IMG/VR virus record: IMGVR_UViG_3300033153_004637
Span: 1-47,880 of that record
Length of the DNA stretch: 47,880 nucleotides
Direction: 5' to 3' (one strand)
DNA from: a virus
This document shows positions 1 through 47,880 of the stretch, piece after piece. The position numbers were made by a program, and so were the translations under genes. Position 1 is the first letter of the stretch; every line of letters starts with the position of its first letter. A model generated the notes under the pieces. It saw nothing but the letters and a program-made list of their open reading frames with translations. It made no database searches and was not told where the DNA came from.

Positions 1-47
1 TGCACCATCTCATTCTCCTGATATGCTCTACCGTAACTAAATGGGCG
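1..47. repeat. Left copy of 47-bp terminal direct repeat (circular-assembly overlap)
   Basis: Bases 1-47 are identical to 47834-47880. One open frame on the minus strand continues through the joined ends without a stop, so the molecule is circular or circularly permuted. The length fits an assembler k-mer overlap better than a biological terminal redundancy. Confidence 0.95.
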
Positions 48-371
48 TTTCTGTATCGCCCCCCGCGTCCCCGGCTCATCAAGCCCGTTCCAATCACCAT
101 CGCCGCAGTTGTAGTAGTACAAGTTGTCAAGCGGCCCATATTGTAGGTATCGCTCATATGTATCCCATAACCGCCCCCACGATTCAGGATAACCGAACAT
201 GGGAACGACGTGCTTGGCATCGGGAAATTCGAGTGGTATCTCAGGGTCAGCCTCATGGGCTGTCATCCCATTACCCAGCGAACAGTTGTACTGCTCAAGC
301 AACCACCGTTGTGCCTTTGCCCCGAAGATGCCGGGGCTTGTCATCAGAATTGTTGCGAGTTTAGCTGTCAT
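1..371 (-). CDS. Conserved-looking hypothetical protein, N-terminal part (gene crosses the contig ends)
   Basis: The gene starts at ATG 369-371 (protein begins MTAKLATILM), preceded by a good AGGAGGA ribosome site, reads leftward to base 1 and continues at 47880 to a stop at 47473. The joined product is 243 residues. It is rich in Trp, Tyr and Asp, with no signal peptide or membrane segment. I recognise no domain. It follows the small zinc-ribbon gene at 408-638 in the leftward replication/accessory operon, and its 3' end overlaps the next gene (47153-47476) by 4 bases. Either half alone would wrongly look like a short gene. Confidence 0.85.
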   Translation of the reverse strand, partial: MTAKLATILMTSPGIFGAKAQRWLLEQYNCSLGNGMTAHEADPEIPLEFPDAKHVVPMFGYPESWGRLWDTYERYLQYGPLDNLYYYNCGDGDWNGLDEPGTRGAIQKRPFSYGRAYQENEMV

Positions 372-407
372 AGTTGTCCTCCTTCGTTATCCACTTGGCC
401 ACGTAAG

Positions 408-638
408 TTATTTAGGTTCATCGGGAGCCTCCTTTGACACCCAATCTAATAAGGGTTGCTTTTCGGCTTTTCTAACATATGCCTGTATGTCCTTTAGATT
501 AGATGCGATTACCTCTCCATATTTTGCTACAGCCTCATCATACTTTTCTTTTCGACGGCCAAAATATAACTTATTGCAGCTATAGCACATTCGCTTGTTA
601 ACATAGACTTCTTTTCCGCAATACTTACACCGTGGCAT
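408..638 (-). CDS. Small zinc-ribbon-like protein
   Basis: 76 residues starting MPRCKYCGKEV. Two Cys pairs (CKYC near residues 4-7 and CYSC near 17-20) suggest one structural zinc site, followed by a Lys/Glu-rich helical region. The frame is open further upstream, but the start at 638 has a strong GAGGAGG ribosome site and makes a TGATG coupling with the stop of the upstream gene. Function is unknown; small zinc fingers of this sort are common in phage early regions. Confidence 0.8.
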   Translation of the reverse strand: MPRCKYCGKEVYVNKRMCYSCNKLYFGRRKEKYDEAVAKYGEVIASNLKDIQAYVRKAEKQPLLDWVSKEAPDEPK

Positions 639-1060
639 CACTCCACCTCCTCGTCCACAAGGCACAGCACCCACTGCTTGCCGGGGGGAGCGGGCTTTGG
701 GCAACCGGGGCCGGGGAGTGTGCCATAATAAGCATCTTTGATGTGCCAACCCTTGGCACAATATGTGTACTCGTCCAAAGATTGCCTCCAAAAGTCACAG
801 TTCTCAGGGCATTTGCCATTGCAATGCCTTATCCCCACCACCGGCCCCCTGACCATCGACAGGCCGTCCAGCAGGGCGTGGGCGACATGGAACATAGGGT
901 AAGTTGCATTATCAAGGTGGCGGATAGGCACACTTGCAACCCACGTTGCGCCATTCCAGAATGAGAAGTGGTCACCGGCAACATCATGAACCTTCAACCC
1001 AAGCCCCCCTGCCCGTTCCCTCAGCCGCGCAAGGGCGGCGGTGTCGTTGTTAGCTGCCAT
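638..1060 (-). CDS. Hypothetical protein
   Basis: 140 residues. The C-terminal half has spaced Cys residues (HCNGKCPENC, YCAKGWH, GPGCPKP) that might bind metal. I recognise no family. The AAGGAGG ribosome site lies directly after the helicase stop codon, so translation is probably coupled to the helicase gene or to the overlapping coiled-coil frame at 1050-1304. It belongs to the replication operon. Confidence 0.75.
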   Translation of the reverse strand: MAANNDTAALARLRERAGGLGLKVHDVAGDHFSFWNGATWVASVPIRHLDNATYPMFHVAHALLDGLSMVRGPVVGIRHCNGKCPENCDFWRQSLDEYTYCAKGWHIKDAYYGTLPGPGCPKPAPPGKQWVLCLVDEEVE

Positions 1061-1304
1061 CGGTTGCCTCCTTAGAACCAGTGCTCCGGGGCAGGGGCGC
1101 CGAGGTCGCCATGTTCTGCAACCGCGTCATCTCCGTCTTCACAAGACGCAACCTTATCTCGGCTATCTCCAGCCTTTCCTCTAATGACTTCTCCTTCTTC
1201 TCCTGCCATTTCACCAGCTTTATTATCTCCTCTATCGCCTTGTCCTTCCCCTTTACTATCTCCTCCTTGCTCAAGTCCATCCATGTAGTTAGTTTGTGGC
1301 ACAT
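1050..1304 (-). CDS. Small coiled-coil protein overprinted on the helicase 3' end
   Basis: 84 residues in a different frame from the helicase, overlapping its last 233 bases. An exceptionally strong AGGAGGAGGA ribosome site sits 5 bases before ATG 1302-1304. Residues about 12-65 are Lys/Glu-rich with heptad-like Leu/Ile spacing (IIKLVKWQEKKEKSLEERL), predicting a coiled coil. In contrast, the helicase residues encoded by the same DNA are low-complexity Gly/Asp/Glu/Lys. Both frames may be used. The ribosome site could also be chance, because it encodes a Gly run in the helicase frame. Function unknown. Confidence 0.55.
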   Translation of the reverse strand: MCHKLTTWMDLSKEEIVKGKDKAIEEIIKLVKWQEKKEKSLEERLEIAEIRLRLVKTEMTRLQNMATSAPLPRSTGSKEATDGS

Positions 1305-2598
1305 GGTATCCTCCTCCTCCTAATTGTTCAAAGGTTTGTACCCCACCCAAAAACTTAAATTTACGTTGGCCCCACGGCCCAAAACGATTCTTGAACATCT
1401 CAACCATTGCGTCCCCGCCCTCTTCCTTCATCTTCACTTCCAACCCCACCGCCGCATCTTGTCGAGCAGTCTTGTAATAATATTCGCCACCCTCATTCTT
1501 TCCGCTTGTATGCTGTTGCACGAGAGATATAATAACTATCTTCTTCACCCGCGCTAACGTACTCAAATGCTCAATGAAATCTTCCTTATCCTTCTGCGTA
1601 TGGTCTTCATCGTGAGTAATCTTATTCAAATGGTCGATAGCCACAACCCTGACACCTTTATGCTTCACATGCTCATTGATGCTCCGTATGATACCGCCCG
1701 GCCCTTGTGGTCTCGTATCGTCTATGAACCAACCCTTGCTATAATTCTCGATAACCTTCAAGTCAGGCTTCCCGGCAATCCATTTACCCGTGTTCCAAAG
1801 ACAACTATAATCGAAGTTATTAAACACCAAGCCCAACCGATACAGCCGAGACGCTATTACCCTCGGCCACACATCCTCACGGGGCATCTCAAGGCTGATA
1901 AGTAACACCCTCTGCCCCATATCAACCATCGAATCCAACATCTGTAGCATCAGAGCCGTCTTCCCCTTCCCCGGAGCACCCTTGATATACGAATTATAAC
2001 CCGTGGCAAAACCACCACGCATCATCTCATCTAACTCGACAATGCCGGAAGGAATAAGGTGAAGTTCCCCACGGTCAACAGCGGCACGCCTCGCTTCCAA
2101 AGCAGGCACTATCACCGCCGTGTCAACTGTCTCAACCCTATTCGATTCAACAATCTTCTGTAGCTTAGTCATGATCTCATCTATCAAATCAGTAGGGTCA
2201 ACGCCTTCCATCACAGCATCGGTAATAGCTATCTGTGCCACCTTTATCAATCCCCGCCGCATAGCCCTGTTACGAAGCACAGAAGCGTAATAGGGCATAT
2301 TAATGCTGTCAGGGACATAGATAGCCAATCCCATCAAAAACCCCGCACCGCCAATACGTTCTAACGTATGCTCATCACGCATCGTCTCAGTAACTGTTAT
2401 CAAATCAGGGGCTTTTGTTTTCAGTACAGCTTCATAAATTGTTCGATGCCGGGGGTCATAAAACATTGAACCGTCTAAGTGCTTCAGGTAATCATCAGCA
2501 TCCTCATTGAACTTGCTTGCTGTTAATAAGCAACCAAGAACATTACGTTCTATGTCAATGTGCTGAGGGTTAGGTATCTGGTCAAGTTTAACCACCAC
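1072..2598 (-). CDS. dnaB: DnaB-like replicative DNA helicase
   Basis: 508 residues, GTG start overlapping the stop of the upstream replication gene. Residues 10-130 resemble the DnaB N-terminal helical domain. Residues 180-425 are the RecA-like motor, with Walker A GAPGKGKT (207-214), Walker B VVAID (318-322), a QQ motif at 361-362 and a basic NRFG motif near 404. The hexameric helicase would unwind the phage fork, recruited by the replisome organizer encoded just upstream. After about residue 428 the sequence becomes a low-complexity acidic/Gly tail lying over a second reading frame. The tail is not part of the normal family and may be an extension. Confidence 0.95.
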   Translation of the reverse strand: MVVKLDQIPNPQHIDIERNVLGCLLTASKFNEDADDYLKHLDGSMFYDPRHRTIYEAVLKTKAPDLITVTETMRDEHTLERIGGAGFLMGLAIYVPDSINMPYYASVLRNRAMRRGLIKVAQIAITDAVMEGVDPTDLIDEIMTKLQKIVESNRVETVDTAVIVPALEARRAAVDRGELHLIPSGIVELDEMMRGGFATGYNSYIKGAPGKGKTALMLQMLDSMVDMGQRVLLISLEMPREDVWPRVIASRLYRLGLVFNNFDYSCLWNTGKWIAGKPDLKVIENYSKGWFIDDTRPQGPGGIIRSINEHVKHKGVRVVAIDHLNKITHDEDHTQKDKEDFIEHLSTLARVKKIVIISLVQQHTSGKNEGGEYYYKTARQDAAVGLEVKMKEEGGDAMVEMFKNRFGPWGQRKFKFLGGVQTFEQLGGGGYHVPQTNYMDGLEQGGDSKGEGQGDRGDNKAGEMAGEEGEVIRGKAGDSRDKVASCEDGDDAVAEHGDLGAPAPEHWF

Positions 2599-3367
2599 GG
2601 TTCTCCCATTCGGGGTCTATGTTATCCTTGTAGTTTTCGATTGAGTCAAAGAATTTTGTCGGGGTTGGCTTCTTCACAAACTCACTACCCAAATAATTAC
2701 GAGTACGCTTCTCAAACTCTACGATGTCGTTCTCAAGGAATTTGAAAATATTACTGATGGTTCCAGTAGCACGACCGGGAGGAATCTTATAGGTCGAATC
2801 TCGAAGCTCCCTCATAACATCAATCCAAATCTTAACAGCCTTATTCCCCTTTATTACATCCGCGACTTCAGGAGCGGGGTCTTTATCTTTAGGAGATGGA
2901 ATAGGAGTAGGAGTAGGAGTAGGAGTAGGAGTGTGCTCAACCCTTGCTCCCCGCACTGCCCCCTTCTGCTCGCCGCATTGCCCAATATCATCTTGAGCAT
3001 CCCTTTTATGTCTCACCTTAGCTGCATCAGAAGCGTGTTTGGAGCGTTTGGGTGCATTAGCCGCATAAGCATTGTGCTCTTTCCACTCGTGAAGTGCAAA
3101 AAACTTCTCCCTTTTTTCTAAAAAGTTTAGGTCGAGCAATGTTTCAACAAATTTGCCTTTTTCGCCGTCCCATTGAGCCGCTATTTCGATGTCAGCCTCG
3201 TCCATATCAGTAAGGTTTCCTGTTGGCCGGTTCATCGCCGTGTAGATAAGCAGGTCGATAAAGGCCAAAGGCCCAGCGGCTCCAAGGATGCGCTGTAGCT
3301 TTTTTCGCTTCATATTAGAAGCCCACGTTACTTTGAGTCGTATATCCACGTTCATATCCTCATCCAT
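2588..3367 (-). CDS. Replisome organizer / helicase-loader-type replication protein
   Basis: 259 residues. The N-terminal 100 residues (beginning MDEDMNVDIRLKV, with a LHEWKEHNAY segment) resemble the winged-helix initiator domains of Gram-positive phage replisome organizers. Then come a basic linker, a Thr-Pro repeat near residue 147 encoded by a TAGGAG microsatellite, and a C-terminal DnaD/DnaB2-like region ending near YKDNIDPEW. The order initiator then DnaB helicase is the classic replication pair. No strong ribosome site precedes ATG 3365-3367, and the 5' leader is structured, so translation may be controlled. Confidence 0.8.
   Translation of the reverse strand: MDEDMNVDIRLKVTWASNMKRKKLQRILGAAGPLAFIDLLIYTAMNRPTGNLTDMDEADIEIAAQWDGEKGKFVETLLDLNFLEKREKFFALHEWKEHNAYAANAPKRSKHASDAAKVRHKRDAQDDIGQCGEQKGAVRGARVEHTPTPTPTPTPIPSPKDKDPAPEVADVIKGNKAVKIWIDVMRELRDSTYKIPPGRATGTISNIFKFLENDIVEFEKRTRNYLGSEFVKKPTPTKFFDSIENYKDNIDPEWENRGG
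2902..2931. repeat. Hexanucleotide microsatellite (TAGGAG)x5
   Basis: Five perfect tandem copies of TAGGAG on the plus strand inside the replisome organizer gene encode an alternating Thr-Pro linker. Because the unit is 6 bases, slippage would change linker length by two residues without breaking the frame. Confidence 0.95.
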
Positions 3368-3382
3368 TTATAGAAAAGGAAA

Positions 3383-3471
3383 CCCCGGCAACCATTGATG
3401 CACAACTAAGTGTGGCTACCGGGGAACCTTATCTAAGGCGTATTTAACTATCGTGAGTATGTTGTGCATCA
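3383..3471 (-). promoter_or_regulatory. Structured 5' leader of the replication operon (hairpin with pseudoknot potential)
   Basis: On the minus-strand RNA, segments 3424-3413 and 3394-3383 form a 12-bp stem with two G-U pairs. Its 18-base loop (3412-3395) contains 11 bases (3406-3396) perfectly complementary to 3471-3461, the predicted 5' end of the transcript. The loop could therefore pair back to the RNA start as a pseudoknot. The structure ends about 15 bases before the replisome-organizer ATG. Confidence 0.6.
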
Positions 3472-3476
3472 TCATA

Positions 3477-3505
3477 ATTATACTTGCAAATTCCCCCTGT
3501 GTCAA
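3477..3505 (-). promoter_or_regulatory. Consensus sigma70 promoter for the replication operon
   Basis: Minus strand: TTGACA (3505-3500), exactly 17 bases, then TATAAT (3482-3477). All twelve hexamer bases match consensus. A second TTGACA lies further upstream. Transcription would start near 3470 and read into the replisome organizer and helicase. Confidence 0.85.
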
Positions 3506-3521
3506 GCCCCCCTGTCAACCT

Positions 3522-3548
3522 GAGTTGTTCCAATTCCTCGAACAACTC
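3522..3548 (-). promoter_or_regulatory. Inverted repeat at the end of the Dam gene
   Basis: Perfect 9-bp arms GAGTTGTTC / GAACAACTC separated by 9 bases. It overlaps the methyltransferase stop codon and lies just upstream of the consensus promoter. No T-run follows, so an operator or RNA hairpin is more likely than a simple terminator. Confidence 0.55.
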
Positions 3549-3996
3549 ACCGCCACCCCGTCCACCATCGCACCGGCTCCCTGTACCTGTCGTGCCGCCA
3601 TATGACAACCATCGACGGGAACGGCGCACCGCTTGTCGCACCGACAAAACGAATACGCCCCTTGATAAACCTGATGCTTGCCTTCTCGTAAATGTAATTG
3701 TGAAACCATTTCGTATCAGTCCGGGCAGGTAGCAATGCAACAACAAGCGCGTTAGATTCGTATGCCTTCCGTATCCACTCCCCGATCTCGCGCCCGTATG
3801 GTGGGTTCATCCAGCAAGTTTCGCGCCCCCAATCTTGAGATAACCCGTCATCGTCGGGCGTGAAATAGCGTTTGCATTTCGCATTATCAGCGGTCGCGCA
3901 TACGTCGAGTGTGAAACCAAATTCAGCATCGAGCTTATCGAATACATCGGGTGGTGTTTCCCATGTTGTCCGTTCGCTTTTAAAGTGAACACTCAT
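3547..3996 (-). CDS. dam: Phage DNA N-6-adenine methyltransferase (Dam family)
   Basis: 149 residues from ATG 3994-3996, chosen because GGAGG lies 6 bases before it and it forms an ATGA overlap with the upstream stop. It has the phage Dam hallmarks: FTLDVCA (residues 28-34), a YFTPDDDGLSQDW segment and catalytic NPPY (64-67). It transfers a methyl group from SAM to adenine N6, which would protect phage DNA from host restriction. It ends shortly after GAPFPSMVVIWR, as these short phage enzymes usually do. No restriction partner is nearby. Confidence 0.92.
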   Translation of the reverse strand: MSVHFKSERTTWETPPDVFDKLDAEFGFTLDVCATADNAKCKRYFTPDDDGLSQDWGRETCWMNPPYGREIGEWIRKAYESNALVVALLPARTDTKWFHNYIYEKASIRFIKGRIRFVGATSGAPFPSMVVIWRHDRYREPVRWWTGWR

Positions 3997-4148
3997 CGTT
4001 TCCTCCACTTCCTGCTTGACTCCCTGTACCTGTCGTGCCGCTTACGCATTGCCCTGTCAACGCGCCCCTCTGCTACCCATACGTGGATGATAACGGCCAC
4101 GATGAGCAAGGCGGGTAGCCACACAAACGGGCTGCTAAGCGTGTTCAT
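3993..4148 (-). CDS. Small single-pass membrane protein
   Basis: 51 residues, beginning MNTLSSPFVW, with one hydrophobic helix (about 8-27) followed by a very basic cytoplasmic-type tail rich in Arg and Lys. AGGTGG precedes the start. The gene overlaps both neighbours by a few bases, as expected for a real operon member. Function unknown. Confidence 0.65.
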   Translation of the reverse strand: MNTLSSPFVWLPALLIVAVIIHVWVAEGRVDRAMRKRHDRYRESSRKWRKR

Positions 4149-4596
4149 CGGCCACCTGCTCCAAGGCGGCGAGGGCATCGCTCTTGGCAAGCACGGCTTT
4201 GGCTTGCTTGTACGCATCCCAACTTGCGCCCCGCGCCCCCATTGCATGAGCGCAATCCTTATCGCGCTCATACGCATCAGCAAACGGCCTCAGCGCATCG
4301 CTCAACACCGTCACCTTGGATTCGAGGGCGGTGATGCGGTCAGGGGCATTTCCCAACACCCTGCATGATGCATCGAATGCTTCTGTCTTCGAGGCAAGTT
4401 TGGCCTCAAGCTCTGTCACCCGTGCCTGTGATGCCGCGAGGTCGGCTGTGAGCTTATCGTGAAAGTGCATATGAGTTGTTATCGCTGACTTAGGTATAAA
4501 ATATGCACCGCCGTTCCCCATGCCGCACCCTTCCATATTACAGCCGTCACAATCGTCGCCTTTACCTGAACAGTAACCGTATCGTTCCCATTTCAT
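4135..4596 (-). CDS. Coiled-coil protein with Cys-rich N-terminus
   Basis: 153 residues. Residues 8-24 carry a cluster of five Cys (YCSGKGDDCDGCNMEGCG), a possible metal site. Residues about 45-105 form a predicted coiled coil (LTADLAASQARVTELEAKLA), followed by an Ala-rich tail. The downstream gene also carries an LTADLA segment, so the two may share origin. Function unknown. Confidence 0.75.
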   Translation of the reverse strand: MKWERYGYCSGKGDDCDGCNMEGCGMGNGGAYFIPKSAITTHMHFHDKLTADLAASQARVTELEAKLASKTEAFDASCRVLGNAPDRITALESKVTVLSDALRPFADAYERDKDCAHAMGARGASWDAYKQAKAVLAKSDALAALEQVADEHA

Positions 4597-4838
4597 TCTG
4601 TAACCCCCTTCAACACCCGTACCGCTTCAGCCCTTGCCTCTACCCCTTCAATCATGGCGTCCTTGGTCTCGCTGTCATCCACCACGGACGCAAGCAACCG
4701 GCGCAAGGCGGACTGTGCCGTGGCGAGGTCGGCGGTCAACTTTGCACCACGTATGTTCATTTGCTGTATCGTGTTGGCCAGTGCGACTTTGGAACAATTC
4801 ATCAACCTTTCGTGTTCGGCATCATTTGTTGTTACCAT
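4593..4838 (-). CDS. Small helical protein
   Basis: 81 residues from ATG 4836-4838, which overlaps the upstream stop as TAATG; GGAG lies about 10 bases before. It contains the LTADLATAQSALRRLLAS segment similar to the LTADLAASQARVTELE of the adjacent 4135-4596 product, suggesting a partial duplication. Mostly helical, no membrane segment, function unknown. Confidence 0.65.
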   Translation of the reverse strand: MVTTNDAEHERLMNCSKVALANTIQQMNIRGAKLTADLATAQSALRRLLASVVDDSETKDAMIEGVEARAEAVRVLKGVTE

Positions 4839-4987
4839 TATTCCGTAACTCCTTTCGGCGCGGTCGCCATCCATATCCACACTAAAAACCCCACAGCCAC
4901 AAGCCACGTTATCACTTGCGCTGCGGTGCGTTGCTCGACCCAGCCCCAGAAACGGGCGGCAAGGTTGTTGGGTTTATTGTTGGGCAT
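4838..4987 (-). CDS. Small membrane protein
   Basis: 49 residues beginning MPNNKPNNLAARFW with one membrane helix near residues 24-42 (ITWLVAVGFLVWIWM). The ribosome site and spacer GAGGTGATAACG before the ATG recur with slight changes at 42832 and 45242. It overlaps both neighbours. Function unknown. Confidence 0.65.
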   Translation of the reverse strand: MPNNKPNNLAARFWGWVEQRTAAQVITWLVAVGFLVWIWMATAPKGVTE

Positions 4988-5378
4988 CGTTATCACCTCG
5001 TTCCTTTCGTATCCTGTCATCCATCTCGCCATCCATTACCGAACAATACAAACTGTCGGCAAGCTCAATGCGCTCGTCCGTGGTCACCGGCTCAGAGGCA
5101 GGGGCAACCGTTGACCGGATCCCTGCGTATCGGTTCGGCTCAGGCTCAGGGGCATCAATGCGAAGGCTGCAAACACCGGGTTGCGGGTTGTGTAACACAG
5201 GCTCAGGGGCCTTGGGCGCATCGGGCGCGGCTGACAGGGCGGCGGTGAGGGCAGGGATAAAGTGGTCAGCCCATCCGGGATGCTTGGTGCGCCAGTCAAC
5301 CATATCATCCCGCACCCCGGTCACAGCGGCGCGGAGGGCGATATACTCATCCCTATAATCGTTTATCTTATCAGTCAT
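4974..5378 (-). CDS. Hypothetical protein with Ala/Pro linker
   Basis: 134 residues from the second of two adjacent ATG codons (5376-5378), placed 6 bases after GGAG; the first ATG at 5381 is too close. An N-terminal helical part (DKINDYRDEYIALRAAV), a Pro/Ala/Glu linker and an acidic C-terminus are visible. No domain recognised. Confidence 0.65.
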   Translation of the reverse strand: MTDKINDYRDEYIALRAAVTGVRDDMVDWRTKHPGWADHFIPALTAALSAAPDAPKAPEPVLHNPQPGVCSLRIDAPEPEPNRYAGIRSTVAPASEPVTTDERIELADSLYCSVMDGEMDDRIRKERGDNDAQQ

Positions 5379-5398
5379 CATAGTCTCCTTTGTTGCCC

Positions 5399-5428
5399 CG
5401 CACACCGGGAGCCGATGCCCCCGGTGCG
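5399..5428 (-). promoter_or_regulatory. GC-rich intergenic hairpin
   Basis: Arms CGCACACCGGGAGC and GCCCCCGGTGCG around a CGAT loop form a bulged hairpin of about 12 bp in the gap between two genes. No T-run follows. It resembles the GC hairpins that separate genes elsewhere in this genome; it may stabilise or process mRNA. Confidence 0.5.
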
Positions 5429-5449
5429 GTTATAGGGGCCGAATAGATT

Positions 5450-6571
5450 TTAGAAAAAGTCTACATCCTCATCTAAGTTCAACGTGTCCCTAACCTCAAC
5501 GTCACCATACACGCCGATGTCCGCCGGTACACCGCCCTTGTTCACTTTACGCAGTGCCTCAAGGAACTTGTCACGTTGCGATGTACCCATGTCACCGCCA
5601 TTGATGTACTCACCGAAGAACACCTTGATAGCCTGCTTCATATCCTCGCCTGCCCACTCCAGCAGCTTCATCTCATGCACAACTTGCTTGTTCCACTGAA
5701 CATAGGCATTGCCAGTGGTGTCACCGGCAGGTGGCGGCGCAGGCCCGGTCGGGGGCGTGGGCGCGGCGGCAGTGTCGCCGTCCTTGGGCTTGAATAGCTC
5801 ATGTAGCTCAACCTGTTCGGCGTAGGCCACTTCCTCAGGGGTCAGGTCACGTACCTCGTCAAGCGCATAGCGGGTTCCCGTGAAATTAGGTACTCCAAAA
5901 CGCTCGATCTCATAGAGTTTAGCAAGACCGTACTTCGGCTTCATCAACATATCAATGAAGACATTGTGATGTTTAGGAGCCAATTCAAGAATGAATACCT
6001 CTTCTTCACATTGGCTACCATCATTACCGAATGACAGTACGTTTGCCTGACCCTTCTCCTTGGGCTTGCTATCCTTATAAGTCACAGGCCCAAACTGAGG
6101 GATTTCAAGAAAGACAACATACACTTTGTCGTGGTCGCCCGGCATACGCTTGTTGAGGAACATGCTCCCTGATGTCGCCGCTTCCTCTCCCTGTTCCCGC
6201 GCCTTCTCATAATCCTCTGGTTTCTTGTCTAATCGTCCCATTGTTTTTACCTCATATAGTTTATTTATTCGCTCTAATGCTTCCTCTCTCGTCAGCCCCG
6301 CACAATCTTGCACCATCTTGATTCTTGCTTCAACCAACTGCTGGTCAAAGTCAGTGCATGTCTTAGCATAATGCTCCCGCCCCCATTCAGCGATACGCTT
6401 ACGGCTTGCCTCAACTTTTGCCAATGTTTCAGGTGATATTACGCGGGGCTTTTTGAAAATGTTGCGTTTTGCATTGGCAATCTTTATCCAGTCATCGTGG
6501 TAAAATTCACCGTTGTGAATATCGGCATCAATATCAGCGGCGCACAGGGTATCGGGCAGGTTACCCATCAT
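5450..6571 (-). CDS. Putative single-stranded DNA-binding protein with acidic C-terminal tip
   Basis: About 373 residues; start at the ATG pair at 6571/6568 behind GAGGGTGAGG. The N-terminal 120 residues are helical and charged, the middle (DHDKVYVVFLEIPQFGPV onward) looks beta-rich, a Pro/Ala/Thr linker lies near residue 270, and the protein ends LNLDEDVDFF. An acidic tail ending in Phe is typical of SSB, T7 gp2.5 and T4 gp32, where it contacts replication partners. With the replication-operon position this suggests an ssDNA-binding role, but I could not confirm an OB fold. It is longer than usual SSBs. Confidence 0.5.
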   Translation of the reverse strand: MMGNLPDTLCAADIDADIHNGEFYHDDWIKIANAKRNIFKKPRVISPETLAKVEASRKRIAEWGREHYAKTCTDFDQQLVEARIKMVQDCAGLTREEALERINKLYEVKTMGRLDKKPEDYEKAREQGEEAATSGSMFLNKRMPGDHDKVYVVFLEIPQFGPVTYKDSKPKEKGQANVLSFGNDGSQCEEEVFILELAPKHHNVFIDMLMKPKYGLAKLYEIERFGVPNFTGTRYALDEVRDLTPEEVAYAEQVELHELFKPKDGDTAAAPTPPTGPAPPPAGDTTGNAYVQWNKQVVHEMKLLEWAGEDMKQAIKVFFGEYINGGDMGTSQRDKFLEALRKVNKGGVPADIGVYGDVEVRDTLNLDEDVDFF

Positions 6572-6674
6572 CCTCACCCTCGTCCGTCATCCATCCACCC
6601 CATGCAGCATCAGGCTGGTCATAGTCATAGTCCCCCGTGATGTGCCGGTCAAGGTCGTCCTTAGCCCTGCTCAT
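6561..6674 (-). CDS. 37-residue acidic microprotein
   Basis: ATG 6672-6674 with GGAGG a few bases upstream; reads MSRAKDDLDRHITGDYDYD and ends in an acidic tail at TAA 6563-6561. It overlaps the end of the upstream gene and the start of the SSB-like gene, which fits a coupled operon member. Asp-rich, function unknown. Confidence 0.6.
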   Translation of the reverse strand: MSRAKDDLDRHITGDYDYDQPDAAWGGWMTDEGEDDG

Positions 6675-6951
6675 TGTCGGCCTCCTTCACCGGTCGCCGC
6701 ACAAACGCGGGACAAGCATCTTCTTTGCTCCACGTTGAATGTTCGCCGGTTTTCCTACATAACCCAGCCGCCCCGTCAGCGTGTCTACGCCAATATCCAC
6801 ACTCACCACAGGTCGCGGTCGGCCAATCGGCTTCCTCGGTGAACCGCTTATCGAGACACGTTGAACACCACCAACCATATGTGCCATCTTCCTCTCGGAA
6901 CGAATGGCGTGCTGGCCGTTGGCAATCAGGCGTTGTGCATTTCTCACTCAT
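6661..6951 (-). CDS. Small multi-Cys zinc-binding protein
   Basis: 96 residues from ATG 6949-6951 behind GAGGAGG. Cys pairs CTTPDC, CSTC, CGEC and later Cys (LCRKTG, DACPAF) indicate two zinc sites in a treble-clef or zinc-ribbon arrangement. It overlaps both neighbours. Possibly a DNA/RNA-binding adaptor; exact function unknown. Confidence 0.72.
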   Translation of the reverse strand: MSEKCTTPDCQRPARHSFREEDGTYGWWCSTCLDKRFTEEADWPTATCGECGYWRRHADGAAGLCRKTGEHSTWSKEDACPAFVRRPVKEADNEQG

Positions 6952-7309
6952 CGTCGGCCTCCTCGTAGTCGGGGCAGGTGCCGGTGAGGTTTTTGATAAC
7001 ACAAAAACTATATCGCAATGGCTCCCCTGTTACCCATTTGTCTTGCGGAGCTATTGCACATGTGAAAAAGCGTGGCTCCTCGCCATCAAGACAGTGCTTG
7101 CACTTCATACATATTGTCGGTTCCTTGGTGTCCATCATAGTCTCCTTTATTATTATAATGATTGCTATTATACTCATAACCACTGCCACAGCACCAGAAA
7201 CTATAATCAGCCAAGCAAACCACCATACTAAGATGTCACGGTTCTCAAGGCCAAGGCAAACAGTCCCGATGCCACACGCACATATACCCAGTAGTAGAAT
7301 GTAAATCAT
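6944..7309 (-). CDS. Two-helix membrane protein fused to a Cys-rich domain, with a strong internal start
   Basis: 121 residues. Residues 1-54 hold two membrane helices (MIYILLLGICACGIG and ILVWWFAWLIIVSGA plus an Ile run). Residues 58-121 are a soluble domain with CMKCKHC, FTCAI, SFCVI and TCPDY Cys groups. At the junction the DNA has AAAGGAGACTATGATG, an excellent ribosome site with two ATG codons, so the soluble 63-residue domain can be made alone. One gene giving two products, or two fused genes, are both possible. Start codon overlaps the upstream TGA. Confidence 0.6.
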   Translation of the reverse strand: MIYILLLGICACGIGTVCLGLENRDILVWWFAWLIIVSGAVAVVMSIIAIIIIIKETMMDTKEPTICMKCKHCLDGEEPRFFTCAIAPQDKWVTGEPLRYSFCVIKNLTGTCPDYEEADDE

Positions 7310-7542
7310 ATCATCACGTCCACCAGTCCCCCGGTGCCGGGAGCCTCGCGGCCCCCGGCTATCAAGGAAGGTTTAGGGGTTTGCAACGTCGCAGGGCGGG
7401 TGAGTTGGCACCCTGTCCCGCCCTGCTTATTATCAGAAAGGGTCACGTATGCTCTAAGGTCACAGTCCAACGTACCACGATACACAGGTTCAACACGGTA
7501 CGGCAACCGGGGGATGGGGGTGGGGCGGTTAATCATCATCAT
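7306..7542 (-). CDS. Hypothetical protein of uncertain status
   Basis: 78 residues from an ATG triplet behind AAGGGGG, overlapping the end of the XRE gene. It is Pro/Gly/Thr-rich with no recognised domain. The 3' part contains a strong GC hairpin (7337-7360, arms GCCGGGAGCC / GGCCCCCGGC). The frame could be an unselected opening around that hairpin, so confidence is low. Confidence 0.4.
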   Translation of the reverse strand: MMMINRPTPIPRLPYRVEPVYRGTLDCDLRAYVTLSDNKQGGTGCQLTRPATLQTPKPSLIAGGREAPGTGGLVDVMI

Positions 7543-7765
7543 CGACCCCCTTATATGCCCAACGATGTGCAACCGGATGCGGAAATATCTCGTCAACAGG
7601 GACATCTAACGCCCTCGACAACAGTTCCCTTGTCTCAAGCGACCCACCACTACACATAGTATCAATATAACCGATAGTAGACTGACTACGACCGACTAAA
7701 CGAGCAAGCTCTTTTATGGTTAGCCCTTTTGCTACACGAAATTCTTTGAGTCTATTTTTAATCAT
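7529..7765 (-). CDS. XRE-family (Cro/CI-type) transcriptional regulator
   Basis: 78 residues. Helix-turn-helix at about 15-35 (LTIKELARLVGRSQSTIGYI) with the typical five-helix XRE spacing. An acidic tail (VDDDD) ends the protein. It overlaps a second XRE gene by 4 bases (ATGA), so the two are translated together. It probably binds phage promoters; the paired palindromes at 8006 and 8051 are candidate operators. Confidence 0.88.
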   Translation of the reverse strand: MIKNRLKEFRVAKGLTIKELARLVGRSQSTIGYIDTMCSGGSLETRELLSRALDVPVDEIFPHPVAHRWAYKGVDDDD

Positions 7766-7998
7766 CTGCCCCTCCTTGCCACGTACCGGGTCTTACGCTC
7801 AACAACGGGCTTGAACAACGTGTCCACGCTGCACCGGAGCGCCGAGGCGATGGCCTTGGCCAACCACTCAGGACAGTTATCCTTGCCGTTCTCAATTTGT
7901 GATATCCAACCCTTCGACACATTCACCCGCTTATCATCCCCAAGTTCCTCTTGCGTCAAGTCCTGTTTCATCCGGCGTTTTTTCATTACACTCATCAT
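7762..7998 (-). CDS. XRE-family (Cro/CI-type) transcriptional regulator
   Basis: 78 residues. The N-terminal region is very basic (MKKRRMKQ), then an XRE helix-turn-helix (LTQEELGDDKRVNVSKGWIS) and the family motif QIENGKDNCPEW near residues 34-45. First gene after the operator pair and leader; autoregulation is likely. Without an integrase, a CI-like lysogeny role is unproven. A role as an early/late switch is equally possible. Confidence 0.88.
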   Translation of the reverse strand: MMSVMKKRRMKQDLTQEELGDDKRVNVSKGWISQIENGKDNCPEWLAKAIASALRCSVDTLFKPVVERKTRYVARRGR

Positions 7999-8005
7999 AG
8001 CCTGA

Positions 8006-8024
8006 GTTTACCACCGCCCTAAAC
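8006..8024. promoter_or_regulatory. Operator-like palindrome O1 (GTTTA-N9-TAAAC)
   Basis: 19-bp palindrome eight bases upstream of the XRE start. The same GTTTA-N9-TAAAC pattern recurs at 8051-8069, centre to centre 45 bp. Read on the minus strand both copies begin GTTTAG. Spacing and position are typical of repressor operators. Confidence 0.6.
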
Positions 8025-8050
8025 ATAATGCAAGGGGTAAAGGCAAAAAA

Positions 8051-8069
8051 GTTTAGGAAAAAGTTAAAC
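8051..8069. promoter_or_regulatory. Operator-like palindrome O2 (GTTTA-N9-TAAAC)
   Basis: Second copy of the 19-bp palindrome, overlapping the T-run of the leader terminator at 8058-8094. Binding here could act as an autoregulatory site or transcription roadblock. Confidence 0.6.
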
Positions 8070-8094
8070 CCCCCGGTATGAGCGAGGGGTTAAG
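8058..8094 (-). terminator. Terminator/attenuator in the leader of the XRE genes
   Basis: Minus-strand RNA: TTAACCCC pairs with GGGGTTTAA (one bulge) around a short loop, followed by CTTTTT. It lies between the extended -10 promoter at 8156 and the regulators, so it would attenuate their expression. A short GTG-started frame from about 8154 ends in TAA at the base of the stem and might act as a leader peptide. Confidence 0.6.
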
Positions 8095-8155
8095 GCTTAG
8101 AGCAGTGAACGAACGATGCCCGTAGTACACCGTGCTGTGCTTCCCAGCCACTCAC

Positions 8156-8185
8156 ATTATACCACAAAGTAAAACCCCCCTGCAA
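8156..8185 (-). promoter_or_regulatory. Extended -10 promoter for the regulator operon
   Basis: Minus strand TGGTATAAT (-10 TATAAT at 8161-8156 with a TGn extension) and a weak -35 TTGCAG (8185-8180) at 18-base spacing. It overlaps the end of the preceding terminator, so a new transcript begins as the lysis operon ends. Confidence 0.7.
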
Positions 8186-8203
8186 ACACAGTAACAGGGG
8201 GGC
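8164..8203 (-). terminator. Rho-independent terminator after the structural/lysis operon
   Basis: Minus strand: CCCCCCTG and CAGGGGGG 8-bp stem (8202-8195 with 8182-8175), 12-base loop, then TTTTACTTT. It follows the last lysis gene by about 30 bases. Confidence 0.85.
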
Positions 8204-8232
8204 TCATTCAAAGATACAAGGAGACTACGATG

Positions 8233-8661
8233 CTATTCCATCATGTCAAATAACTCATCCTGCAACCCCGGACACGTCACGCCCTTGTCCATCAGGGCAA
8301 ACACCTTGTTGTCCCCGGCGATGAAGGCATCGGTGTCGTACTCAGCTTCCCTGAGCCTTGTGTACCATCCATCACCAGCCACGCCCCATAAGCGGTCAAA
8401 GGCGTGTTCAATAAGCCCTTCGTAATCTATCCACTTCATCACAGGCCGCGCCCAGTCGTACTTGTCCTGCTCGACATACTCGATAACCCAGTCGATGCAC
8501 TCCATCTTACTGCCACCGTATTCGGCAATGGCAACGGTCATGGTCGTCTCGATAAGGTCAGCGAAGAACCGTTTCGACTGTGCCTTCCAATCAATGTCAG
8601 CACAGCCCCCGGTGCATAATAGCAACGCGGCTATGATGACGATAATAGTAATCCTTCTCAT
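8233..8661 (-). CDS. Exported, probably lipid-anchored protein of the lysis module (possible spanin)
   Basis: 142 residues. N-terminal signal with a basic start (MRRIT) and hydrophobic core ending LLLCTGGCADID, which resembles a lipoprotein cleavage site with Cys at 20, although Thr at -3 is unusual. The mature part is acidic and helical. Last gene of the lysis module, overlapping the endolysin gene by 4 bases. A single-gene spanin-like or outer-membrane-disrupting role is an inference from position. Confidence 0.6.
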   Translation of the reverse strand: MRRITIIVIIAALLLCTGGCADIDWKAQSKRFFADLIETTMTVAIAEYGGSKMECIDWVIEYVEQDKYDWARPVMKWIDYEGLIEHAFDRLWGVAGDGWYTRLREAEYDTDAFIAGDNKVFALMDKGVTCPGLQDELFDMME

Positions 8662-9158
8662 AATATTACTCCTTGGAAATCAGCAATGTTGCTGATAGTA
8701 TATTCCTTAATATCCACCTTGTTCCCGCAGTTGAACTCCAGGCTTTTCATAGAATTGGTCTTCGGATCGTGGTCAATGACAAAGCCCGTATGCCCCGTGC
8801 CATCAGCCCTGACCTTCACCCACACGGCGCCATCAGGTATCTGTCGCCCGTTGAGGATGTCAGGGGTCAGTATGATGGATAGCTTAGGGTTGTCCACGGC
8901 ATACAGCCATTGTGTCTTGCAGCGACCCGTCCTTGTCAACAGGGGGGCTTTGAGGCGCTGTACGCGGCAAGCCTCAGCGTGGCACGAGTAGACCCCGTGC
9001 ATACACCAGGCATCACCGGGGTTACCGCCACCGTCCTCTATGAACTCCTCCACCCAAAAGCCCCGGTTAGAGCCTACAGGCTCCTCGATAACACCCATTG
9101 CAAAGTAGACCTTGGCAATATGTAGCTGTGTTGCGAGGATATGGTCAGCCATGCCCAT
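8658..9158 (-). CDS. Endolysin, CHAP-like cysteine peptidoglycan hydrolase
   Basis: 166 residues. The segment VGSNRGFWVEEFIEDGGGNPGDAWC matches the NlpC/CHAP-type layout seen in many phage lysins, with catalytic Cys52 (AWCMHGV), His123 (GTGHTGFV) and a polar residue near Asn143 (EFNCGN). It would cut peptide bonds in the host cell wall at lysis. No signal peptide, so release depends on the holin candidates encoded just upstream. ATG at 9158 has a GGGGGCGG site; ATG at 9152 is an alternative. Confidence 0.82.
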   Translation of the reverse strand: MGMADHILATQLHIAKVYFAMGVIEEPVGSNRGFWVEEFIEDGGGNPGDAWCMHGVYSCHAEACRVQRLKAPLLTRTGRCKTQWLYAVDNPKLSIILTPDILNGRQIPDGAVWVKVRADGTGHTGFVIDHDPKTNSMKSLEFNCGNKVDIKEYTISNIADFQGVIL

Positions 9159-9160
9159 AG

Positions 9161-9277
9161 TTACCGCCCCCTTCGCCCTTGCCCGGTGCGCTTTGTCTGC
9201 TTACAGCCACCACGCCCTTGGTTGGCACGGGTGCCGCCGCCTGAGCCGTCACGTTTCGGGGTACCCTTAGTAGCCAT
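9161..9277 (-). CDS. Very basic Gly/Arg-rich microprotein
   Basis: 38 residues beginning MATKGTPKRDGSGGG, pI very high, ending in Arg/Gly repeats. Its ATG overlaps the previous stop (TAATG) and it ends just before the endolysin start. Similar short TKGTP..DGSG.GTRANxGRGGC peptides are often seen in phage lysis or structural regions, but I know of no assigned role. Confidence 0.6.
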   Translation of the reverse strand: MATKGTPKRDGSGGGTRANQGRGGCKQTKRTGQGRRGR

Positions 9278-9447
9278 TAAGCATCACCGCCGTTGCCATG
9301 CTTGGCAATGCCACGGGATAGGGCATACACGCCCGTCGGCCCTGCGAGAGCGGCTATAAGCTCAGGGGTCAGCTTGTCGATAGCGCCAAGGACACCCATG
9401 AGAGTTATAACCACAATGGTTATCCAAAATTCACTTGTCATATTCAT
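9277..9447 (-). CDS. Small hydrophobic protein, holin candidate
   Basis: 56 residues, ATG 9445-9447 behind GGAGGTTAAACAG. A hydrophobic helix spans about 7-22 (FWITIVVITLMGVLGA) and a second, weaker one follows (ELIAALAGPTGVYALS), ending in a charged tail. Size, two-helix layout and placement directly before the endolysin fit a holin. Confidence 0.62.
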   Translation of the reverse strand: MNMTSEFWITIVVITLMGVLGAIDKLTPELIAALAGPTGVYALSRGIAKHGNGGDA

Positions 9448-9451
9448 CTGT

Positions 9452-9694
9452 TTAACCTCCTATCAGTAGTTTAATGATACCATATCCTCCGCCAGAAACG
9501 GCTATCCCACCACCGGCGATAAGGAATACTAACGTCATCCTGTTTTTTTTTATATCATCCTCGTTGACCTTACAACGGGTCTCCTTGAGACACCGGAACT
9601 CCTCGGTCACATGGTCTTTAAGCTCCTCTTTCAGCTTAAGGATAGCGTTCTCAACTTTGAGCATGTCACCATTTGTACCGTCATCACTTGCCAT
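9452..9694 (-). CDS. XhlA/holin-like protein with coiled coil and C-terminal membrane helix
   Basis: 80 residues: acidic start, amphipathic coiled coil (about 12-50, VENAILKLKEELKDHVTEEF) and one membrane helix at 53-78 (MTLVFLIAGGGIAVSGGGYG). This is the layout of hemolysin XhlA-type phage lysis proteins. First gene of the lysis module. AGGAGG precedes the start. Confidence 0.72.
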   Translation of the reverse strand: MASDDGTNGDMLKVENAILKLKEELKDHVTEEFRCLKETRCKVNEDDIKKNRMTLVFLIAGGGIAVSGGGYGIIKLLIGG

Positions 9695-9711
9695 TGTGCT
9701 CCTCCTACGTT

Positions 9712-10959
9712 CTACATGTCTGCCGCTATTGGTATACTGTCAGGCATAATTGCCCAAAGCACATCCGTTGCCGATTGGTCTATGTTAAGGTGCTGCCCCC
9801 ATCCCCCGGCACCTACCACTGTGTAGTTGTCATTGTCCACTGCATCAAGGTAAAAGCCCTGTAGGTCGCCACCTGCGCCCTCTGACCAATTATCGTTTAA
9901 GATGTAGCTGACGAAGATATTGCCTAATGGATCAACGCATATTTGGGGGTAGTCAATGCTGTCTAAATCACCTTCGAAGGTACTGTCAACAGTGAGCAGG
10001 GTCACCGGGGCTGTCCACCCGTTAGGGGTACGGCGCAGGTAGATAAGATATGTACTGTTAATTTCCTCTGTATTAAAATCCACAAGAACAACGTGGATGG
10101 TGTCATCGAGCTTCGGCCACGTGGCGTGGTAGTCGTCGGTCAGGTCGGTGGCGGTGTAGATAGGAAGCCCCGTCCAAAAAGTATCGAGTGGTTGGTCAAA
10201 TGATGCGCTGGCATGGAGTTCATTATCATGAGTATGGAAAACCCAAAGTCGCTGTTCACCATCAACTATAATTTGCGGGTATTCACCGGTCACATTCACA
10301 GTAGCCCCTATGGAAGCAACATCGGAAAATGAACTATAAGCCGTATTGCCAATCACTATATAAGTAAGATGTCGAGAGCCATATAGATTTCTGTCTAAAA
10401 CCAAGGAATAATGTCCATTATCAACAACCCTTGCATGAGCAGTGACAGTCCAAGCTGGCACCCCTGCCGCAAGGTCGATATACCAATCACTTATTGATAT
10501 ACCGCCAGTCGCTTCAAAAACTTCAGCCCACACCCAATTCTGCCGTGACTCCACGTCCACGCCACGCCACGTTTCACTCGCATCATCATCCAACCTTGCC
10601 CACGCCCCCGCGTCATCCTGCCAGTCGGCATCGGCGCTCTCCCATATCTCAAGGTCATTGGAGTCCTCGATGAAGGTCACGTTCCACGTGCCATCGGTCT
10701 TCCACCCGATGCCATTACGTTGCGGTGTCCATTGCAACGGAAGCAGGTCAGTAGCCACCAACCTTGGCGTTTGCCATGCACTCGTCATCTGGTCATAGAA
10801 CACCACATAACCATTGTCCTTGAGCGAGTTATCAGTCCCGTAGAATATGGGCCAGACGTCCATTCCTCCATCGGCGGCCACAGGCGGGGTCAGCACGTTG
10901 CTACAGCCACAGCCCACTACAAAGGCCATAATAAGAAACAGTATCAATAGGTATCTCAT
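9712..10959 (-). CDS. Secreted lipoprotein-like beta-propeller protein
   Basis: 415 residues. The N-terminus MRYLLILFLIMAFVVGCGCS is a signal peptide with a lipobox-like VVGC. The rest is beta-rich with repeated YPQI.VD..G...V-type strands (GEYPQIIVDGEQRLWVFH; DYPQICVDPLGNIFVSYI) characteristic of sialidase-like propellers. It is encoded between the fibre-like gene and the lysis genes. A phage protein with an export signal would sit on the host surface, where receptor masking or cell binding are possible. Function inferred only. Confidence 0.65.
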   Translation of the reverse strand: MRYLLILFLIMAFVVGCGCSNVLTPPVAADGGMDVWPIFYGTDNSLKDNGYVVFYDQMTSAWQTPRLVATDLLPLQWTPQRNGIGWKTDGTWNVTFIEDSNDLEIWESADADWQDDAGAWARLDDDASETWRGVDVESRQNWVWAEVFEATGGISISDWYIDLAAGVPAWTVTAHARVVDNGHYSLVLDRNLYGSRHLTYIVIGNTAYSSFSDVASIGATVNVTGEYPQIIVDGEQRLWVFHTHDNELHASASFDQPLDTFWTGLPIYTATDLTDDYHATWPKLDDTIHVVLVDFNTEEINSTYLIYLRRTPNGWTAPVTLLTVDSTFEGDLDSIDYPQICVDPLGNIFVSYILNDNWSEGAGGDLQGFYLDAVDNDNYTVVGAGGWGQHLNIDQSATDVLWAIMPDSIPIAADM

Positions 10960-10974
10960 AGTATCCTCCTTAGA

Positions 10975-12531
10975 TTATCGGCTCCACCACACTGTCGCAG
11001 TCACATCCCTTTGACTATCATTGCATATATAAGCGTACAAGTCCCCGCTTGCCAAGTCCACGCCCCAGTAGTATGTTATCACATCAGCCACGGGCATCGG
11101 GCTACTCAACGCCTGCCACACGTAGCAACTGTAAACGTCCTTCACCGTAACAAACACGATGAAGTCCCTGCCGCACTCGCCCCCTGCTGGCTCAAGTAAC
11201 ACCACCGTCGGGTCAGCACCCTTCACCGTTGCCGCCACGAACATGTTGGCAAAGGCCGAACCCGCGCCAATACCGGGCAACTCTATCCGCGTATCAGTCG
11301 CCCCTTCAACATAAAACTGTATCGTCGGGTTAGCCCCCACACCATACTGGTTGCCGTACACCTTCACCACAAGCCTGTCAGTGGCATTGAGGGGTGTTGC
11401 AGGCAATGTGGCGTGTATCTCAAAGCTGTTCTGCACATTGCTCAAAAAGTTAGATTCCTCAGTGGTACACAGCAAGGTCTCCACACCAACAGGGTGCGTC
11501 CTGCTATATACCTCAGCGTACACCCGGCAATTCTTAGTGCCTGCTGACCGGCGGGCATCAAAGTGAAAGGTCAATATACCGTTCTGTATGAACGTGATAC
11601 CGGGTTCCCCTATCTCCGTGGCAAACTCCTCTATCAACGTGGGACTTGCAGGGATCGCTATGTTATACGAGGCCACCACACCTACCGATGGGTCAGGGAA
11701 CAGTGTCTCATACCCCGCTATGTCAGCCGATGCCTGCGTGTACAGGAACCATATGCTTGCCGTCAACTGTGCATGTGACACCCATTCGCCAACCCCCGTG
11801 CCGCTGCCATCATCACCCCATATAGTACCAACGCCCTGACCGCCCGTCACAAAGCGCGGGTTGCCGACAACGTGCAATGCTTCAGTGGGTGGCACCACAC
11901 CAATGCCGACATCATCCATCGTGTAGACATCATCCGCAGAGTTCAGCAACAAGTCGCCATAGGCCGTGCCAACCTCACCCTCTATATCATCGTGGTTCAC
12001 AAAGGTATGGTGAGTAGTAGCAGCACCGCCACCAAAGAGCGGCACTTGCCCCGGCGCATAAATCTCAAGCTGTGAACCAACCCCCGTCATCCACATCTGC
12101 CAGTCGCCAGCATTGGAGTCGAATATATTATCCGTGCCATCGTGCGCCCTGATATTATAATCAGTAGCCGTACCATCCTGCACAAGCACCGCCACACCGT
12201 CCTGTGCTAACACAGGCTCCAAGGATGCTCTGGCACCACGGTAGCTGTTAGCGGCTTCCCATAGGTCAACACCGCCAACAAACGTGGTCAGCCAACACTC
12301 GTTGACCTCCCAACCACAATCACCATACTCATTGGTGAAGTGGATGCTTTCACTACTGAACCCCGCCTCAAGCCCCGCGAAGTGTGGCGCAACGTCCACA
12401 AGCCCATGAGCGCCCTCAACCGTATCAGTGTAAGCCGCACTCGCGTCCCAGTCACCGGGGCCGGCTACCATAGCCCAAAGGGCAAAGAGGATAATGGCTG
12501 TTGTTAGGGTGCCTGTTATATATCTATTCAT
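10975..12531 (-). CDS. Tail-fibre-like protein with an N-terminal signal/anchor
   Basis: 518 residues. Residues 1-25 form a signal peptide or membrane anchor (ITGTLTTAIILFALWAMVAG). The middle has the fibre-type motif DVGIGVVPPTEALHVVGNPRF, common in tail-fibre and chaperone-attached head domains. The rest is Gly/Asn/Thr-rich beta sequence. A hydrophobic leader on a fibre-like protein is unusual, and the adjacent propeller gene shares it. It overlaps the large upstream gene by 4 bases. Confidence 0.6.
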   Translation of the reverse strand: MNRYITGTLTTAIILFALWAMVAGPGDWDASAAYTDTVEGAHGLVDVAPHFAGLEAGFSSESIHFTNEYGDCGWEVNECWLTTFVGGVDLWEAANSYRGARASLEPVLAQDGVAVLVQDGTATDYNIRAHDGTDNIFDSNAGDWQMWMTGVGSQLEIYAPGQVPLFGGGAATTHHTFVNHDDIEGEVGTAYGDLLLNSADDVYTMDDVGIGVVPPTEALHVVGNPRFVTGGQGVGTIWGDDGSGTGVGEWVSHAQLTASIWFLYTQASADIAGYETLFPDPSVGVVASYNIAIPASPTLIEEFATEIGEPGITFIQNGILTFHFDARRSAGTKNCRVYAEVYSRTHPVGVETLLCTTEESNFLSNVQNSFEIHATLPATPLNATDRLVVKVYGNQYGVGANPTIQFYVEGATDTRIELPGIGAGSAFANMFVAATVKGADPTVVLLEPAGGECGRDFIVFVTVKDVYSCYVWQALSSPMPVADVITYYWGVDLASGDLYAYICNDSQRDVTATVWWSR

Positions 12532-15500
12532 CGGTAATCCACCTCGTATAATTCTTGGAACGTCTTCAGCCGTGTCTTAACACCTTGCTGATCTATCAGC
12601 TTCACCTTGTACGCTGACTCAAGGTACTGATACCACAAAGGTATTAAGGCTTGCCTGAAGCTCATAGGGTAATCGTATATATGCGTGTCCCACGATGGCT
12701 TGCGCCCGGTGCGCTCATAGTATGCCGGTGTCTTTAATATATTCCTGATGGGCTGAAGCACCCTGTCATCAAGGATGTCCTTATTCTTGTGCTGTATGGC
12801 GTACTGGGCATCCTTGCCAAGCATATCCATCTTCAGCCGTTGCATAGTGTCAAAGGTTTGCTTAAGGTCTTCGGGCTTCAGCCGTGCCTTCGGCTCAACC
12901 ATCAGCACACCGGGGATGGGCGGCTCACCAAAGTACAAGCCACGAAGGGTGCCATACATCTCCGTGTAAAGGTCACGCATTGAGTGTGGCTTGCGGGTGC
13001 CGGGATCGGGCATGGGCGGCTGCCAGTCCATCGGCTTGCCGGTGAACGGGTCGGTGCCGTCCTCTATCATCTGCCTGATGACCTCGGCCTTCTCCCATAG
13101 CAACTCGGTACGTGCCTGTATGAAGGACTCCCGTTGCAACGGGCTTGTTTTACCTGCCATCTTAGAGGCTATTTTGTCAAGGTCACTGTTGATACGACCA
13201 CCGGGGCTGACAGCCTCGAAGTATCTGTTACGTTGCACATCGGTTGTCTGTAGCTTGATGCCGATATACTCACGCCTGAACGCCTTGCCTAACGCACCCT
13301 TTGGCCTTGCACCCGCTTCACCTGCACGCACACGCCCTTCGGGGCCTTCAGCGGCGGGGAACAAGGTGCGGTTGATGGTGTTAAGCATCCGAATATTCTT
13401 AAGGGTATATGCCCATGCCGGTGCTATCTCCTTGCCGAACATAGCTTGCTTCTGCCCCGGCACACCCTCAAGGTCACGCCCTGTGAACGCTTCCTTGCCA
13501 AACCCTGCCTCAGCACCGGCCTTGATAGGCGGGATGAGCATCCCGATGGCCTCACGCCCCATGCCCTTCAGCCCACCGCCGAAGAACTTGGCCGCTGACA
13601 ACGGGGGTAGGTACTTCTCAGGGTCGAGGAACTTAGGGTTGCCCTCAGCATCCTTGCCAAGGTAAAAGTAAAACTGGTCTTTAAGGTAACTCGGTACGGC
13701 GTAATCGCTGTCAGGGTCGCCATAGATACCGTTCAAAGCATTGCGTACTTTGATAGGCGCACTCAACCGACCGGGGTATTCCCACATCTTCTGTAACGTC
13801 AGCCCGATGTTCTTTCGATACCAAGTATAGAACAGCGTGGCATCCTTGATACCCGGCATTGACTTGGTACCTGCTTCTATGTCAGTAAGGTCACTATATC
13901 TAAATAAGTGCTTGTCCACAGCGGCGGCGGCTTCGCTGAAGTCGTCACCCTTGTTGAGCCTGCCGATGAACGCCGCAAACCTGTCATGGTCTTCAAGGTT
14001 AGTAGCTATCTTAGCACCCAACTGCTTACGACCAAATGGGTTAATAGCATCCCTGAACCTCATCTTCTCCCCGATGTCCATAGGGCTTGAGCCAAAGCGA
14101 CCGTACCCGGCTACCTCAGCAGTCATTGAGCCGCCTGCCATAACATCGTTGAAGAAGGCGTGGTGCATTAGTTGTTCGCCCGTCAGCTTCTTGCCACCAA
14201 GGGTGAAGTTCATCTTCTTCAACCCCGCCATATCACCCTTCTTGATAGCCCCTCGTACTTGCCCCGCTATAATATCATATTGCACATCAGCCACGCCCAT
14301 CAGGTAGCGCCCCCACCTGTTACCCACTACATTAGCAACGTGGTAGCCGGCAAAGGGTAGGATGGTTGATGCCCTGACCCACGACAGAGCCTTACGAGCA
14401 AGACCTAAAAACTCGTTACGTGCCTTCGGGTCATACATCATATTAAGCCCCTTGGTCAACGCCGTCCCCATCTCAGGGTCAAAGGCCATGTTGTCGAGCT
14501 TGTTGGCAAACTCAGGGGTCAGCCGCCTTTTAAGTGACGCAGGCATCTTGTCACCAATGGGAGCCCATCCCGCAGGGGCATCAGCCAAGGGCCTTGCCCA
14601 TCGCCCTTCGCCCAACTCGTTCTTGGCATCCATTGTCATTTCCATCATCTCTGATACAGCCGTGGCCTGTGTATGACGGCCAACGCGCATTGCCATACCC
14701 TGCGCCCAATCATCAATGAAGAACTGGTCAAACTTTTTAAGATGGCCTACATCAGCCAACATGGTTTTGGCGTCAGTGCCAAGCTTGACACCGAGCTTAT
14801 TCATCGCCTCGGTTATCTCACCTGTTTCAACAAACTTAGCGGCATCACGTTCAATGGTTTCCCTTATACCAACCCCCGCCTTCCTGTAGAACTTGAGCAA
14901 CTCACCCTTCGGGGTGAATATAAATGTACCCGTCTCACGCCCCCACTCGTTGATGCCTTCGATAGTACCATCTATCTTACGCATCATCTGGCTTGCGTGC
15001 CGAGGCTCAAGTGCCGCGCCGCCCTTGCCCCTACCACGGGAACGGACATCGTGCTTGGCTATATAGTCCCGTGCTTCAGGGTGCAAGGCGTGGATGAAAT
15101 AGTTAATAGCATCGTCGCTATCGGGGTCAAGGCCCTGTGTGTCGAGCAGGTCAGCGAAGGTTGTGGAAGGCGTAGGTTCAACAAATTCTTTTGCGCCCTT
15201 CCAGCTTGGCGTTTGTTCAGGAAGTAATTCATCCCCCGCAAGCGTCAACCAAGGGTCTTGCTCATACACAATATCATGGGGACTTATTTTTTTTGTGACT
15301 TTTATAGAGCCGGGGCGTAATAAATCCTCAGCATCATCACCTGACTCCGCTAAGATTTCACCAACTACACTATAAAAAGGACGGTCTAAAACTTCACCTT
15401 GGCCAGCTAACATTTGACCGCTACCACCGCCCAACACATACTTCCCCGTCTTTTTGTCATACCAGGCACTGTATACCGAGACTCCCTTTTCCTCGAACAA

Positions 15501-16661
15501 ACCACCAAACGCCTTAGACACAACCTGCTCCCCTTTTACGCCTGTGGGTATATCACCAGCACGGATATGTACAGCAGGGAGCTTCGCGAATCCACCAGCT
15601 ACCGGCAAATGGACGGATGGCTTTTGTGATAGACCGCCGACAATATCAGCGCCCTTTGCCCCATACTTCGCCGTCATAACCCCCTTCATTTCCTCAAGCT
15701 CAGGCAGGTAGTCACTCAGCCACACGCCTAACTCATAGGCTTCCTGCACCGCTTCCCCCGCCTCAGCACCCGGCCTGATACCCTTCTCAACAGCCGTGGC
15801 TAACCGTTCCTTTGTCCACTCCTTCGGCAACCGCTTAGACCACAAGGCAAACTGCTGATTGACACCGGCCTTATGCTTCTGGATAACATTCACCAACGCC
15901 TGTGGCATAGCCTCGGTATAGTTCTTAGGCTGTGTGGACAGCGCACCCTTGAACCTGTCACGCACCCAACGGCCACCCTTGATAACCGGCTCAAGAGCCT
16001 TCTGTGAACCGGGGACAGAAACCCTGTTCTTGCCCCAACCGATGTTAAGGTAGTGGCTGAACGGCTCAGGGCCAACAAGCCGCATCGCTTCCTGTGCCAC
16101 CTTAGCTTGGAACTCACCGGGCATTGCCACGCCACCCTTACGCATCATCTCTAACGCACTTGCGGCCTTCTCCTCGGTACCAAGCATTGACACTAACTTA
16201 GGCATCGCCTTAGCCTCAACAGCAGCCATATCAACACCCTTAAGGAACTTAGGAATCATTCTCGCCTTGCCAAACTTGCCGATGACACCAACGCCTAAGA
16301 GGTTAATGGGATCAAGTAATATTTCACCCGCCACGCCTAATATATCCAATGGGTCAAACTTGCCCGCCTGCCCCTTCAACCCCATCTCGTCCATTATGTC
16401 AGCGAACCTTGCGCCACCGCCCTCGGTAAACGACTCCCATGCCGCCTTACCGGGGCTGATAGTTTTGTCAGCGGTCATAGCCTCGTGGATATAGGAGAAC
16501 ATAGCCTGCTGTGGTCTGTTGAACTTCTCCAACAACCACATGATAGGGTTGTCCACAAGGAAGTTCCACCAAGGCTTCTCAGGCTCAGCGAAGGGTTGGT
16601 AGCTACCTAATCCAGAGGTAACTGATGGTTCTTGCCAAGTTTTAAATCGTTCTACCTTCAA
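12528..16661 (-). CDS. Large putative internal (ejected) virion protein
   Basis: 1377 residues, the largest gene. TTG start 4 bases after GGAGG and directly behind the previous stop. Contains a hydrophobic segment near residues 95-125 and, near residue 765, the motif TILPFAGYHVANVVGN followed by a FYTWYRKNIGLTLQKMW segment. These resemble regions of large polyvalent/internal virion proteins of podophages that are ejected with the DNA. No peptidase or transglycosylase motif was clear. A tape-measure-like role cannot be excluded, but coiled-coil content is low. Confidence 0.6.
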   Translation of the reverse strand: MKVERFKTWQEPSVTSGLGSYQPFAEPEKPWWNFLVDNPIMWLLEKFNRPQQAMFSYIHEAMTADKTISPGKAAWESFTEGGGARFADIMDEMGLKGQAGKFDPLDILGVAGEILLDPINLLGVGVIGKFGKARMIPKFLKGVDMAAVEAKAMPKLVSMLGTEEKAASALEMMRKGGVAMPGEFQAKVAQEAMRLVGPEPFSHYLNIGWGKNRVSVPGSQKALEPVIKGGRWVRDRFKGALSTQPKNYTEAMPQALVNVIQKHKAGVNQQFALWSKRLPKEWTKERLATAVEKGIRPGAEAGEAVQEAYELGVWLSDYLPELEEMKGVMTAKYGAKGADIVGGLSQKPSVHLPVAGGFAKLPAVHIRAGDIPTGVKGEQVVSKAFGGLFEEKGVSVYSAWYDKKTGKYVLGGGSGQMLAGQGEVLDRPFYSVVGEILAESGDDAEDLLRPGSIKVTKKISPHDIVYEQDPWLTLAGDELLPEQTPSWKGAKEFVEPTPSTTFADLLDTQGLDPDSDDAINYFIHALHPEARDYIAKHDVRSRGRGKGGAALEPRHASQMMRKIDGTIEGINEWGRETGTFIFTPKGELLKFYRKAGVGIRETIERDAAKFVETGEITEAMNKLGVKLGTDAKTMLADVGHLKKFDQFFIDDWAQGMAMRVGRHTQATAVSEMMEMTMDAKNELGEGRWARPLADAPAGWAPIGDKMPASLKRRLTPEFANKLDNMAFDPEMGTALTKGLNMMYDPKARNEFLGLARKALSWVRASTILPFAGYHVANVVGNRWGRYLMGVADVQYDIIAGQVRGAIKKGDMAGLKKMNFTLGGKKLTGEQLMHHAFFNDVMAGGSMTAEVAGYGRFGSSPMDIGEKMRFRDAINPFGRKQLGAKIATNLEDHDRFAAFIGRLNKGDDFSEAAAAVDKHLFRYSDLTDIEAGTKSMPGIKDATLFYTWYRKNIGLTLQKMWEYPGRLSAPIKVRNALNGIYGDPDSDYAVPSYLKDQFYFYLGKDAEGNPKFLDPEKYLPPLSAAKFFGGGLKGMGREAIGMLIPPIKAGAEAGFGKEAFTGRDLEGVPGQKQAMFGKEIAPAWAYTLKNIRMLNTINRTLFPAAEGPEGRVRAGEAGARPKGALGKAFRREYIGIKLQTTDVQRNRYFEAVSPGGRINSDLDKIASKMAGKTSPLQRESFIQARTELLWEKAEVIRQMIEDGTDPFTGKPMDWQPPMPDPGTRKPHSMRDLYTEMYGTLRGLYFGEPPIPGVLMVEPKARLKPEDLKQTFDTMQRLKMDMLGKDAQYAIQHKNKDILDDRVLQPIRNILKTPAYYERTGRKPSWDTHIYDYPMSFRQALIPLWYQYLESAYKVKLIDQQGVKTRLKTFQELYEVDYR

Positions 16662-17864
16662 TTAGCCTCCATATAATGGGTTCTTGCCGGTGAGACTTTC
16701 CACTATATTAGTCTCAGAATCTTCCTGTTGTTCCAGTAAAGTAAGCTCACCCTGAATCTGCTTAAGCATATCAGTGATGTTCAAATACAGATACTCGCTT
16801 GTTTTTAACGCATCATTCTGGTGTGCTCGCAACTCATCCCTGCGTTGGCTTAATTCATTCCAAGACAATGTACCTGCCCCTACACCACTCATATAATTGC
16901 TCTGTAGTTCGGCGAGGAAAGCTCCTTCATTAGTCCCACCATCATCCGGCCCCTTGAACATACCGCCTGACTGCACTGCTTTTATATATGCGTCCTTGTC
17001 TCGCACCCCAGCCGTTTCAAACTGTTCATCGGTAGGTACTTGCCCGTGGAGAATTGCATCATCTAATGCGCTATATTGTGACATGTAACCACCGCCACCG
17101 CCACCACCACCACGATAACGCCCTTGCTTCAATTTCTCCCGTGTGCTACGTGCGCCTGCTTGGAAGAACTGCTCATAGCCAGGGTCAAGCGTAGCAGGGT
17201 ATTCCATCTCACCTATACCAATGTCCTCATTAAACCCCGCCATCATCCCTTGATTAAAGGCCATCTCTGACATACCCAAGTCCCATTGCTGTTCTTCTTT
17301 CCGTTTCCCCGCTTCATATTCGCCAACAATGTATTCAATATTCCCACTATACGGTTGCATATATTCAGGTAACGTCCCAAGTATATCAGGATTGCCACGA
17401 GCTAAGAACGCATAAGCATCAGCATCAGCCGCTATCTCAGCGGCGGTAGGTAATTCCTCGCGCATAGCCTCTGCGCCACCGAGACTTTTAAAAGCACCCG
17501 AAATATACGAGGGGTTCTGCTGTTGCTCAGGAGTCATTGCTGCGTGTATTTGTTCCCATTGCGTTTCAACGCCAGTTGACTTTAAGCCCTCAACACCACC
17601 GGGCTGTGCAAAACCAGTGGCAGTTGATGCACTACCGGCCAACGCATCAGCTTGCATCTCTCTATCCAATGCCTCAAGATCACGCTGCGCTTTTCTATCA
17701 GAAAGCATCGCCTTGTTATAGTCAGCACGCATCTTCAGGTCTTTGGCCTGCATCTCCATCTGCGCCCGCTGCGCACCAGCCTGTTGCCGCTGTTGCCCGA
17801 TGTCCTGCAACGTGCCTGAGAGCATGTTCACTAATTCTATTAAAACCCTTTTATCTTGTGCCAT
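16662..17864 (-). CDS. Putative internal/structural virion protein
   Basis: 400 residues. Gln/Ala/Met-rich N-terminal helix (residues 10-75, QQRQQAGAQRAQMEMQAKD), an eight-Gly run near residue 252 encoded by GGT/GGC codons, and a C-terminal helix. It lies between two other large helical virion genes, as in podophage internal-core clusters. TAGGTGA precedes the ATG. Specific role unknown. Confidence 0.55.
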   Translation of the reverse strand: MAQDKRVLIELVNMLSGTLQDIGQQRQQAGAQRAQMEMQAKDLKMRADYNKAMLSDRKAQRDLEALDREMQADALAGSASTATGFAQPGGVEGLKSTGVETQWEQIHAAMTPEQQQNPSYISGAFKSLGGAEAMREELPTAAEIAADADAYAFLARGNPDILGTLPEYMQPYSGNIEYIVGEYEAGKRKEEQQWDLGMSEMAFNQGMMAGFNEDIGIGEMEYPATLDPGYEQFFQAGARSTREKLKQGRYRGGGGGGGGYMSQYSALDDAILHGQVPTDEQFETAGVRDKDAYIKAVQSGGMFKGPDDGGTNEGAFLAELQSNYMSGVGAGTLSWNELSQRRDELRAHQNDALKTSEYLYLNITDMLKQIQGELTLLEQQEDSETNIVESLTGKNPLYGG

Positions 17865-17894
17865 AATATGTCACCTATCCTATTTGGGTGGGTT

Positions 17895-18704
17895 CTAAGA
17901 CCCATCATTATTACCACCGTAATCATCCCAGTTAAAGTTAAACCCATTTGTGGCCTCATACATCGACGCCGCCGTGTTGCCTATCATCAGAGCGCCCTCA
18001 AGCCCTGTAACCGGGTTGTTAGGATTCGGGTTAACCCCATACCGTTGCATATTGAACTGGTTCTCCTGCCCTCGCTCACCGGCTAAGTAACTGATAGCCT
18101 GTGCGCCAAGCCCCAGTTCCTGTAAGTATTGGGTGTTAAGGAAGTCGGCGAACTTCATACCCTGCCCTACCATACCCATGCCTTGGTTGAACCTCGTGGC
18201 ACGCGCCTGCTCCTGCATCCCCGCCTTGCCCAGCATCAGGCTGGACAAACCCTGTGTATAACCGCCCATCGCACCACCGACGGCTTGTGCATGTGCTGAC
18301 GAGTCTAACAGCCCACGAGAGGCAAACTTGCCAGCCAAGCTGCGCTCCTCATCCATAAGCTGTTGGTGCAACGCCTGCTTACCAATGCCATATTCCTTGG
18401 CAAAGTCAGGGGTCTGCATCAACTCACCGAACTTCTTCATGGCGAAGGCTTTAATAGCACCGGGCTTGATGCCAAGCATCTCAGACATGCCTTCCCATAT
18501 ATTCGTATCAGGGCCAGCACCTACCTTGTCCCACCAATCCTGTGCCATGCCCTGCTCCTGTTCACCGGGGCCTTGGTAGAATGGGCGGTTTTGCTTGATG
18601 TCCTCCTTGGACGTATTGCTCAAGGAATCCCAGTCAGCCTGTTGTGCAGGGTTTTGTGGGCTGGACTGATATCCGTATTTGTCATAATACTCTTTTGATG
18701 TCAT
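17895..18704 (-). CDS. Putative internal/structural virion protein
   Basis: 269 residues. Asn/Gln/Gly-rich ends surround a helical centre with a KFASRGLLDSSAHAQAVGG segment typical of podophage internal proteins in this genome position (after the tail hub, before larger core proteins). GAGAGGT precedes the ATG. Specific role unknown. Confidence 0.55.
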   Translation of the reverse strand: MTSKEYYDKYGYQSSPQNPAQQADWDSLSNTSKEDIKQNRPFYQGPGEQEQGMAQDWWDKVGAGPDTNIWEGMSEMLGIKPGAIKAFAMKKFGELMQTPDFAKEYGIGKQALHQQLMDEERSLAGKFASRGLLDSSAHAQAVGGAMGGYTQGLSSLMLGKAGMQEQARATRFNQGMGMVGQGMKFADFLNTQYLQELGLGAQAISYLAGERGQENQFNMQRYGVNPNPNNPVTGLEGALMIGNTAASMYEATNGFNFNWDDYGGNNDGS

Positions 18705-18718
18705 TATCTCTTACCTCT

Positions 18719-19633
18719 CTATCTAAAATTCCATATGTTCAATGGCTGCCCTATGGCAAGCCCCGGTGCGTTTATCGTTATTGTATTCGCCCCCGGATTT
18801 GTTACAAAGTCAAAGCCGGGGTGCAAGAACGTCGTCCTTTGGTCAACTATCAACCTCAATGTCTGATGTGCGTTCAGCACATTCCCCGGATTCCCCGGTG
18901 TGAACGTCACCTGCCCTAACACGGTGGCCAAAATTTCCTCGTGCCATATAACACCACACTCCCTTAAGCGCACCAAAGCAGACTGACTTCCAACTGGCCC
19001 AAGTCCAGCAGTGAGTGATAATGTATTGAGAGTATTAGACACCGTGAATTCGTCTCCGGCTCGTCCTGAATCGAGAAACCGTGCGGACTGACGAGCATAT
19101 ACAAGCTGTCGTCCTCCGCTTCTATCCACAAGGACGGGTGGGCTATAGGCGTAAGGGGCGGCAGGGACTGCAACTGTCTCATAATATACCTCCTGTACAT
19201 CATCATGCTTTAACGCATATATTGTTACGCACTCACCAAGTAACACACCCGGCGCGAAGGTAATCGTGTTAGTGGCCTCAACAATCGTATAGCCAACTGT
19301 GTCATATTGAAACGAGCCACGGGCATACACAAGCTGATACTCATTGGCCTCAAGCTCACAGTTGGCGGGCAACACAAAGACTGCCTGCGCCCCAAAGCCC
19401 GTGTCATCAACCGTCGCCACCACTTGGTATATCCACCTGAAACAGTCGCAGGTATCTCCGGTGCCAAGGGCGATAAGGCCGACAAACAAGTTCCAATTAA
19501 ACTCATCCTGCAACCCCCATCGTTTCCGTTCCCGTTGCTCAGAGTCCTCAGTGCCCTCAAAGTCTGTGACATCAATCTCAGGCTTCTTGAGGTCGGGTGG
19601 TAAAGGCAGTCTTGTAAAACGGTTGTATGCCAC
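18719..19633 (-). CDS. Tail fibre/appendage-like beta-rich protein
   Basis: 304 residues, GTG start behind AGAGGAT. Two repeated beta units are visible: QLVYARGSFQYDTVGYTIVE and QLVYARQSARFLDSGRAGDE, followed by later QTLRLIVDQRTTFLHPGFDF and TNPGANTITINAPGL. This tandem beta architecture resembles short tail-fibre or hub-attached proteins, and the gene follows the hub gene. Function inferred. Confidence 0.55.
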   Translation of the reverse strand: MAYNRFTRLPLPPDLKKPEIDVTDFEGTEDSEQRERKRWGLQDEFNWNLFVGLIALGTGDTCDCFRWIYQVVATVDDTGFGAQAVFVLPANCELEANEYQLVYARGSFQYDTVGYTIVEATNTITFAPGVLLGECVTIYALKHDDVQEVYYETVAVPAAPYAYSPPVLVDRSGGRQLVYARQSARFLDSGRAGDEFTVSNTLNTLSLTAGLGPVGSQSALVRLRECGVIWHEEILATVLGQVTFTPGNPGNVLNAHQTLRLIVDQRTTFLHPGFDFVTNPGANTITINAPGLAIGQPLNIWNFR

Positions 19634-19636
19634 ACA

Positions 19637-21505
19637 TTAATCCTCTGGATTCAGCTTATCTGCACCGACATCATACTCGCATCCCCAAAACCTGAACTCC
19701 GCACGCCAACTGGGACGCACCCTACTACTCAACCCGATGACAGTCCACTCCATCATTAGCGACCTGCCACTCGACGGGTTCATATTCTTCAATGTATATT
19801 CCTGCCACGCCGCACCACCCGCTGCCCCTGCCTCGGTGTTGTCTTGTATTGGCCATAGGGTTGTGTCCAACGGGAACGCATCATCAGCAGGGGCAAGTAA
19901 ATCCCTGCCTATCCATATGCGTGAGTAAGCTGCATCAAGCCCCACGGCTATCTGTGCCTTCCATATGAAGTAATCAAGACGCATATCACCAAAGTTAATA
20001 TCACGCATATTACCCACGGGTAGATAACGAGGCGTCTTGAATCTGAGCCAATAGCCAACACCATCATCGCCTGCATACAATGGGTCAAGGCAGGCATCGG
20101 TGTAAGCAGGTACTTGATCTCTGTCGAGGTTAGCGCCGTACCGATAGTTATAATGCCGTGGGCCACCAAGGTCGCCCATCGCCGGGGCCTGATAGTTGGG
20201 GTACAATAGGTCAGGGGTAGCCGCATCGTTCCACATTGTCACATCAGGCTGTTGTGCGCAGAAGTGAAGGAACGAAGTATTATCATTGCCCTTGTACGTG
20301 TTAGCCTGTGGCGGCATAGCAAACGATGTGAGTCGGTAATAGGGTAGCTTTACCCATCGGGGCTTGATGATATTTGGCCGCCGTATATCAGCCTTCCACA
20401 CATCGGTCTTATAGACATGGTATAAGGCCGGGTCGCCACATTCATCAAGAACGGGGTCACCACAAGAATCAAGACCACATACACTAAGGGCTTCCTTCAG
20501 GTATGTCACCCACAAAGTCCCCGACTGAGCGTGGACAACAGCTTGCATGTATTTTACATAGTCAGGATCAATCTCTATTTCCTTTGCTATCTTATGCGTC
20601 ACGCAATCACTATCAGCCCCGTAGATGGCTATCATACCCTCGTCCGACGCATAGTACACGGCATCCTTGTACGCACATATGCTACGATGCACAAGGCACC
20701 CCGCCGCCCCGTGTATCCTGCCCATATGCTCCCACCCGTATTCATCAACCCAATAGCGCCATACCGATGACCGCTTGAATATGAGCAATACATCCCGATG
20801 AACATATAACCCCGTTATCGGGTCGCCTGATGTATCACCAAGAGTAACGTAACCACCATTAGGCGCGTTCCACGCTTCAGGTAAATTAACACCCGAATAC
20901 CGCACTCTGAAAGGCTCGTTGGCCACATCAACAGCATACAATCTGTTACGATAGTTCACAGCAAAGGCAGGTCTTAAGTTAGCTATGGGTGCCACAGGCG
21001 CAGGTGCATCACCCGATACCCACGCCGCACCTGTCCATAACAGATACTTAGCCGAGTACGCAATGGCGGGATCACCGTGCATTATGTAGATGGTGTTCTC
21101 AAACTGCACCGCTGTCGGCACAGCGCCGTTAGGCCACACGATGCCTATTGTCGTCCACGTAGTACCGCCCTGAGTCCAATACTCAACAGTAGTACCATGG
21201 ACACGCACCCAAGCATTATGGCCATCATAACCGTCGTTATAATAATAACGCCAACAGCCAAGTATCGGCTCATCATTAGGCACACCTCCACCCGTACCCG
21301 GCACCGGGGTAGCCGTGGCATCAACTATCTCAGGGTAGTTAGTGAGGTCGAGCAGTTCCCTAATATCACCGTCGAGCGCACGCACCGAGGCAAACTCAAT
21401 GTTAAAGCCCTCGGCCAACGTAGCCTCGTTTGGCTTTATCAAATGCCCCAACTCACGTACATTGAGGCCACCTGAAAAGTCAGTATTTCCAATGATAGGT
21501 GTCAT
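19637..21505 (-). CDS. P22 gp10-like beta-propeller tail hub / head-stabilisation protein
   Basis: 622 residues. It begins GNTDFSGGLNVRELGHLIKPNEA, the pattern of podophage gp10-type proteins, and has the family block VWRYWVDEYGWEHMGRIHGA then AYKDAVYYASDEGMIAIYG near residues 265-305. These proteins form a propeller ring under the portal and adaptor and hold the DNA in. The order adaptor (21506) then hub is as in short-tailed phages. Its ATG is adjacent to the upstream stop (TAAATG). Confidence 0.72.
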   Translation of the reverse strand: MTPIIGNTDFSGGLNVRELGHLIKPNEATLAEGFNIEFASVRALDGDIRELLDLTNYPEIVDATATPVPGTGGGVPNDEPILGCWRYYYNDGYDGHNAWVRVHGTTVEYWTQGGTTWTTIGIVWPNGAVPTAVQFENTIYIMHGDPAIAYSAKYLLWTGAAWVSGDAPAPVAPIANLRPAFAVNYRNRLYAVDVANEPFRVRYSGVNLPEAWNAPNGGYVTLGDTSGDPITGLYVHRDVLLIFKRSSVWRYWVDEYGWEHMGRIHGAAGCLVHRSICAYKDAVYYASDEGMIAIYGADSDCVTHKIAKEIEIDPDYVKYMQAVVHAQSGTLWVTYLKEALSVCGLDSCGDPVLDECGDPALYHVYKTDVWKADIRRPNIIKPRWVKLPYYRLTSFAMPPQANTYKGNDNTSFLHFCAQQPDVTMWNDAATPDLLYPNYQAPAMGDLGGPRHYNYRYGANLDRDQVPAYTDACLDPLYAGDDGVGYWLRFKTPRYLPVGNMRDINFGDMRLDYFIWKAQIAVGLDAAYSRIWIGRDLLAPADDAFPLDTTLWPIQDNTEAGAAGGAAWQEYTLKNMNPSSGRSLMMEWTVIGLSSRVRPSWRAEFRFWGCEYDVGADKLNPED

Positions 21506-22411
21506 TTAATATCTATCCGTTTGCCATAAATTCCTTCCACCACCACGCCTGTTGCTACTGATAATACCAGCATCAGGGTCTTCAAGCCGTGGCAACCTAT
21601 CAACACTGCCCCTGTTAGCCATATGCCACTTGACGCGCTTCTTAAACTGCTCGTACTTCGCTATAGCCATCGGCCCCCTGTTATCACCCAATGAATACAA
21701 AGCCTGCATGATGACATAGTAAGTAATGAGCTTGTCATACTGCTCAGGGAGATAGAAGTAAGGCTGCGTGTATTCTTCAGGGTCGTTGATAAGGGTCAGG
21801 TCAATCAGCGGCAACCGCCGTCTATACTGTATCTCGTAATACTTATAGAAGTCAGCATCGCTATAATCAAACATATAGTCGAACCATACTGTCAGCGCCT
21901 TGAAGGGTTCAACAGCAGGCCGTGGGTCATCTTCGACCTTTCTGGCTGTGTATATCCACTTCTCATAACACCCGTAGTGCGTTGGGCTGTCAGTGATGCC
22001 TTGGTACATCTGTATGTGTTCCTGCCGCTTCAGATACAACTGAGGACGTGACCAGTCGTAGACATATATAGTGTCGCCACAAGCGTCTTCCTCGCCTGAA
22101 TCGCGCTGAGGTATCTCCCTGATGGAATCTATGTCAGTACCGTAGCGAAGGTAAAACGCACCCTCTGTACCATAGGCATAGGTGGGTACGCCAACTTCCT
22201 CGGTGCTTGGCCAATCTTCCTCAACGATGGTAACAAGGCCATTGTTCCATTGCAGAACAACACGAGCCTTAGCCTGCTGCACAACAACAGGCAAATCCTC
22301 AATGCACTCATTGGCCCACCGCACGAGCTTCTCTGTCTGTATCTGACCCGTCTGCGGCTCGTTGATAAGGTCTCGCACCCTCTGTTCAAACAAATCCCAG
22401 TGCAGGGCCAT
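21506..22411 (-). CDS. Head-to-tail adaptor (gp4/gp6-like connector) protein
   Basis: 301 residues. The N-terminal part (FEQRVRDLINEPQTGQIQTE, then LVRWANECIEDLPVVVQQA) is the helical start of phage adaptor proteins that plug onto the portal. The C-terminal DKLITYYVIMQALYSLGDN helix also fits. It lies between capsid genes and the tail hub. AGGTGA precedes the ATG. Confidence 0.62.
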   Translation of the reverse strand: MALHWDLFEQRVRDLINEPQTGQIQTEKLVRWANECIEDLPVVVQQAKARVVLQWNNGLVTIVEEDWPSTEEVGVPTYAYGTEGAFYLRYGTDIDSIREIPQRDSGEEDACGDTIYVYDWSRPQLYLKRQEHIQMYQGITDSPTHYGCYEKWIYTARKVEDDPRPAVEPFKALTVWFDYMFDYSDADFYKYYEIQYRRRLPLIDLTLINDPEEYTQPYFYLPEQYDKLITYYVIMQALYSLGDNRGPMAIAKYEQFKKRVKWHMANRGSVDRLPRLEDPDAGIISSNRRGGGRNLWQTDRY

Positions 22412-22418
22412 GGTTCAC

Positions 22419-23060
22419 CTACTTCTTATAATGCGACATATCAGGCTCAGGGCCGTCATAATGCTGCTTCAACTCAGCAACTATCTGATCGGCGGTCATC
22501 CGTGGCATCAACGCCTCTTTAGCCACCTCAGTCTTCATCCCTGCTGGCATCTTGGAACCCCAGCTTTTCTCCCACAATACCTTGAGCTGCTTATGGTCAG
22601 CGTTCTTCAGTATCTCAGGCATCTCAATGTTCTGTAACGGGACACCACCGGGGGCTGCAAAGGTCTCCCTTGACTTAGAGTTATGCTCCAACCAGTTCTT
22701 CATCTGCTCTGCCGCGTCCCATATCACTTCACCAGATTGGTCATAAACCTTGACGTGTGGCAGCTTACCATCACGACTTGGGCTTTTGCGCTTCGTATGC
22801 GCTATCATCCCGTTCCATTCAATCCGCTTTGCAGATGATTCGTTTGGGTCAACTTCCCAATCACCGAAAATACGGCGGGCATAGTCATACTCAAACTGAT
22901 CTTTTTCACCCGGTTCAAGTCCGAACGTACAGTCCTTGCCGGGTACATAATTCTGGCACTTCCAATGCAAAGTGAAATTGCCACAGTTTTCGACTGTAAC
23001 TCTTGGCATCTCAGCCTTTGCACCGGCCTCGTTTTGGGCCTGCGAGTAAGTTTGGCTCAT
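22419..23060 (-). CDS. Hypothetical structural-region protein
   Basis: 213 residues. A beta-rich N-terminal 90 residues (MPRVTVENCGNFTLHWKCQ) is followed by a helical C-terminus (HKQLKVLWEKSWGSKMPAGM). TGGAGG precedes the ATG. Its location between decoration/capsid and adaptor genes suggests a head or head-completion role; no family recognised. Confidence 0.6.
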   Translation of the reverse strand: MSQTYSQAQNEAGAKAEMPRVTVENCGNFTLHWKCQNYVPGKDCTFGLEPGEKDQFEYDYARRIFGDWEVDPNESSAKRIEWNGMIAHTKRKSPSRDGKLPHVKVYDQSGEVIWDAAEQMKNWLEHNSKSRETFAAPGGVPLQNIEMPEILKNADHKQLKVLWEKSWGSKMPAGMKTEVAKEALMPRMTADQIVAELKQHYDGPEPDMSHYKK

Positions 23061-23094
23061 TATCTAATCCTCCAATAAATTTATGTTCAAGCAG

Positions 23095-23118
23095 GGGGGC
23101 GGCTTTCACCGCGCCCCC
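23095..23118 (-). promoter_or_regulatory. GC-rich intergenic hairpin
   Basis: 7-bp arms GGGGGCG / CGCCCCC around a 10-base loop in the gap after the 23145-23801 gene. No T-run follows; on the minus strand the sequence continues CTGCTTG, echoing the hairpin-GCTTG pattern of the 41-44 kb region. It may act in mRNA processing or stabilisation. Confidence 0.5.
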
Positions 23119-23144
23119 ACCAAACAAACAAGAGTGCGAGCTAT

Positions 23145-23801
23145 CTAATGCGATACGTGGAGACATTCGACCCACACCATCGCAACTGCGTTAGCTACAT
23201 ATGTCTCAAGGCACTTGAATGTACTCAGGTTAATGTTCGCTGCATCAAGAATCAAGTTATATGCACCGTTGACTCCTTCAAGGAAGTTGCCCGGTGCAAC
23301 ATCGGTCGTGCCATCGACAAGTGCCTGCACGACGCCACGGGTTCGGACAATCCTCAAACCCTCAACCCCGCCACCTGCGGCTTCATAAGCGGCAGGATAG
23401 CCATAACTCATCGCGCCGACATCATTGATAACAACAATGCCAGCAGGCAAGGCGATTTCCGTACCTAAGTCAGTCGTATTTAACTGGGACACACCGAACA
23501 TAGCATAGGAACTTGTTCCCATGTTGTTCTGATGCGCCGTGGCCGGGAATCCCGTAGCCGCAGCATAAAGCTCGGCGGCATTGAGGGCTGCCCTTGGTAA
23601 CGCAGGCGGGAATGTGCCGCTGAACGGGATAGGCCCGTCAACAACAGGCGTTGTATAAGCCCAATACAAGACAGAACCTACTCCGCAAGTAGCAAAAGCC
23701 ACCGGGTCGAAGCAAGCGTCTTTTTCCAACACCATTCGATAACGTTCCCCGTGAGGGCCTTCGTTCTCAATGAACGGTGAAAATGAATGTTGTACTGCCA
23801 T
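23145..23801 (-). CDS. Putative capsid decoration or head protein
   Basis: 218 residues, beta-rich, Ala/Gly/Val-rich, ATG behind AAGGAGG. It directly follows the capsid gene in transcription order and has the size and composition of decoration/cement or head-fibre proteins. No motif proves it. Confidence 0.5.
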   Translation of the reverse strand: MAVQHSFSPFIENEGPHGERYRMVLEKDACFDPVAFATCGVGSVLYWAYTTPVVDGPIPFSGTFPPALPRAALNAAELYAAATGFPATAHQNNMGTSSYAMFGVSQLNTTDLGTEIALPAGIVVINDVGAMSYGYPAAYEAAGGGVEGLRIVRTRGVVQALVDGTTDVAPGNFLEGVNGAYNLILDAANINLSTFKCLETYVANAVAMVWVECLHVSH

Positions 23802-23813
23802 TAGAAACCCTCC

Positions 23814-24836
23814 TTATGTGGGTGCAGTGGTCGGATCGTCAGCCACGGTAGCGTTAATAACCCTGAAATGCTTCTCAGGACTATGAACGGCATACTGTAG
23901 GTTCGCCCGAATCACGTTGATATCGAGTAGATTACTCTGATACTTTTCCCATGGATACGTTACGATAAGCCTGTCCGAAGCGTGCTCCAAACAAATGTCA
24001 TCCATACGTAAGCCGAAGATATCGACCCCATCTTCGCCAGCGGGCATATTATCCCCGCCCCATTCAAGCTGCATATCCATAAACGTCATAGCCGTCGGTT
24101 CACCATGGTACTGAGACTGTTTGCCCAGCGACGGTGAAATCTTCGTGTTGTACTGACGGTTCTCCATCAGTCTGTGGAAAGCGGTGAGCGGACTCATGGA
24201 ACAAACCATGTAGTTCGGTCGCTTACCTTCTGACTTAGAGCGTAAGTACAACGGCCAGATGTTAGTGGATACCGTACCAGCCCACAGAACGAAGGCTGTA
24301 CGATCAATGTTGGCTTCCCAACGCGGATAAGTTGTGCGGTTAACGGTAGCGTAAATATTGGCACCAACGGCATCGTTGATGGCAACATCAAGCCCGGTCA
24401 TAACACCGGGAAGTACGCCTGTACCGTTCCAAATACTATCAGAGATATCCTGAAGCATCTGTCGCACAGCCTTAGTCGTTAAGTCGGCCTGATAATTCTT
24501 GTACCCTGCCGGGTCAGAACGTGCGTAGTCCTGTTCGGCAAGCGGCACAGAGAACTCGGCAAACTTCTCTACAAAATCAAGAGATGCCTGTGTGCGCATC
24601 TTGACAACACTGTGCGTGTAGTCAGGTGCGACATAAGCTGTACCCTGAATGACAGGGGCATTAACATTAAGCAGCCAACGTAGCTGGCCACCAACTGCAT
24701 TGCGGTTCTCCTGAATATTGATATTACTATTCAGGGGCCACGAATCCCAGTCGGAAATAATGTTAGTTTCCCACTGTTTTTGCCATTTGAGCACACGGTC
24801 TTGAGTTTGATTGTCAAGTTGATTGTGTGCGTACAA
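23814..24836 (-). CDS. Major capsid protein
   Basis: 340 residues following the scaffold gene. Composition and segments (VVKMRTQASLDFVEKFAEFS; DRLIVTYPWEKYQSNLLDIN; GVDIFGLRMDDICLEH) fit an HK97-fold capsid of the podophage type. The start must be TTG 24836-24834, about 10 bases after AAGGAG, because no ATG or GTG occurs near it in frame. A TTG start on the most abundant protein is unusual. No protease gene lies near it. Confidence 0.78.
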   Translation of the reverse strand: MYAHNQLDNQTQDRVLKWQKQWETNIISDWDSWPLNSNINIQENRNAVGGQLRWLLNVNAPVIQGTAYVAPDYTHSVVKMRTQASLDFVEKFAEFSVPLAEQDYARSDPAGYKNYQADLTTKAVRQMLQDISDSIWNGTGVLPGVMTGLDVAINDAVGANIYATVNRTTYPRWEANIDRTAFVLWAGTVSTNIWPLYLRSKSEGKRPNYMVCSMSPLTAFHRLMENRQYNTKISPSLGKQSQYHGEPTAMTFMDMQLEWGGDNMPAGEDGVDIFGLRMDDICLEHASDRLIVTYPWEKYQSNLLDINVIRANLQYAVHSPEKHFRVINATVADDPTTAPT

Positions 24837-24854
24837 TTCGTTTCAACTCCTTAT

Positions 24855-25856
24855 TTACCCTTGGCGCAGTTTTTCTTGTTCTTCCTGTATTCGCACAAGC
24901 GAAGCACGAAGATCAAGTTTCCCATTTGCGCCTTTTGGTAGTGCTTGTGGTGCGGCAGCTTTTGACTTGCCGCTTGTGTGCAAGGCTTTAGTCTTAGCGA
25001 CTCGCTTCTTGCGCTCTTTCTCGCCGGAGTTGACCGTATCCGTCTTGTGGGCTTCTATGTCAGCGGCAAATATCCTGTCTACCTTCGCGCGAAGATAATC
25101 AGGGTCGCCGCCGAGTAGATAGGCACCCACTACTTGGGGGTCTAAATCCTGCTCGGTCATGTACTGCTGAAATCGTTCCGTATATTCCTGGGGGGTCGGC
25201 ATGGTGCCAACTTGTCCCTTGAGATATTCATATCCGGCAGCAAGCTGTCTGTCGATAGATGTCTTATGTTCAACCCGCTGCTTTTCATCAGTCGTTGTCT
25301 TCTGTATTGTATTAGCAGTACCCTCCACTGCGTCAAGCCTCTGAGCCATGAGGTTATTCCTCTCAATCAGCTTAGTAACAAGTGGATCATCCTTATACTG
25401 CTCAGGCACATCCATAGGTGCTGTCCCCTGCTGTGCGGGCTGTGCCTGTTTGCCACCTGTCATATAATCGACATTCATCTTAAGCATCTTTTCGTCATTT
25501 TCCATACGGTCGATTATGGCGTTGTAACGCTCCATCTTCTTTTTCTCCTCAGCATTAGCCTGTGACTTCTTAGTATAATCGGCACGCCTCAGATAACCCT
25601 TCTCAGCCTCCTCCGCTGTTACCTTAGTACCATCTTCCAATTCAAACAAGTATTCAGGTTCATCTGCAACTTCTTCAACGGCTTCCTCAGCTTCCTCGGC
25701 CACTTCTTCCTCAGTCCCCGGTGCCTCTGCCCTCTGACGCTCGATGAGCACCTGAGTCACAGGGTCAAGAAGCTCAAAGCCGTCACCCTCATCAGCAGCC
25801 ACTTCCTCGGCTACTTCATCCTCTGCAATTTGTCCTGTTTCTTCGTTAGTCATCAA
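24855..25856 (-). CDS. Capsid scaffolding protein
   Basis: 333 residues, very acidic N-terminal 70 residues (Glu/Asp/Ala runs), long helical middle, and basic Lys-rich C-terminus (KERKKRVAKTKALHTSGKSK) as in scaffolding proteins that bind coat through a basic tail. Immediately precedes the capsid gene. Overlaps the upstream gene by 11 bases. Confidence 0.78.
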   Translation of the reverse strand: MMTNEETGQIAEDEVAEEVAADEGDGFELLDPVTQVLIERQRAEAPGTEEEVAEEAEEAVEEVADEPEYLFELEDGTKVTAEEAEKGYLRRADYTKKSQANAEEKKKMERYNAIIDRMENDEKMLKMNVDYMTGGKQAQPAQQGTAPMDVPEQYKDDPLVTKLIERNNLMAQRLDAVEGTANTIQKTTTDEKQRVEHKTSIDRQLAAGYEYLKGQVGTMPTPQEYTERFQQYMTEQDLDPQVVGAYLLGGDPDYLRAKVDRIFAADIEAHKTDTVNSGEKERKKRVAKTKALHTSGKSKAAAPQALPKGANGKLDLRASLVRIQEEQEKLRQG

Positions 25857-26268
25857 TATATACCGCCTCTCGTTGTTCTGGTGGAAGCGATGCTTTAAAT
25901 CGCCTCTGGTCTTCTATGTCCAAACTGGTCATTTGGTTATAAGGTGGGCAGAGATAATTCAATACCATCTGTGGTATAGGCTTCATCTTAAACGTCGGGT
26001 GGGTACGCGCGTAATTCAACGCCACAAAGTCACATACCACGAAAAACATAGCCGCCTCTGTAGCCTCCTGCCCTTGTGAAGCCTCAAGATGCGCAGAGCC
26101 TATAGCGCTGTTAGGGTGATAAGTCAACCTGTCCAGCGCCCTGGGCAACACCTCTAAGTCCGTTAGAAACAGATGCTTGTAGAGTTGCGTAAGGTCACGC
26201 ATATCTTCTACCGGCACCCCAAGGTACTCCCACGGATTAGGGAATATGCTTTTAGGTTCTTGTGCCAC
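25846..26268 (-). CDS. Hypothetical protein of the head module
   Basis: 140 residues, GTG start 7 bases after AGGAG. Mostly helical (DLTQLYKHLFLTDLEVLPRA), C-terminus acidic. It lies between portal and scaffold genes. No family recognised; could be a head assembly or minor head protein. Confidence 0.6.
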   Translation of the reverse strand: MAQEPKSIFPNPWEYLGVPVEDMRDLTQLYKHLFLTDLEVLPRALDRLTYHPNSAIGSAHLEASQGQEATEAAMFFVVCDFVALNYARTHPTFKMKPIPQMVLNYLCPPYNQMTSLDIEDQRRFKASLPPEQREAVYIDD

Positions 26269-26524
26269 GTGTCAACTCCTCCGAGTGCGTTCTTGTGAAC
26301 CGCCGCCCCGCGCCGTCAGCCGTGGGTGGCGGCTCTTCAATGTTAAACGTCTGGAACCCTTTGCGTATTTCTTCCTCAACTTTATTATCGTCTTCGCTGC
26401 TGTTCCCAATGTTGAACGGCCTCCAAGTAGGCTTGGTCTTCAGCTTCAATACAACCAACGCTGAGGCGAAGGCACTAAGTCCCATCAAAACTGCTATGAG
26501 TATTCCGTATCCGATAGCTTGCAT
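26252..26524 (-). CDS. Single-pass membrane protein
   Basis: 90 residues from ATG 26522-26524, behind GGGGGTGGTGG. One membrane helix at about 2-27 (AIGYGILIAVLMGLSAFASA), then a charged soluble tail with a Pro stretch. Overlaps both neighbours. Function unknown. Confidence 0.6.
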   Translation of the reverse strand: MQAIGYGILIAVLMGLSAFASALVVLKLKTKPTWRPFNIGNSSEDDNKVEEEIRKGFQTFNIEEPPPTADGAGRRFTRTHSEELTRGTRT

Positions 26525-26831
26525 ATCCACCACCCCCTATCTGGCAATAGATAGATTCCAAGAGCTTTGCTTGTTCCTCGCACTCCCTCGATAAGTCTTC
26601 ACACTGTCGCTTAAGCCGGTTATATGCACGGACAGAATATGAAGAAGGTGTGAATACTCCAAGATCTGCCAGAAGTCCAAGCCGCATAAGGTCTTGGCGT
26701 GTATACGCTCGTTTAAATTTACAAATCCTATTCAGTGCAAGCCACTCCTTAAGGTCATACATATTCACATAAAACCGCCATTTGACAACGGCTTGAGCCC
26801 ATCGCGCCCACTCTCTTGTTTGATTAAACAT
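26475..26831 (-). CDS. Small basic helical protein
   Basis: 118 residues, aromatic and basic N-terminus (TREWARWAQAVVKWRFYVNM) and a C-terminal helix (NRLKRQCEDLSRECEEQAKL). It directly follows the portal gene stop. Possibly a minor head protein; no family recognised. Confidence 0.55.
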   Translation of the reverse strand: MFNQTREWARWAQAVVKWRFYVNMYDLKEWLALNRICKFKRAYTRQDLMRLGLLADLGVFTPSSYSVRAYNRLKRQCEDLSRECEEQAKLLESIYCQIGGGGYASYRIRNTHSSFDGT

Positions 26832-28838
26832 TTATCCCGCTCCTCTTGTTTGTTCTTCCTCTTGTTTCTGTTGCATCATCTGTTGCATCATTTGCATCTG
26901 CCGCTTAACCGAGTCCATCATCACTGGGTCTTCGCTCTCATCAGCCACGGCCTGAAGGTCATAAGGCGCAAAGCCCTGTGGGTTAGCCGAAGTAAACAAT
27001 GCTAACGCACGCTGTAACTTAGAATCAGGGGTCAATGCTTCGAGGGGCTGTAAGATGATGCGTACATCGAAAGCACCGACTGTCATATCGTTAAGCCGTG
27101 TGGCCTTACCCTCTTGCTTCTGGTTAATAACCTCAAAGGAATCATCAGTAGCGCCGATACGCAGTTGCGTCTGCTCAGTCATATTTGACTGGATAATCAT
27201 CAACAGCTTATGCGCCATCCTTGTCAAAAAGTCCCTTAGCTCCCTCTGATACTCACGCCACCTTGCCCGTCCCGCTTCCTTCAACTGTCTTATCATAGGC
27301 TCTGATGCACGTTCCATATTAGGATATCCACCTAATTCAACGTCACTGACACCTGTGATAAGCTCTATCTGCTTCATCATTTGGTATGTATTAGAAATCA
27401 ATTCGCCGGCTATCATAGGTGGCTGTACCCAATACAAAGCTGCACGTGGGTCGCCATTGACAGCTATGACACTGCCAGCCAACGCTGTTATCTGATTCGG
27501 GTCTATCTCAATCATATCAACGTTCATCGCTAACATCGGGCAAGAACAAAGGCTGATATGATCCTGAAACTTACCAAGCCACAGATTAAGCATCTCCTGA
27601 AGGCTCATACAGCGTTCAGTAACACTCCACTGATAGATATCAGTGCCGGTCTCAGGGGTTGTCATTATGACAAATGGGTGTATGCCGCGACCTTCCTCGT
27701 CGGTGTAAGGGGTCTCACCGTCCTCTAACACTATAAACTTGTCACCACCGAACACAGTGCGCCGCCAGCCGTTATACTTCTCCCGTTCACCGTTCTTGTT
27801 GTCAACGGCCATCAGGTTATGCTCTTCAACATGCTTGAGTATGGTTATTAAATGAGGGTTCTTCTCTATGGCCTGCATTACTGCGGCCTCAAATTCCTCA
27901 TCATTCATCTGTTGCCCGGTTTCTTCGTTGACCGCTTGCCCTTGCATACGCGCCTGCATTGCACCTTGCCTGACCTGCATCACTATTTCTTCATATTGCG
28001 CTTGGTGGTCTTCCGAGTGCGCTTTGTGGTCTTGCTCAAGGACGACTCTCGGTGCCTTGCCACGCTCAATCTCCTCCCGCTCGCCAACGATTTCCACCGA
28101 GGTAACACTCTCTGGTATCCTCTCTGTTTCGTCAGTTCTTATATAAAGCTCGTGGATGCGTGCCATATGCGTGTAGCTGTAGTCACCGTCACGCTCCGTC
28201 ATAAACTCCATCTGGTCATCATAAGAACCATCGGCATTGGTATAATCAATGTCACGCCACTTATCGGGATACAGTTCCCTTATCTGCATCGCCGTCATCC
28301 ACTCACTATGCCAATGATACGTGCCGTCTATATCAGGCCGTCTAACACCCGGCTCACCCATGTAGTTGTACGGGTCAACAAACTCAATGCGTGTAGGCAC
28401 AAGGCGTTCAGGGTCATGTGTTACCTTCCCAATGCTATAACCCTTCACCAACGAGTCAATGATATGCCCGTATAACTTCACAGCCAAGCTGTCCTGTTCG
28501 CAAGCTATGCGAAGAACTTCATTATGTATCTTTGTCATCTTGGCATCTTCGGGGTTCTTAGGAGCCGTCTGGAACACTATACTTGAATCAGTAAGGTTGG
28601 AAGCAATTATGTCCATATGTGGCCCGACAATATTGAACACCGGCATAGCAAGTCCGCTACGTCGATATACACGCCATTGGTCACCAAGATAGAACTCATA
28701 GGCACGTTCATGCCGTAAGTAAATGGGCCAGTAGAACTGGCGGCAATGTTCATTGAGCTTTTTGCCAAAGTCTGATAGACTGGCAGGTTCGCCCATATTC
28801 AGGGCTTCAGATGTGCTTTTGTTTATATTACGCGCCAT
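26832..28838 (-). CDS. Portal protein
   Basis: 668 residues, the size of podophage portals. N-terminus HERAYEFYLGDQW followed by GLAMPVFNIVGPHMDIIASN is the usual P22-type portal opening. The C-terminus ends in a Met/Gln-rich helix (QMQMMQQMMQQKQEEEQ) like a barrel or disordered tail. It forms the dodecameric DNA channel and terminase dock. Overlaps the terminase gene end by 16 bases. Confidence 0.88.
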   Translation of the reverse strand: MARNINKSTSEALNMGEPASLSDFGKKLNEHCRQFYWPIYLRHERAYEFYLGDQWRVYRRSGLAMPVFNIVGPHMDIIASNLTDSSIVFQTAPKNPEDAKMTKIHNEVLRIACEQDSLAVKLYGHIIDSLVKGYSIGKVTHDPERLVPTRIEFVDPYNYMGEPGVRRPDIDGTYHWHSEWMTAMQIRELYPDKWRDIDYTNADGSYDDQMEFMTERDGDYSYTHMARIHELYIRTDETERIPESVTSVEIVGEREEIERGKAPRVVLEQDHKAHSEDHQAQYEEIVMQVRQGAMQARMQGQAVNEETGQQMNDEEFEAAVMQAIEKNPHLITILKHVEEHNLMAVDNKNGEREKYNGWRRTVFGGDKFIVLEDGETPYTDEEGRGIHPFVIMTTPETGTDIYQWSVTERCMSLQEMLNLWLGKFQDHISLCSCPMLAMNVDMIEIDPNQITALAGSVIAVNGDPRAALYWVQPPMIAGELISNTYQMMKQIELITGVSDVELGGYPNMERASEPMIRQLKEAGRARWREYQRELRDFLTRMAHKLLMIIQSNMTEQTQLRIGATDDSFEVINQKQEGKATRLNDMTVGAFDVRIILQPLEALTPDSKLQRALALFTSANPQGFAPYDLQAVADESEDPVMMDSVKRQMQMMQQMMQQKQEEEQTRGAG

Positions 28839-30625
28839 AAGTCTCTCTCATTACGCTTTCCCCAAGAGTCTTTATCAAATCTATTCTTGCGCTGTCTTGA
28901 CTCCTTCGCCCCCGCCATCGGGTCATAACCAGGGTTCTTCCTGGTATGTGCAAAGTCCACATGGTCACTCATCGCATCAGCCACATCGTCCGATTCGCCC
29001 CTTGACATAGCCCCTACAAACGCTAATAGTTCCTGTTCTAATACTCCGCTACGCATCCGAGGATGATGCCATATACGATATGTCTCATAATATGATTCAA
29101 GCCGTGTAACACGCTCACCCTTGCTTTGCGTTGTCTTACGTTTTATAGGAACAAGTTTTATCCTTAATTCACTACCCCACCGTGGGTCACGTTGCAAACT
29201 CTCCACGTATTGATGCTGTGTCGCATTAGCCTCAATGCCCACAGCCTTGCAATCCCACTTGACGTATAACTCTTCAATCTTCCGTTTAGACTGTGACGTT
29301 GTTAGCTTTTGCCGTACTACCTCAAGGACTATCAACCATCTCAGCCGGGACTTAGGCTCTATCCAATGCCCACAAACCACGATGCCGTTGTAATCATTCT
29401 GAGGGCCATCACCATAAGCCGGGTCAACTGTCATATAATTAGTGACTTCATTAACTGGTATCTTGCGGAGCTTCAATATGGGCTTGCCCTTCTCATCTTT
29501 GCCCGTTTGCTCCTCACCACATGTATAATATTTCTCAGCTTGACCCTTATTATTTAACTCCGTCACGATGGTATAGTAACGGAAGTTAGCAGGGTCAAAG
29601 GAACGATCTTCAGGTGGTATCGGGTCATTAAGCATCTGGCAGCCAAACTTATAAGCTCCGTGCTTGTGCTTCCATTCGAGAATTGTCTTCTTCGATTGCT
29701 TCTCAGGCCAGATAACATCAGTCTCTTGCTCATCTGACCACGCCGCCAGTAGATACACAATGCAAGAATCATCTTCCTCAATGTTCTCCATCGGCTTGTT
29801 GTAAAGGAGCGTCTTATCTTTTAACTTCTCATAAAACCTCGGCGCAAGCTCTTTCATTATTTCATTGTTTACATCAGCAAAATGCCAACGTGTTGCGGCA
29901 TAAAAGCGCCTTGTCCTATCACCGTCACCTAAATAATCAAGGTTCTTCCAACCGTCGACTACCTTCAATATCTGGTCAATCGTACCGACGTTAGTTTCAT
30001 TATGCGGGTCATCATTAATGAGCACCCCGAAATGGTCACCCGTCTTAGGGGCTGAGAACGAACCGGCCATCACACTCGGTTCCTTGCGGTTAGCTGTACG
30101 GTTACAGGTAATCAGCTTGCTCTGTGTACCCCAACTTTTCACGTCCTTGTCGGCAGGACACCACTCCGGGTAACACAAACGGAACAGCCTGTTCTCTGTG
30201 AAGATGGGCCGTATAGCCGCTCCAACAATTCTTTCCGCTAAGTCAAGGTGCTGTGAATTAACAAGGACACATTCTTCAGGGTCATTAATCAGAACCCATA
30301 TCGTACCCGCTGTAGTTATCAACTGAGTCTTCAGATGGAATCTCGGAATAAGATAGAGCACTTCCTTCTGTGGTATCTCCCCCCTCATGCACTTCATGAA
30401 CAATTCCACCATTTCCAGGTGGAACCACTTCAGCGGGAGTATCTTCTGCACTTTCCCCCGCACCTTCACATCCGTCGGCCACAAGATGCACTGTATCAGC
30501 ACATTCATGTCCCTTATCCCCAGTTCCCTCAATACCACTATCTTGTCCGATGACGATAGTTGTCCCCACTGGGTTATTTTGCAATATGGCGCTAACGCCT
30601 GGTGATATGGCAGGTTTAGTTCCAT
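28823..30625 (-). CDS. terL: Terminase large subunit
   Basis: 600 residues from ATG 30623-30625 behind AGGTGAG. The ATPase has a terminase-type Walker A, PRFHLKTQ (about 94-101), and Walker B, VLINDDPH (201-208). The nuclease has Asp401 (TVDPAYGD), Glu465 (GIEAN) and Asp547/550 (DDVADAMSDHV). It packages DNA into the procapsid through the portal. Its first 113 residues, including Walker A, overlap the small-subunit gene in another frame by 341 bases, far more than usual. Confidence 0.95.
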   Translation of the reverse strand: MELNLPYHQALAPYCKITQWGQLSSSDKIVVLRELGIRDMNVLIQCILWPTDVKVRGKVQKILPLKWFHLEMVELFMKCMRGEIPQKEVLYLIPRFHLKTQLITTAGTIWVLINDPEECVLVNSQHLDLAERIVGAAIRPIFTENRLFRLCYPEWCPADKDVKSWGTQSKLITCNRTANRKEPSVMAGSFSAPKTGDHFGVLINDDPHNETNVGTIDQILKVVDGWKNLDYLGDGDRTRRFYAATRWHFADVNNEIMKELAPRFYEKLKDKTLLYNKPMENIEEDDSCIVYLLAAWSDEQETDVIWPEKQSKKTILEWKHKHGAYKFGCQMLNDPIPPEDRSFDPANFRYYTIVTELNNKGQAEKYYTCGEEQTGKDEKGKPILKLRKIPVNEVTNYMTVDPAYGDGPQNDYNGIVVCGHWIEPKSRLRWLIVLEVVRQKLTTSQSKRKIEELYVKWDCKAVGIEANATQHQYVESLQRDPRWGSELRIKLVPIKRKTTQSKGERVTRLESYYETYRIWHHPRMRSGVLEQELLAFVGAMSRGESDDVADAMSDHVDFAHTRKNPGYDPMAGAKESRQRKNRFDKDSWGKRNERDLWRVI

Positions 30626-31001
30626 CGTCAGCACTCACCTTTGGCATAATCATTTCTGCGGCTGTCTTGAATGACGCGGTGCTCTCTTTCGACTTGACAG
30701 CGTGTTGATAAGCGGCCTCAAGTAATAGCGGCTCCATTAACGGGGCAAGATACTTCTTCCAATCCTTGATATATATTCGTATGCGCCCTATCATCGTGTC
30801 AAGAACAATAGGCTTCTCTTTGCCCTCAACCCTGATATCGTAGTAGACAAGGTCGCCTTCATCATCACGCTTCGCAATCATTTCACGTGAAACACCGATA
30901 ACCTTGAGTTTAGACAGCGTACCGGCCTTGACGTGTTCGTAAACGTCCAGCACCATTTGCTCAAGCATCTCATCGCTAAATGCCGGTTCAAACTCAGCCA
31001 C
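30285..31001 (-). CDS. terS: Terminase small subunit with a long overprinted tail
   Basis: 238 residues, GTG start behind GGAGG. Residues 1-120 (FSDEMLEQMVLDVYEHVKAG; DWKKYLAPLMEPLLLEAAYQ; MIMPKV) are a compact helical domain and, from position just before TerL, the likely DNA-recognition subunit. Residues 126-238 are low-complexity Gly/Asp/Glu/Ser sequence encoded over the start of terL. Acidic tails occur in some small terminases, so the frame may be real; loss of an earlier stop is the alternative. Assignment rests mainly on gene order. Confidence 0.62.
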   Translation of the reverse strand: MAEFEPAFSDEMLEQMVLDVYEHVKAGTLSKLKVIGVSREMIAKRDDEGDLVYYDIRVEGKEKPIVLDTMIGRIRIYIKDWKKYLAPLMEPLLLEAAYQHAVKSKESTASFKTAAEMIMPKVSADDGTKPAISPGVSAILQNNPVGTTIVIGQDSGIEGTGDKGHECADTVHLVADGCEGAGESAEDTPAEVVPPGNGGIVHEVHEGGDTTEGSALSYSEIPSEDSVDNYSGYDMGSD

Positions 31002-31414
31002 TATGCCTCCGGGTCGAAATAACCGTCCTTGTCAGAGTCGTCGCGCTCATTGCCCGTCATCTCTCGCGGCACCGGCCTTTCATCCCACCAGTAATTCTTA
31101 CGCCTTACCACGGGTTCATCGAAGTTGCACATCCCCATTTCAGGCCAATTATGGAAGTCCACATATACAGCGTCACTGGAGATGATAGGATAGATGCTCC
31201 ACGACTTAGCATTATGCTCTGCGGCAACATTGACACAATACCGTGCAAGGTCTGTCAGCTTATGCCCGTAACACGAACACCCACGCTTACCACGCTTCTT
31301 AGCCCTGCGTTCGCCACGCGATAACTCAATCACACGCGTATGGACAACTTTGTTTTTAGAACGCTTGTAAGTCCCATCGGTGAAGGAGCCGGGTTTTATG
31401 ATGTTCTGTGTCAT
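31001..31414 (-). CDS. Hypothetical basic protein, first gene of the packaging operon
   Basis: 137 residues from ATG 31412-31414. It has a Lys/Arg-rich segment (LSRGERRAKKRGKRG) followed by Cys-x-Cys and a His (GCSCYGHKLTDLARYC), then an acidic end. The ribosome site is weak. The frame is open to 31495, but that would run through the promoter and operator. Possibly a nucleic-acid-binding protein. Its stop overlaps the terS GTG (TAGTG). Confidence 0.62.
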   Translation of the reverse strand: MTQNIIKPGSFTDGTYKRSKNKVVHTRVIELSRGERRAKKRGKRGCSCYGHKLTDLARYCVNVAAEHNAKSWSIYPIISSDAVYVDFHNWPEMGMCNFDEPVVRRKNYWWDERPVPREMTGNERDDSDKDGYFDPEA

Positions 31415-31452
31415 AATGCTACAACCCGCTATTCCCGATAAGGTTATGCGGG

Positions 31453-31471
31453 ATGTATCATAATGATACAT
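31453..31471. promoter_or_regulatory. Perfect 19-bp palindrome over the late promoter (operator candidate)
   Basis: ATGTATCAT-A-ATGATACAT, 9-bp arms around a single base. It begins within the -10 hexamer and extends over the predicted start point, so binding would block polymerase. No second complete copy was noticed. Confidence 0.7.
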
Positions 31472-31495
31472 AGCACAAGAAATAGATTTTGTCAA
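31467..31495 (-). promoter_or_regulatory. Promoter for the packaging/structural operon
   Basis: Minus strand TTGACA (31495-31490), 17 bases, then TATGTA (31472-31467) with a TGC extended -10. Start near 31460. It lies at the boundary between the sugar cassette and the terminase genes. Confidence 0.65.
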
Positions 31496-31509
31496 TGGGG
31501 TAAATGGGA

Positions 31510-32253
31510 TTATTTTGAGATTGTTTTTACCTTCAACGCCGTGGGGCTAAGACTGACTACCTCGGTGCCACGTGCCGCCAGCCATTGGCACAAGCCATTA
31601 GCCATCCTCAAGTGCTTCGATGTGCCATCGGGCAATAATCTTGGGTTAATATTCTCAGTGCCATCAAAGTAAGTGCTGCCTGTCATATCAAAGCCAACAA
31701 GTATAATACGCTTCGCGCCCTTCCAATAGGCAAGCTGCACCGCCTGCATACCTATATTGCCGCCTGCACGAAGCATACCTTCCAACGGGGCGAACTTAGG
31801 GTCTGCACGTAACGTATAGCCATGATGGAAAAAGTAAGGGACGTTGGGATATAGCTGCGTTAATGCGACATCTCTGCTTGGCGAAGTAGAAAAAACAGGT
31901 GTCGGGTTCAGGTTATTATCCAAGGGGAACTCACAACCTATAACCGTGTCAACTTCATCTGTGAACCACTTCTGCTTAGGTAACGTGGTATCAGCACATA
32001 ACCATATAGACAGCGGCACACACGGCTTGTCGGGGCTTGCCGCCTTAGCCACGGCCATCCGTTCCCTGATGTCAGACGAGTGCGCCACGGCATCATTGCT
32101 CTGTAGCTGTATAGCCTTGTTGACACCTATCGTCCACGCGTCAAAGGGGATACGGCCATAATGCTCTTTACCATTAGGCCCCGTACCGATAACGTAAACA
32201 GTTTCACTTGGGAACTTCCAGTTGTGTTTCAGGATATTTATCAAGCCATTCAT
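31510..32253 (-). CDS. GT42/DUF115-like glycosyltransferase paralog C
   Basis: 247 residues. A Rossmann-like start (VYVIGTGPNGKEHYGR, then WTIGVNKAIQ) and the C-terminal block GGNIGMQAVQLAYWKGAKRI, ILVGFDMTGSTYFDGTEN and VVSLSPTALKVK resemble sialyltransferase family 42 and MptE/DUF115 proteins. Two further copies lie at 33348 and 35916. Likely transfers or handles an activated sugar; substrate unknown. The start overlaps the GNAT gene by 50 bases and has a poorly spaced ribosome site. Confidence 0.6.
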   Translation of the reverse strand: MNGLINILKHNWKFPSETVYVIGTGPNGKEHYGRIPFDAWTIGVNKAIQLQSNDAVAHSSDIRERMAVAKAASPDKPCVPLSIWLCADTTLPKQKWFTDEVDTVIGCEFPLDNNLNPTPVFSTSPSRDVALTQLYPNVPYFFHHGYTLRADPKFAPLEGMLRAGGNIGMQAVQLAYWKGAKRIILVGFDMTGSTYFDGTENINPRLLPDGTSKHLRMANGLCQWLAARGTEVVSLSPTALKVKTISK

Positions 32254-32785
32254 CCTTTGTTATGTCCATCAGGACGGAATCGTGATACTTGCTATCGTGG
32301 AAGTATGCTTTGCGATATTCGCCAACCTTCTTATAGCCGAACTCCTCATAAAACGCGACAGCAGGGTTAATGGCAAATACCTCAAGGCGCACCGTCAACA
32401 GGTTAAACTCATTAAATGCTATCTTGTGTAATTCGTGCATCGCCTTAAGGCCAACGCCCCTGCCGCGCCACTCGTCATCACCGATGTAGATGCCAAGTTC
32501 AGCGTGGCGACTTACCCAGTCAATACTGCTCCAAGCGCACTGCCCCACAAGCCACCATTTACCATCCCACACATCAATGGCATAGTATATATTACGGCTG
32601 TCGCCCACGGTGCCTTGATACCAGTTCTGCTGGTGTGGCTCATTTATAAAGCGGTGCTCCCTGTAGAAGTGCTTAAATTGGTTGCGCCATTCCTTAAGCA
32701 ACGGCAAGTCTTCAGGTTCAATAGCCCTGAGCCGCACCACACCCATCTTGTGTGTTTCGTGTTTAGGATCATCGGTGGTGTGCAT
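32204..32785 (-). CDS. GNAT N-acetyltransferase, PseH/RimL-like (copy 2)
   Basis: 193 residues. Core RLRAIEPEDLPLLKEWRN, acetyl-CoA loop RGRGVGLKAM (about 107-116) and C-terminal FYEEFGYKKVGEYRKA are the GNAT signature, closest in layout to PseH-type amino-sugar acetyltransferases. It is a tandem duplicate of 32788-33348 (shared CxWSxIDWVSRHAE and AIDVWDG). It may acetylate an amino sugar in the surrounding cassette; a protein substrate is possible. Confidence 0.85.
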   Translation of the reverse strand: MHTTDDPKHETHKMGVVRLRAIEPEDLPLLKEWRNQFKHFYREHRFINEPHQQNWYQGTVGDSRNIYYAIDVWDGKWWLVGQCAWSSIDWVSRHAELGIYIGDDEWRGRGVGLKAMHELHKIAFNEFNLLTVRLEVFAINPAVAFYEEFGYKKVGEYRKAYFHDSKYHDSVLMDITKDEWLDKYPETQLEVPK

Positions 32786-32787
32786 TT

Positions 32788-33348
32788 CTATCCAGACCCT
32801 CCTAACTCAGAATATCTGTCATCCCACAGTTTTCCCCATTCCCCACGGGTCATATCGAATAGTATCGAGTCGTGGTATTTGTCCTTGTAAAACTTGGCGT
32901 TTCTATACCGCCCTACTTCCTTATAGCCAAACTTGCGGAGAAAGTTAATGTTATAGGTATTGTATGCCCATACTTCACCGCGCACAGTATTCATATCGAG
33001 GTCTTGAAAAGCGATGCGATGTAATTCAATCGTCATCTTCAAACCATAACCCTTGCCACGGTACTCTGGATCGCCTATGTACCGCCCTACCTCTGCGTGC
33101 CTGCTAACCCAGTCTATATTGCTCCAATTACAAGAACCTATCAAACGCCAATCTTCACCATCCCATACATCTATGGCATAGTGGATAAACCGCTTGTCAT
33201 CCTGTATGGAGTTGTACCACTCCAGTTGGTGTGCATCAGTGATAAGGCGGTATTCCCTGAAGAAGTGCCGTAGTTCGTTGCGCCACTTCTTGAGCAGTGG
33301 CAAGTCTTCCAACTCTATAGCCCTGAGTCGTACCGCGCCTGATGGCAT
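32788..33348 (-). CDS. GNAT N-acetyltransferase, PseH/RimL-like (copy 1)
   Basis: 186 residues. RLRAIELEDLPLLKKWRN, acetyl-CoA loop RGKGYGLKM (about 97-105) and FLRKFGYKEVGRYRNA match the GNAT fold. It shares long identical blocks with the next gene, so the pair arose by tandem duplication; divergence suggests distinct substrates. GTG/ATG region overlaps the upstream gene end by one base. Confidence 0.85.
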   Translation of the reverse strand: MPSGAVRLRAIELEDLPLLKKWRNELRHFFREYRLITDAHQLEWYNSIQDDKRFIHYAIDVWDGEDWRLIGSCNWSNIDWVSRHAEVGRYIGDPEYRGKGYGLKMTIELHRIAFQDLDMNTVRGEVWAYNTYNINFLRKFGYKEVGRYRNAKFYKDKYHDSILFDMTRGEWGKLWDDRYSELGGSG

Positions 33349-33962
33349 CAGCGCACCTCCACATCCAACGCTGTTGGTGATATACTGTAAATATCAATCC
33401 CTTGTTCCTCGACCCACTCAATAAGGCTGTTGAGGTACGGCACATAAGCCCACACGCCCTTGTGTTCACACGTCACCGACGTTGACTCGGTGCCGTCGAA
33501 GTAGCGGTCGCCGAACATGTCAACTCCGCACAAGGCTATCTCCCGGCTCCCGAACCGAGCGCATAGCTCAATAGCCGACCCAACCACGGTGCCATCGGGT
33601 CTGAACTTGCCTGCCACCGGCTCGTAGCTGCCACTCCCCAAGGGCTGTTGGCACTCGCGCCCGTCAACAATGCCAAAGGAGTTTTCTACTTCCCCTACTT
33701 TGGATACAAGCCCATCACTGAAATAGCGAATTATGCCTCTGTTCGGGGCGGTGACATTGCACTGGTTAAACCACTCTACCTTGATAGCCCACCAATCGCT
33801 AACCATCCACGAGTCAGGTGCGACAGGAGCTTCAATAGCCTTGTTGACAACGAGAACATGTCCATCCATCATAGCCCAATATGGCTTGCCACTTGGCCCT
33901 GGTGCTAAGATAGTAACAAGGTGCGGCATCTTAGGTTTAGTTTCGAATACGTCTTTAGCCAT
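33348..33962 (-). CDS. GT42/DUF115-like glycosyltransferase paralog B
   Basis: 204 residues from ATG 33960-33962 behind AAGGAG (spacing 7). TILAPGPSGKPYW, LVVNKAIEAP, SAIELCARFGSREIALCGVD, YFDGTEST and IYSISPTALDVEV align with paralogs A and C. It sits between the methyltransferase and the GNAT pair, overlapping the methyltransferase end. Confidence 0.6.
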   Translation of the reverse strand: MAKDVFETKPKMPHLVTILAPGPSGKPYWAMMDGHVLVVNKAIEAPVAPDSWMVSDWWAIKVEWFNQCNVTAPNRGIIRYFSDGLVSKVGEVENSFGIVDGRECQQPLGSGSYEPVAGKFRPDGTVVGSAIELCARFGSREIALCGVDMFGDRYFDGTESTSVTCEHKGVWAYVPYLNSLIEWVEEQGIDIYSISPTALDVEVR

Positions 33963-34587
33963 TATATATCTCCTTGAACTCATCCACTGTTATAAGGTTT
34001 AATAGTTGTTCTCTGTCCTGCTCAAACGCCCTGAACGTGAGATGCTGTTCAACGGCATCCTCGCTATACATCTGCCCTTCATACGGAACCCAGGAGCCAC
34101 GCTGTATGATGCCACATCCCCAATCTGCATCAACGCAACGGCAAACAAGGTCTTTGCGGAACAAGCGTGTTTTAACCCACGCCTTCCACGTACTGCCGCA
34201 CCACGCATAATGCCCTGCCGGTCGTAACACGCCCGGTTCAACCGTGTGCGCCTGCGTTGGCGGGTTACAGTCGTGAACAACAATGGTGCCGCCATCAGCA
34301 AGGTGCTTAAGGGAGTTGTTGATGTCGCGTTCAACTTGTTCGTGGTGGTGGTCGCCGTCGATGAAGATGATGTCGAATGGTAGTCTTTTAGGGAAATCAA
34401 AAAACTCATCAGATGTACATGCACAACAATCGGCAGACACTAATTTTATATCAAAATTCGGGTCAACCCCCATCTTCAACTTTAGCTTAATTTTGTCATA
34501 ACACTCTCTGTCTGCCACCCCTATTTCGAGGTATGTCTCATACCCATACTTCTCTATCAACCAGTTAATAATATCATACCTGAGCAT
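33955..34587 (-). CDS. Class I SAM-dependent methyltransferase
   Basis: 210 residues from ATG 34585-34587 behind AAAGGAG. Motif I YLEIGVADRE (about 18-27), FDIIFIDGDHHHEQVERD (71-88) and GGTIVVHDCNPP (99-110) match the methyltransferase-24/FkbM-like families found in glycan and cell-surface clusters. It probably methylates a sugar or small molecule in the cassette, rather than DNA, as no NPPY motif is present. Confidence 0.78.
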   Translation of the reverse strand: MLRYDIINWLIEKYGYETYLEIGVADRECYDKIKLKLKMGVDPNFDIKLVSADCCACTSDEFFDFPKRLPFDIIFIDGDHHHEQVERDINNSLKHLADGGTIVVHDCNPPTQAHTVEPGVLRPAGHYAWCGSTWKAWVKTRLFRKDLVCRCVDADWGCGIIQRGSWVPYEGQMYSEDAVEQHLTFRAFEQDREQLLNLITVDEFKEIYNG

Positions 34588-35272
34588 AGTCCACGTTCTC
34601 CTTTGGGTCACGGCCACCCCTCGTATTAGTCTTACTATGGAACGTCATAAAGCGCACACCCTCGTGTTCCACTACCTTGTACCTTTCCTTCAGGATGCGC
34701 TTCATATATGCGTCAATAGCACCACCGGCATATGTCCACTTGCCCTTATAATGTCTATCAACCTGCTTTCTGTTCTCGTCAATGCGCAACCGGCCATCGG
34801 GCCAACGGTCAAGCAACTTATCGGTGGGCTGTTGCAACGCATCAACCCTTGCTACTATTGACCCCATCCCTGAGCCGTATTGCCTGCGGAACACAGAACC
34901 ACGCTTCACCTCATAGTTCCACAGGTTCCACGCAACTGCGCTGCGGGCTGTCAGCACACTCAACCCCTTGGCCGTGTAATCGTGAAGGCGGTAATCGTCC
35001 TCATCCCACCATACAACGTGTGGCTCGGTGCATACGTCAAGGAACGCCTTCAGCTTCATCAGCCACCACCCGCCACCCACTATGCCTGTGACGTTATATT
35101 CCTTTATCTCTATGGGCAAGTCGTGGTTGTTGCCGATGTGCGGGGGAAAGGGTTCCTGGTACATTATGTAGAGAACCTTATCGTAGTTGCCCGATTGGTC
35201 AACGCAGTTAGGGATAGCCATCTGCATTGTCTTGGCGATGTCGTAGGCCATTGTGAGATAGGCTACTTTCAT
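34574..35272 (-). CDS. Glycosyltransferase-like protein (GT-A type)
   Basis: 232 residues. N-terminal KVAYLTMAYD, the metal-binding-like WWDEDDYR (about 94-101) and a C-terminal GGAIDAYMKRILKERYKVVE fit a GT-A fold enzyme using a nucleotide sugar. ATGA coupling to the upstream glycosyltransferase gene. Exact family not identified. Confidence 0.55.
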   Translation of the reverse strand: MKVAYLTMAYDIAKTMQMAIPNCVDQSGNYDKVLYIMYQEPFPPHIGNNHDLPIEIKEYNVTGIVGGGWWLMKLKAFLDVCTEPHVVWWDEDDYRLHDYTAKGLSVLTARSAVAWNLWNYEVKRGSVFRRQYGSGMGSIVARVDALQQPTDKLLDRWPDGRLRIDENRKQVDRHYKGKWTYAGGAIDAYMKRILKERYKVVEHEGVRFMTFHSKTNTRGGRDPKENVDYAQV

Positions 35273-35916
35273 ACTTTGTCCTTCAACCTCCTGCTTGCTT
35301 GGTTATGCCTAATAACCACCTTGCGCTTATATTTAAGTTCTTCGGGCTGCTTGGTGTTCGCTATGTAACTATACGTGACGGGAAGTTGCCCTACACGTAT
35401 GCCCGTTGGCGAGTTGCCACCATCACGCACTATACAATTTACGTAATGGTTGAAGCCTGTCATCGTCCAATCAAACCCCGCCTCAACAAGTCCCACTGTT
35501 TGAGCCACAGAGAAAAAACTTTGCTGTATAGCAACCAACTTGTGGACGTTCGAGTTGTTCTTTAAAAACATCGTGCCTGTGTCCCAATGCCACAATGTAC
35601 CAAGTTCACCCTGTTGTTTGAATGTGTGCCAACGCCTGTAAAGCCCGATGTCATATTTATACATGTCAAATAACTCAGGGTATTTAAGTACCTCGGCATC
35701 GGCATCAAGCCACACGAGATTACACTTTAACTCGTTGAACGCCTTGAGAATGATGCGCCCTTTTTGCAAGCAGTTTGTTTCCCAATCACCTTGCGATTCG
35801 TAAGGGTATAGCTTATACGGCACATTATGCTCAAGCAGCGTTGCCTCAAGGCGCTTAACCTCGTCCTCGTAGGGCGTGCCGATGGTGTATGCGCTTATGG
35901 CTATCCAGCGGGCCAT
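35269..35916 (-). CDS. Nucleotide-diphospho-sugar glycosyltransferase
   Basis: 215 residues. ISAYTIGTPYEDEVKRLEAT, then the acceptor/donor block NLVWLDADAEVLKYPELFD (about 68-86) with the DxD metal motif, matches nucleotide-diphospho-sugar transferases of the PF03407/GT34-like type. It would add a sugar from a nucleotide donor. Overlaps neighbours on both sides, showing co-translation with the cassette. Confidence 0.7.
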   Translation of the reverse strand: MARWIAISAYTIGTPYEDEVKRLEATLLEHNVPYKLYPYESQGDWETNCLQKGRIILKAFNELKCNLVWLDADAEVLKYPELFDMYKYDIGLYRRWHTFKQQGELGTLWHWDTGTMFLKNNSNVHKLVAIQQSFFSVAQTVGLVEAGFDWTMTGFNHYVNCIVRDGGNSPTGIRVGQLPVTYSYIANTKQPEELKYKRKVVIRHNQASRRLKDKV

Positions 35917-36524
35917 TAAATCATCTCCACTTCTAACTTCGTAGGTGACAAACTAACCACATCCATCCCGTCCCCCTTGCACCAATCCACCACCTTCTGA
36001 AGTGCGGGTATCTGCGTCCACCGCCCGTCAGGATGTATGCTTCGCTTATCCATATTCTCCGTGTCGTCGAAGTAACCCTTGCCGCACATATCAACACCGA
36101 CAAGTATGCACCGTTTCGCCTGCTTCTGTTGCGCCAAGTGCAATGCCGCTCCCACTGTCCCCGCACCTTGACGCACTGCACCGGGGATGATGCCGTAATC
36201 ATCGTGGCCTATGGGGCGGGCAAGCTCAACGTGGTATGGTGTCTCAGGGTATGCCTGCGTAAGACGACCTTTGGCAAGAATAGGATAGTGCATCTGGTCG
36301 CTGATGTGATCGTGCATCATATGGTGGAAATACTGCTCGTGGATAATAGCGGTCGCTATGCACAGCCAATACGCCTCACATTGCACCGCCTCAATAGCCC
36401 TGTTGATAGCTATCACTGTGCCTTTGGCGGCGCTGTGATGCGGGAGACCATTAGGCCCCGCACCAAGGATATAGACATCCTTGCCCTTGAAAGATACGGG
36501 GGACTTAAGGAAGTCCTCACTCAT
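35916..36524 (-). CDS. GT42/DUF115-like glycosyltransferase paralog A
   Basis: 202 residues. VYILGAGPNGLPHHSAAKG, VIAINRAIEAVQCEAYWLC, LAQQKQAKRCILVGVDM, GYFDDTENMD and VVSLSPTKLEVEM align with the two paralogs downstream. First enzyme of the sugar cassette. Overlaps the upstream gene. Confidence 0.6.
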   Translation of the reverse strand: MSEDFLKSPVSFKGKDVYILGAGPNGLPHHSAAKGTVIAINRAIEAVQCEAYWLCIATAIIHEQYFHHMMHDHISDQMHYPILAKGRLTQAYPETPYHVELARPIGHDDYGIIPGAVRQGAGTVGAALHLAQQKQAKRCILVGVDMCGKGYFDDTENMDKRSIHPDGRWTQIPALQKVVDWCKGDGMDVVSLSPTKLEVEMI

Positions 36525-36774
36525 TGTTCACCAAAGCCCCTAACCGTTCAACCTCTGCTTCGAGGTCACGGGCATATGCAAGAATAATAGGTGACTTAGC
36601 CATAAGGTCGGCATTAGCCCTTGTCGCAACGCACGTATCAGTAAAGCGGCAAATACGGTGCTTGCCTTCAACAGCTATCACCAAAGCATTAGATGATGTT
36701 ATGCCCTCTTGTACTACCCACTCGCCCGGTGAATAGCCTCTGAATTGGGACAGGTCAATCTTAGCCTTCATCAT
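36517..36774 (-). CDS. Small hypothetical protein
   Basis: 85 residues from the first of two ATG codons near 36774, behind AGGG, overlapping the upstream stop by 14 bases. Single Cys pair (ICRFTDTC), C-terminal helix ARDLEAEVERLGALV. Function unknown. Confidence 0.6.
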   Translation of the reverse strand: MMKAKIDLSQFRGYSPGEWVVQEGITSSNALVIAVEGKHRICRFTDTCVATRANADLMAKSPIILAYARDLEAEVERLGALVNNE

Positions 36775-37594
36775 CGTCGCCCTTGCGCCACTCGTCCCAC
36801 GGAAAGTTGAACGGGGCCGTGGCATCACGGAACTTGGCGTAGCACTTGTCGCAGAGACATACGCCGTTGAACAAGTCATGTTCTACTTTCTTTTCCTCCC
36901 TATCAAACTTTAATGAGTGTCCACCTACTTTGTAAACCTCCTCGATAAAAAAGGTCTCTCTGCAACTGTTGCACTTAAAAGCATTGCCTGACATATCATT
37001 GTCCTCCTTGTTGTTTTCGAATTGGTATCTCCATGCGTATTCCCTATTAAACTTTTCCGTTTCTGCTTCAAAAGCCTCTATGAATTGCTTATGTTCCTCT
37101 GTGAAGTTGAACTTTATAGCGCCCGGCACATAGTAACCTTCAGCCCCGCTACTTGCCGCCATAGGCACCTTCGGCTCATAGTGCTCACAGGCATCGGGGC
37201 CGGGGCAAGGCCCATCTAACTTGATAGCAAAACGCCTATGACATCCCGTGTGTAATAGCCACTTACACGGCTCCTTGCGCTCAGGTTCAGGTGCCACGAA
37301 CCGCTGCGTCCACGCAGGCAATGTAATGGTGCCTTTGCACTCAGGCTCAGGGGGCGCGGGGGTGTAGCCAGTGCAATTTGCATCAAAGGTGCAATAATTC
37401 CAATTTGTGTTCGGGTTATGGCAATCAACATTCATGCCAGGCTTGCGCCACTTGCACGGGCGGCTGGGGGCGGGGACTTGCCAATATTCGCAAGTATCGC
37501 CACGGCATGATTGGATAACAGATGCAGTATCGCCATTCTTACCGCATCGCCCAAACACGCGCGTTGTGTCCACGATTCTAAATTTACAGCTCAC
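36761..37594 (-). CDS. Cys-rich repeat protein with an internal start for a zinc-ribbon domain
   Basis: 277 residues, GTG start behind GAGGTG. Three related Cys units are visible: SCKFRI...CRGDTCEYW (1-38), PCKWRKPGMNVDCHN...CTGY (47-77) and PCKWLLHTGCHRR...ACEHYEP (109-141). After a helical linker comes a CNSC...CLCDKC zinc-ribbon domain (about 208-256). AAGGAGGACAATGATATG inside the gene places a strong ribosome site before Met201, so a 77-residue C-terminal product is likely too. First gene leftward from the divergent promoter. Function unknown. Confidence 0.68.
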   Translation of the reverse strand: MSCKFRIVDTTRVFGRCGKNGDTASVIQSCRGDTCEYWQVPAPSRPCKWRKPGMNVDCHNPNTNWNYCTFDANCTGYTPAPPEPECKGTITLPAWTQRFVAPEPERKEPCKWLLHTGCHRRFAIKLDGPCPGPDACEHYEPKVPMAASSGAEGYYVPGAIKFNFTEEHKQFIEAFEAETEKFNREYAWRYQFENNKEDNDMSGNAFKCNSCRETFFIEEVYKVGGHSLKFDREEKKVEHDLFNGVCLCDKCYAKFRDATAPFNFPWDEWRKGDDDEG

Positions 37595-37599
37595 CTGAT

Positions 37600-37635
37600 T
37601 TGCACCTCGCCAAACTTATGGTACAATGTTACCAT
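37600..37635. promoter_or_regulatory. Palindromic overlapping divergent promoters
   Basis: ATGGTA-CAATGT-TACCAT (37618-37635) is a perfect 6-bp-arm palindrome. On the plus strand it contains an extended -10, TGG-TACAAT (37622-37627). On the minus strand it contains TGG-TAACAT (37631-37626). Both have only weak -35 sequences. The two start points fall at opposite edges of the palindrome, so one bound protein could control both genome arms. Confidence 0.6.
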
Positions 37636-37780
37636 GCGACGAGGCAAAACGCAAACACCACACGTAATCAAGTATGACCGACCCAAGGCGCACAGCCTCG
37701 TCAGTTTGCCCTTGGGCATCATAGGCCCGTTGCCCGTTGCCATGGATGGCTTCGGGCGCGGGCTAATAACAGGAGACTGA
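37634..37780 (+). CDS. Possible leaderless 48-residue basic protein
   Basis: ATG 37634-37636 lies exactly 7 bases after the plus-strand -10 hexamer and has no ribosome site, so it would be the first codon of the transcript. It reads MRRGKTQTPHVIKYDRPKAH and ends GRGLITGD at TGA 37778, just before the next ribosome site. Coding status depends on leaderless initiation. Confidence 0.45.
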   Translation: MRRGKTQTPHVIKYDRPKAHSLVSLPLGIIGPLPVAMDGFGRGLITGD

Positions 37781-37782
37781 TA

Positions 37783-38049
37783 ATGGCAAAAGTGACCCTG
37801 AGAGCTGAGGTCAAGTTAGACGAAGATGACTATAACAAGATACTTGACTTTGCTGACAGGAACGACAAAAACCCTGAGCTGCAGGACATCAGCAAGTTGA
37901 TGGAGAACGTGCTTGAGTTCAACATCACCAACATCCTCGCACAGATAGCGGCGGCTGAGGCGGCTGAAAAGGCACAAGCTGACGCATCAATTGAGGCTAA
38001 GGTGTCCCTGTTAGGCGCTGATGGCAAGCCGATGGGCGGTGATGCGTGA
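37783..38049 (+). CDS. Small acidic helical protein
   Basis: 88 residues behind AGGAGACTGATA. Begins MAKVTLRAEVKLDEDDYNKI, long helix after residue 30 with Ala-rich tail. First gene of the rightward early block with a canonical ribosome site. Function unknown; size and position fit an early host-takeover protein. Confidence 0.75.
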   Translation: MAKVTLRAEVKLDEDDYNKILDFADRNDKNPELQDISKLMENVLEFNITNILAQIAAAEAAEKAQADASIEAKVSLLGADGKPMGGDA

Positions 38050-38345
38050 TGCCTGAGCACAACGACTGGGCACCTGAGCCGCTACGACGTGTAAATTATG
38101 ATTTGCATGATGCTAATGATACTCCACTCAGCAGTGGCCCCGAAAACCTGATGGAATACTGTGACCTCGACCGGCTTGCCGCTTGTTACAACGCCTGTGC
38201 CGGTGTGCCGACGGCTGTGCTTGAAAACATAGCCAAACACTACACCACGCGCATATTTGAGGAAGGCGGCGAATGGTACTGCTTCAAGTGGCACGAAGTC
38301 ACAATACCCAAGGAGGCCCCCGATGACAGCGACACAGAGGCTTAA
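38049..38345 (+). CDS. Small hypothetical protein
   Basis: 98 residues from ATG 38049, coupled to the upstream stop as TGATG. Contains DLDRLAACYNACAGVPTAVLENIA and an acidic C-terminus. No family recognised. Confidence 0.7.
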   Translation: MPEHNDWAPEPLRRVNYDLHDANDTPLSSGPENLMEYCDLDRLAACYNACAGVPTAVLENIAKHYTTRIFEEGGEWYCFKWHEVTIPKEAPDDSDTEA

Positions 38346-38598
38346 GGCCATTGAGCAGCGGGCGAAGGCGCTGGGGTGGAAGTATACCAAAACCCTTGAC
38401 ATCGGTTCGGAGTTCCCAAAGAAAAAAGGGTTCGCGATTGGCGATTACGAAACCGCACAACACCATTTCAGGCTAACCCCCGATGCCCTCCGTGCCGCCG
38501 AGCGCCTGCTGTCGTTGCATGAGCCTGGGCCAGATGTTGAGGTAACAATAAATGACATCACCTATAAACTAATCCCGTGGGAGGATGGCGATGACTGA
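38323..38598 (+). CDS. Small hypothetical protein
   Basis: 91 residues from ATG 38323 behind AAGGAGG. Basic N-terminus (MTATQRLKAIEQRAKALGWK) and beta-like end (DVEVTINDITYKLIPW). Overlaps the upstream gene by 23 bases. Function unknown. Confidence 0.7.
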   Translation: MTATQRLKAIEQRAKALGWKYTKTLDIGSEFPKKKGFAIGDYETAQHHFRLTPDALRAAERLLSLHEPGPDVEVTINDITYKLIPWEDGDD

Positions 38599-38995
38599 GC
38601 AAGAAGAAGTTATGGCAAGATGGTTTACGGGCATATGGACGGGTAAATACAACCCGACAACCGATGCCTTGGCCTGTTGTGGCAGGCATTGGCGCTACTG
38701 GATACAGGTGGAAGGCGTCGGTGATTGCCCTGATTGTCAGGCGGGATTACCTGACGCGCCCAATGCCATACCAGAGAAATATCGAGGGTCAGTTTTGCCA
38801 GAAGACAATTCTGAAATAGACTGGGATGCCCATTACGAGAACATTAAGCCACCCGGCTGGGTTCCAATCGAAGTATATCATGAGGCCATTGTCAAAGGTA
38901 TGGTGCGTCAGTGCATACGCCGCAACAAGTGGCACCGCCGCCTGTGGCGGTGGGTGACGGGGCTATTTAGGAGGAACAGCGATGGGACTGGATGA
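38591..38995 (+). CDS. Zinc-binding protein with a Trp/Arg-rich C-terminal tail
   Basis: 134 residues from ATG 38591 behind GAGGATGG. Cys pair ACCGRH then DCPDC (near residues 28-48) suggests a zinc site. The protein ends RNKWHRRLWRWVTGLFRRNS, an amphipathic Trp/Arg tail shared almost exactly with the next gene. The tail could bind membrane, nucleic acid or a common partner. Confidence 0.7.
   Translation: MTEQEEVMARWFTGIWTGKYNPTTDALACCGRHWRYWIQVEGVGDCPDCQAGLPDAPNAIPEKYRGSVLPEDNSEIDWDAHYENIKPPGWVPIEVYHEAIVKGMVRQCIRRNKWHRRLWRWVTGLFRRNSDGTG
38930..38985 (+). repeat. 56-bp direct repeat, copy 1 (tail codons, ribosome site and next start)
   Basis: 35 identical bases encoding WHRRLWRWVTGL, three mismatches, then identical AGGAGGAACAGCGATGG containing the next ribosome site and ATG. 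Second copy at 39108-39163, 53 of 56 positions identical, same register. Confidence 0.92.
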
Positions 38996-39170
38996 TTATA
39001 TCAACAATGACAAAGGCAACTGTTACAGCGGCATTGACCGTGTCATATATGGCTATATCAGCGATGAGCAATTTGCCATATGGCGCAAGGAACGGTTAGC
39101 CCGTGCTTGGCACCGCCGCCTGTGGCGGTGGGTGACGGGGCTGTGGAGGAGGAACAGCGATGGAGATTAA
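38982..39170 (+). CDS. Small protein with the shared Trp/Arg-rich tail
   Basis: 62 residues. N-terminal 40 residues are unrelated to the upstream protein, but the C-terminus ARAWHRRLWRWVTGLWRRNS is nearly identical. The ATG and ribosome site lie in repeat copy 1 and the stop just after copy 2. Probably formed by duplication of the tail-plus-start module. Confidence 0.65.
   Translation: MGLDDYINNDKGNCYSGIDRVIYGYISDEQFAIWRKERLARAWHRRLWRWVTGLWRRNSDGD
39108..39163 (+). repeat. 56-bp direct repeat, copy 2
   Basis: Matches 38930-38985 with three mismatches. It again ends with AGGAGGAACAGCGATGG, serving the gene at 39160. Confidence 0.92.
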
Positions 39171-39348
39171 ATATGAAGATGATTGGCATACTGAGTCTGG
39201 CGACCTTACGCCAGAACAACTAAAGGCTATTATGAATTTTAACACTATCATGCCTGATGGTAGTTCCATCTTCAGAGCAAGCTATACGCCCCCTTGGTGG
39301 CGCAGGCTCCTGTGGCGTGTGCGCAACTGGTGGGGCAACAGGGACTAA
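39160..39348 (+). CDS. Small protein with a related Trp/Arg-rich tail
   Basis: 62 residues. Acidic N-terminus (MEIKYEDDWHTESGDLTPEQ) and C-terminal PPWWRRLLWRVRNWWGN, a diverged third version of the Trp/Arg tail. The three consecutive genes thus keep a similar cationic aromatic end on different bodies. Function unknown. Confidence 0.65.
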   Translation: MEIKYEDDWHTESGDLTPEQLKAIMNFNTIMPDGSSIFRASYTPPWWRRLLWRVRNWWGNRD

Positions 39349-39368
39349 TACTAAGTGGATGGTGCATT

Positions 39369-39497
39369 ATGGACAATGACATGGACGACAGGGATAATGA
39401 CGTTATCACATTGATTGTGCAAGCTGAGATCGACGTGTTACCGTGCGACGATGACATTCAGTTTGTCATTATGGCATATGATCCCGATGACGAATAG
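39369..39497 (+). CDS. 42-residue highly acidic microprotein
   Basis: ATG 39369, weak ribosome site. Reads MDNDMDDRDNDVITLIVQAE and ends in DPDDE. Net charge strongly negative, suggesting DNA mimicry or a charge-based inhibitor, but this is only inference. Confidence 0.5.
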   Translation: MDNDMDDRDNDVITLIVQAEIDVLPCDDDIQFVIMAYDPDDE

Positions 39498-39537
39498 CGC
39501 ATGGTCAGGATGGGATACAATTAACAGGAGGACAATG

Positions 39538-39822
39538 ATGGATGAATCTGCCCGTAATATGACCGAAGAAGAACGAAGGCAATATATGGCAAGTATGCTG
39601 ACCACCGACCCTGATGGTCGTGTACGGGCCTTGTATCCACACCTTGCCCCCGCGCCCCCTGACTATACCGAGGAAGGGCTGATGCGCATTGTGGTGGACT
39701 TTGACCCGTTCTATGAGCAGAACCTTGTGCGGGGCTTCACGCCCCGCTACGCCGGCCACCTGTGCACCGAGCAGGCCCTCTGCCACAGGTGCAAGGGGAC
39801 AGAGGAGGGCGATGATGGATAA
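39538..39822 (+). CDS. Small protein with C-terminal Cys motif
   Basis: 94 residues from the second ATG of a pair, 7 bases after GGAGG. N-terminal acidic helix (TEEERRQYMASMLT), C-terminal HLCTEQALCHRCKG with possible zinc ligands. Overlaps the next gene. Function unknown. Confidence 0.68.
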   Translation: MDESARNMTEEERRQYMASMLTTDPDGRVRALYPHLAPAPPDYTEEGLMRIVVDFDPFYEQNLVRGFTPRYAGHLCTEQALCHRCKGTEEGDDG

Positions 39823-40054
39823 TGTAATTGCTATCAAACCTGATGATAATGCATATGAGTTCGAGGCAACTGTACCCAATCTGCAAAGTCTTGAGGCCAG
39901 AGTAGCGCAACTATATCTTGAACTTGGCCCTGCACCTAAGATGAAAGAACTGCAAATAGCACGGGTATATCTTGACAGATGCATGACGTGCCTTGATGTA
40001 GCTATTGCCAAATGTGATAAAAAGACCACCTTGACAAAGGGCGATGAAAAATAA
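39815..40054 (+). CDS. Small helical protein
   Basis: 79 residues from ATG 39815, 6 bases after GGAGGG. C-terminal helix ELQIARVYLDRCMTCLDVAI. Last gene before the attenuator-like region. Function unknown. Confidence 0.68.
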   Translation: MDNVIAIKPDDNAYEFEATVPNLQSLEARVAQLYLELGPAPKMKELQIARVYLDRCMTCLDVAIAKCDKKTTLTKGDEK

Positions 40055-40102
40055 TTCAAAATATTCCCCGCTACCCCTTGACAAGGCCACGGGCATAGAG
40101 TA

Positions 40103-40185
40103 ATGTCAATGGTAGCCGAACATACCGGCCCATAAAATAGCAAAATATGTAATGAAACCCCCGGTATGTTCGGGGGTATCTTTTA
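40103..40185 (+). promoter_or_regulatory. Attenuator-like switch with a 10-codon leader ORF
   Basis: A terminator hairpin ACCCCCG/CGGGGGT (40157-40177) is followed by ATCTTTTA. Segment 40116-40128 (CCGAACATACCGG) is a perfect 13-base complement of 40161-40173, which contains most of that hairpin, so an antiterminator and the terminator exclude each other. A short frame, ATG 40103 to TAA 40135 (MSMVAEHTGP), runs across the first arm. Confidence 0.6.
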
Positions 40186-40200
40186 TAGGAAACAATACTG

Positions 40201-40422
40201 ATGACAACTAAATTCCAAAAAATATTAGACAAGGCCATCGAACACAGCACACCGCCACGGTCATTTGACCCCAATGCCACATTAACCATATGCGGCTATC
40301 CCGTAGAGAACATACTGAAATCCATCGCCCTGCAAAATAAAATATTCAACATGCTCTACCCGCTCAAGCACACAGCCGCAGGCATCCGCACAATCAGCAT
40401 AGAGGACATAAGGAGCCGATAA
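40201..40422 (+). CDS. Small hypothetical protein under the attenuator-like switch
   Basis: 73 residues behind ATAGGAAAC. Contains FDPNATLTICGYPVENILKS and a basic end. It is the only gene between the switch and the long gene-free region, so it is probably the regulated target. Function unknown. Confidence 0.65.
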   Translation: MTTKFQKILDKAIEHSTPPRSFDPNATLTICGYPVENILKSIALQNKIFNMLYPLKHTAAGIRTISIEDIRSR

Positions 40423-40853
40423 CCCACCGATAACATATACCACCACCACCAGGGTCTGCCGCCACCCGCGGCATTGTTCACTGGTCTCAGGAGCCCCCCG
40501 CCCCTGTACGGAGAATAGAGTGGCGAGGAAATTGTAACTATTGCTCGGTGCGGACATCCGTAGCAATGCTTCACGGTTTTGCTAAAATGGTTCGGTGGGG
40601 GGGCCTCAACTCATGTCACCATGTCACCTGAACCTATAACCCCGGCCACTGTCCCCTCAACACTGGGTCAAAATGTCCCACTCACCACAACAACATTACA
40701 ACAAAATAATATGGCTCAGGCAGCGGGGGGCGTAGTACACATATAATAGTCCCCCCCCCGCTAACCCCAAAGCCCCTATGCCCCGATGCCCATGCCCATG
40801 TATCAATATCGCGCACCATCTATCAACCAATGGCAGTGTTACCAAGGGCTACG

Positions 40854-40911
40854 GGGTGGGGGGGTCAGGGTGCAGGGTGCCAGGGTGCCAGGGTGCAGGG
40901 GGGTGGGTGGT
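40854..40911 (+). repeat. G-tract iterons with G-quadruplex potential
   Basis: Four CAGGGTG units at 40866, 40873, 40881 and 40889 (spacing 7, 8, 8) lie between GGGGTGGGGGGG and GGGGGGTGGGTGG. More than four runs of three or more G with short loops lie on the plus strand, the formal requirement for a G-quadruplex. Confidence 0.75.
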
Positions 40912-40978
40912 AGTACCCCTATGCCTATATACTTGACAACACTTGACACCGTCCCCATGCCATATGTTGCCATTACCT

Positions 40979-41023
40979 TGTTACCCCATGACCCTCGATC
41001 GTATGTCCTGTTACCCCATGACC
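40979..41023 (+). repeat. 15-bp direct repeat TGTTACCCCATGACC, period 30
   Basis: Exact copies at 40979-40993 and 41009-41023. A reversed 10-bp part (AGGGTCATGG) occurs at 41072-41081. Possible protein-binding iterons. Confidence 0.85.
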
Positions 41024-41203
41024 TTGTTCCCTAGTTGCTACCCCCCATGCCCATGTATCCATAGGCTGGTAGGGTCATGGTGCATCGGGCAAGGGTTACT
41101 GTTCTCGGTATGCCCTTGGATATTTCTTTATGCTTGTGTCCCGTGCTATGACTGTGATGCAAGGGATTAGGGCAAGTATTATGGGAATAAGTAGGAATAT
41201 CCC

Positions 41204-41232
41204 TTGACATAGTGTCGATAGTAGTGTATGAT
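41204..41232 (+). promoter_or_regulatory. Near-consensus sigma70 promoter for the 41-45 kb block
   Basis: TTGACA (41204-41209), 17 bases, TATGAT (41227-41232): eleven of twelve consensus bases. Start near 41239, giving a leader of about 150 bases before the first ATG at 41388. The leader contains a direct repeat ACACGGTTACT. Confidence 0.85.
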
Positions 41233-41387
41233 AGTATTGAAGCGAGGGACATTGACAAATTACCCGGCGATACTCGAAGACACACGGTTACTACCTTAAT
41301 GGGAACACCACGAGAAGCCCTCAACATAGATGCCTTTGAAGGGCGGTAACACGGTTACTGTACTACTGATAAGGTGAAGGTGCTATA

Positions 41388-41519
41388 ATGATGTTCCGAG
41401 GGTTCACTTACACAATTGATGATATCCCTAACATTATCCAATGCTGGCTTAATGGATGGGTAAGTAAGCATGATATGTTGCAACTGATTGAGAACACCAT
41501 CCAGTCACGCTATGACTAA
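41388..41519 (+). CDS. 43-residue protein, first gene of the spaced small-gene block
   Basis: ATG 41388 (or the next codon, 41391) behind GAAGGTGCTATA, a start context shared by several genes downstream. Reads MMFRGFTYTIDDIPNIIQCW and ends NTIQSRYD. Followed 8 bases later by a GC hairpin (GCGCG/CGCGC). Function unknown. Confidence 0.6.
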   Translation: MMFRGFTYTIDDIPNIIQCWLNGWVSKHDMLQLIENTIQSRYD

Positions 41520-41527
41520 GGCACACG

Positions 41528-41616
41528 GCGCGCTTGCCGCGCTTCAAGGGCATCTATTGAATGTTACTGTGTTCCACAAGGGGCGTATGATATACGCTTA
41601 CTACTTGTGGAAGGTG
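41528..41616 (+). promoter_or_regulatory. Structured spacer: post-stop hairpin and a hairpin capturing the next ribosome site
   Basis: Hairpin 41528-41542 (GCGCG/CGCGC). Then TTCCACAAG (41572-41580) pairs with CTTGTGGAA (41604-41612), enclosing GCGTAT/ATACGC (41583-41597). The 3' arm includes the GGAA of the GGAAGGTG ribosome site for the 41622 gene, so translation may be controlled by unfolding. Confidence 0.65.
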
Positions 41617-41621
41617 CAATA

Positions 41622-41828
41622 ATGGCAAGAACATTTAAGGCTATTTTCGGCCCTGAAGCTGATAACTTCGAGTATCTGAAAACCCGTGGTTGGACTTTTG
41701 AAACGGTTATAGGTTCAAAGGTTCGCTATAACGCTTACCATAATGGGGAATTGGTATACGGGCGGTTTGAGGACTTAGGACACGTTATCAGAATGGCAAC
41801 TGATCGGGAATTACAATCCCAAACATAG
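41622..41828 (+). CDS. Small hypothetical protein
   Basis: 68 residues from ATG 41622 behind GGAAGGTG. Reads MARTFKAIFGPEADNFEYLK with a mixed alpha/beta pattern and RFEDLGHVIRMATDREL end. Flanked by structured spacers. Function unknown. Confidence 0.65.
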   Translation: MARTFKAIFGPEADNFEYLKTRGWTFETVIGSKVRYNAYHNGELVYGRFEDLGHVIRMATDRELQSQT

Positions 41829-41833
41829 CACCC

Positions 41834-41919
41834 CGGCGGCTATACGCCGCTTGTGGGACACGGTGACAAACGCACAACGGGCCTTGATAGCAAGCTGTAA
41901 CAGGCTTGACTACTCAAGG
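41834..41919 (+). promoter_or_regulatory. Structured spacer between small genes
   Basis: Hairpin CGGCG/CGCCG (41834-41849) is followed directly by CTTG. Then nested arms CCTTGA (41882-41887)/TCAAGG (41914-41919) enclose CAAGC/GCTTG (41891-41908). The next ribosome site follows within 5 bases. Confidence 0.6.
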
Positions 41920-41936
41920 GAACAGGTGCTAAGACA

Positions 41937-42323
41937 ATGAAAAAAGCTGAGATGCTTACAAGGTGGCAAGGGATTGAACCCAATCAGGCTCTAAGGCCGG
42001 GCGTGATACCCTACAAACATGAGGGTAGCACGTTTGACCGGGACGGTATCAGGGTAACAGGCTCTATGGAATGGATAGATGCTGTATTGTCAAGGTTGAC
42101 CGATCTGTTAGCTTATGAGGGCGTTGATACACGCTTACAGGTTAGCTATCGCCAATCGAATGATAAGGACGGCAACCCTATTGATGGGTATAACTGTTAC
42201 ATTCAGGTGCATCAACGTGGTAGTGAAGGGGCAATATTGCAAGCGTATATGGCCGGTGATACCCGCAAGGCAAGGGAATTGCATGAGCATAACCTTGAGC
42301 TTGCTTATCAGGGGGTAGAATGA
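41937..42323 (+). CDS. Hypothetical protein
   Basis: 128 residues behind CAGGTGCTAAGACA. Contains GSMEWIDAVLSRLTDLLAYE and an RLQVSYRQSNDKDGNPIDGY beta segment, so a compact alpha/beta fold is plausible. Coupled to the next gene (TGATG). Function unknown; small early proteins of this kind include anti-defence factors. Confidence 0.7.
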   Translation: MKKAEMLTRWQGIEPNQALRPGVIPYKHEGSTFDRDGIRVTGSMEWIDAVLSRLTDLLAYEGVDTRLQVSYRQSNDKDGNPIDGYNCYIQVHQRGSEGAILQAYMAGDTRKARELHEHNLELAYQGVE

Positions 42324-42733
42324 TGGACTATACCACTATTCTAAACGCCCTCAAGTCAAAGGCAATGGATGATATAGCCCGATGGACGGCCTATTGCATC
42401 AAACATCCCCGTAAGTCAAAGGACAAGACAAAACCCACGTTCTACCAATCGTTAGCCAACCAGCTCGAAACGTGGATAGATACAAGCGACAAATCACACC
42501 CCGTCCCCTTTAGCGAAAAGCAAGCGTACTATGTCAACAAAGCATGTCCGGGGGCTTATGAGTTCATCCGGGAACAACAAGTTAAAACAGGGCAATATCA
42601 AAACCACGCGACAAAATGCCCGGTTCGGTACAACCTCAACGGGGACGGCTTAGAGATCGGCAATAATGGGCTGGTTACTTGTCAGGGATGCGGGGCTGTT
42701 TTGGGGAAGGTGGTAGAACTACAGATAGTATAA
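42323..42733 (+). CDS. Hypothetical protein with C-terminal zinc-ribbon-like motif
   Basis: 136 residues from ATG 42323. N-terminal helices (LNALKSKAMDDIARWTAYCI), C-terminal CPVRYNLNG...TCQGCGAVLG with three to four Cys that could hold zinc. Translated with the preceding gene. Function unknown. Confidence 0.7.
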   Translation: MDYTTILNALKSKAMDDIARWTAYCIKHPRKSKDKTKPTFYQSLANQLETWIDTSDKSHPVPFSEKQAYYVNKACPGAYEFIREQQVKTGQYQNHATKCPVRYNLNGDGLEIGNNGLVTCQGCGAVLGKVVELQIV

Positions 42734-42741
42734 GCAACAAT

Positions 42742-42761
42742 GCCGGGGCACACGTCCCGGC
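42742..42761 (+). promoter_or_regulatory. Post-stop GC hairpin
   Basis: GCCGGG/CCCGGC arms with an 8-base loop, 9 bases after the stop, then GCTTGC. Member of the repeated hairpin-GCTTG series; no T-run. Confidence 0.6.
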
Positions 42762-42831
42762 GCTTGCTACCAAGGCCCGTTAGTGCAACGTCAACCCGCC
42801 CGGTAAACCACTATATTGGGAGATGATAACA

Positions 42832-43056
42832 ATGGATAAGATGTGTGTTACATGCCATTTCGGAGAGGTATTACCACAAGGCAAGGGGCCAACGATATTT
42901 TGCCATTGCCATGATAAGTTCAAGGGCAAGTATGAAACGTGTAGCGAGTGGGAACATGAATCGCTCGGTATGGACTTAGTGCCATGTCCCGGATGCACCA
43001 AAGGTGCTGCCAAACCAGAGCAACCATGCCCAGTATGCGGGACACCTTGCTGCTAA
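42832..43056 (+). CDS. Small multi-Cys zinc protein
   Basis: 74 residues from ATG 42832 (GGGAG 10 bases before; ATG 42823 is too close to it). Cys pairs CVTC, FCHCH, CPGC and CPVCGTPCC indicate two or more zinc sites, like a double zinc ribbon. Function unknown. Confidence 0.65.
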   Translation: MDKMCVTCHFGEVLPQGKGPTIFCHCHDKFKGKYETCSEWEHESLGMDLVPCPGCTKGAAKPEQPCPVCGTPCC

Positions 43057-43071
43057 TTAGCCCGATATGCT

Positions 43072-43167
43072 CCCGGCCCTTGTGCCGGGGGTTTATCAGG
43101 CGGGTTGACACCTTGGCGCATTTTGGCAAGCTCGATAGCCCCACGGGGGCTAAATACAGGGGCTTGC
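43072..43167 (+). promoter_or_regulatory. Structured spacer with nested hairpins before a ribosome site
   Basis: CCCGGC/GCCGGG (43072-43089) follows the stop by 15 bases. Further on, outer arms GCAAGC (43126-43131)/GCTTGC (43162-43167) enclose a perfect TAGCCCC/GGGGCTA hairpin (43136-43152), and AAAGGTG follows immediately. Confidence 0.62.
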
Positions 43168-43179
43168 AAAGGTGCTATT

Positions 43180-43788
43180 ATGATTACAGACAACATGCAG
43201 GAAACACACAAGTTAGCCGCAAAGGTGGCCGAACACATGGAAGGTTGGCATTATGACCCGACAAGTGACCCGGCTATGAACTGGCCGCATATCAAAGACA
43301 GTAACGGCGGGATGATACGCATCCACGGCACGGAATGGATGTCAGGTAACAAACTTCACATTGTCGGCATCTATCCCACGGATGACGGGCGATTGACAGG
43401 CCCCCGTGATGCTATGGTTGATACAAGCCATATCAAGGATATGATTAACGTATCATCGACCAAAACCCCCGATACTATCGCCCATGACATTACCCGGCGA
43501 TTATTGCCCGGTTACTTAGAAGGGCTTGAGATTGTCAAAACCCTTATCAACGACTGGCAAACACGCCGGAACCACGCTGCTACCAGAATGTCAGAAGTCG
43601 CAAGCTACGGCGGCGGCGAAGTACGCAAAAGCGGCATGACTGACAAAAACAGACCACGGGCTGATTTTAGCTTGTCTGGTGGTTGGGCAAATGCGGAAAC
43701 TTCCGACGGTGAATCATACTGTTTTGATATCAAGTACGTTTCCCACGCCGTAGCCGTGAAGATAGCGGCAGTCCTGCACGAAGCCTAA
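43180..43788 (+). CDS. Hypothetical protein, largest of the block
   Basis: 202 residues from ATG 43180 behind AAAGGTGCTATT. N-terminal THKLAAKVAEHMEGWHYDPT, middle PDTIAHDITRRLLPGYLEGL helical, end SYCFDIKYVSHAVAVKIAAV. No family recognised. It is followed by the candidate structured RNA. Confidence 0.7.
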   Translation: MITDNMQETHKLAAKVAEHMEGWHYDPTSDPAMNWPHIKDSNGGMIRIHGTEWMSGNKLHIVGIYPTDDGRLTGPRDAMVDTSHIKDMINVSSTKTPDTIAHDITRRLLPGYLEGLEIVKTLINDWQTRRNHAATRMSEVASYGGGEVRKSGMTDKNRPRADFSLSGGWANAETSDGESYCFDIKYVSHAVAVKIAAVLHEA

Positions 43789-43791
43789 CAC

Positions 43792-43821
43792 CCCCGGCAA
43801 CCCGGCTCCCTTATGCCGGGG
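43792..43821 (+). promoter_or_regulatory. Post-stop GC hairpin
   Basis: CCCCGGC/GCCGGGG arms around 16 bases, three bases after the gene stop, then CTTGCC. Alternative inner pairing CCGGC/GCCGG is possible. Member of the hairpin-GCTTG series. Confidence 0.6.
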
Positions 43822-43844
43822 CTTGCCACAATGTGCCGAGACTT

Positions 43845-43979
43845 CATAAGCCCTTATTCATAGGGGTGTGACCCACAGCATACAAAATACCCCTTTGTAG
43901 CTAATCGGGACAGGGTATTGTTGCCGACTAAGTGGCCGGGGCGGGTGAACCCCGCTACCCCTATGAATTAGGGCTTGTG
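43845..43979 (+). ncRNA. Candidate structured RNA closed by a 23-bp helix
   Basis: Arms 43845-43867 and 43957-43979 pair over 23 positions with one G-U and one U-U, enclosing 89 bases. Inside, 43883-43892 pairs with 43913-43923 (CAA-AATACCC with GGGTATT-G-TTG, one bulge) with a 20-base loop, and 43941-43955 forms GCGGG/CCCGC. A competing hairpin GGGT/ACCC (43864-43874) could open the closing helix. It matches no RNA class I recognise. The next ribosome site lies about 45 bases downstream. Confidence 0.55.
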
Positions 43980-44037
43980 ATCGACAATGGACACACTAAG
44001 CCCTTCAGGGAAGTAAAATAACCTTGGAGGTGCTAAG

Positions 44038-44220
44038 ATGGAAACAGAAACAAGGGTAGATTTGAATGATGGTCATCAGTCAGTCACGCTATGGTTCGGA
44101 AATGACCGTGTGGAAATGGAAGTGTGGACTGGCAAAGATGAAAGCGGCATGGGCAAACGCTTCAGCGAACACTTCGATTTAGAAGAGTCCCTCGAACAGC
44201 TCATGTTACCCAAACCCTAA
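44038..44220 (+). CDS. Small acidic protein
   Basis: 60 residues behind GGAGGTGCTAAG. Beta-like start (METETRVDLNDGHQSVTLWF) and helical acidic end (FDLEESLEQLMLPKP). Preceded by the candidate RNA. Function unknown. Confidence 0.65.
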   Translation: METETRVDLNDGHQSVTLWFGNDRVEMEVWTGKDESGMGKRFSEHFDLEESLEQLMLPKP

Positions 44221-44229
44221 CCGCCCTGT

Positions 44230-44360
44230 ACCGGGGCCACGCGCCCCGGTGCTTGTCCCGCTTTCCAACCCTATTGGAAGCGGGGCTTCCCTCAAGGGCT
44301 TGTGTGTCCCACAATAACAATATTAGCACCTTTCCGCCCTGGCCCCCGATAGCGCGGGGG
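44230..44360 (+). promoter_or_regulatory. Three successive GC hairpins in one spacer
   Basis: ACCGGGG/CCCCGGT (44230-44250) then GCTTG. CCCGCTTTCCAA/TTGGAAGCGGG (44257-44284, one bulge) then GCTTCC. CCCCCG/CGGGGG (44343-44360). The next start is at 44390. No T-runs follow the stems. Confidence 0.62.
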
Positions 44361-44389
44361 TCACGGGCCAAGGGTGCAAAGGAGACATG

Positions 44390-44686
44390 ATGCATTACAT
44401 TGAAAAGGACGGCAAGCCCGTCGAGGTTGAGGATGTATTGGAATGGGCAAAATGGTTTGAGACAGCCGACAGGCACGTGGCCATCACAGAGTTGGATAAC
44501 TGCAAGGTGTCTACCGTTTTCCTCGGTACTGATTACAACTTTAGTGGTAGCGGGCCTCCGGTAATCTATGAGACCCTTGTATTTGGTGGGCCACTTGACA
44601 ATGCGATGGACAGGTACTGTACCCGTGAAGAGGCTCTCAAAGGCCATGAGGCGATGGTATCCAAGGTAAAGGAGGCCACCGAATGA
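44390..44686 (+). CDS. Conserved small phage protein of unknown function
   Basis: 98 residues from the second of two ATG codons behind AAAGGAG. The pattern VSTVFLGTDYNFSGSGPPVI, YETLVFGGPLDNAMDRYCTR, EEALKGHEAMV is one I associate with a widespread small phage/plasmid protein of unknown role (FGGPL..E..RY.T..EA..GH). Coupled to the next gene. Confidence 0.72.
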   Translation: MHYIEKDGKPVEVEDVLEWAKWFETADRHVAITELDNCKVSTVFLGTDYNFSGSGPPVIYETLVFGGPLDNAMDRYCTREEALKGHEAMVSKVKEATE

Positions 44687-44823
44687 GCATATCAGTATCA
44701 TCTACGCCCCGCTGCCGCGTGTGCCGATCAGTCGCCGTGCCTTATGGCCGGTGGCAGGTGTGCATAAGATGTGGGCATACGGGGCCATTGACAACAGACA
44801 AAGGAGGACGACATGCCAAATGA
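44683..44823 (+). CDS. 46-residue zinc-ribbon microprotein
   Basis: ATG 44683 overlaps the upstream TGA; GGAGG lies just before. Reads MSISVSSTPRCRVCRSVAVP, with CRVC and CIRC pairs 14 bases apart in residues, a minimal zinc ribbon. Overlaps the next gene by 11 bases. Confidence 0.62.
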   Translation: MSISVSSTPRCRVCRSVAVPYGRWQVCIRCGHTGPLTTDKGGRHAK

Positions 44824-45142
44824 CAATGACAACTGGGCAAAACGGATACATGAACTCACCGCCACGAACAACAGCCTCGTGGACACGGTGCGGGGGCTGA
44901 GGGACGAGGTTGGACGGTTGCGGGCGTTACACAATGCCGATAAGCAACATTACATGGGCATAGCGCAAGCGACACAGGCCACCAACGCCGAGCTGGTGGG
45001 GGCGTTATCCTGTTGCCTTGCTGACCTTGAGGGCATCATGCCGCAATATGCACCAGACTGGGAAGCGTGCCCTGGTTGGCAAAGTATCAAAGATGCCCGT
45101 GCCGCCCTCGCCAAGGCCAAGGGAACGGGGGGTGATGGATAA
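44813..45142 (+). CDS. Coiled-coil protein
   Basis: 109 residues behind AAGGAGG. Residues 8-42 (WAKRIHELTATNNSLVDTVR, GLRDEVGRLRALH) have Leu/Val heptads. Ala-rich C-terminus. Function unknown. Confidence 0.7.
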   Translation: MPNDNDNWAKRIHELTATNNSLVDTVRGLRDEVGRLRALHNADKQHYMGIAQATQATNAELVGALSCCLADLEGIMPQYAPDWEACPGWQSIKDARAALAKAKGTGGDG

Positions 45143-45246
45143 TGGAATATGGAACCATTTTCATTTGCTTCGTAGTCGGCCTTATGGCCGGTTACGCCAT
45201 TGTAACATTAGCCGCGATGGTCGCACGGGGAGGTGATAACAATTGA
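45142..45246 (+). CDS. 34-residue membrane microprotein
   Basis: ATG 45142 behind GGGGGGTGATGG. Single membrane helix (TIFICFVVGLMAGYAIVTLA) and an Arg-containing tail. Overlaps both neighbours. Function unknown. Confidence 0.58.
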   Translation: MEYGTIFICFVVGLMAGYAIVTLAAMVARGGDNN

Positions 45247-45412
45247 TAACACCACCAAAACCCCGGCCCGCGTTAACATCGTGGTGCAAAAGGACACCCG
45301 CGAAGCCGTGGCCGCTGTCAGGGATGACATGCGTAAGGTCGTAGGCAACCGCGTCACCTTTGACGAGTGCCTGTTAGCACTGGTACAACAGTATGAGGAC
45401 AGGGTTAAGTAA
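45242..45412 (+). CDS. Small protein with a probable ATT start codon
   Basis: The frame after 45242 is clearly protein-like (DNTTKTPARVNIVVQKDTRE, then FDECLLALVQQYEDRVK; 56 residues) and ribbon-helix-helix-like in size and spacing. A perfect GGAGGTGAT ribosome site precedes ATT 45242-45244 at normal spacing. The only ordinary start, GTG 45233, lies inside that ribosome site. At 42832 almost the same context carries ATG. TTG 45243 is out of frame. Last gene before the terminator. Confidence 0.6.
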   Translation: MDNTTKTPARVNIVVQKDTREAVAAVRDDMRKVVGNRVTFDECLLALVQQYEDRVK

Positions 45413-45433
45413 GCCCGTTGCCCTAATACAATT

Positions 45434-45460
45434 AAGCCCCCTGTGATTGGGGGCTTTTTT
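45434..45460 (+). terminator. Rho-independent terminator at the convergence of the two blocks
   Basis: AAGCCCCC/GGGGGCTT 8-bp stem, 7-base loop, then TTTT on the plus strand. It lies between the last rightward gene and the last leftward gene and may also stop leftward transcripts, though the T-run there is weak. Confidence 0.9.
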
Positions 45461-45465
45461 GTTGC

Positions 45466-45750
45466 CTATTTCAACTCAGGGAATAACCCCTTTATCCATT
45501 CCATCGTTTCTGCGTGAATATCGCGTATTTGGGCGAGGGAATGTGCTTCCCCTGCCAACGCCTTCACTTTGCGGTTAAAGACCTCTGCCACCGCCTGCGC
45601 CGACGTAGCGTGATAGCTACAGCTTGTTGTCTTGATGCCTTCAGGTGTCTTTTCCGTTGCCTTGCACTTGACCACCTTACCGATAACCCACGAATGGGTA
45701 TCAAGCCACAGGTGCAAGTCAGTACCCTCAATCGGTATCTTGTTGCTCAT
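45466..45750 (-). CDS. Small hypothetical protein, last leftward gene
   Basis: 94 residues. Beta-like N-terminal half (GTDLHLWLDTHSWVIGKVVK; TSCSYHATSAQAVAEVFNRK) and helical end. Overlaps the upstream gene by 4 bases. Function unknown. Confidence 0.72.
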   Translation of the reverse strand: MSNKIPIEGTDLHLWLDTHSWVIGKVVKCKATEKTPEGIKTTSCSYHATSAQAVAEVFNRKVKALAGEAHSLAQIRDIHAETMEWIKGLFPELK

Positions 45751-46166
45751 TGCTCATCTCCTTGGGGTAAACGAACCCCGTACTTCGCGGCCACCTCATC
45801 AATATCCCTGTTTGTGTATTCAGCAAGCCGCTCTAAATCCCACCGCAAACAGGTAAGGGTCAACTCTATCATCATTCCCGCATCGCTCCTTTCCTCGTAC
45901 TCACCACTATTGAGCTTTCTTATGCGCTTCATGATGCTCAACTCAAGAGCCCTTATCTCCATTGCCCTGTAATCAAGCGGCTCAAAGTCATTGGTATAAT
46001 GCTGCAACTCACTCGCAAACCCCTGCTCAGGCTCAGACCCCGCAACCAGCGGCTCAGGGGCGGGGGCATAGATATCGCTGAGGTGAAATATTGACTCGGT
46101 AAGGCCACCAGCACAATAAGCTACAAGCAGCCAACCGATAAGCATCCATACAGGGAAGTTCTTCAT
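45747..46166 (-). CDS. Membrane-anchored helical protein
   Basis: 139 residues. N-terminal membrane helix or signal (FPVWMLIGWLLVAYCAGGL), a Pro/Glu linker and a helical C-terminus (MIELTLTCLRWDLERLAEYT). ATGA coupling to the small membrane gene upstream. Function unknown. Confidence 0.68.
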   Translation of the reverse strand: MKNFPVWMLIGWLLVAYCAGGLTESIFHLSDIYAPAPEPLVAGSEPEQGFASELQHYTNDFEPLDYRAMEIRALELSIMKRIRKLNSGEYEERSDAGMMIELTLTCLRWDLERLAEYTNRDIDEVAAKYGVRLPQGDEQ

Positions 46167-46321
46167 CGTCCATCCTCCTCTCCTGCTTTAACTGCTTTAG
46201 CCAAAGTCGATATCCCCATTATCACCGTAGCCACAATGGTTAATGGCAACACATCCAACCACAAGGCCGTGACCACTGTTGCCCCTGAAAGAAAAATCAT
46301 TACTACATTAACAGCGTTCAT
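46163..46321 (-). CDS. 52-residue two-helix membrane protein
   Basis: ATG 46319-46321 behind AAAGGAG. Two hydrophobic helices (VVMIFLSGATVVTALWL and LPLTIVATVIMGIST) and a charged tail AVKAGEEDGR. Size and layout resemble small holins, although the main lysis module lies at 8-9.7 kb. Adjacent to the exported 3D-like protein. Confidence 0.6.
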   Translation of the reverse strand: MNAVNVVMIFLSGATVVTALWLDVLPLTIVATVIMGISTLAKAVKAGEEDGR

Positions 46322-46327
46322 CGTCCA

Positions 46328-46699
46328 TCATCTCCTTTGTTTCCATATAACCCATACCCGCGCCCTATAACACTCCATCCTTCGACTTCGAACTCGTATA
46401 TCCACGGTATCATGCACCCAAGCGGCAGTTCTATCGCTCACACGCTTAAATCCTTCGAACTCAACCCATAACCACGTCCCATAGGGATAATCCCGCAACA
46501 GATCAGGGCTCACAGCCACCAACGGCCAGTCCCACGACTCCACGGGCAACAAGCCGCCGTGCCTGTTCATCAGCACAGGGTCAGCAACAGCAGTACCCCA
46601 CGCATCCTGACCCGGCCAATAAAATGAGATTCTATGCTCCGTGGACTGGGGCAAGGGGAACAGGAACAGTAGGGCTATGAGGATGTTAGCTATCAACAT
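46328..46699 (-). CDS. Exported 3D/RlpA-like double-psi barrel protein
   Basis: 123 residues. Signal peptide MLIANILIALLFLFPLPQS, then a beta-rich domain. The run YPYGTWLWVEFEGFKRVSDR followed by AAWVHDTVDIRV matches the 3D (Asp-Asp-Asp)/RlpA-like domain of peptidoglycan-acting proteins. It may be a secreted cell-wall enzyme or binding protein of a second lysis-like module. Confidence 0.6.
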   Translation of the reverse strand: MLIANILIALLFLFPLPQSTEHRISFYWPGQDAWGTAVADPVLMNRHGGLLPVESWDWPLVAVSPDLLRDYPYGTWLWVEFEGFKRVSDRTAAWVHDTVDIRVRSRRMECYRARVWVIWKQRR

Positions 46700-47153
46700 A
46701 ATCCTCCCACTTAACCTCGTCTATAATCACCTTGGTACATGCCTGCCTGCTTTCAGTGAACGCATAGTACCCGTGTATCTCCAACACATGCCGGTCGTTC
46801 TTAAACGCTATGCCCTCAAGGGCATCGGCAACGCTTTTGAACACATTGTCAACATCAGGACGTTGACCCGGCTCAAGGATCGCATCAGCCTTGGTCTTGT
46901 ACTCCTTGATGCGGTATGGGATGCACACGATCACCGTCAGCTTGACCCGTTCCATCATCCCCACGTTAGCCGCATCAGCCATCTGCACAATAGTAGCCTC
47001 AAAAGTGCGGGTTTTCTGCGGAGTCATCGCTATTATCAGGGGCTTGCCGCCCTTCATCATCGGTTGCCCTGTCTGCCTGTTCGTCGGGTTGAACACCCGT
47101 GGGCGCTGCTTCCCGACAGGGGGGCCGGGGATTGTTAGTCGGTATTGTTTCAT
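46686..47153 (-). CDS. rusA: RusA-like Holliday junction resolvase
   Basis: 155 residues from ATG 47151-47153 behind GGAGG. Family motifs PGPPVGKQRPR (9-19) and RPDVDNVFKSVADALEGIAF, then KNDRHV (98-123), include the metal-binding Asp100, Asp102 and Asp120 and conserved Lys106. It cuts branched recombination or replication intermediates before packaging. Overlaps neighbours on both sides. Confidence 0.92.
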   Translation of the reverse strand: MKQYRLTIPGPPVGKQRPRVFNPTNRQTGQPMMKGGKPLIIAMTPQKTRTFEATIVQMADAANVGMMERVKLTVIVCIPYRIKEYKTKADAILEPGQRPDVDNVFKSVADALEGIAFKNDRHVLEIHGYYAFTESRQACTKVIIDEVKWEDYVDS

Positions 47154-47476
47154 TATCCTAACCTCCAAGGCCAACCCCATTCGCCTGTCTTAATACTATA
47201 TCGTAGCCAATCAAAAGCGTACCACCTGAAATTATACCAAGCATACATCACTCGCCATTTGAGCCATAGCCATCGGGCTTCTCGCTCACACCATATATTG
47301 CGACAATTATATGAGAATGATTCCCAAATCCAAGCAGGATGCCATAATTCAATTTCAATGAAGGGGTTTAGCGACGGCAAATCACCGGCTGAATAACCCC
47401 ACCCACAGCCGCACGGTTCATCAGGCTCATATTCACCGCCACTGTAATAGTCACCTAAGCAAATTATGCACTTCAT
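47153..47476 (-). CDS. Trp/Tyr-rich protein with zinc-like N-terminus
   Basis: 107 residues from ATG 47474-47476. N-terminus CIICLGDYY...CGCGWG has four Cys of a possible zinc site. The C-terminal half is extraordinarily aromatic (EARWLWLKWRVMYAWYNFRW, then YAFDWLRY), alternating with basic residues. Stop and rusA start overlap as TAATG. Function unknown; membrane-surface or nucleic-acid binding is possible. Confidence 0.65.
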   Translation of the reverse strand: MKCIICLGDYYSGGEYEPDEPCGCGWGYSAGDLPSLNPFIEIELWHPAWIWESFSYNCRNIWCEREARWLWLKWRVMYAWYNFRWYAFDWLRYSIKTGEWGWPWRLG

Positions 47477-47880
47477 GCGTTCACCATCCCGTTGAGCAAT
47501 GCTTTCCCCTTGGCCGTCATCTGCTTCGTGGCCTCGTCGTACAGCGCCGGGTGCGTGGCCTTGTAGATAAGGCAAGCAGACAGGCCAAGCCAACGGCACC
47601 AATCACCTGTACAGGAGATATCTTTCTTGTGTAAATCCTCATCAATCCAGTAACCCCACACTTCTTTATCATCGGGGACACCCCATTTCGCCCGCCAGTT
47701 CGGGCCAGCGTTAGCAATGTGTTGGAAATTCCACGCCCACACATCAGAATTGATGCGCTTATAGAAATCTGAGTCAATACCTGGCAATGGGAATGGATGC
47801 GTTACCACCGTCTTAAGCCCCGGCATCAGCACATGCACCATCTCATTCTCCTGATATGCTCTACCGTAACTAAATGGGCG
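47473..47880 (-). CDS. Hypothetical protein, C-terminal part (gene crosses the contig ends)
   Basis: C-terminal part of the gene that starts at 371. It reads in from base 1/47880, through LPGIDSDFYKRINSDVWAWN and GYWIDEDLHKKDISCTGDWC, and ends NGMVNA at 47473. The Met at 47841 is internal, not a start. See the entry at 1-371. Confidence 0.85.
   Translation of the reverse strand, partial: RPFSYGRAYQENEMVHVLMPGLKTVVTHPFPLPGIDSDFYKRINSDVWAWNFQHIANAGPNWRAKWGVPDDKEVWGYWIDEDLHKKDISCTGDWCRWLGLSACLIYKATHPALYDEATKQMTAKGKALLNGMVNA
47834..47880. repeat. Right copy of 47-bp terminal direct repeat
   Basis: Identical to bases 1-47; one copy is redundant in the circular molecule, leaving 47,833 unique bases. 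Confidence 0.95.

Follow-up and report, generated by a model that had tools for sequence, protein, structure and literature searches.

The window, i.e., the whole 47,880-nt stretch of the viral record IMGVR_UViG_3300033153_004637 under analysis, contained an array of small genes (g1 to g7) that a promoter and terminator scan placed entirely within one apparent transcription unit. Each translation unit was flanked by a pair of complementary arms, one (a) upstream of the ribosome site and the other (a') downstream of the stop of the same gene. Genes, arms and GC-rich hairpins were distributed as follows (WC, Watson-Crick pairs; GU, G-U pairs).

41204-41232, + strand: promoter-like site of the operon, TTGACA-17-TATGAT (11/12 consensus matches; a consensus match only)
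41326-41349, + strand: g1 upstream arm a1 (against 41534-41557: 21 WC, 2 GU, 1 mismatch)
41388-41519, + strand: g1, 43 aa, ribosome site AAGGTGCTATAATG (open reading frame, ORF)
41527-41542, + strand: GC hairpin 3' of g1 (folding)
41534-41557, + strand: g1 downstream arm a1' (pairing; core 41542-41557 directly after the hairpin)
41562-41589, + strand: g2 upstream arm a2 (against 41841-41868: 23 WC, 4 GU, 1 mismatch)
41622-41828, + strand: g2, 68 aa (ORF)
41834-41849, + strand: GC hairpin 3' of g2 (sequence)
41841-41868, + strand: g2 downstream arm a2' (pairing; core 41850-41868)
41872-41895, + strand: g3-g4 upstream arm a3 (against 42762-42786: 23 WC, 1 mismatch, 1 bulge)
41937-42733, + strand: g3 (128 aa) and overlapping g4 (137 aa), a single translation unit (ORFs; g3 homologs)
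42742-42761, + strand: GC hairpin 3' of g4 (sequence)
42762-42786, + strand: g3-g4 downstream arm a3' (pairing)
42790-42809, + strand: g5 upstream arm a5 (against 43090-43109: 18 WC, 1 GU, 1 mismatch)
42823-43056, + strand: g5, 77 aa, cysteine-rich (ORF)
43072-43089, + strand: GC hairpin 3' of g5 (sequence)
43090-43109, + strand: g5 downstream arm a5' (pairing)
43112-43133, + strand: g6 upstream arm a6 (against 43819-43840: 18 WC, 3 GU, 1 mismatch)
43180-43788, + strand: g6, 202 aa (ORF)
43792-43821, + strand: GC hairpin 3' of g6 (sequence)
43819-43840, + strand: g6 downstream arm a6' (pairing)
43844-43980, + strand: geneless unit (about 87 nt between arms 43844-43868 and 43956-43980; a GC hairpin immediately precedes the latter arm)
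43989-44014, + strand: g7 upstream arm a7 (against 44285-44309: 23 WC, 1 GU, 1 mismatch, 1 bulge)
44038-44220, + strand: g7, 60 aa (ORF)
44230-44284, + strand: two GC hairpins 3' of g7, the first at 44230 and the second (44258-44284) abutting the arm (folding)
44285-44309, + strand: g7 downstream arm a7' (pairing)
44325-44378, + strand: local hairpin before g8, for which a long-range partner was not found (folding)
44387-45412, + strand: g8 onward, conventional genes, tightly packed or overlapping, without enclosing stems (ORFs; g8 family)
45434-45456, + strand: intrinsic terminator closing the operon (stem, then T run)

The arms formed seven long-range inverted repeats of 19-28 bp arranged head to tail, around g1, g2, g3 plus g4, g5, g6, the geneless unit and g7. 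Apart from the geneless unit, each stem surrounded exactly one translation unit (a single gene or an overlapping pair), with 190-870 nt between the arms of the gene units. Linkers from a' to the a of the next unit were 2-4 nt long, and 8 nt before g7. Arm sequences were unique to each unit, the best identity between units being 35-56%. Taken together, stems occupied a large share of a 3-kb stretch, and this in a phage. A mismatch that seemed to recur at a constant distance of about 8 bp from the inner end of the stem (7, 8, 8, 8, 10 and 8 bp) was set aside, and its spacing was not relied on because this stretch overlaps the GC hairpin in g1 and g2.

All six GC hairpins listed by the initial annotation (41528, 41834, 42742, 43072, 43792 and 44230) were present, and GCTTG, CTTG or GCTTC followed five of them, the exception at 43072 running into GGTTT. 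A hairpin had been described after each small gene, which was the case for g1, g2, g4, g5, g6 and g7 but not for g3, which overlaps g4. Spacers described as 100-250 bases long measured 89-249 nt, five of them within that range and one (89 nt) below it. An arm that complements the gene's own leader, on the far side of the coding region, began at the base after each hairpin, and in the six gene units no gap separated the hairpin from the inner end of a'. "Hairpin then GCTTG" is thus the junction between GC hairpin and closing stem. As for other assignments, the hairpins were considered as intrinsic terminators, none of the six being reported as such on the + strand (the operon terminator lies at 45434-45456). 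Rfam 15 covariance models gave no match at gathering score in the window, and the two sub-threshold matches both fell within coding sequence.

The suggested likeness to start-associated sequences (SAS) of mycobacteriophages did not hold: the 13-bp GGGATAGGAGCCC of the start site had no match with up to three mismatches in any spacer, and arms were not shared between genes. The extended form (ESAS) of Cluster K mycobacteriophages, a local 17-bp imperfect repeat with a shared consensus, likewise places inverted repeats close to where many small phage genes start (PMC3203893). However, ESAS arms lie upstream only and mostly 4-13 bp apart, while arms of the array are unit-specific, at most 56% identical between units, and flank the gene at 190-870 nt from each other in the gene units; ESAS membership was rejected.

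Pairing was strongest between neighbouring spacers. All six adjacent spacer pairs scored 44-58, while the 15 non-adjacent pairs of S0-S6 scored at most 38. Shuffle p values ranged from 1e-7 to 5e-4 for five stems and reached 0.026 for g7 (ungapped). In 300 equal-composition block shuffles, repeats scoring at least 44 numbered 0.01 on average against 6 observed, and the longest chain was at most 2 against 6 under matched criteria; the array itself is a chain of 7 joined by linkers of 2-8 nt. At the strict threshold, chains did not exceed 2 in the rest of the window, in T7 or in TM4, and in 3.1 Mb of other records, where each stem was allowed no more than a single mismatch, they did not exceed 3. 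TM4 yielded chains as long as 11 at a lax threshold. Such lax-threshold chains in GC-rich phages were regarded as compositional, none being longer than 3 once mismatches were limited to one per stem.

Spacers S1-S6 had more structure than dinucleotide shuffles, with z = -2.1, -3.5, -1.5, -4.6, -5.2 and -6.0, and the leader gave z = 0.0. Folded singly, each unit was predicted to form its stem (mean pair probability 0.86-0.94 in the gene units), while two of the seven stems failed to form when the full 4.2-kb RNA was folded. G-U exceeded A-C oppositions (10 vs 3, strand-symmetric scoring, p 0.046), which points to the sense RNA as the probable acting strand.

The nested structure previously noticed next to the ribosome site was recovered in all six leaders, where the strongest local pairing of the upstream arm covered the Shine-Dalgarno (SD) region. 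Coverage of the SD by these arm:leader duplexes exceeded that of shuffled arms (Fisher p 3.7e-5), although sequestration was only moderate against dinucleotide-shuffled arms (Fisher p 0.016). With the arm occupied, opening of the SD was predicted to cost less in five of six units, falling from 9.9 to 4.2 kcal/mol in g2, 5.6 to 1.7 in g3, 6.2 to 0.8 in g5, 6.6 to 3.6 in g6 and 11.2 to 3.6 in g7, values to be read with the caveat that masking any upstream segment generally reduces structure. The opposite was predicted for g1 (3.7 to 5.2 kcal/mol). In whole-unit folds, the SD gain was clear for g6 and g7 only.

A per-gene device acting on RNA, for translation or processing, remains the best reading of the locus, in line with the control system first suggested, except that the spacer structures are not independent but are the two halves of gene-enclosing stems. 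We tentatively favour, with somewhat less than even confidence, a first part of the operon built as consecutive autonomous mRNA domains, each holding a single translation unit, whose translation would be licensed past the gene end. While the gene is transcribed, a would pair locally and hinder ribosome entry. After passage of RNA polymerase beyond a', the a:a' stem (19-28 bp, -32 to -46 kcal/mol) would displace the local hairpin (-11 to -24), close the gene as a loop with a GC hairpin cap and free the ribosome site, so that a gene would be licensed only on a transcript reaching beyond its end. Loss of the 3' side would switch the gene off, and the closed domain would insulate it from the folding of its neighbours. 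Host RNase III may also cut the stems, releasing single-gene mRNAs. As a counterpoint, late translation would leave the nascent RNA exposed to Rho.

The stems could instead be RNase III sites at which the polycistronic transcript is divided into mRNAs of one gene each, their ends protected, an explanation that is unlikely as the whole account but compatible with licensing rather than exclusive of it. Long RNase III processing stalks enclose 16S and 23S rRNA, although the RNA inside is non-coding, and RNase III acts between the early genes of phage T7, where each gene boundary carries a single processing element; those sites are local hairpins, however, and the T7 genome had no chain in the same scan. 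At every gene boundary the array displayed a helix roughly two turns long (19-28 bp, often with one internal mismatch), suited to putative RNase III cleavage, with one stem per translation unit and short linkers between adjoining stems. The icaR mRNA of Staphylococcus aureus forms an RNase III substrate by pairing of its 3'-UTR with its 5'-UTR across the gene (PMC3868564). Repression there comes from a 7-nt UCCCCUG motif that base-pairs with the SD itself (PMC3868564), whereas stems of the array are 19-28 bp long, engage the anti-SD strand and occur one per unit in a row. No phage RNase III was found in the record, so processing would need a host enzyme, and cutting alone leaves the complementarity of each arm to its own ribosome site unexplained. 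The same complementarity, found in six of six leaders, is unexplained if stems only separate RNA folding per gene and shield ends from nucleases, with neither switch nor cutting, which we consider rather improbable. The presence of exactly one translation unit inside each stem and the modest SD effects in whole-unit folds would fit such insulation, as would E. coli operon mRNAs, in which each ORF acts as its own folding unit and the following gene is translated less when a boundary structure is lost (PMC5318159); yet that ORF-centric folding is a statistical tendency across sequence, and the array has explicit private closing stems.

Silencing by 5'-3' pairing, with 3' trimming activating each gene, is very unlikely despite a matching two-state layout. 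In hok/Sok and aapA/IsoA, a leader segment likewise has two exclusive partners, one near the SD in a metastable leader hairpin and one beyond the coding sequence, with the same co-transcriptional refolding logic (PMC6733600). In all six gene units the leader was complementary to sequence past its own coding region, and a local hairpin of moderate predicted sequestration strength covered the SD. The predicted lower opening of g1 when closed also agrees with an off-switch. However, in five of six units it is the anti-SD strand rather than the SD that long-range pairing holds, and in silico the SD was not occluded in these units, its opening cost being lowered; hok and aapA are type I toxin mRNAs, each a single message that 5'-3' pairing silences and 3' trimming activates, while the array comprises many genes in one operon with predicted reverse polarity, and its ordinary-looking products are unlike small hydrophobic toxins, judged by their sequences. 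Mobile or invertible DNA modules that recombine at their end repeats, in the manner of integron arrays or invertons, are more improbable still. Modular units, the geneless unit, abutting boundaries and A/C-rich linkers would suit them, but the attC cores RYYYAAC and GTTRRRY were absent from every spacer, arms were not shared between units, G-U pairs were in excess on the sense strand, and no tyrosine recombinase (PF00589), serine recombinase or Y1 transposase was found in the record, which may be an incomplete fragment. Random complementarity of GC-rich spacers deserves almost no credence: random inverted repeats are plentiful in GC-rich phages, as the lax-threshold TM4 chains illustrate, but for the anatomy chance is refuted statistically by the block shuffles and by the TM4 count of 2 at the strict threshold.

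None of the searches found a relative with the array. Neither DNA search nor single proteins in viral contigs gave close kin; terminase alignment reached only about 25% identity among the matches listed, again without close kin, a terminase motif search gave no relatives, and the portal had no tblastn match among 50,697 phage records. Homologs of g3 and g8 were found in contigs without the array, and g3 had no match in bacterial genomes. The one apparent chain from a DNA scan for the ribosome-site motif (L096) was a collagen-like Gly-X-Y coding repeat and was discarded.

Bacterial operons are thought to set genes apart mainly through ribosome sites and weak folding preferences. It is possible, if short of probable, that the locus represents an undescribed operon architecture, in which the polycistronic mRNA of a DNA phage is a series of cistrons closed one by one, each bearing its own two-turn stem, hairpin cap and ribosome-site switch and translated only from transcripts complete beyond its end. 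If the licensing mechanism holds, it would give bacteria an equivalent of closed-loop mRNA, with a built-in check restricting translation to complete messages. The array would also suggest a portable route to gene insulation in synthetic operons.

The operon is carried by an uncultivated virus record from IMG/VR (47,880 bases) and reads rightward, from a promoter-like site to a clear intrinsic terminator. The virus is a divergent tailed phage; its terminase showed about 25% identity to Zobellviridae, the major head protein matched PHROG 9953, and the portal had no tblastn match among 50,697 phage records. In an inverted-repeat search, many of the longest repeats crossed a gene, with one arm at the end of the spacer before it and the other at the start of the spacer after it.

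Features of the operon (repeats as upstream arm/downstream arm)
41204-41232, + strand, promoter-like site at the operon start
41326-41349/41534-41557, repeat enclosing g1
41562-41589/41841-41868, repeat enclosing g2
41872-41895/42762-42786, repeat enclosing g3 and g4
42790-42809/43090-43109, repeat enclosing g5
43112-43133/43819-43840, repeat enclosing g6
43844-43868/43956-43980, geneless repeat
43989-44014/44285-44309, repeat enclosing g7
45434-45456, + strand, intrinsic terminator at the operon end

When the seven spacers around g1 to g7 (S0 to S6, the overlapping g3 and g4 counting as one unit) were aligned all-versus-all, adjacent pairs reached pairing scores of 50, 58, 51, 44, 46 and 51, and all other pairs scored 38 or less. 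Five of the six adjacent pairs had p values of 1e-7 to 5e-4 against dinucleotide shuffles, while the g7 pair required one bulge (p 0.026 without it). Spacer S5 itself contained a seventh such repeat, which encloses about 87 nt with no evident gene, and all seven repeats formed one chain, with the successive linkers TGAA, AAC, AAC, AC, ACT and TCGACAAT.

Repeats scoring at least 44 numbered six in the block of enclosed genes, against a mean of 0.01 in 300 shuffles of it, and the longest ungapped chain was also six (at most 2 in 300 shuffles). The chain did not exceed 2 in the remainder of the window or, at the strict threshold, in phage T7 and in the GC-rich phage TM4. When each stem was allowed up to one mismatch, the window gave a chain of 7, and none of the 294 other loci scanned with it gave more than 3 (295 records, 3.1 Mb in all); an apparent chain in locus L096 was a collagen-like coding repeat and was removed. 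As these other loci are few relative to known viral diversity, "unique" here means unique within what was searched.

The long stems had duplex energies of -32 to -46 kcal/mol and formed in each unit folded singly (for gene units, pair probabilities averaged 0.86-0.94), and 5 of the 7 formed in a fold of the whole 4.2-kb RNA. Departures from Watson-Crick pairing comprised 10 G-U versus 3 A-C (p 0.046, strand-symmetric scoring), an excess that speaks for pairing of the sense RNA. The initial annotation had claimed GC hairpins after the small genes, usually followed by GCTTG, CTTG or GCTTC; all hairpins were recovered, five of the six with such a sequence, and most spacers folded more strongly than shuffles (z as low as -6.0). 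In each of the six gene units, the downstream arm abutted the 3' foot of the hairpin with its inner end (gap 0 or -1 nt), so stacking of the hairpin on the long stem is possible, and the annotated hairpin-then-GCTTG pattern corresponds to the hairpin/stem junction. In g7, exceptionally, a second hairpin (44258-44284) adjoins the arm. This repeat and hairpin anatomy is directly observed in the units.

The upstream arm is predicted to have two mutually exclusive partners, one local and one long-range. Its best local partner included the Shine-Dalgarno region in all six leaders, and the start codon in some, with arm:leader duplexes of -10.6 to -23.5 kcal/mol that were jointly stronger than those of shuffled arms (Fisher p 3.7e-5). 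Occupying the arm lowered the predicted cost of opening the Shine-Dalgarno region in five units (g2, g3, g5, g6, g7), g1 being the exception. The magnitude of this switch is uncertain: the direct sequestration test against shuffled arms was weaker (Fisher p 0.016), and whole-unit folds gave a clear Shine-Dalgarno gain for g6 and g7 only. In five enclosed units the ribosome site had the same unusual motif, AGGTGC(T/A)A (41378, 41612, 41924, 43170 and 44028), rare in the rest of the window. In the last spacer, TAACAATATTAGCACCTTT (44315-44333) is complementary to this motif (84% over 19 nt versus the g6 copy) and could fold back onto the leader of the next gene, g8.

No Rfam family reached its gathering score; below that threshold the block had two matches, both within coding sequence. 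The gene products of the block had no significant family match; g3 and g8 had relatives. Those of g3 (41937-42323) were in a 595-kb uncultured phage record and in six viral contigs, at no more than 53% identity (loci L205 and L209-L214 for record and contigs together). The g8 product (44387-44686) is a member of a widespread, uncharacterised phage family marked by the motif VSTVFLGxDxN (loci L217-L296), which matched at least 173 viral contigs. No relative with the array was found, the contigs of g3 and g8 relatives being without it in the stretches read.

Elsewhere in the window, about 770 bp immediately 5' of the operon promoter (40430-41200) were C-rich with no convincing genes, held repeats including CCCATGCCCATGTATC and GTGCCAGGGTGC, and are a possible origin or control region. 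Small neighbouring + strand genes encoded near-identical or similar Trp/Arg-rich tails (38929-38965, 39108-39144, 39290-39348; AWHRRLWRWVTGLWRRN; WWRRLLWRVRNWW) that resemble duplicated C-termini. A minus strand cluster (31510-36524) encoding a GNAT acetyltransferase, a methyltransferase (PF13578) and MptE-like proteins is perhaps involved in surface or glycan modification.

An array of this kind was not found in open-access PubMed Central text. The likeness to mycobacteriophage start-associated sequences proposed in the initial annotation did not hold, as ESAS are local with a common consensus (PMC3203893), whereas the arms here are neither local nor of one consensus. An origin of the units as DNA cassettes is unlikely, since they lack an attC core, arms of different units have no common sequence, and no tyrosine recombinase, serine recombinase or Y1 transposase was found in the record. 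Cutting of the stems by RNase III is the main alternative, or addition, to a closed-cistron reading; stem length is suitable, and in icaR RNase III can cleave a 5'-3' pairing (PMC3868564).

ORF-by-ORF folding is known as a tendency of E. coli operons (PMC5318159). The two-state logic proposed here is also that of hok and aapA mRNAs, although long-distance pairing there silences the message (PMC6733600). From the anatomy of the units we infer their folding order, an effect on translation and any cleavage: each unit would be a closed cistron, whose ribosome site would be freed once the transcript extends beyond the gene.
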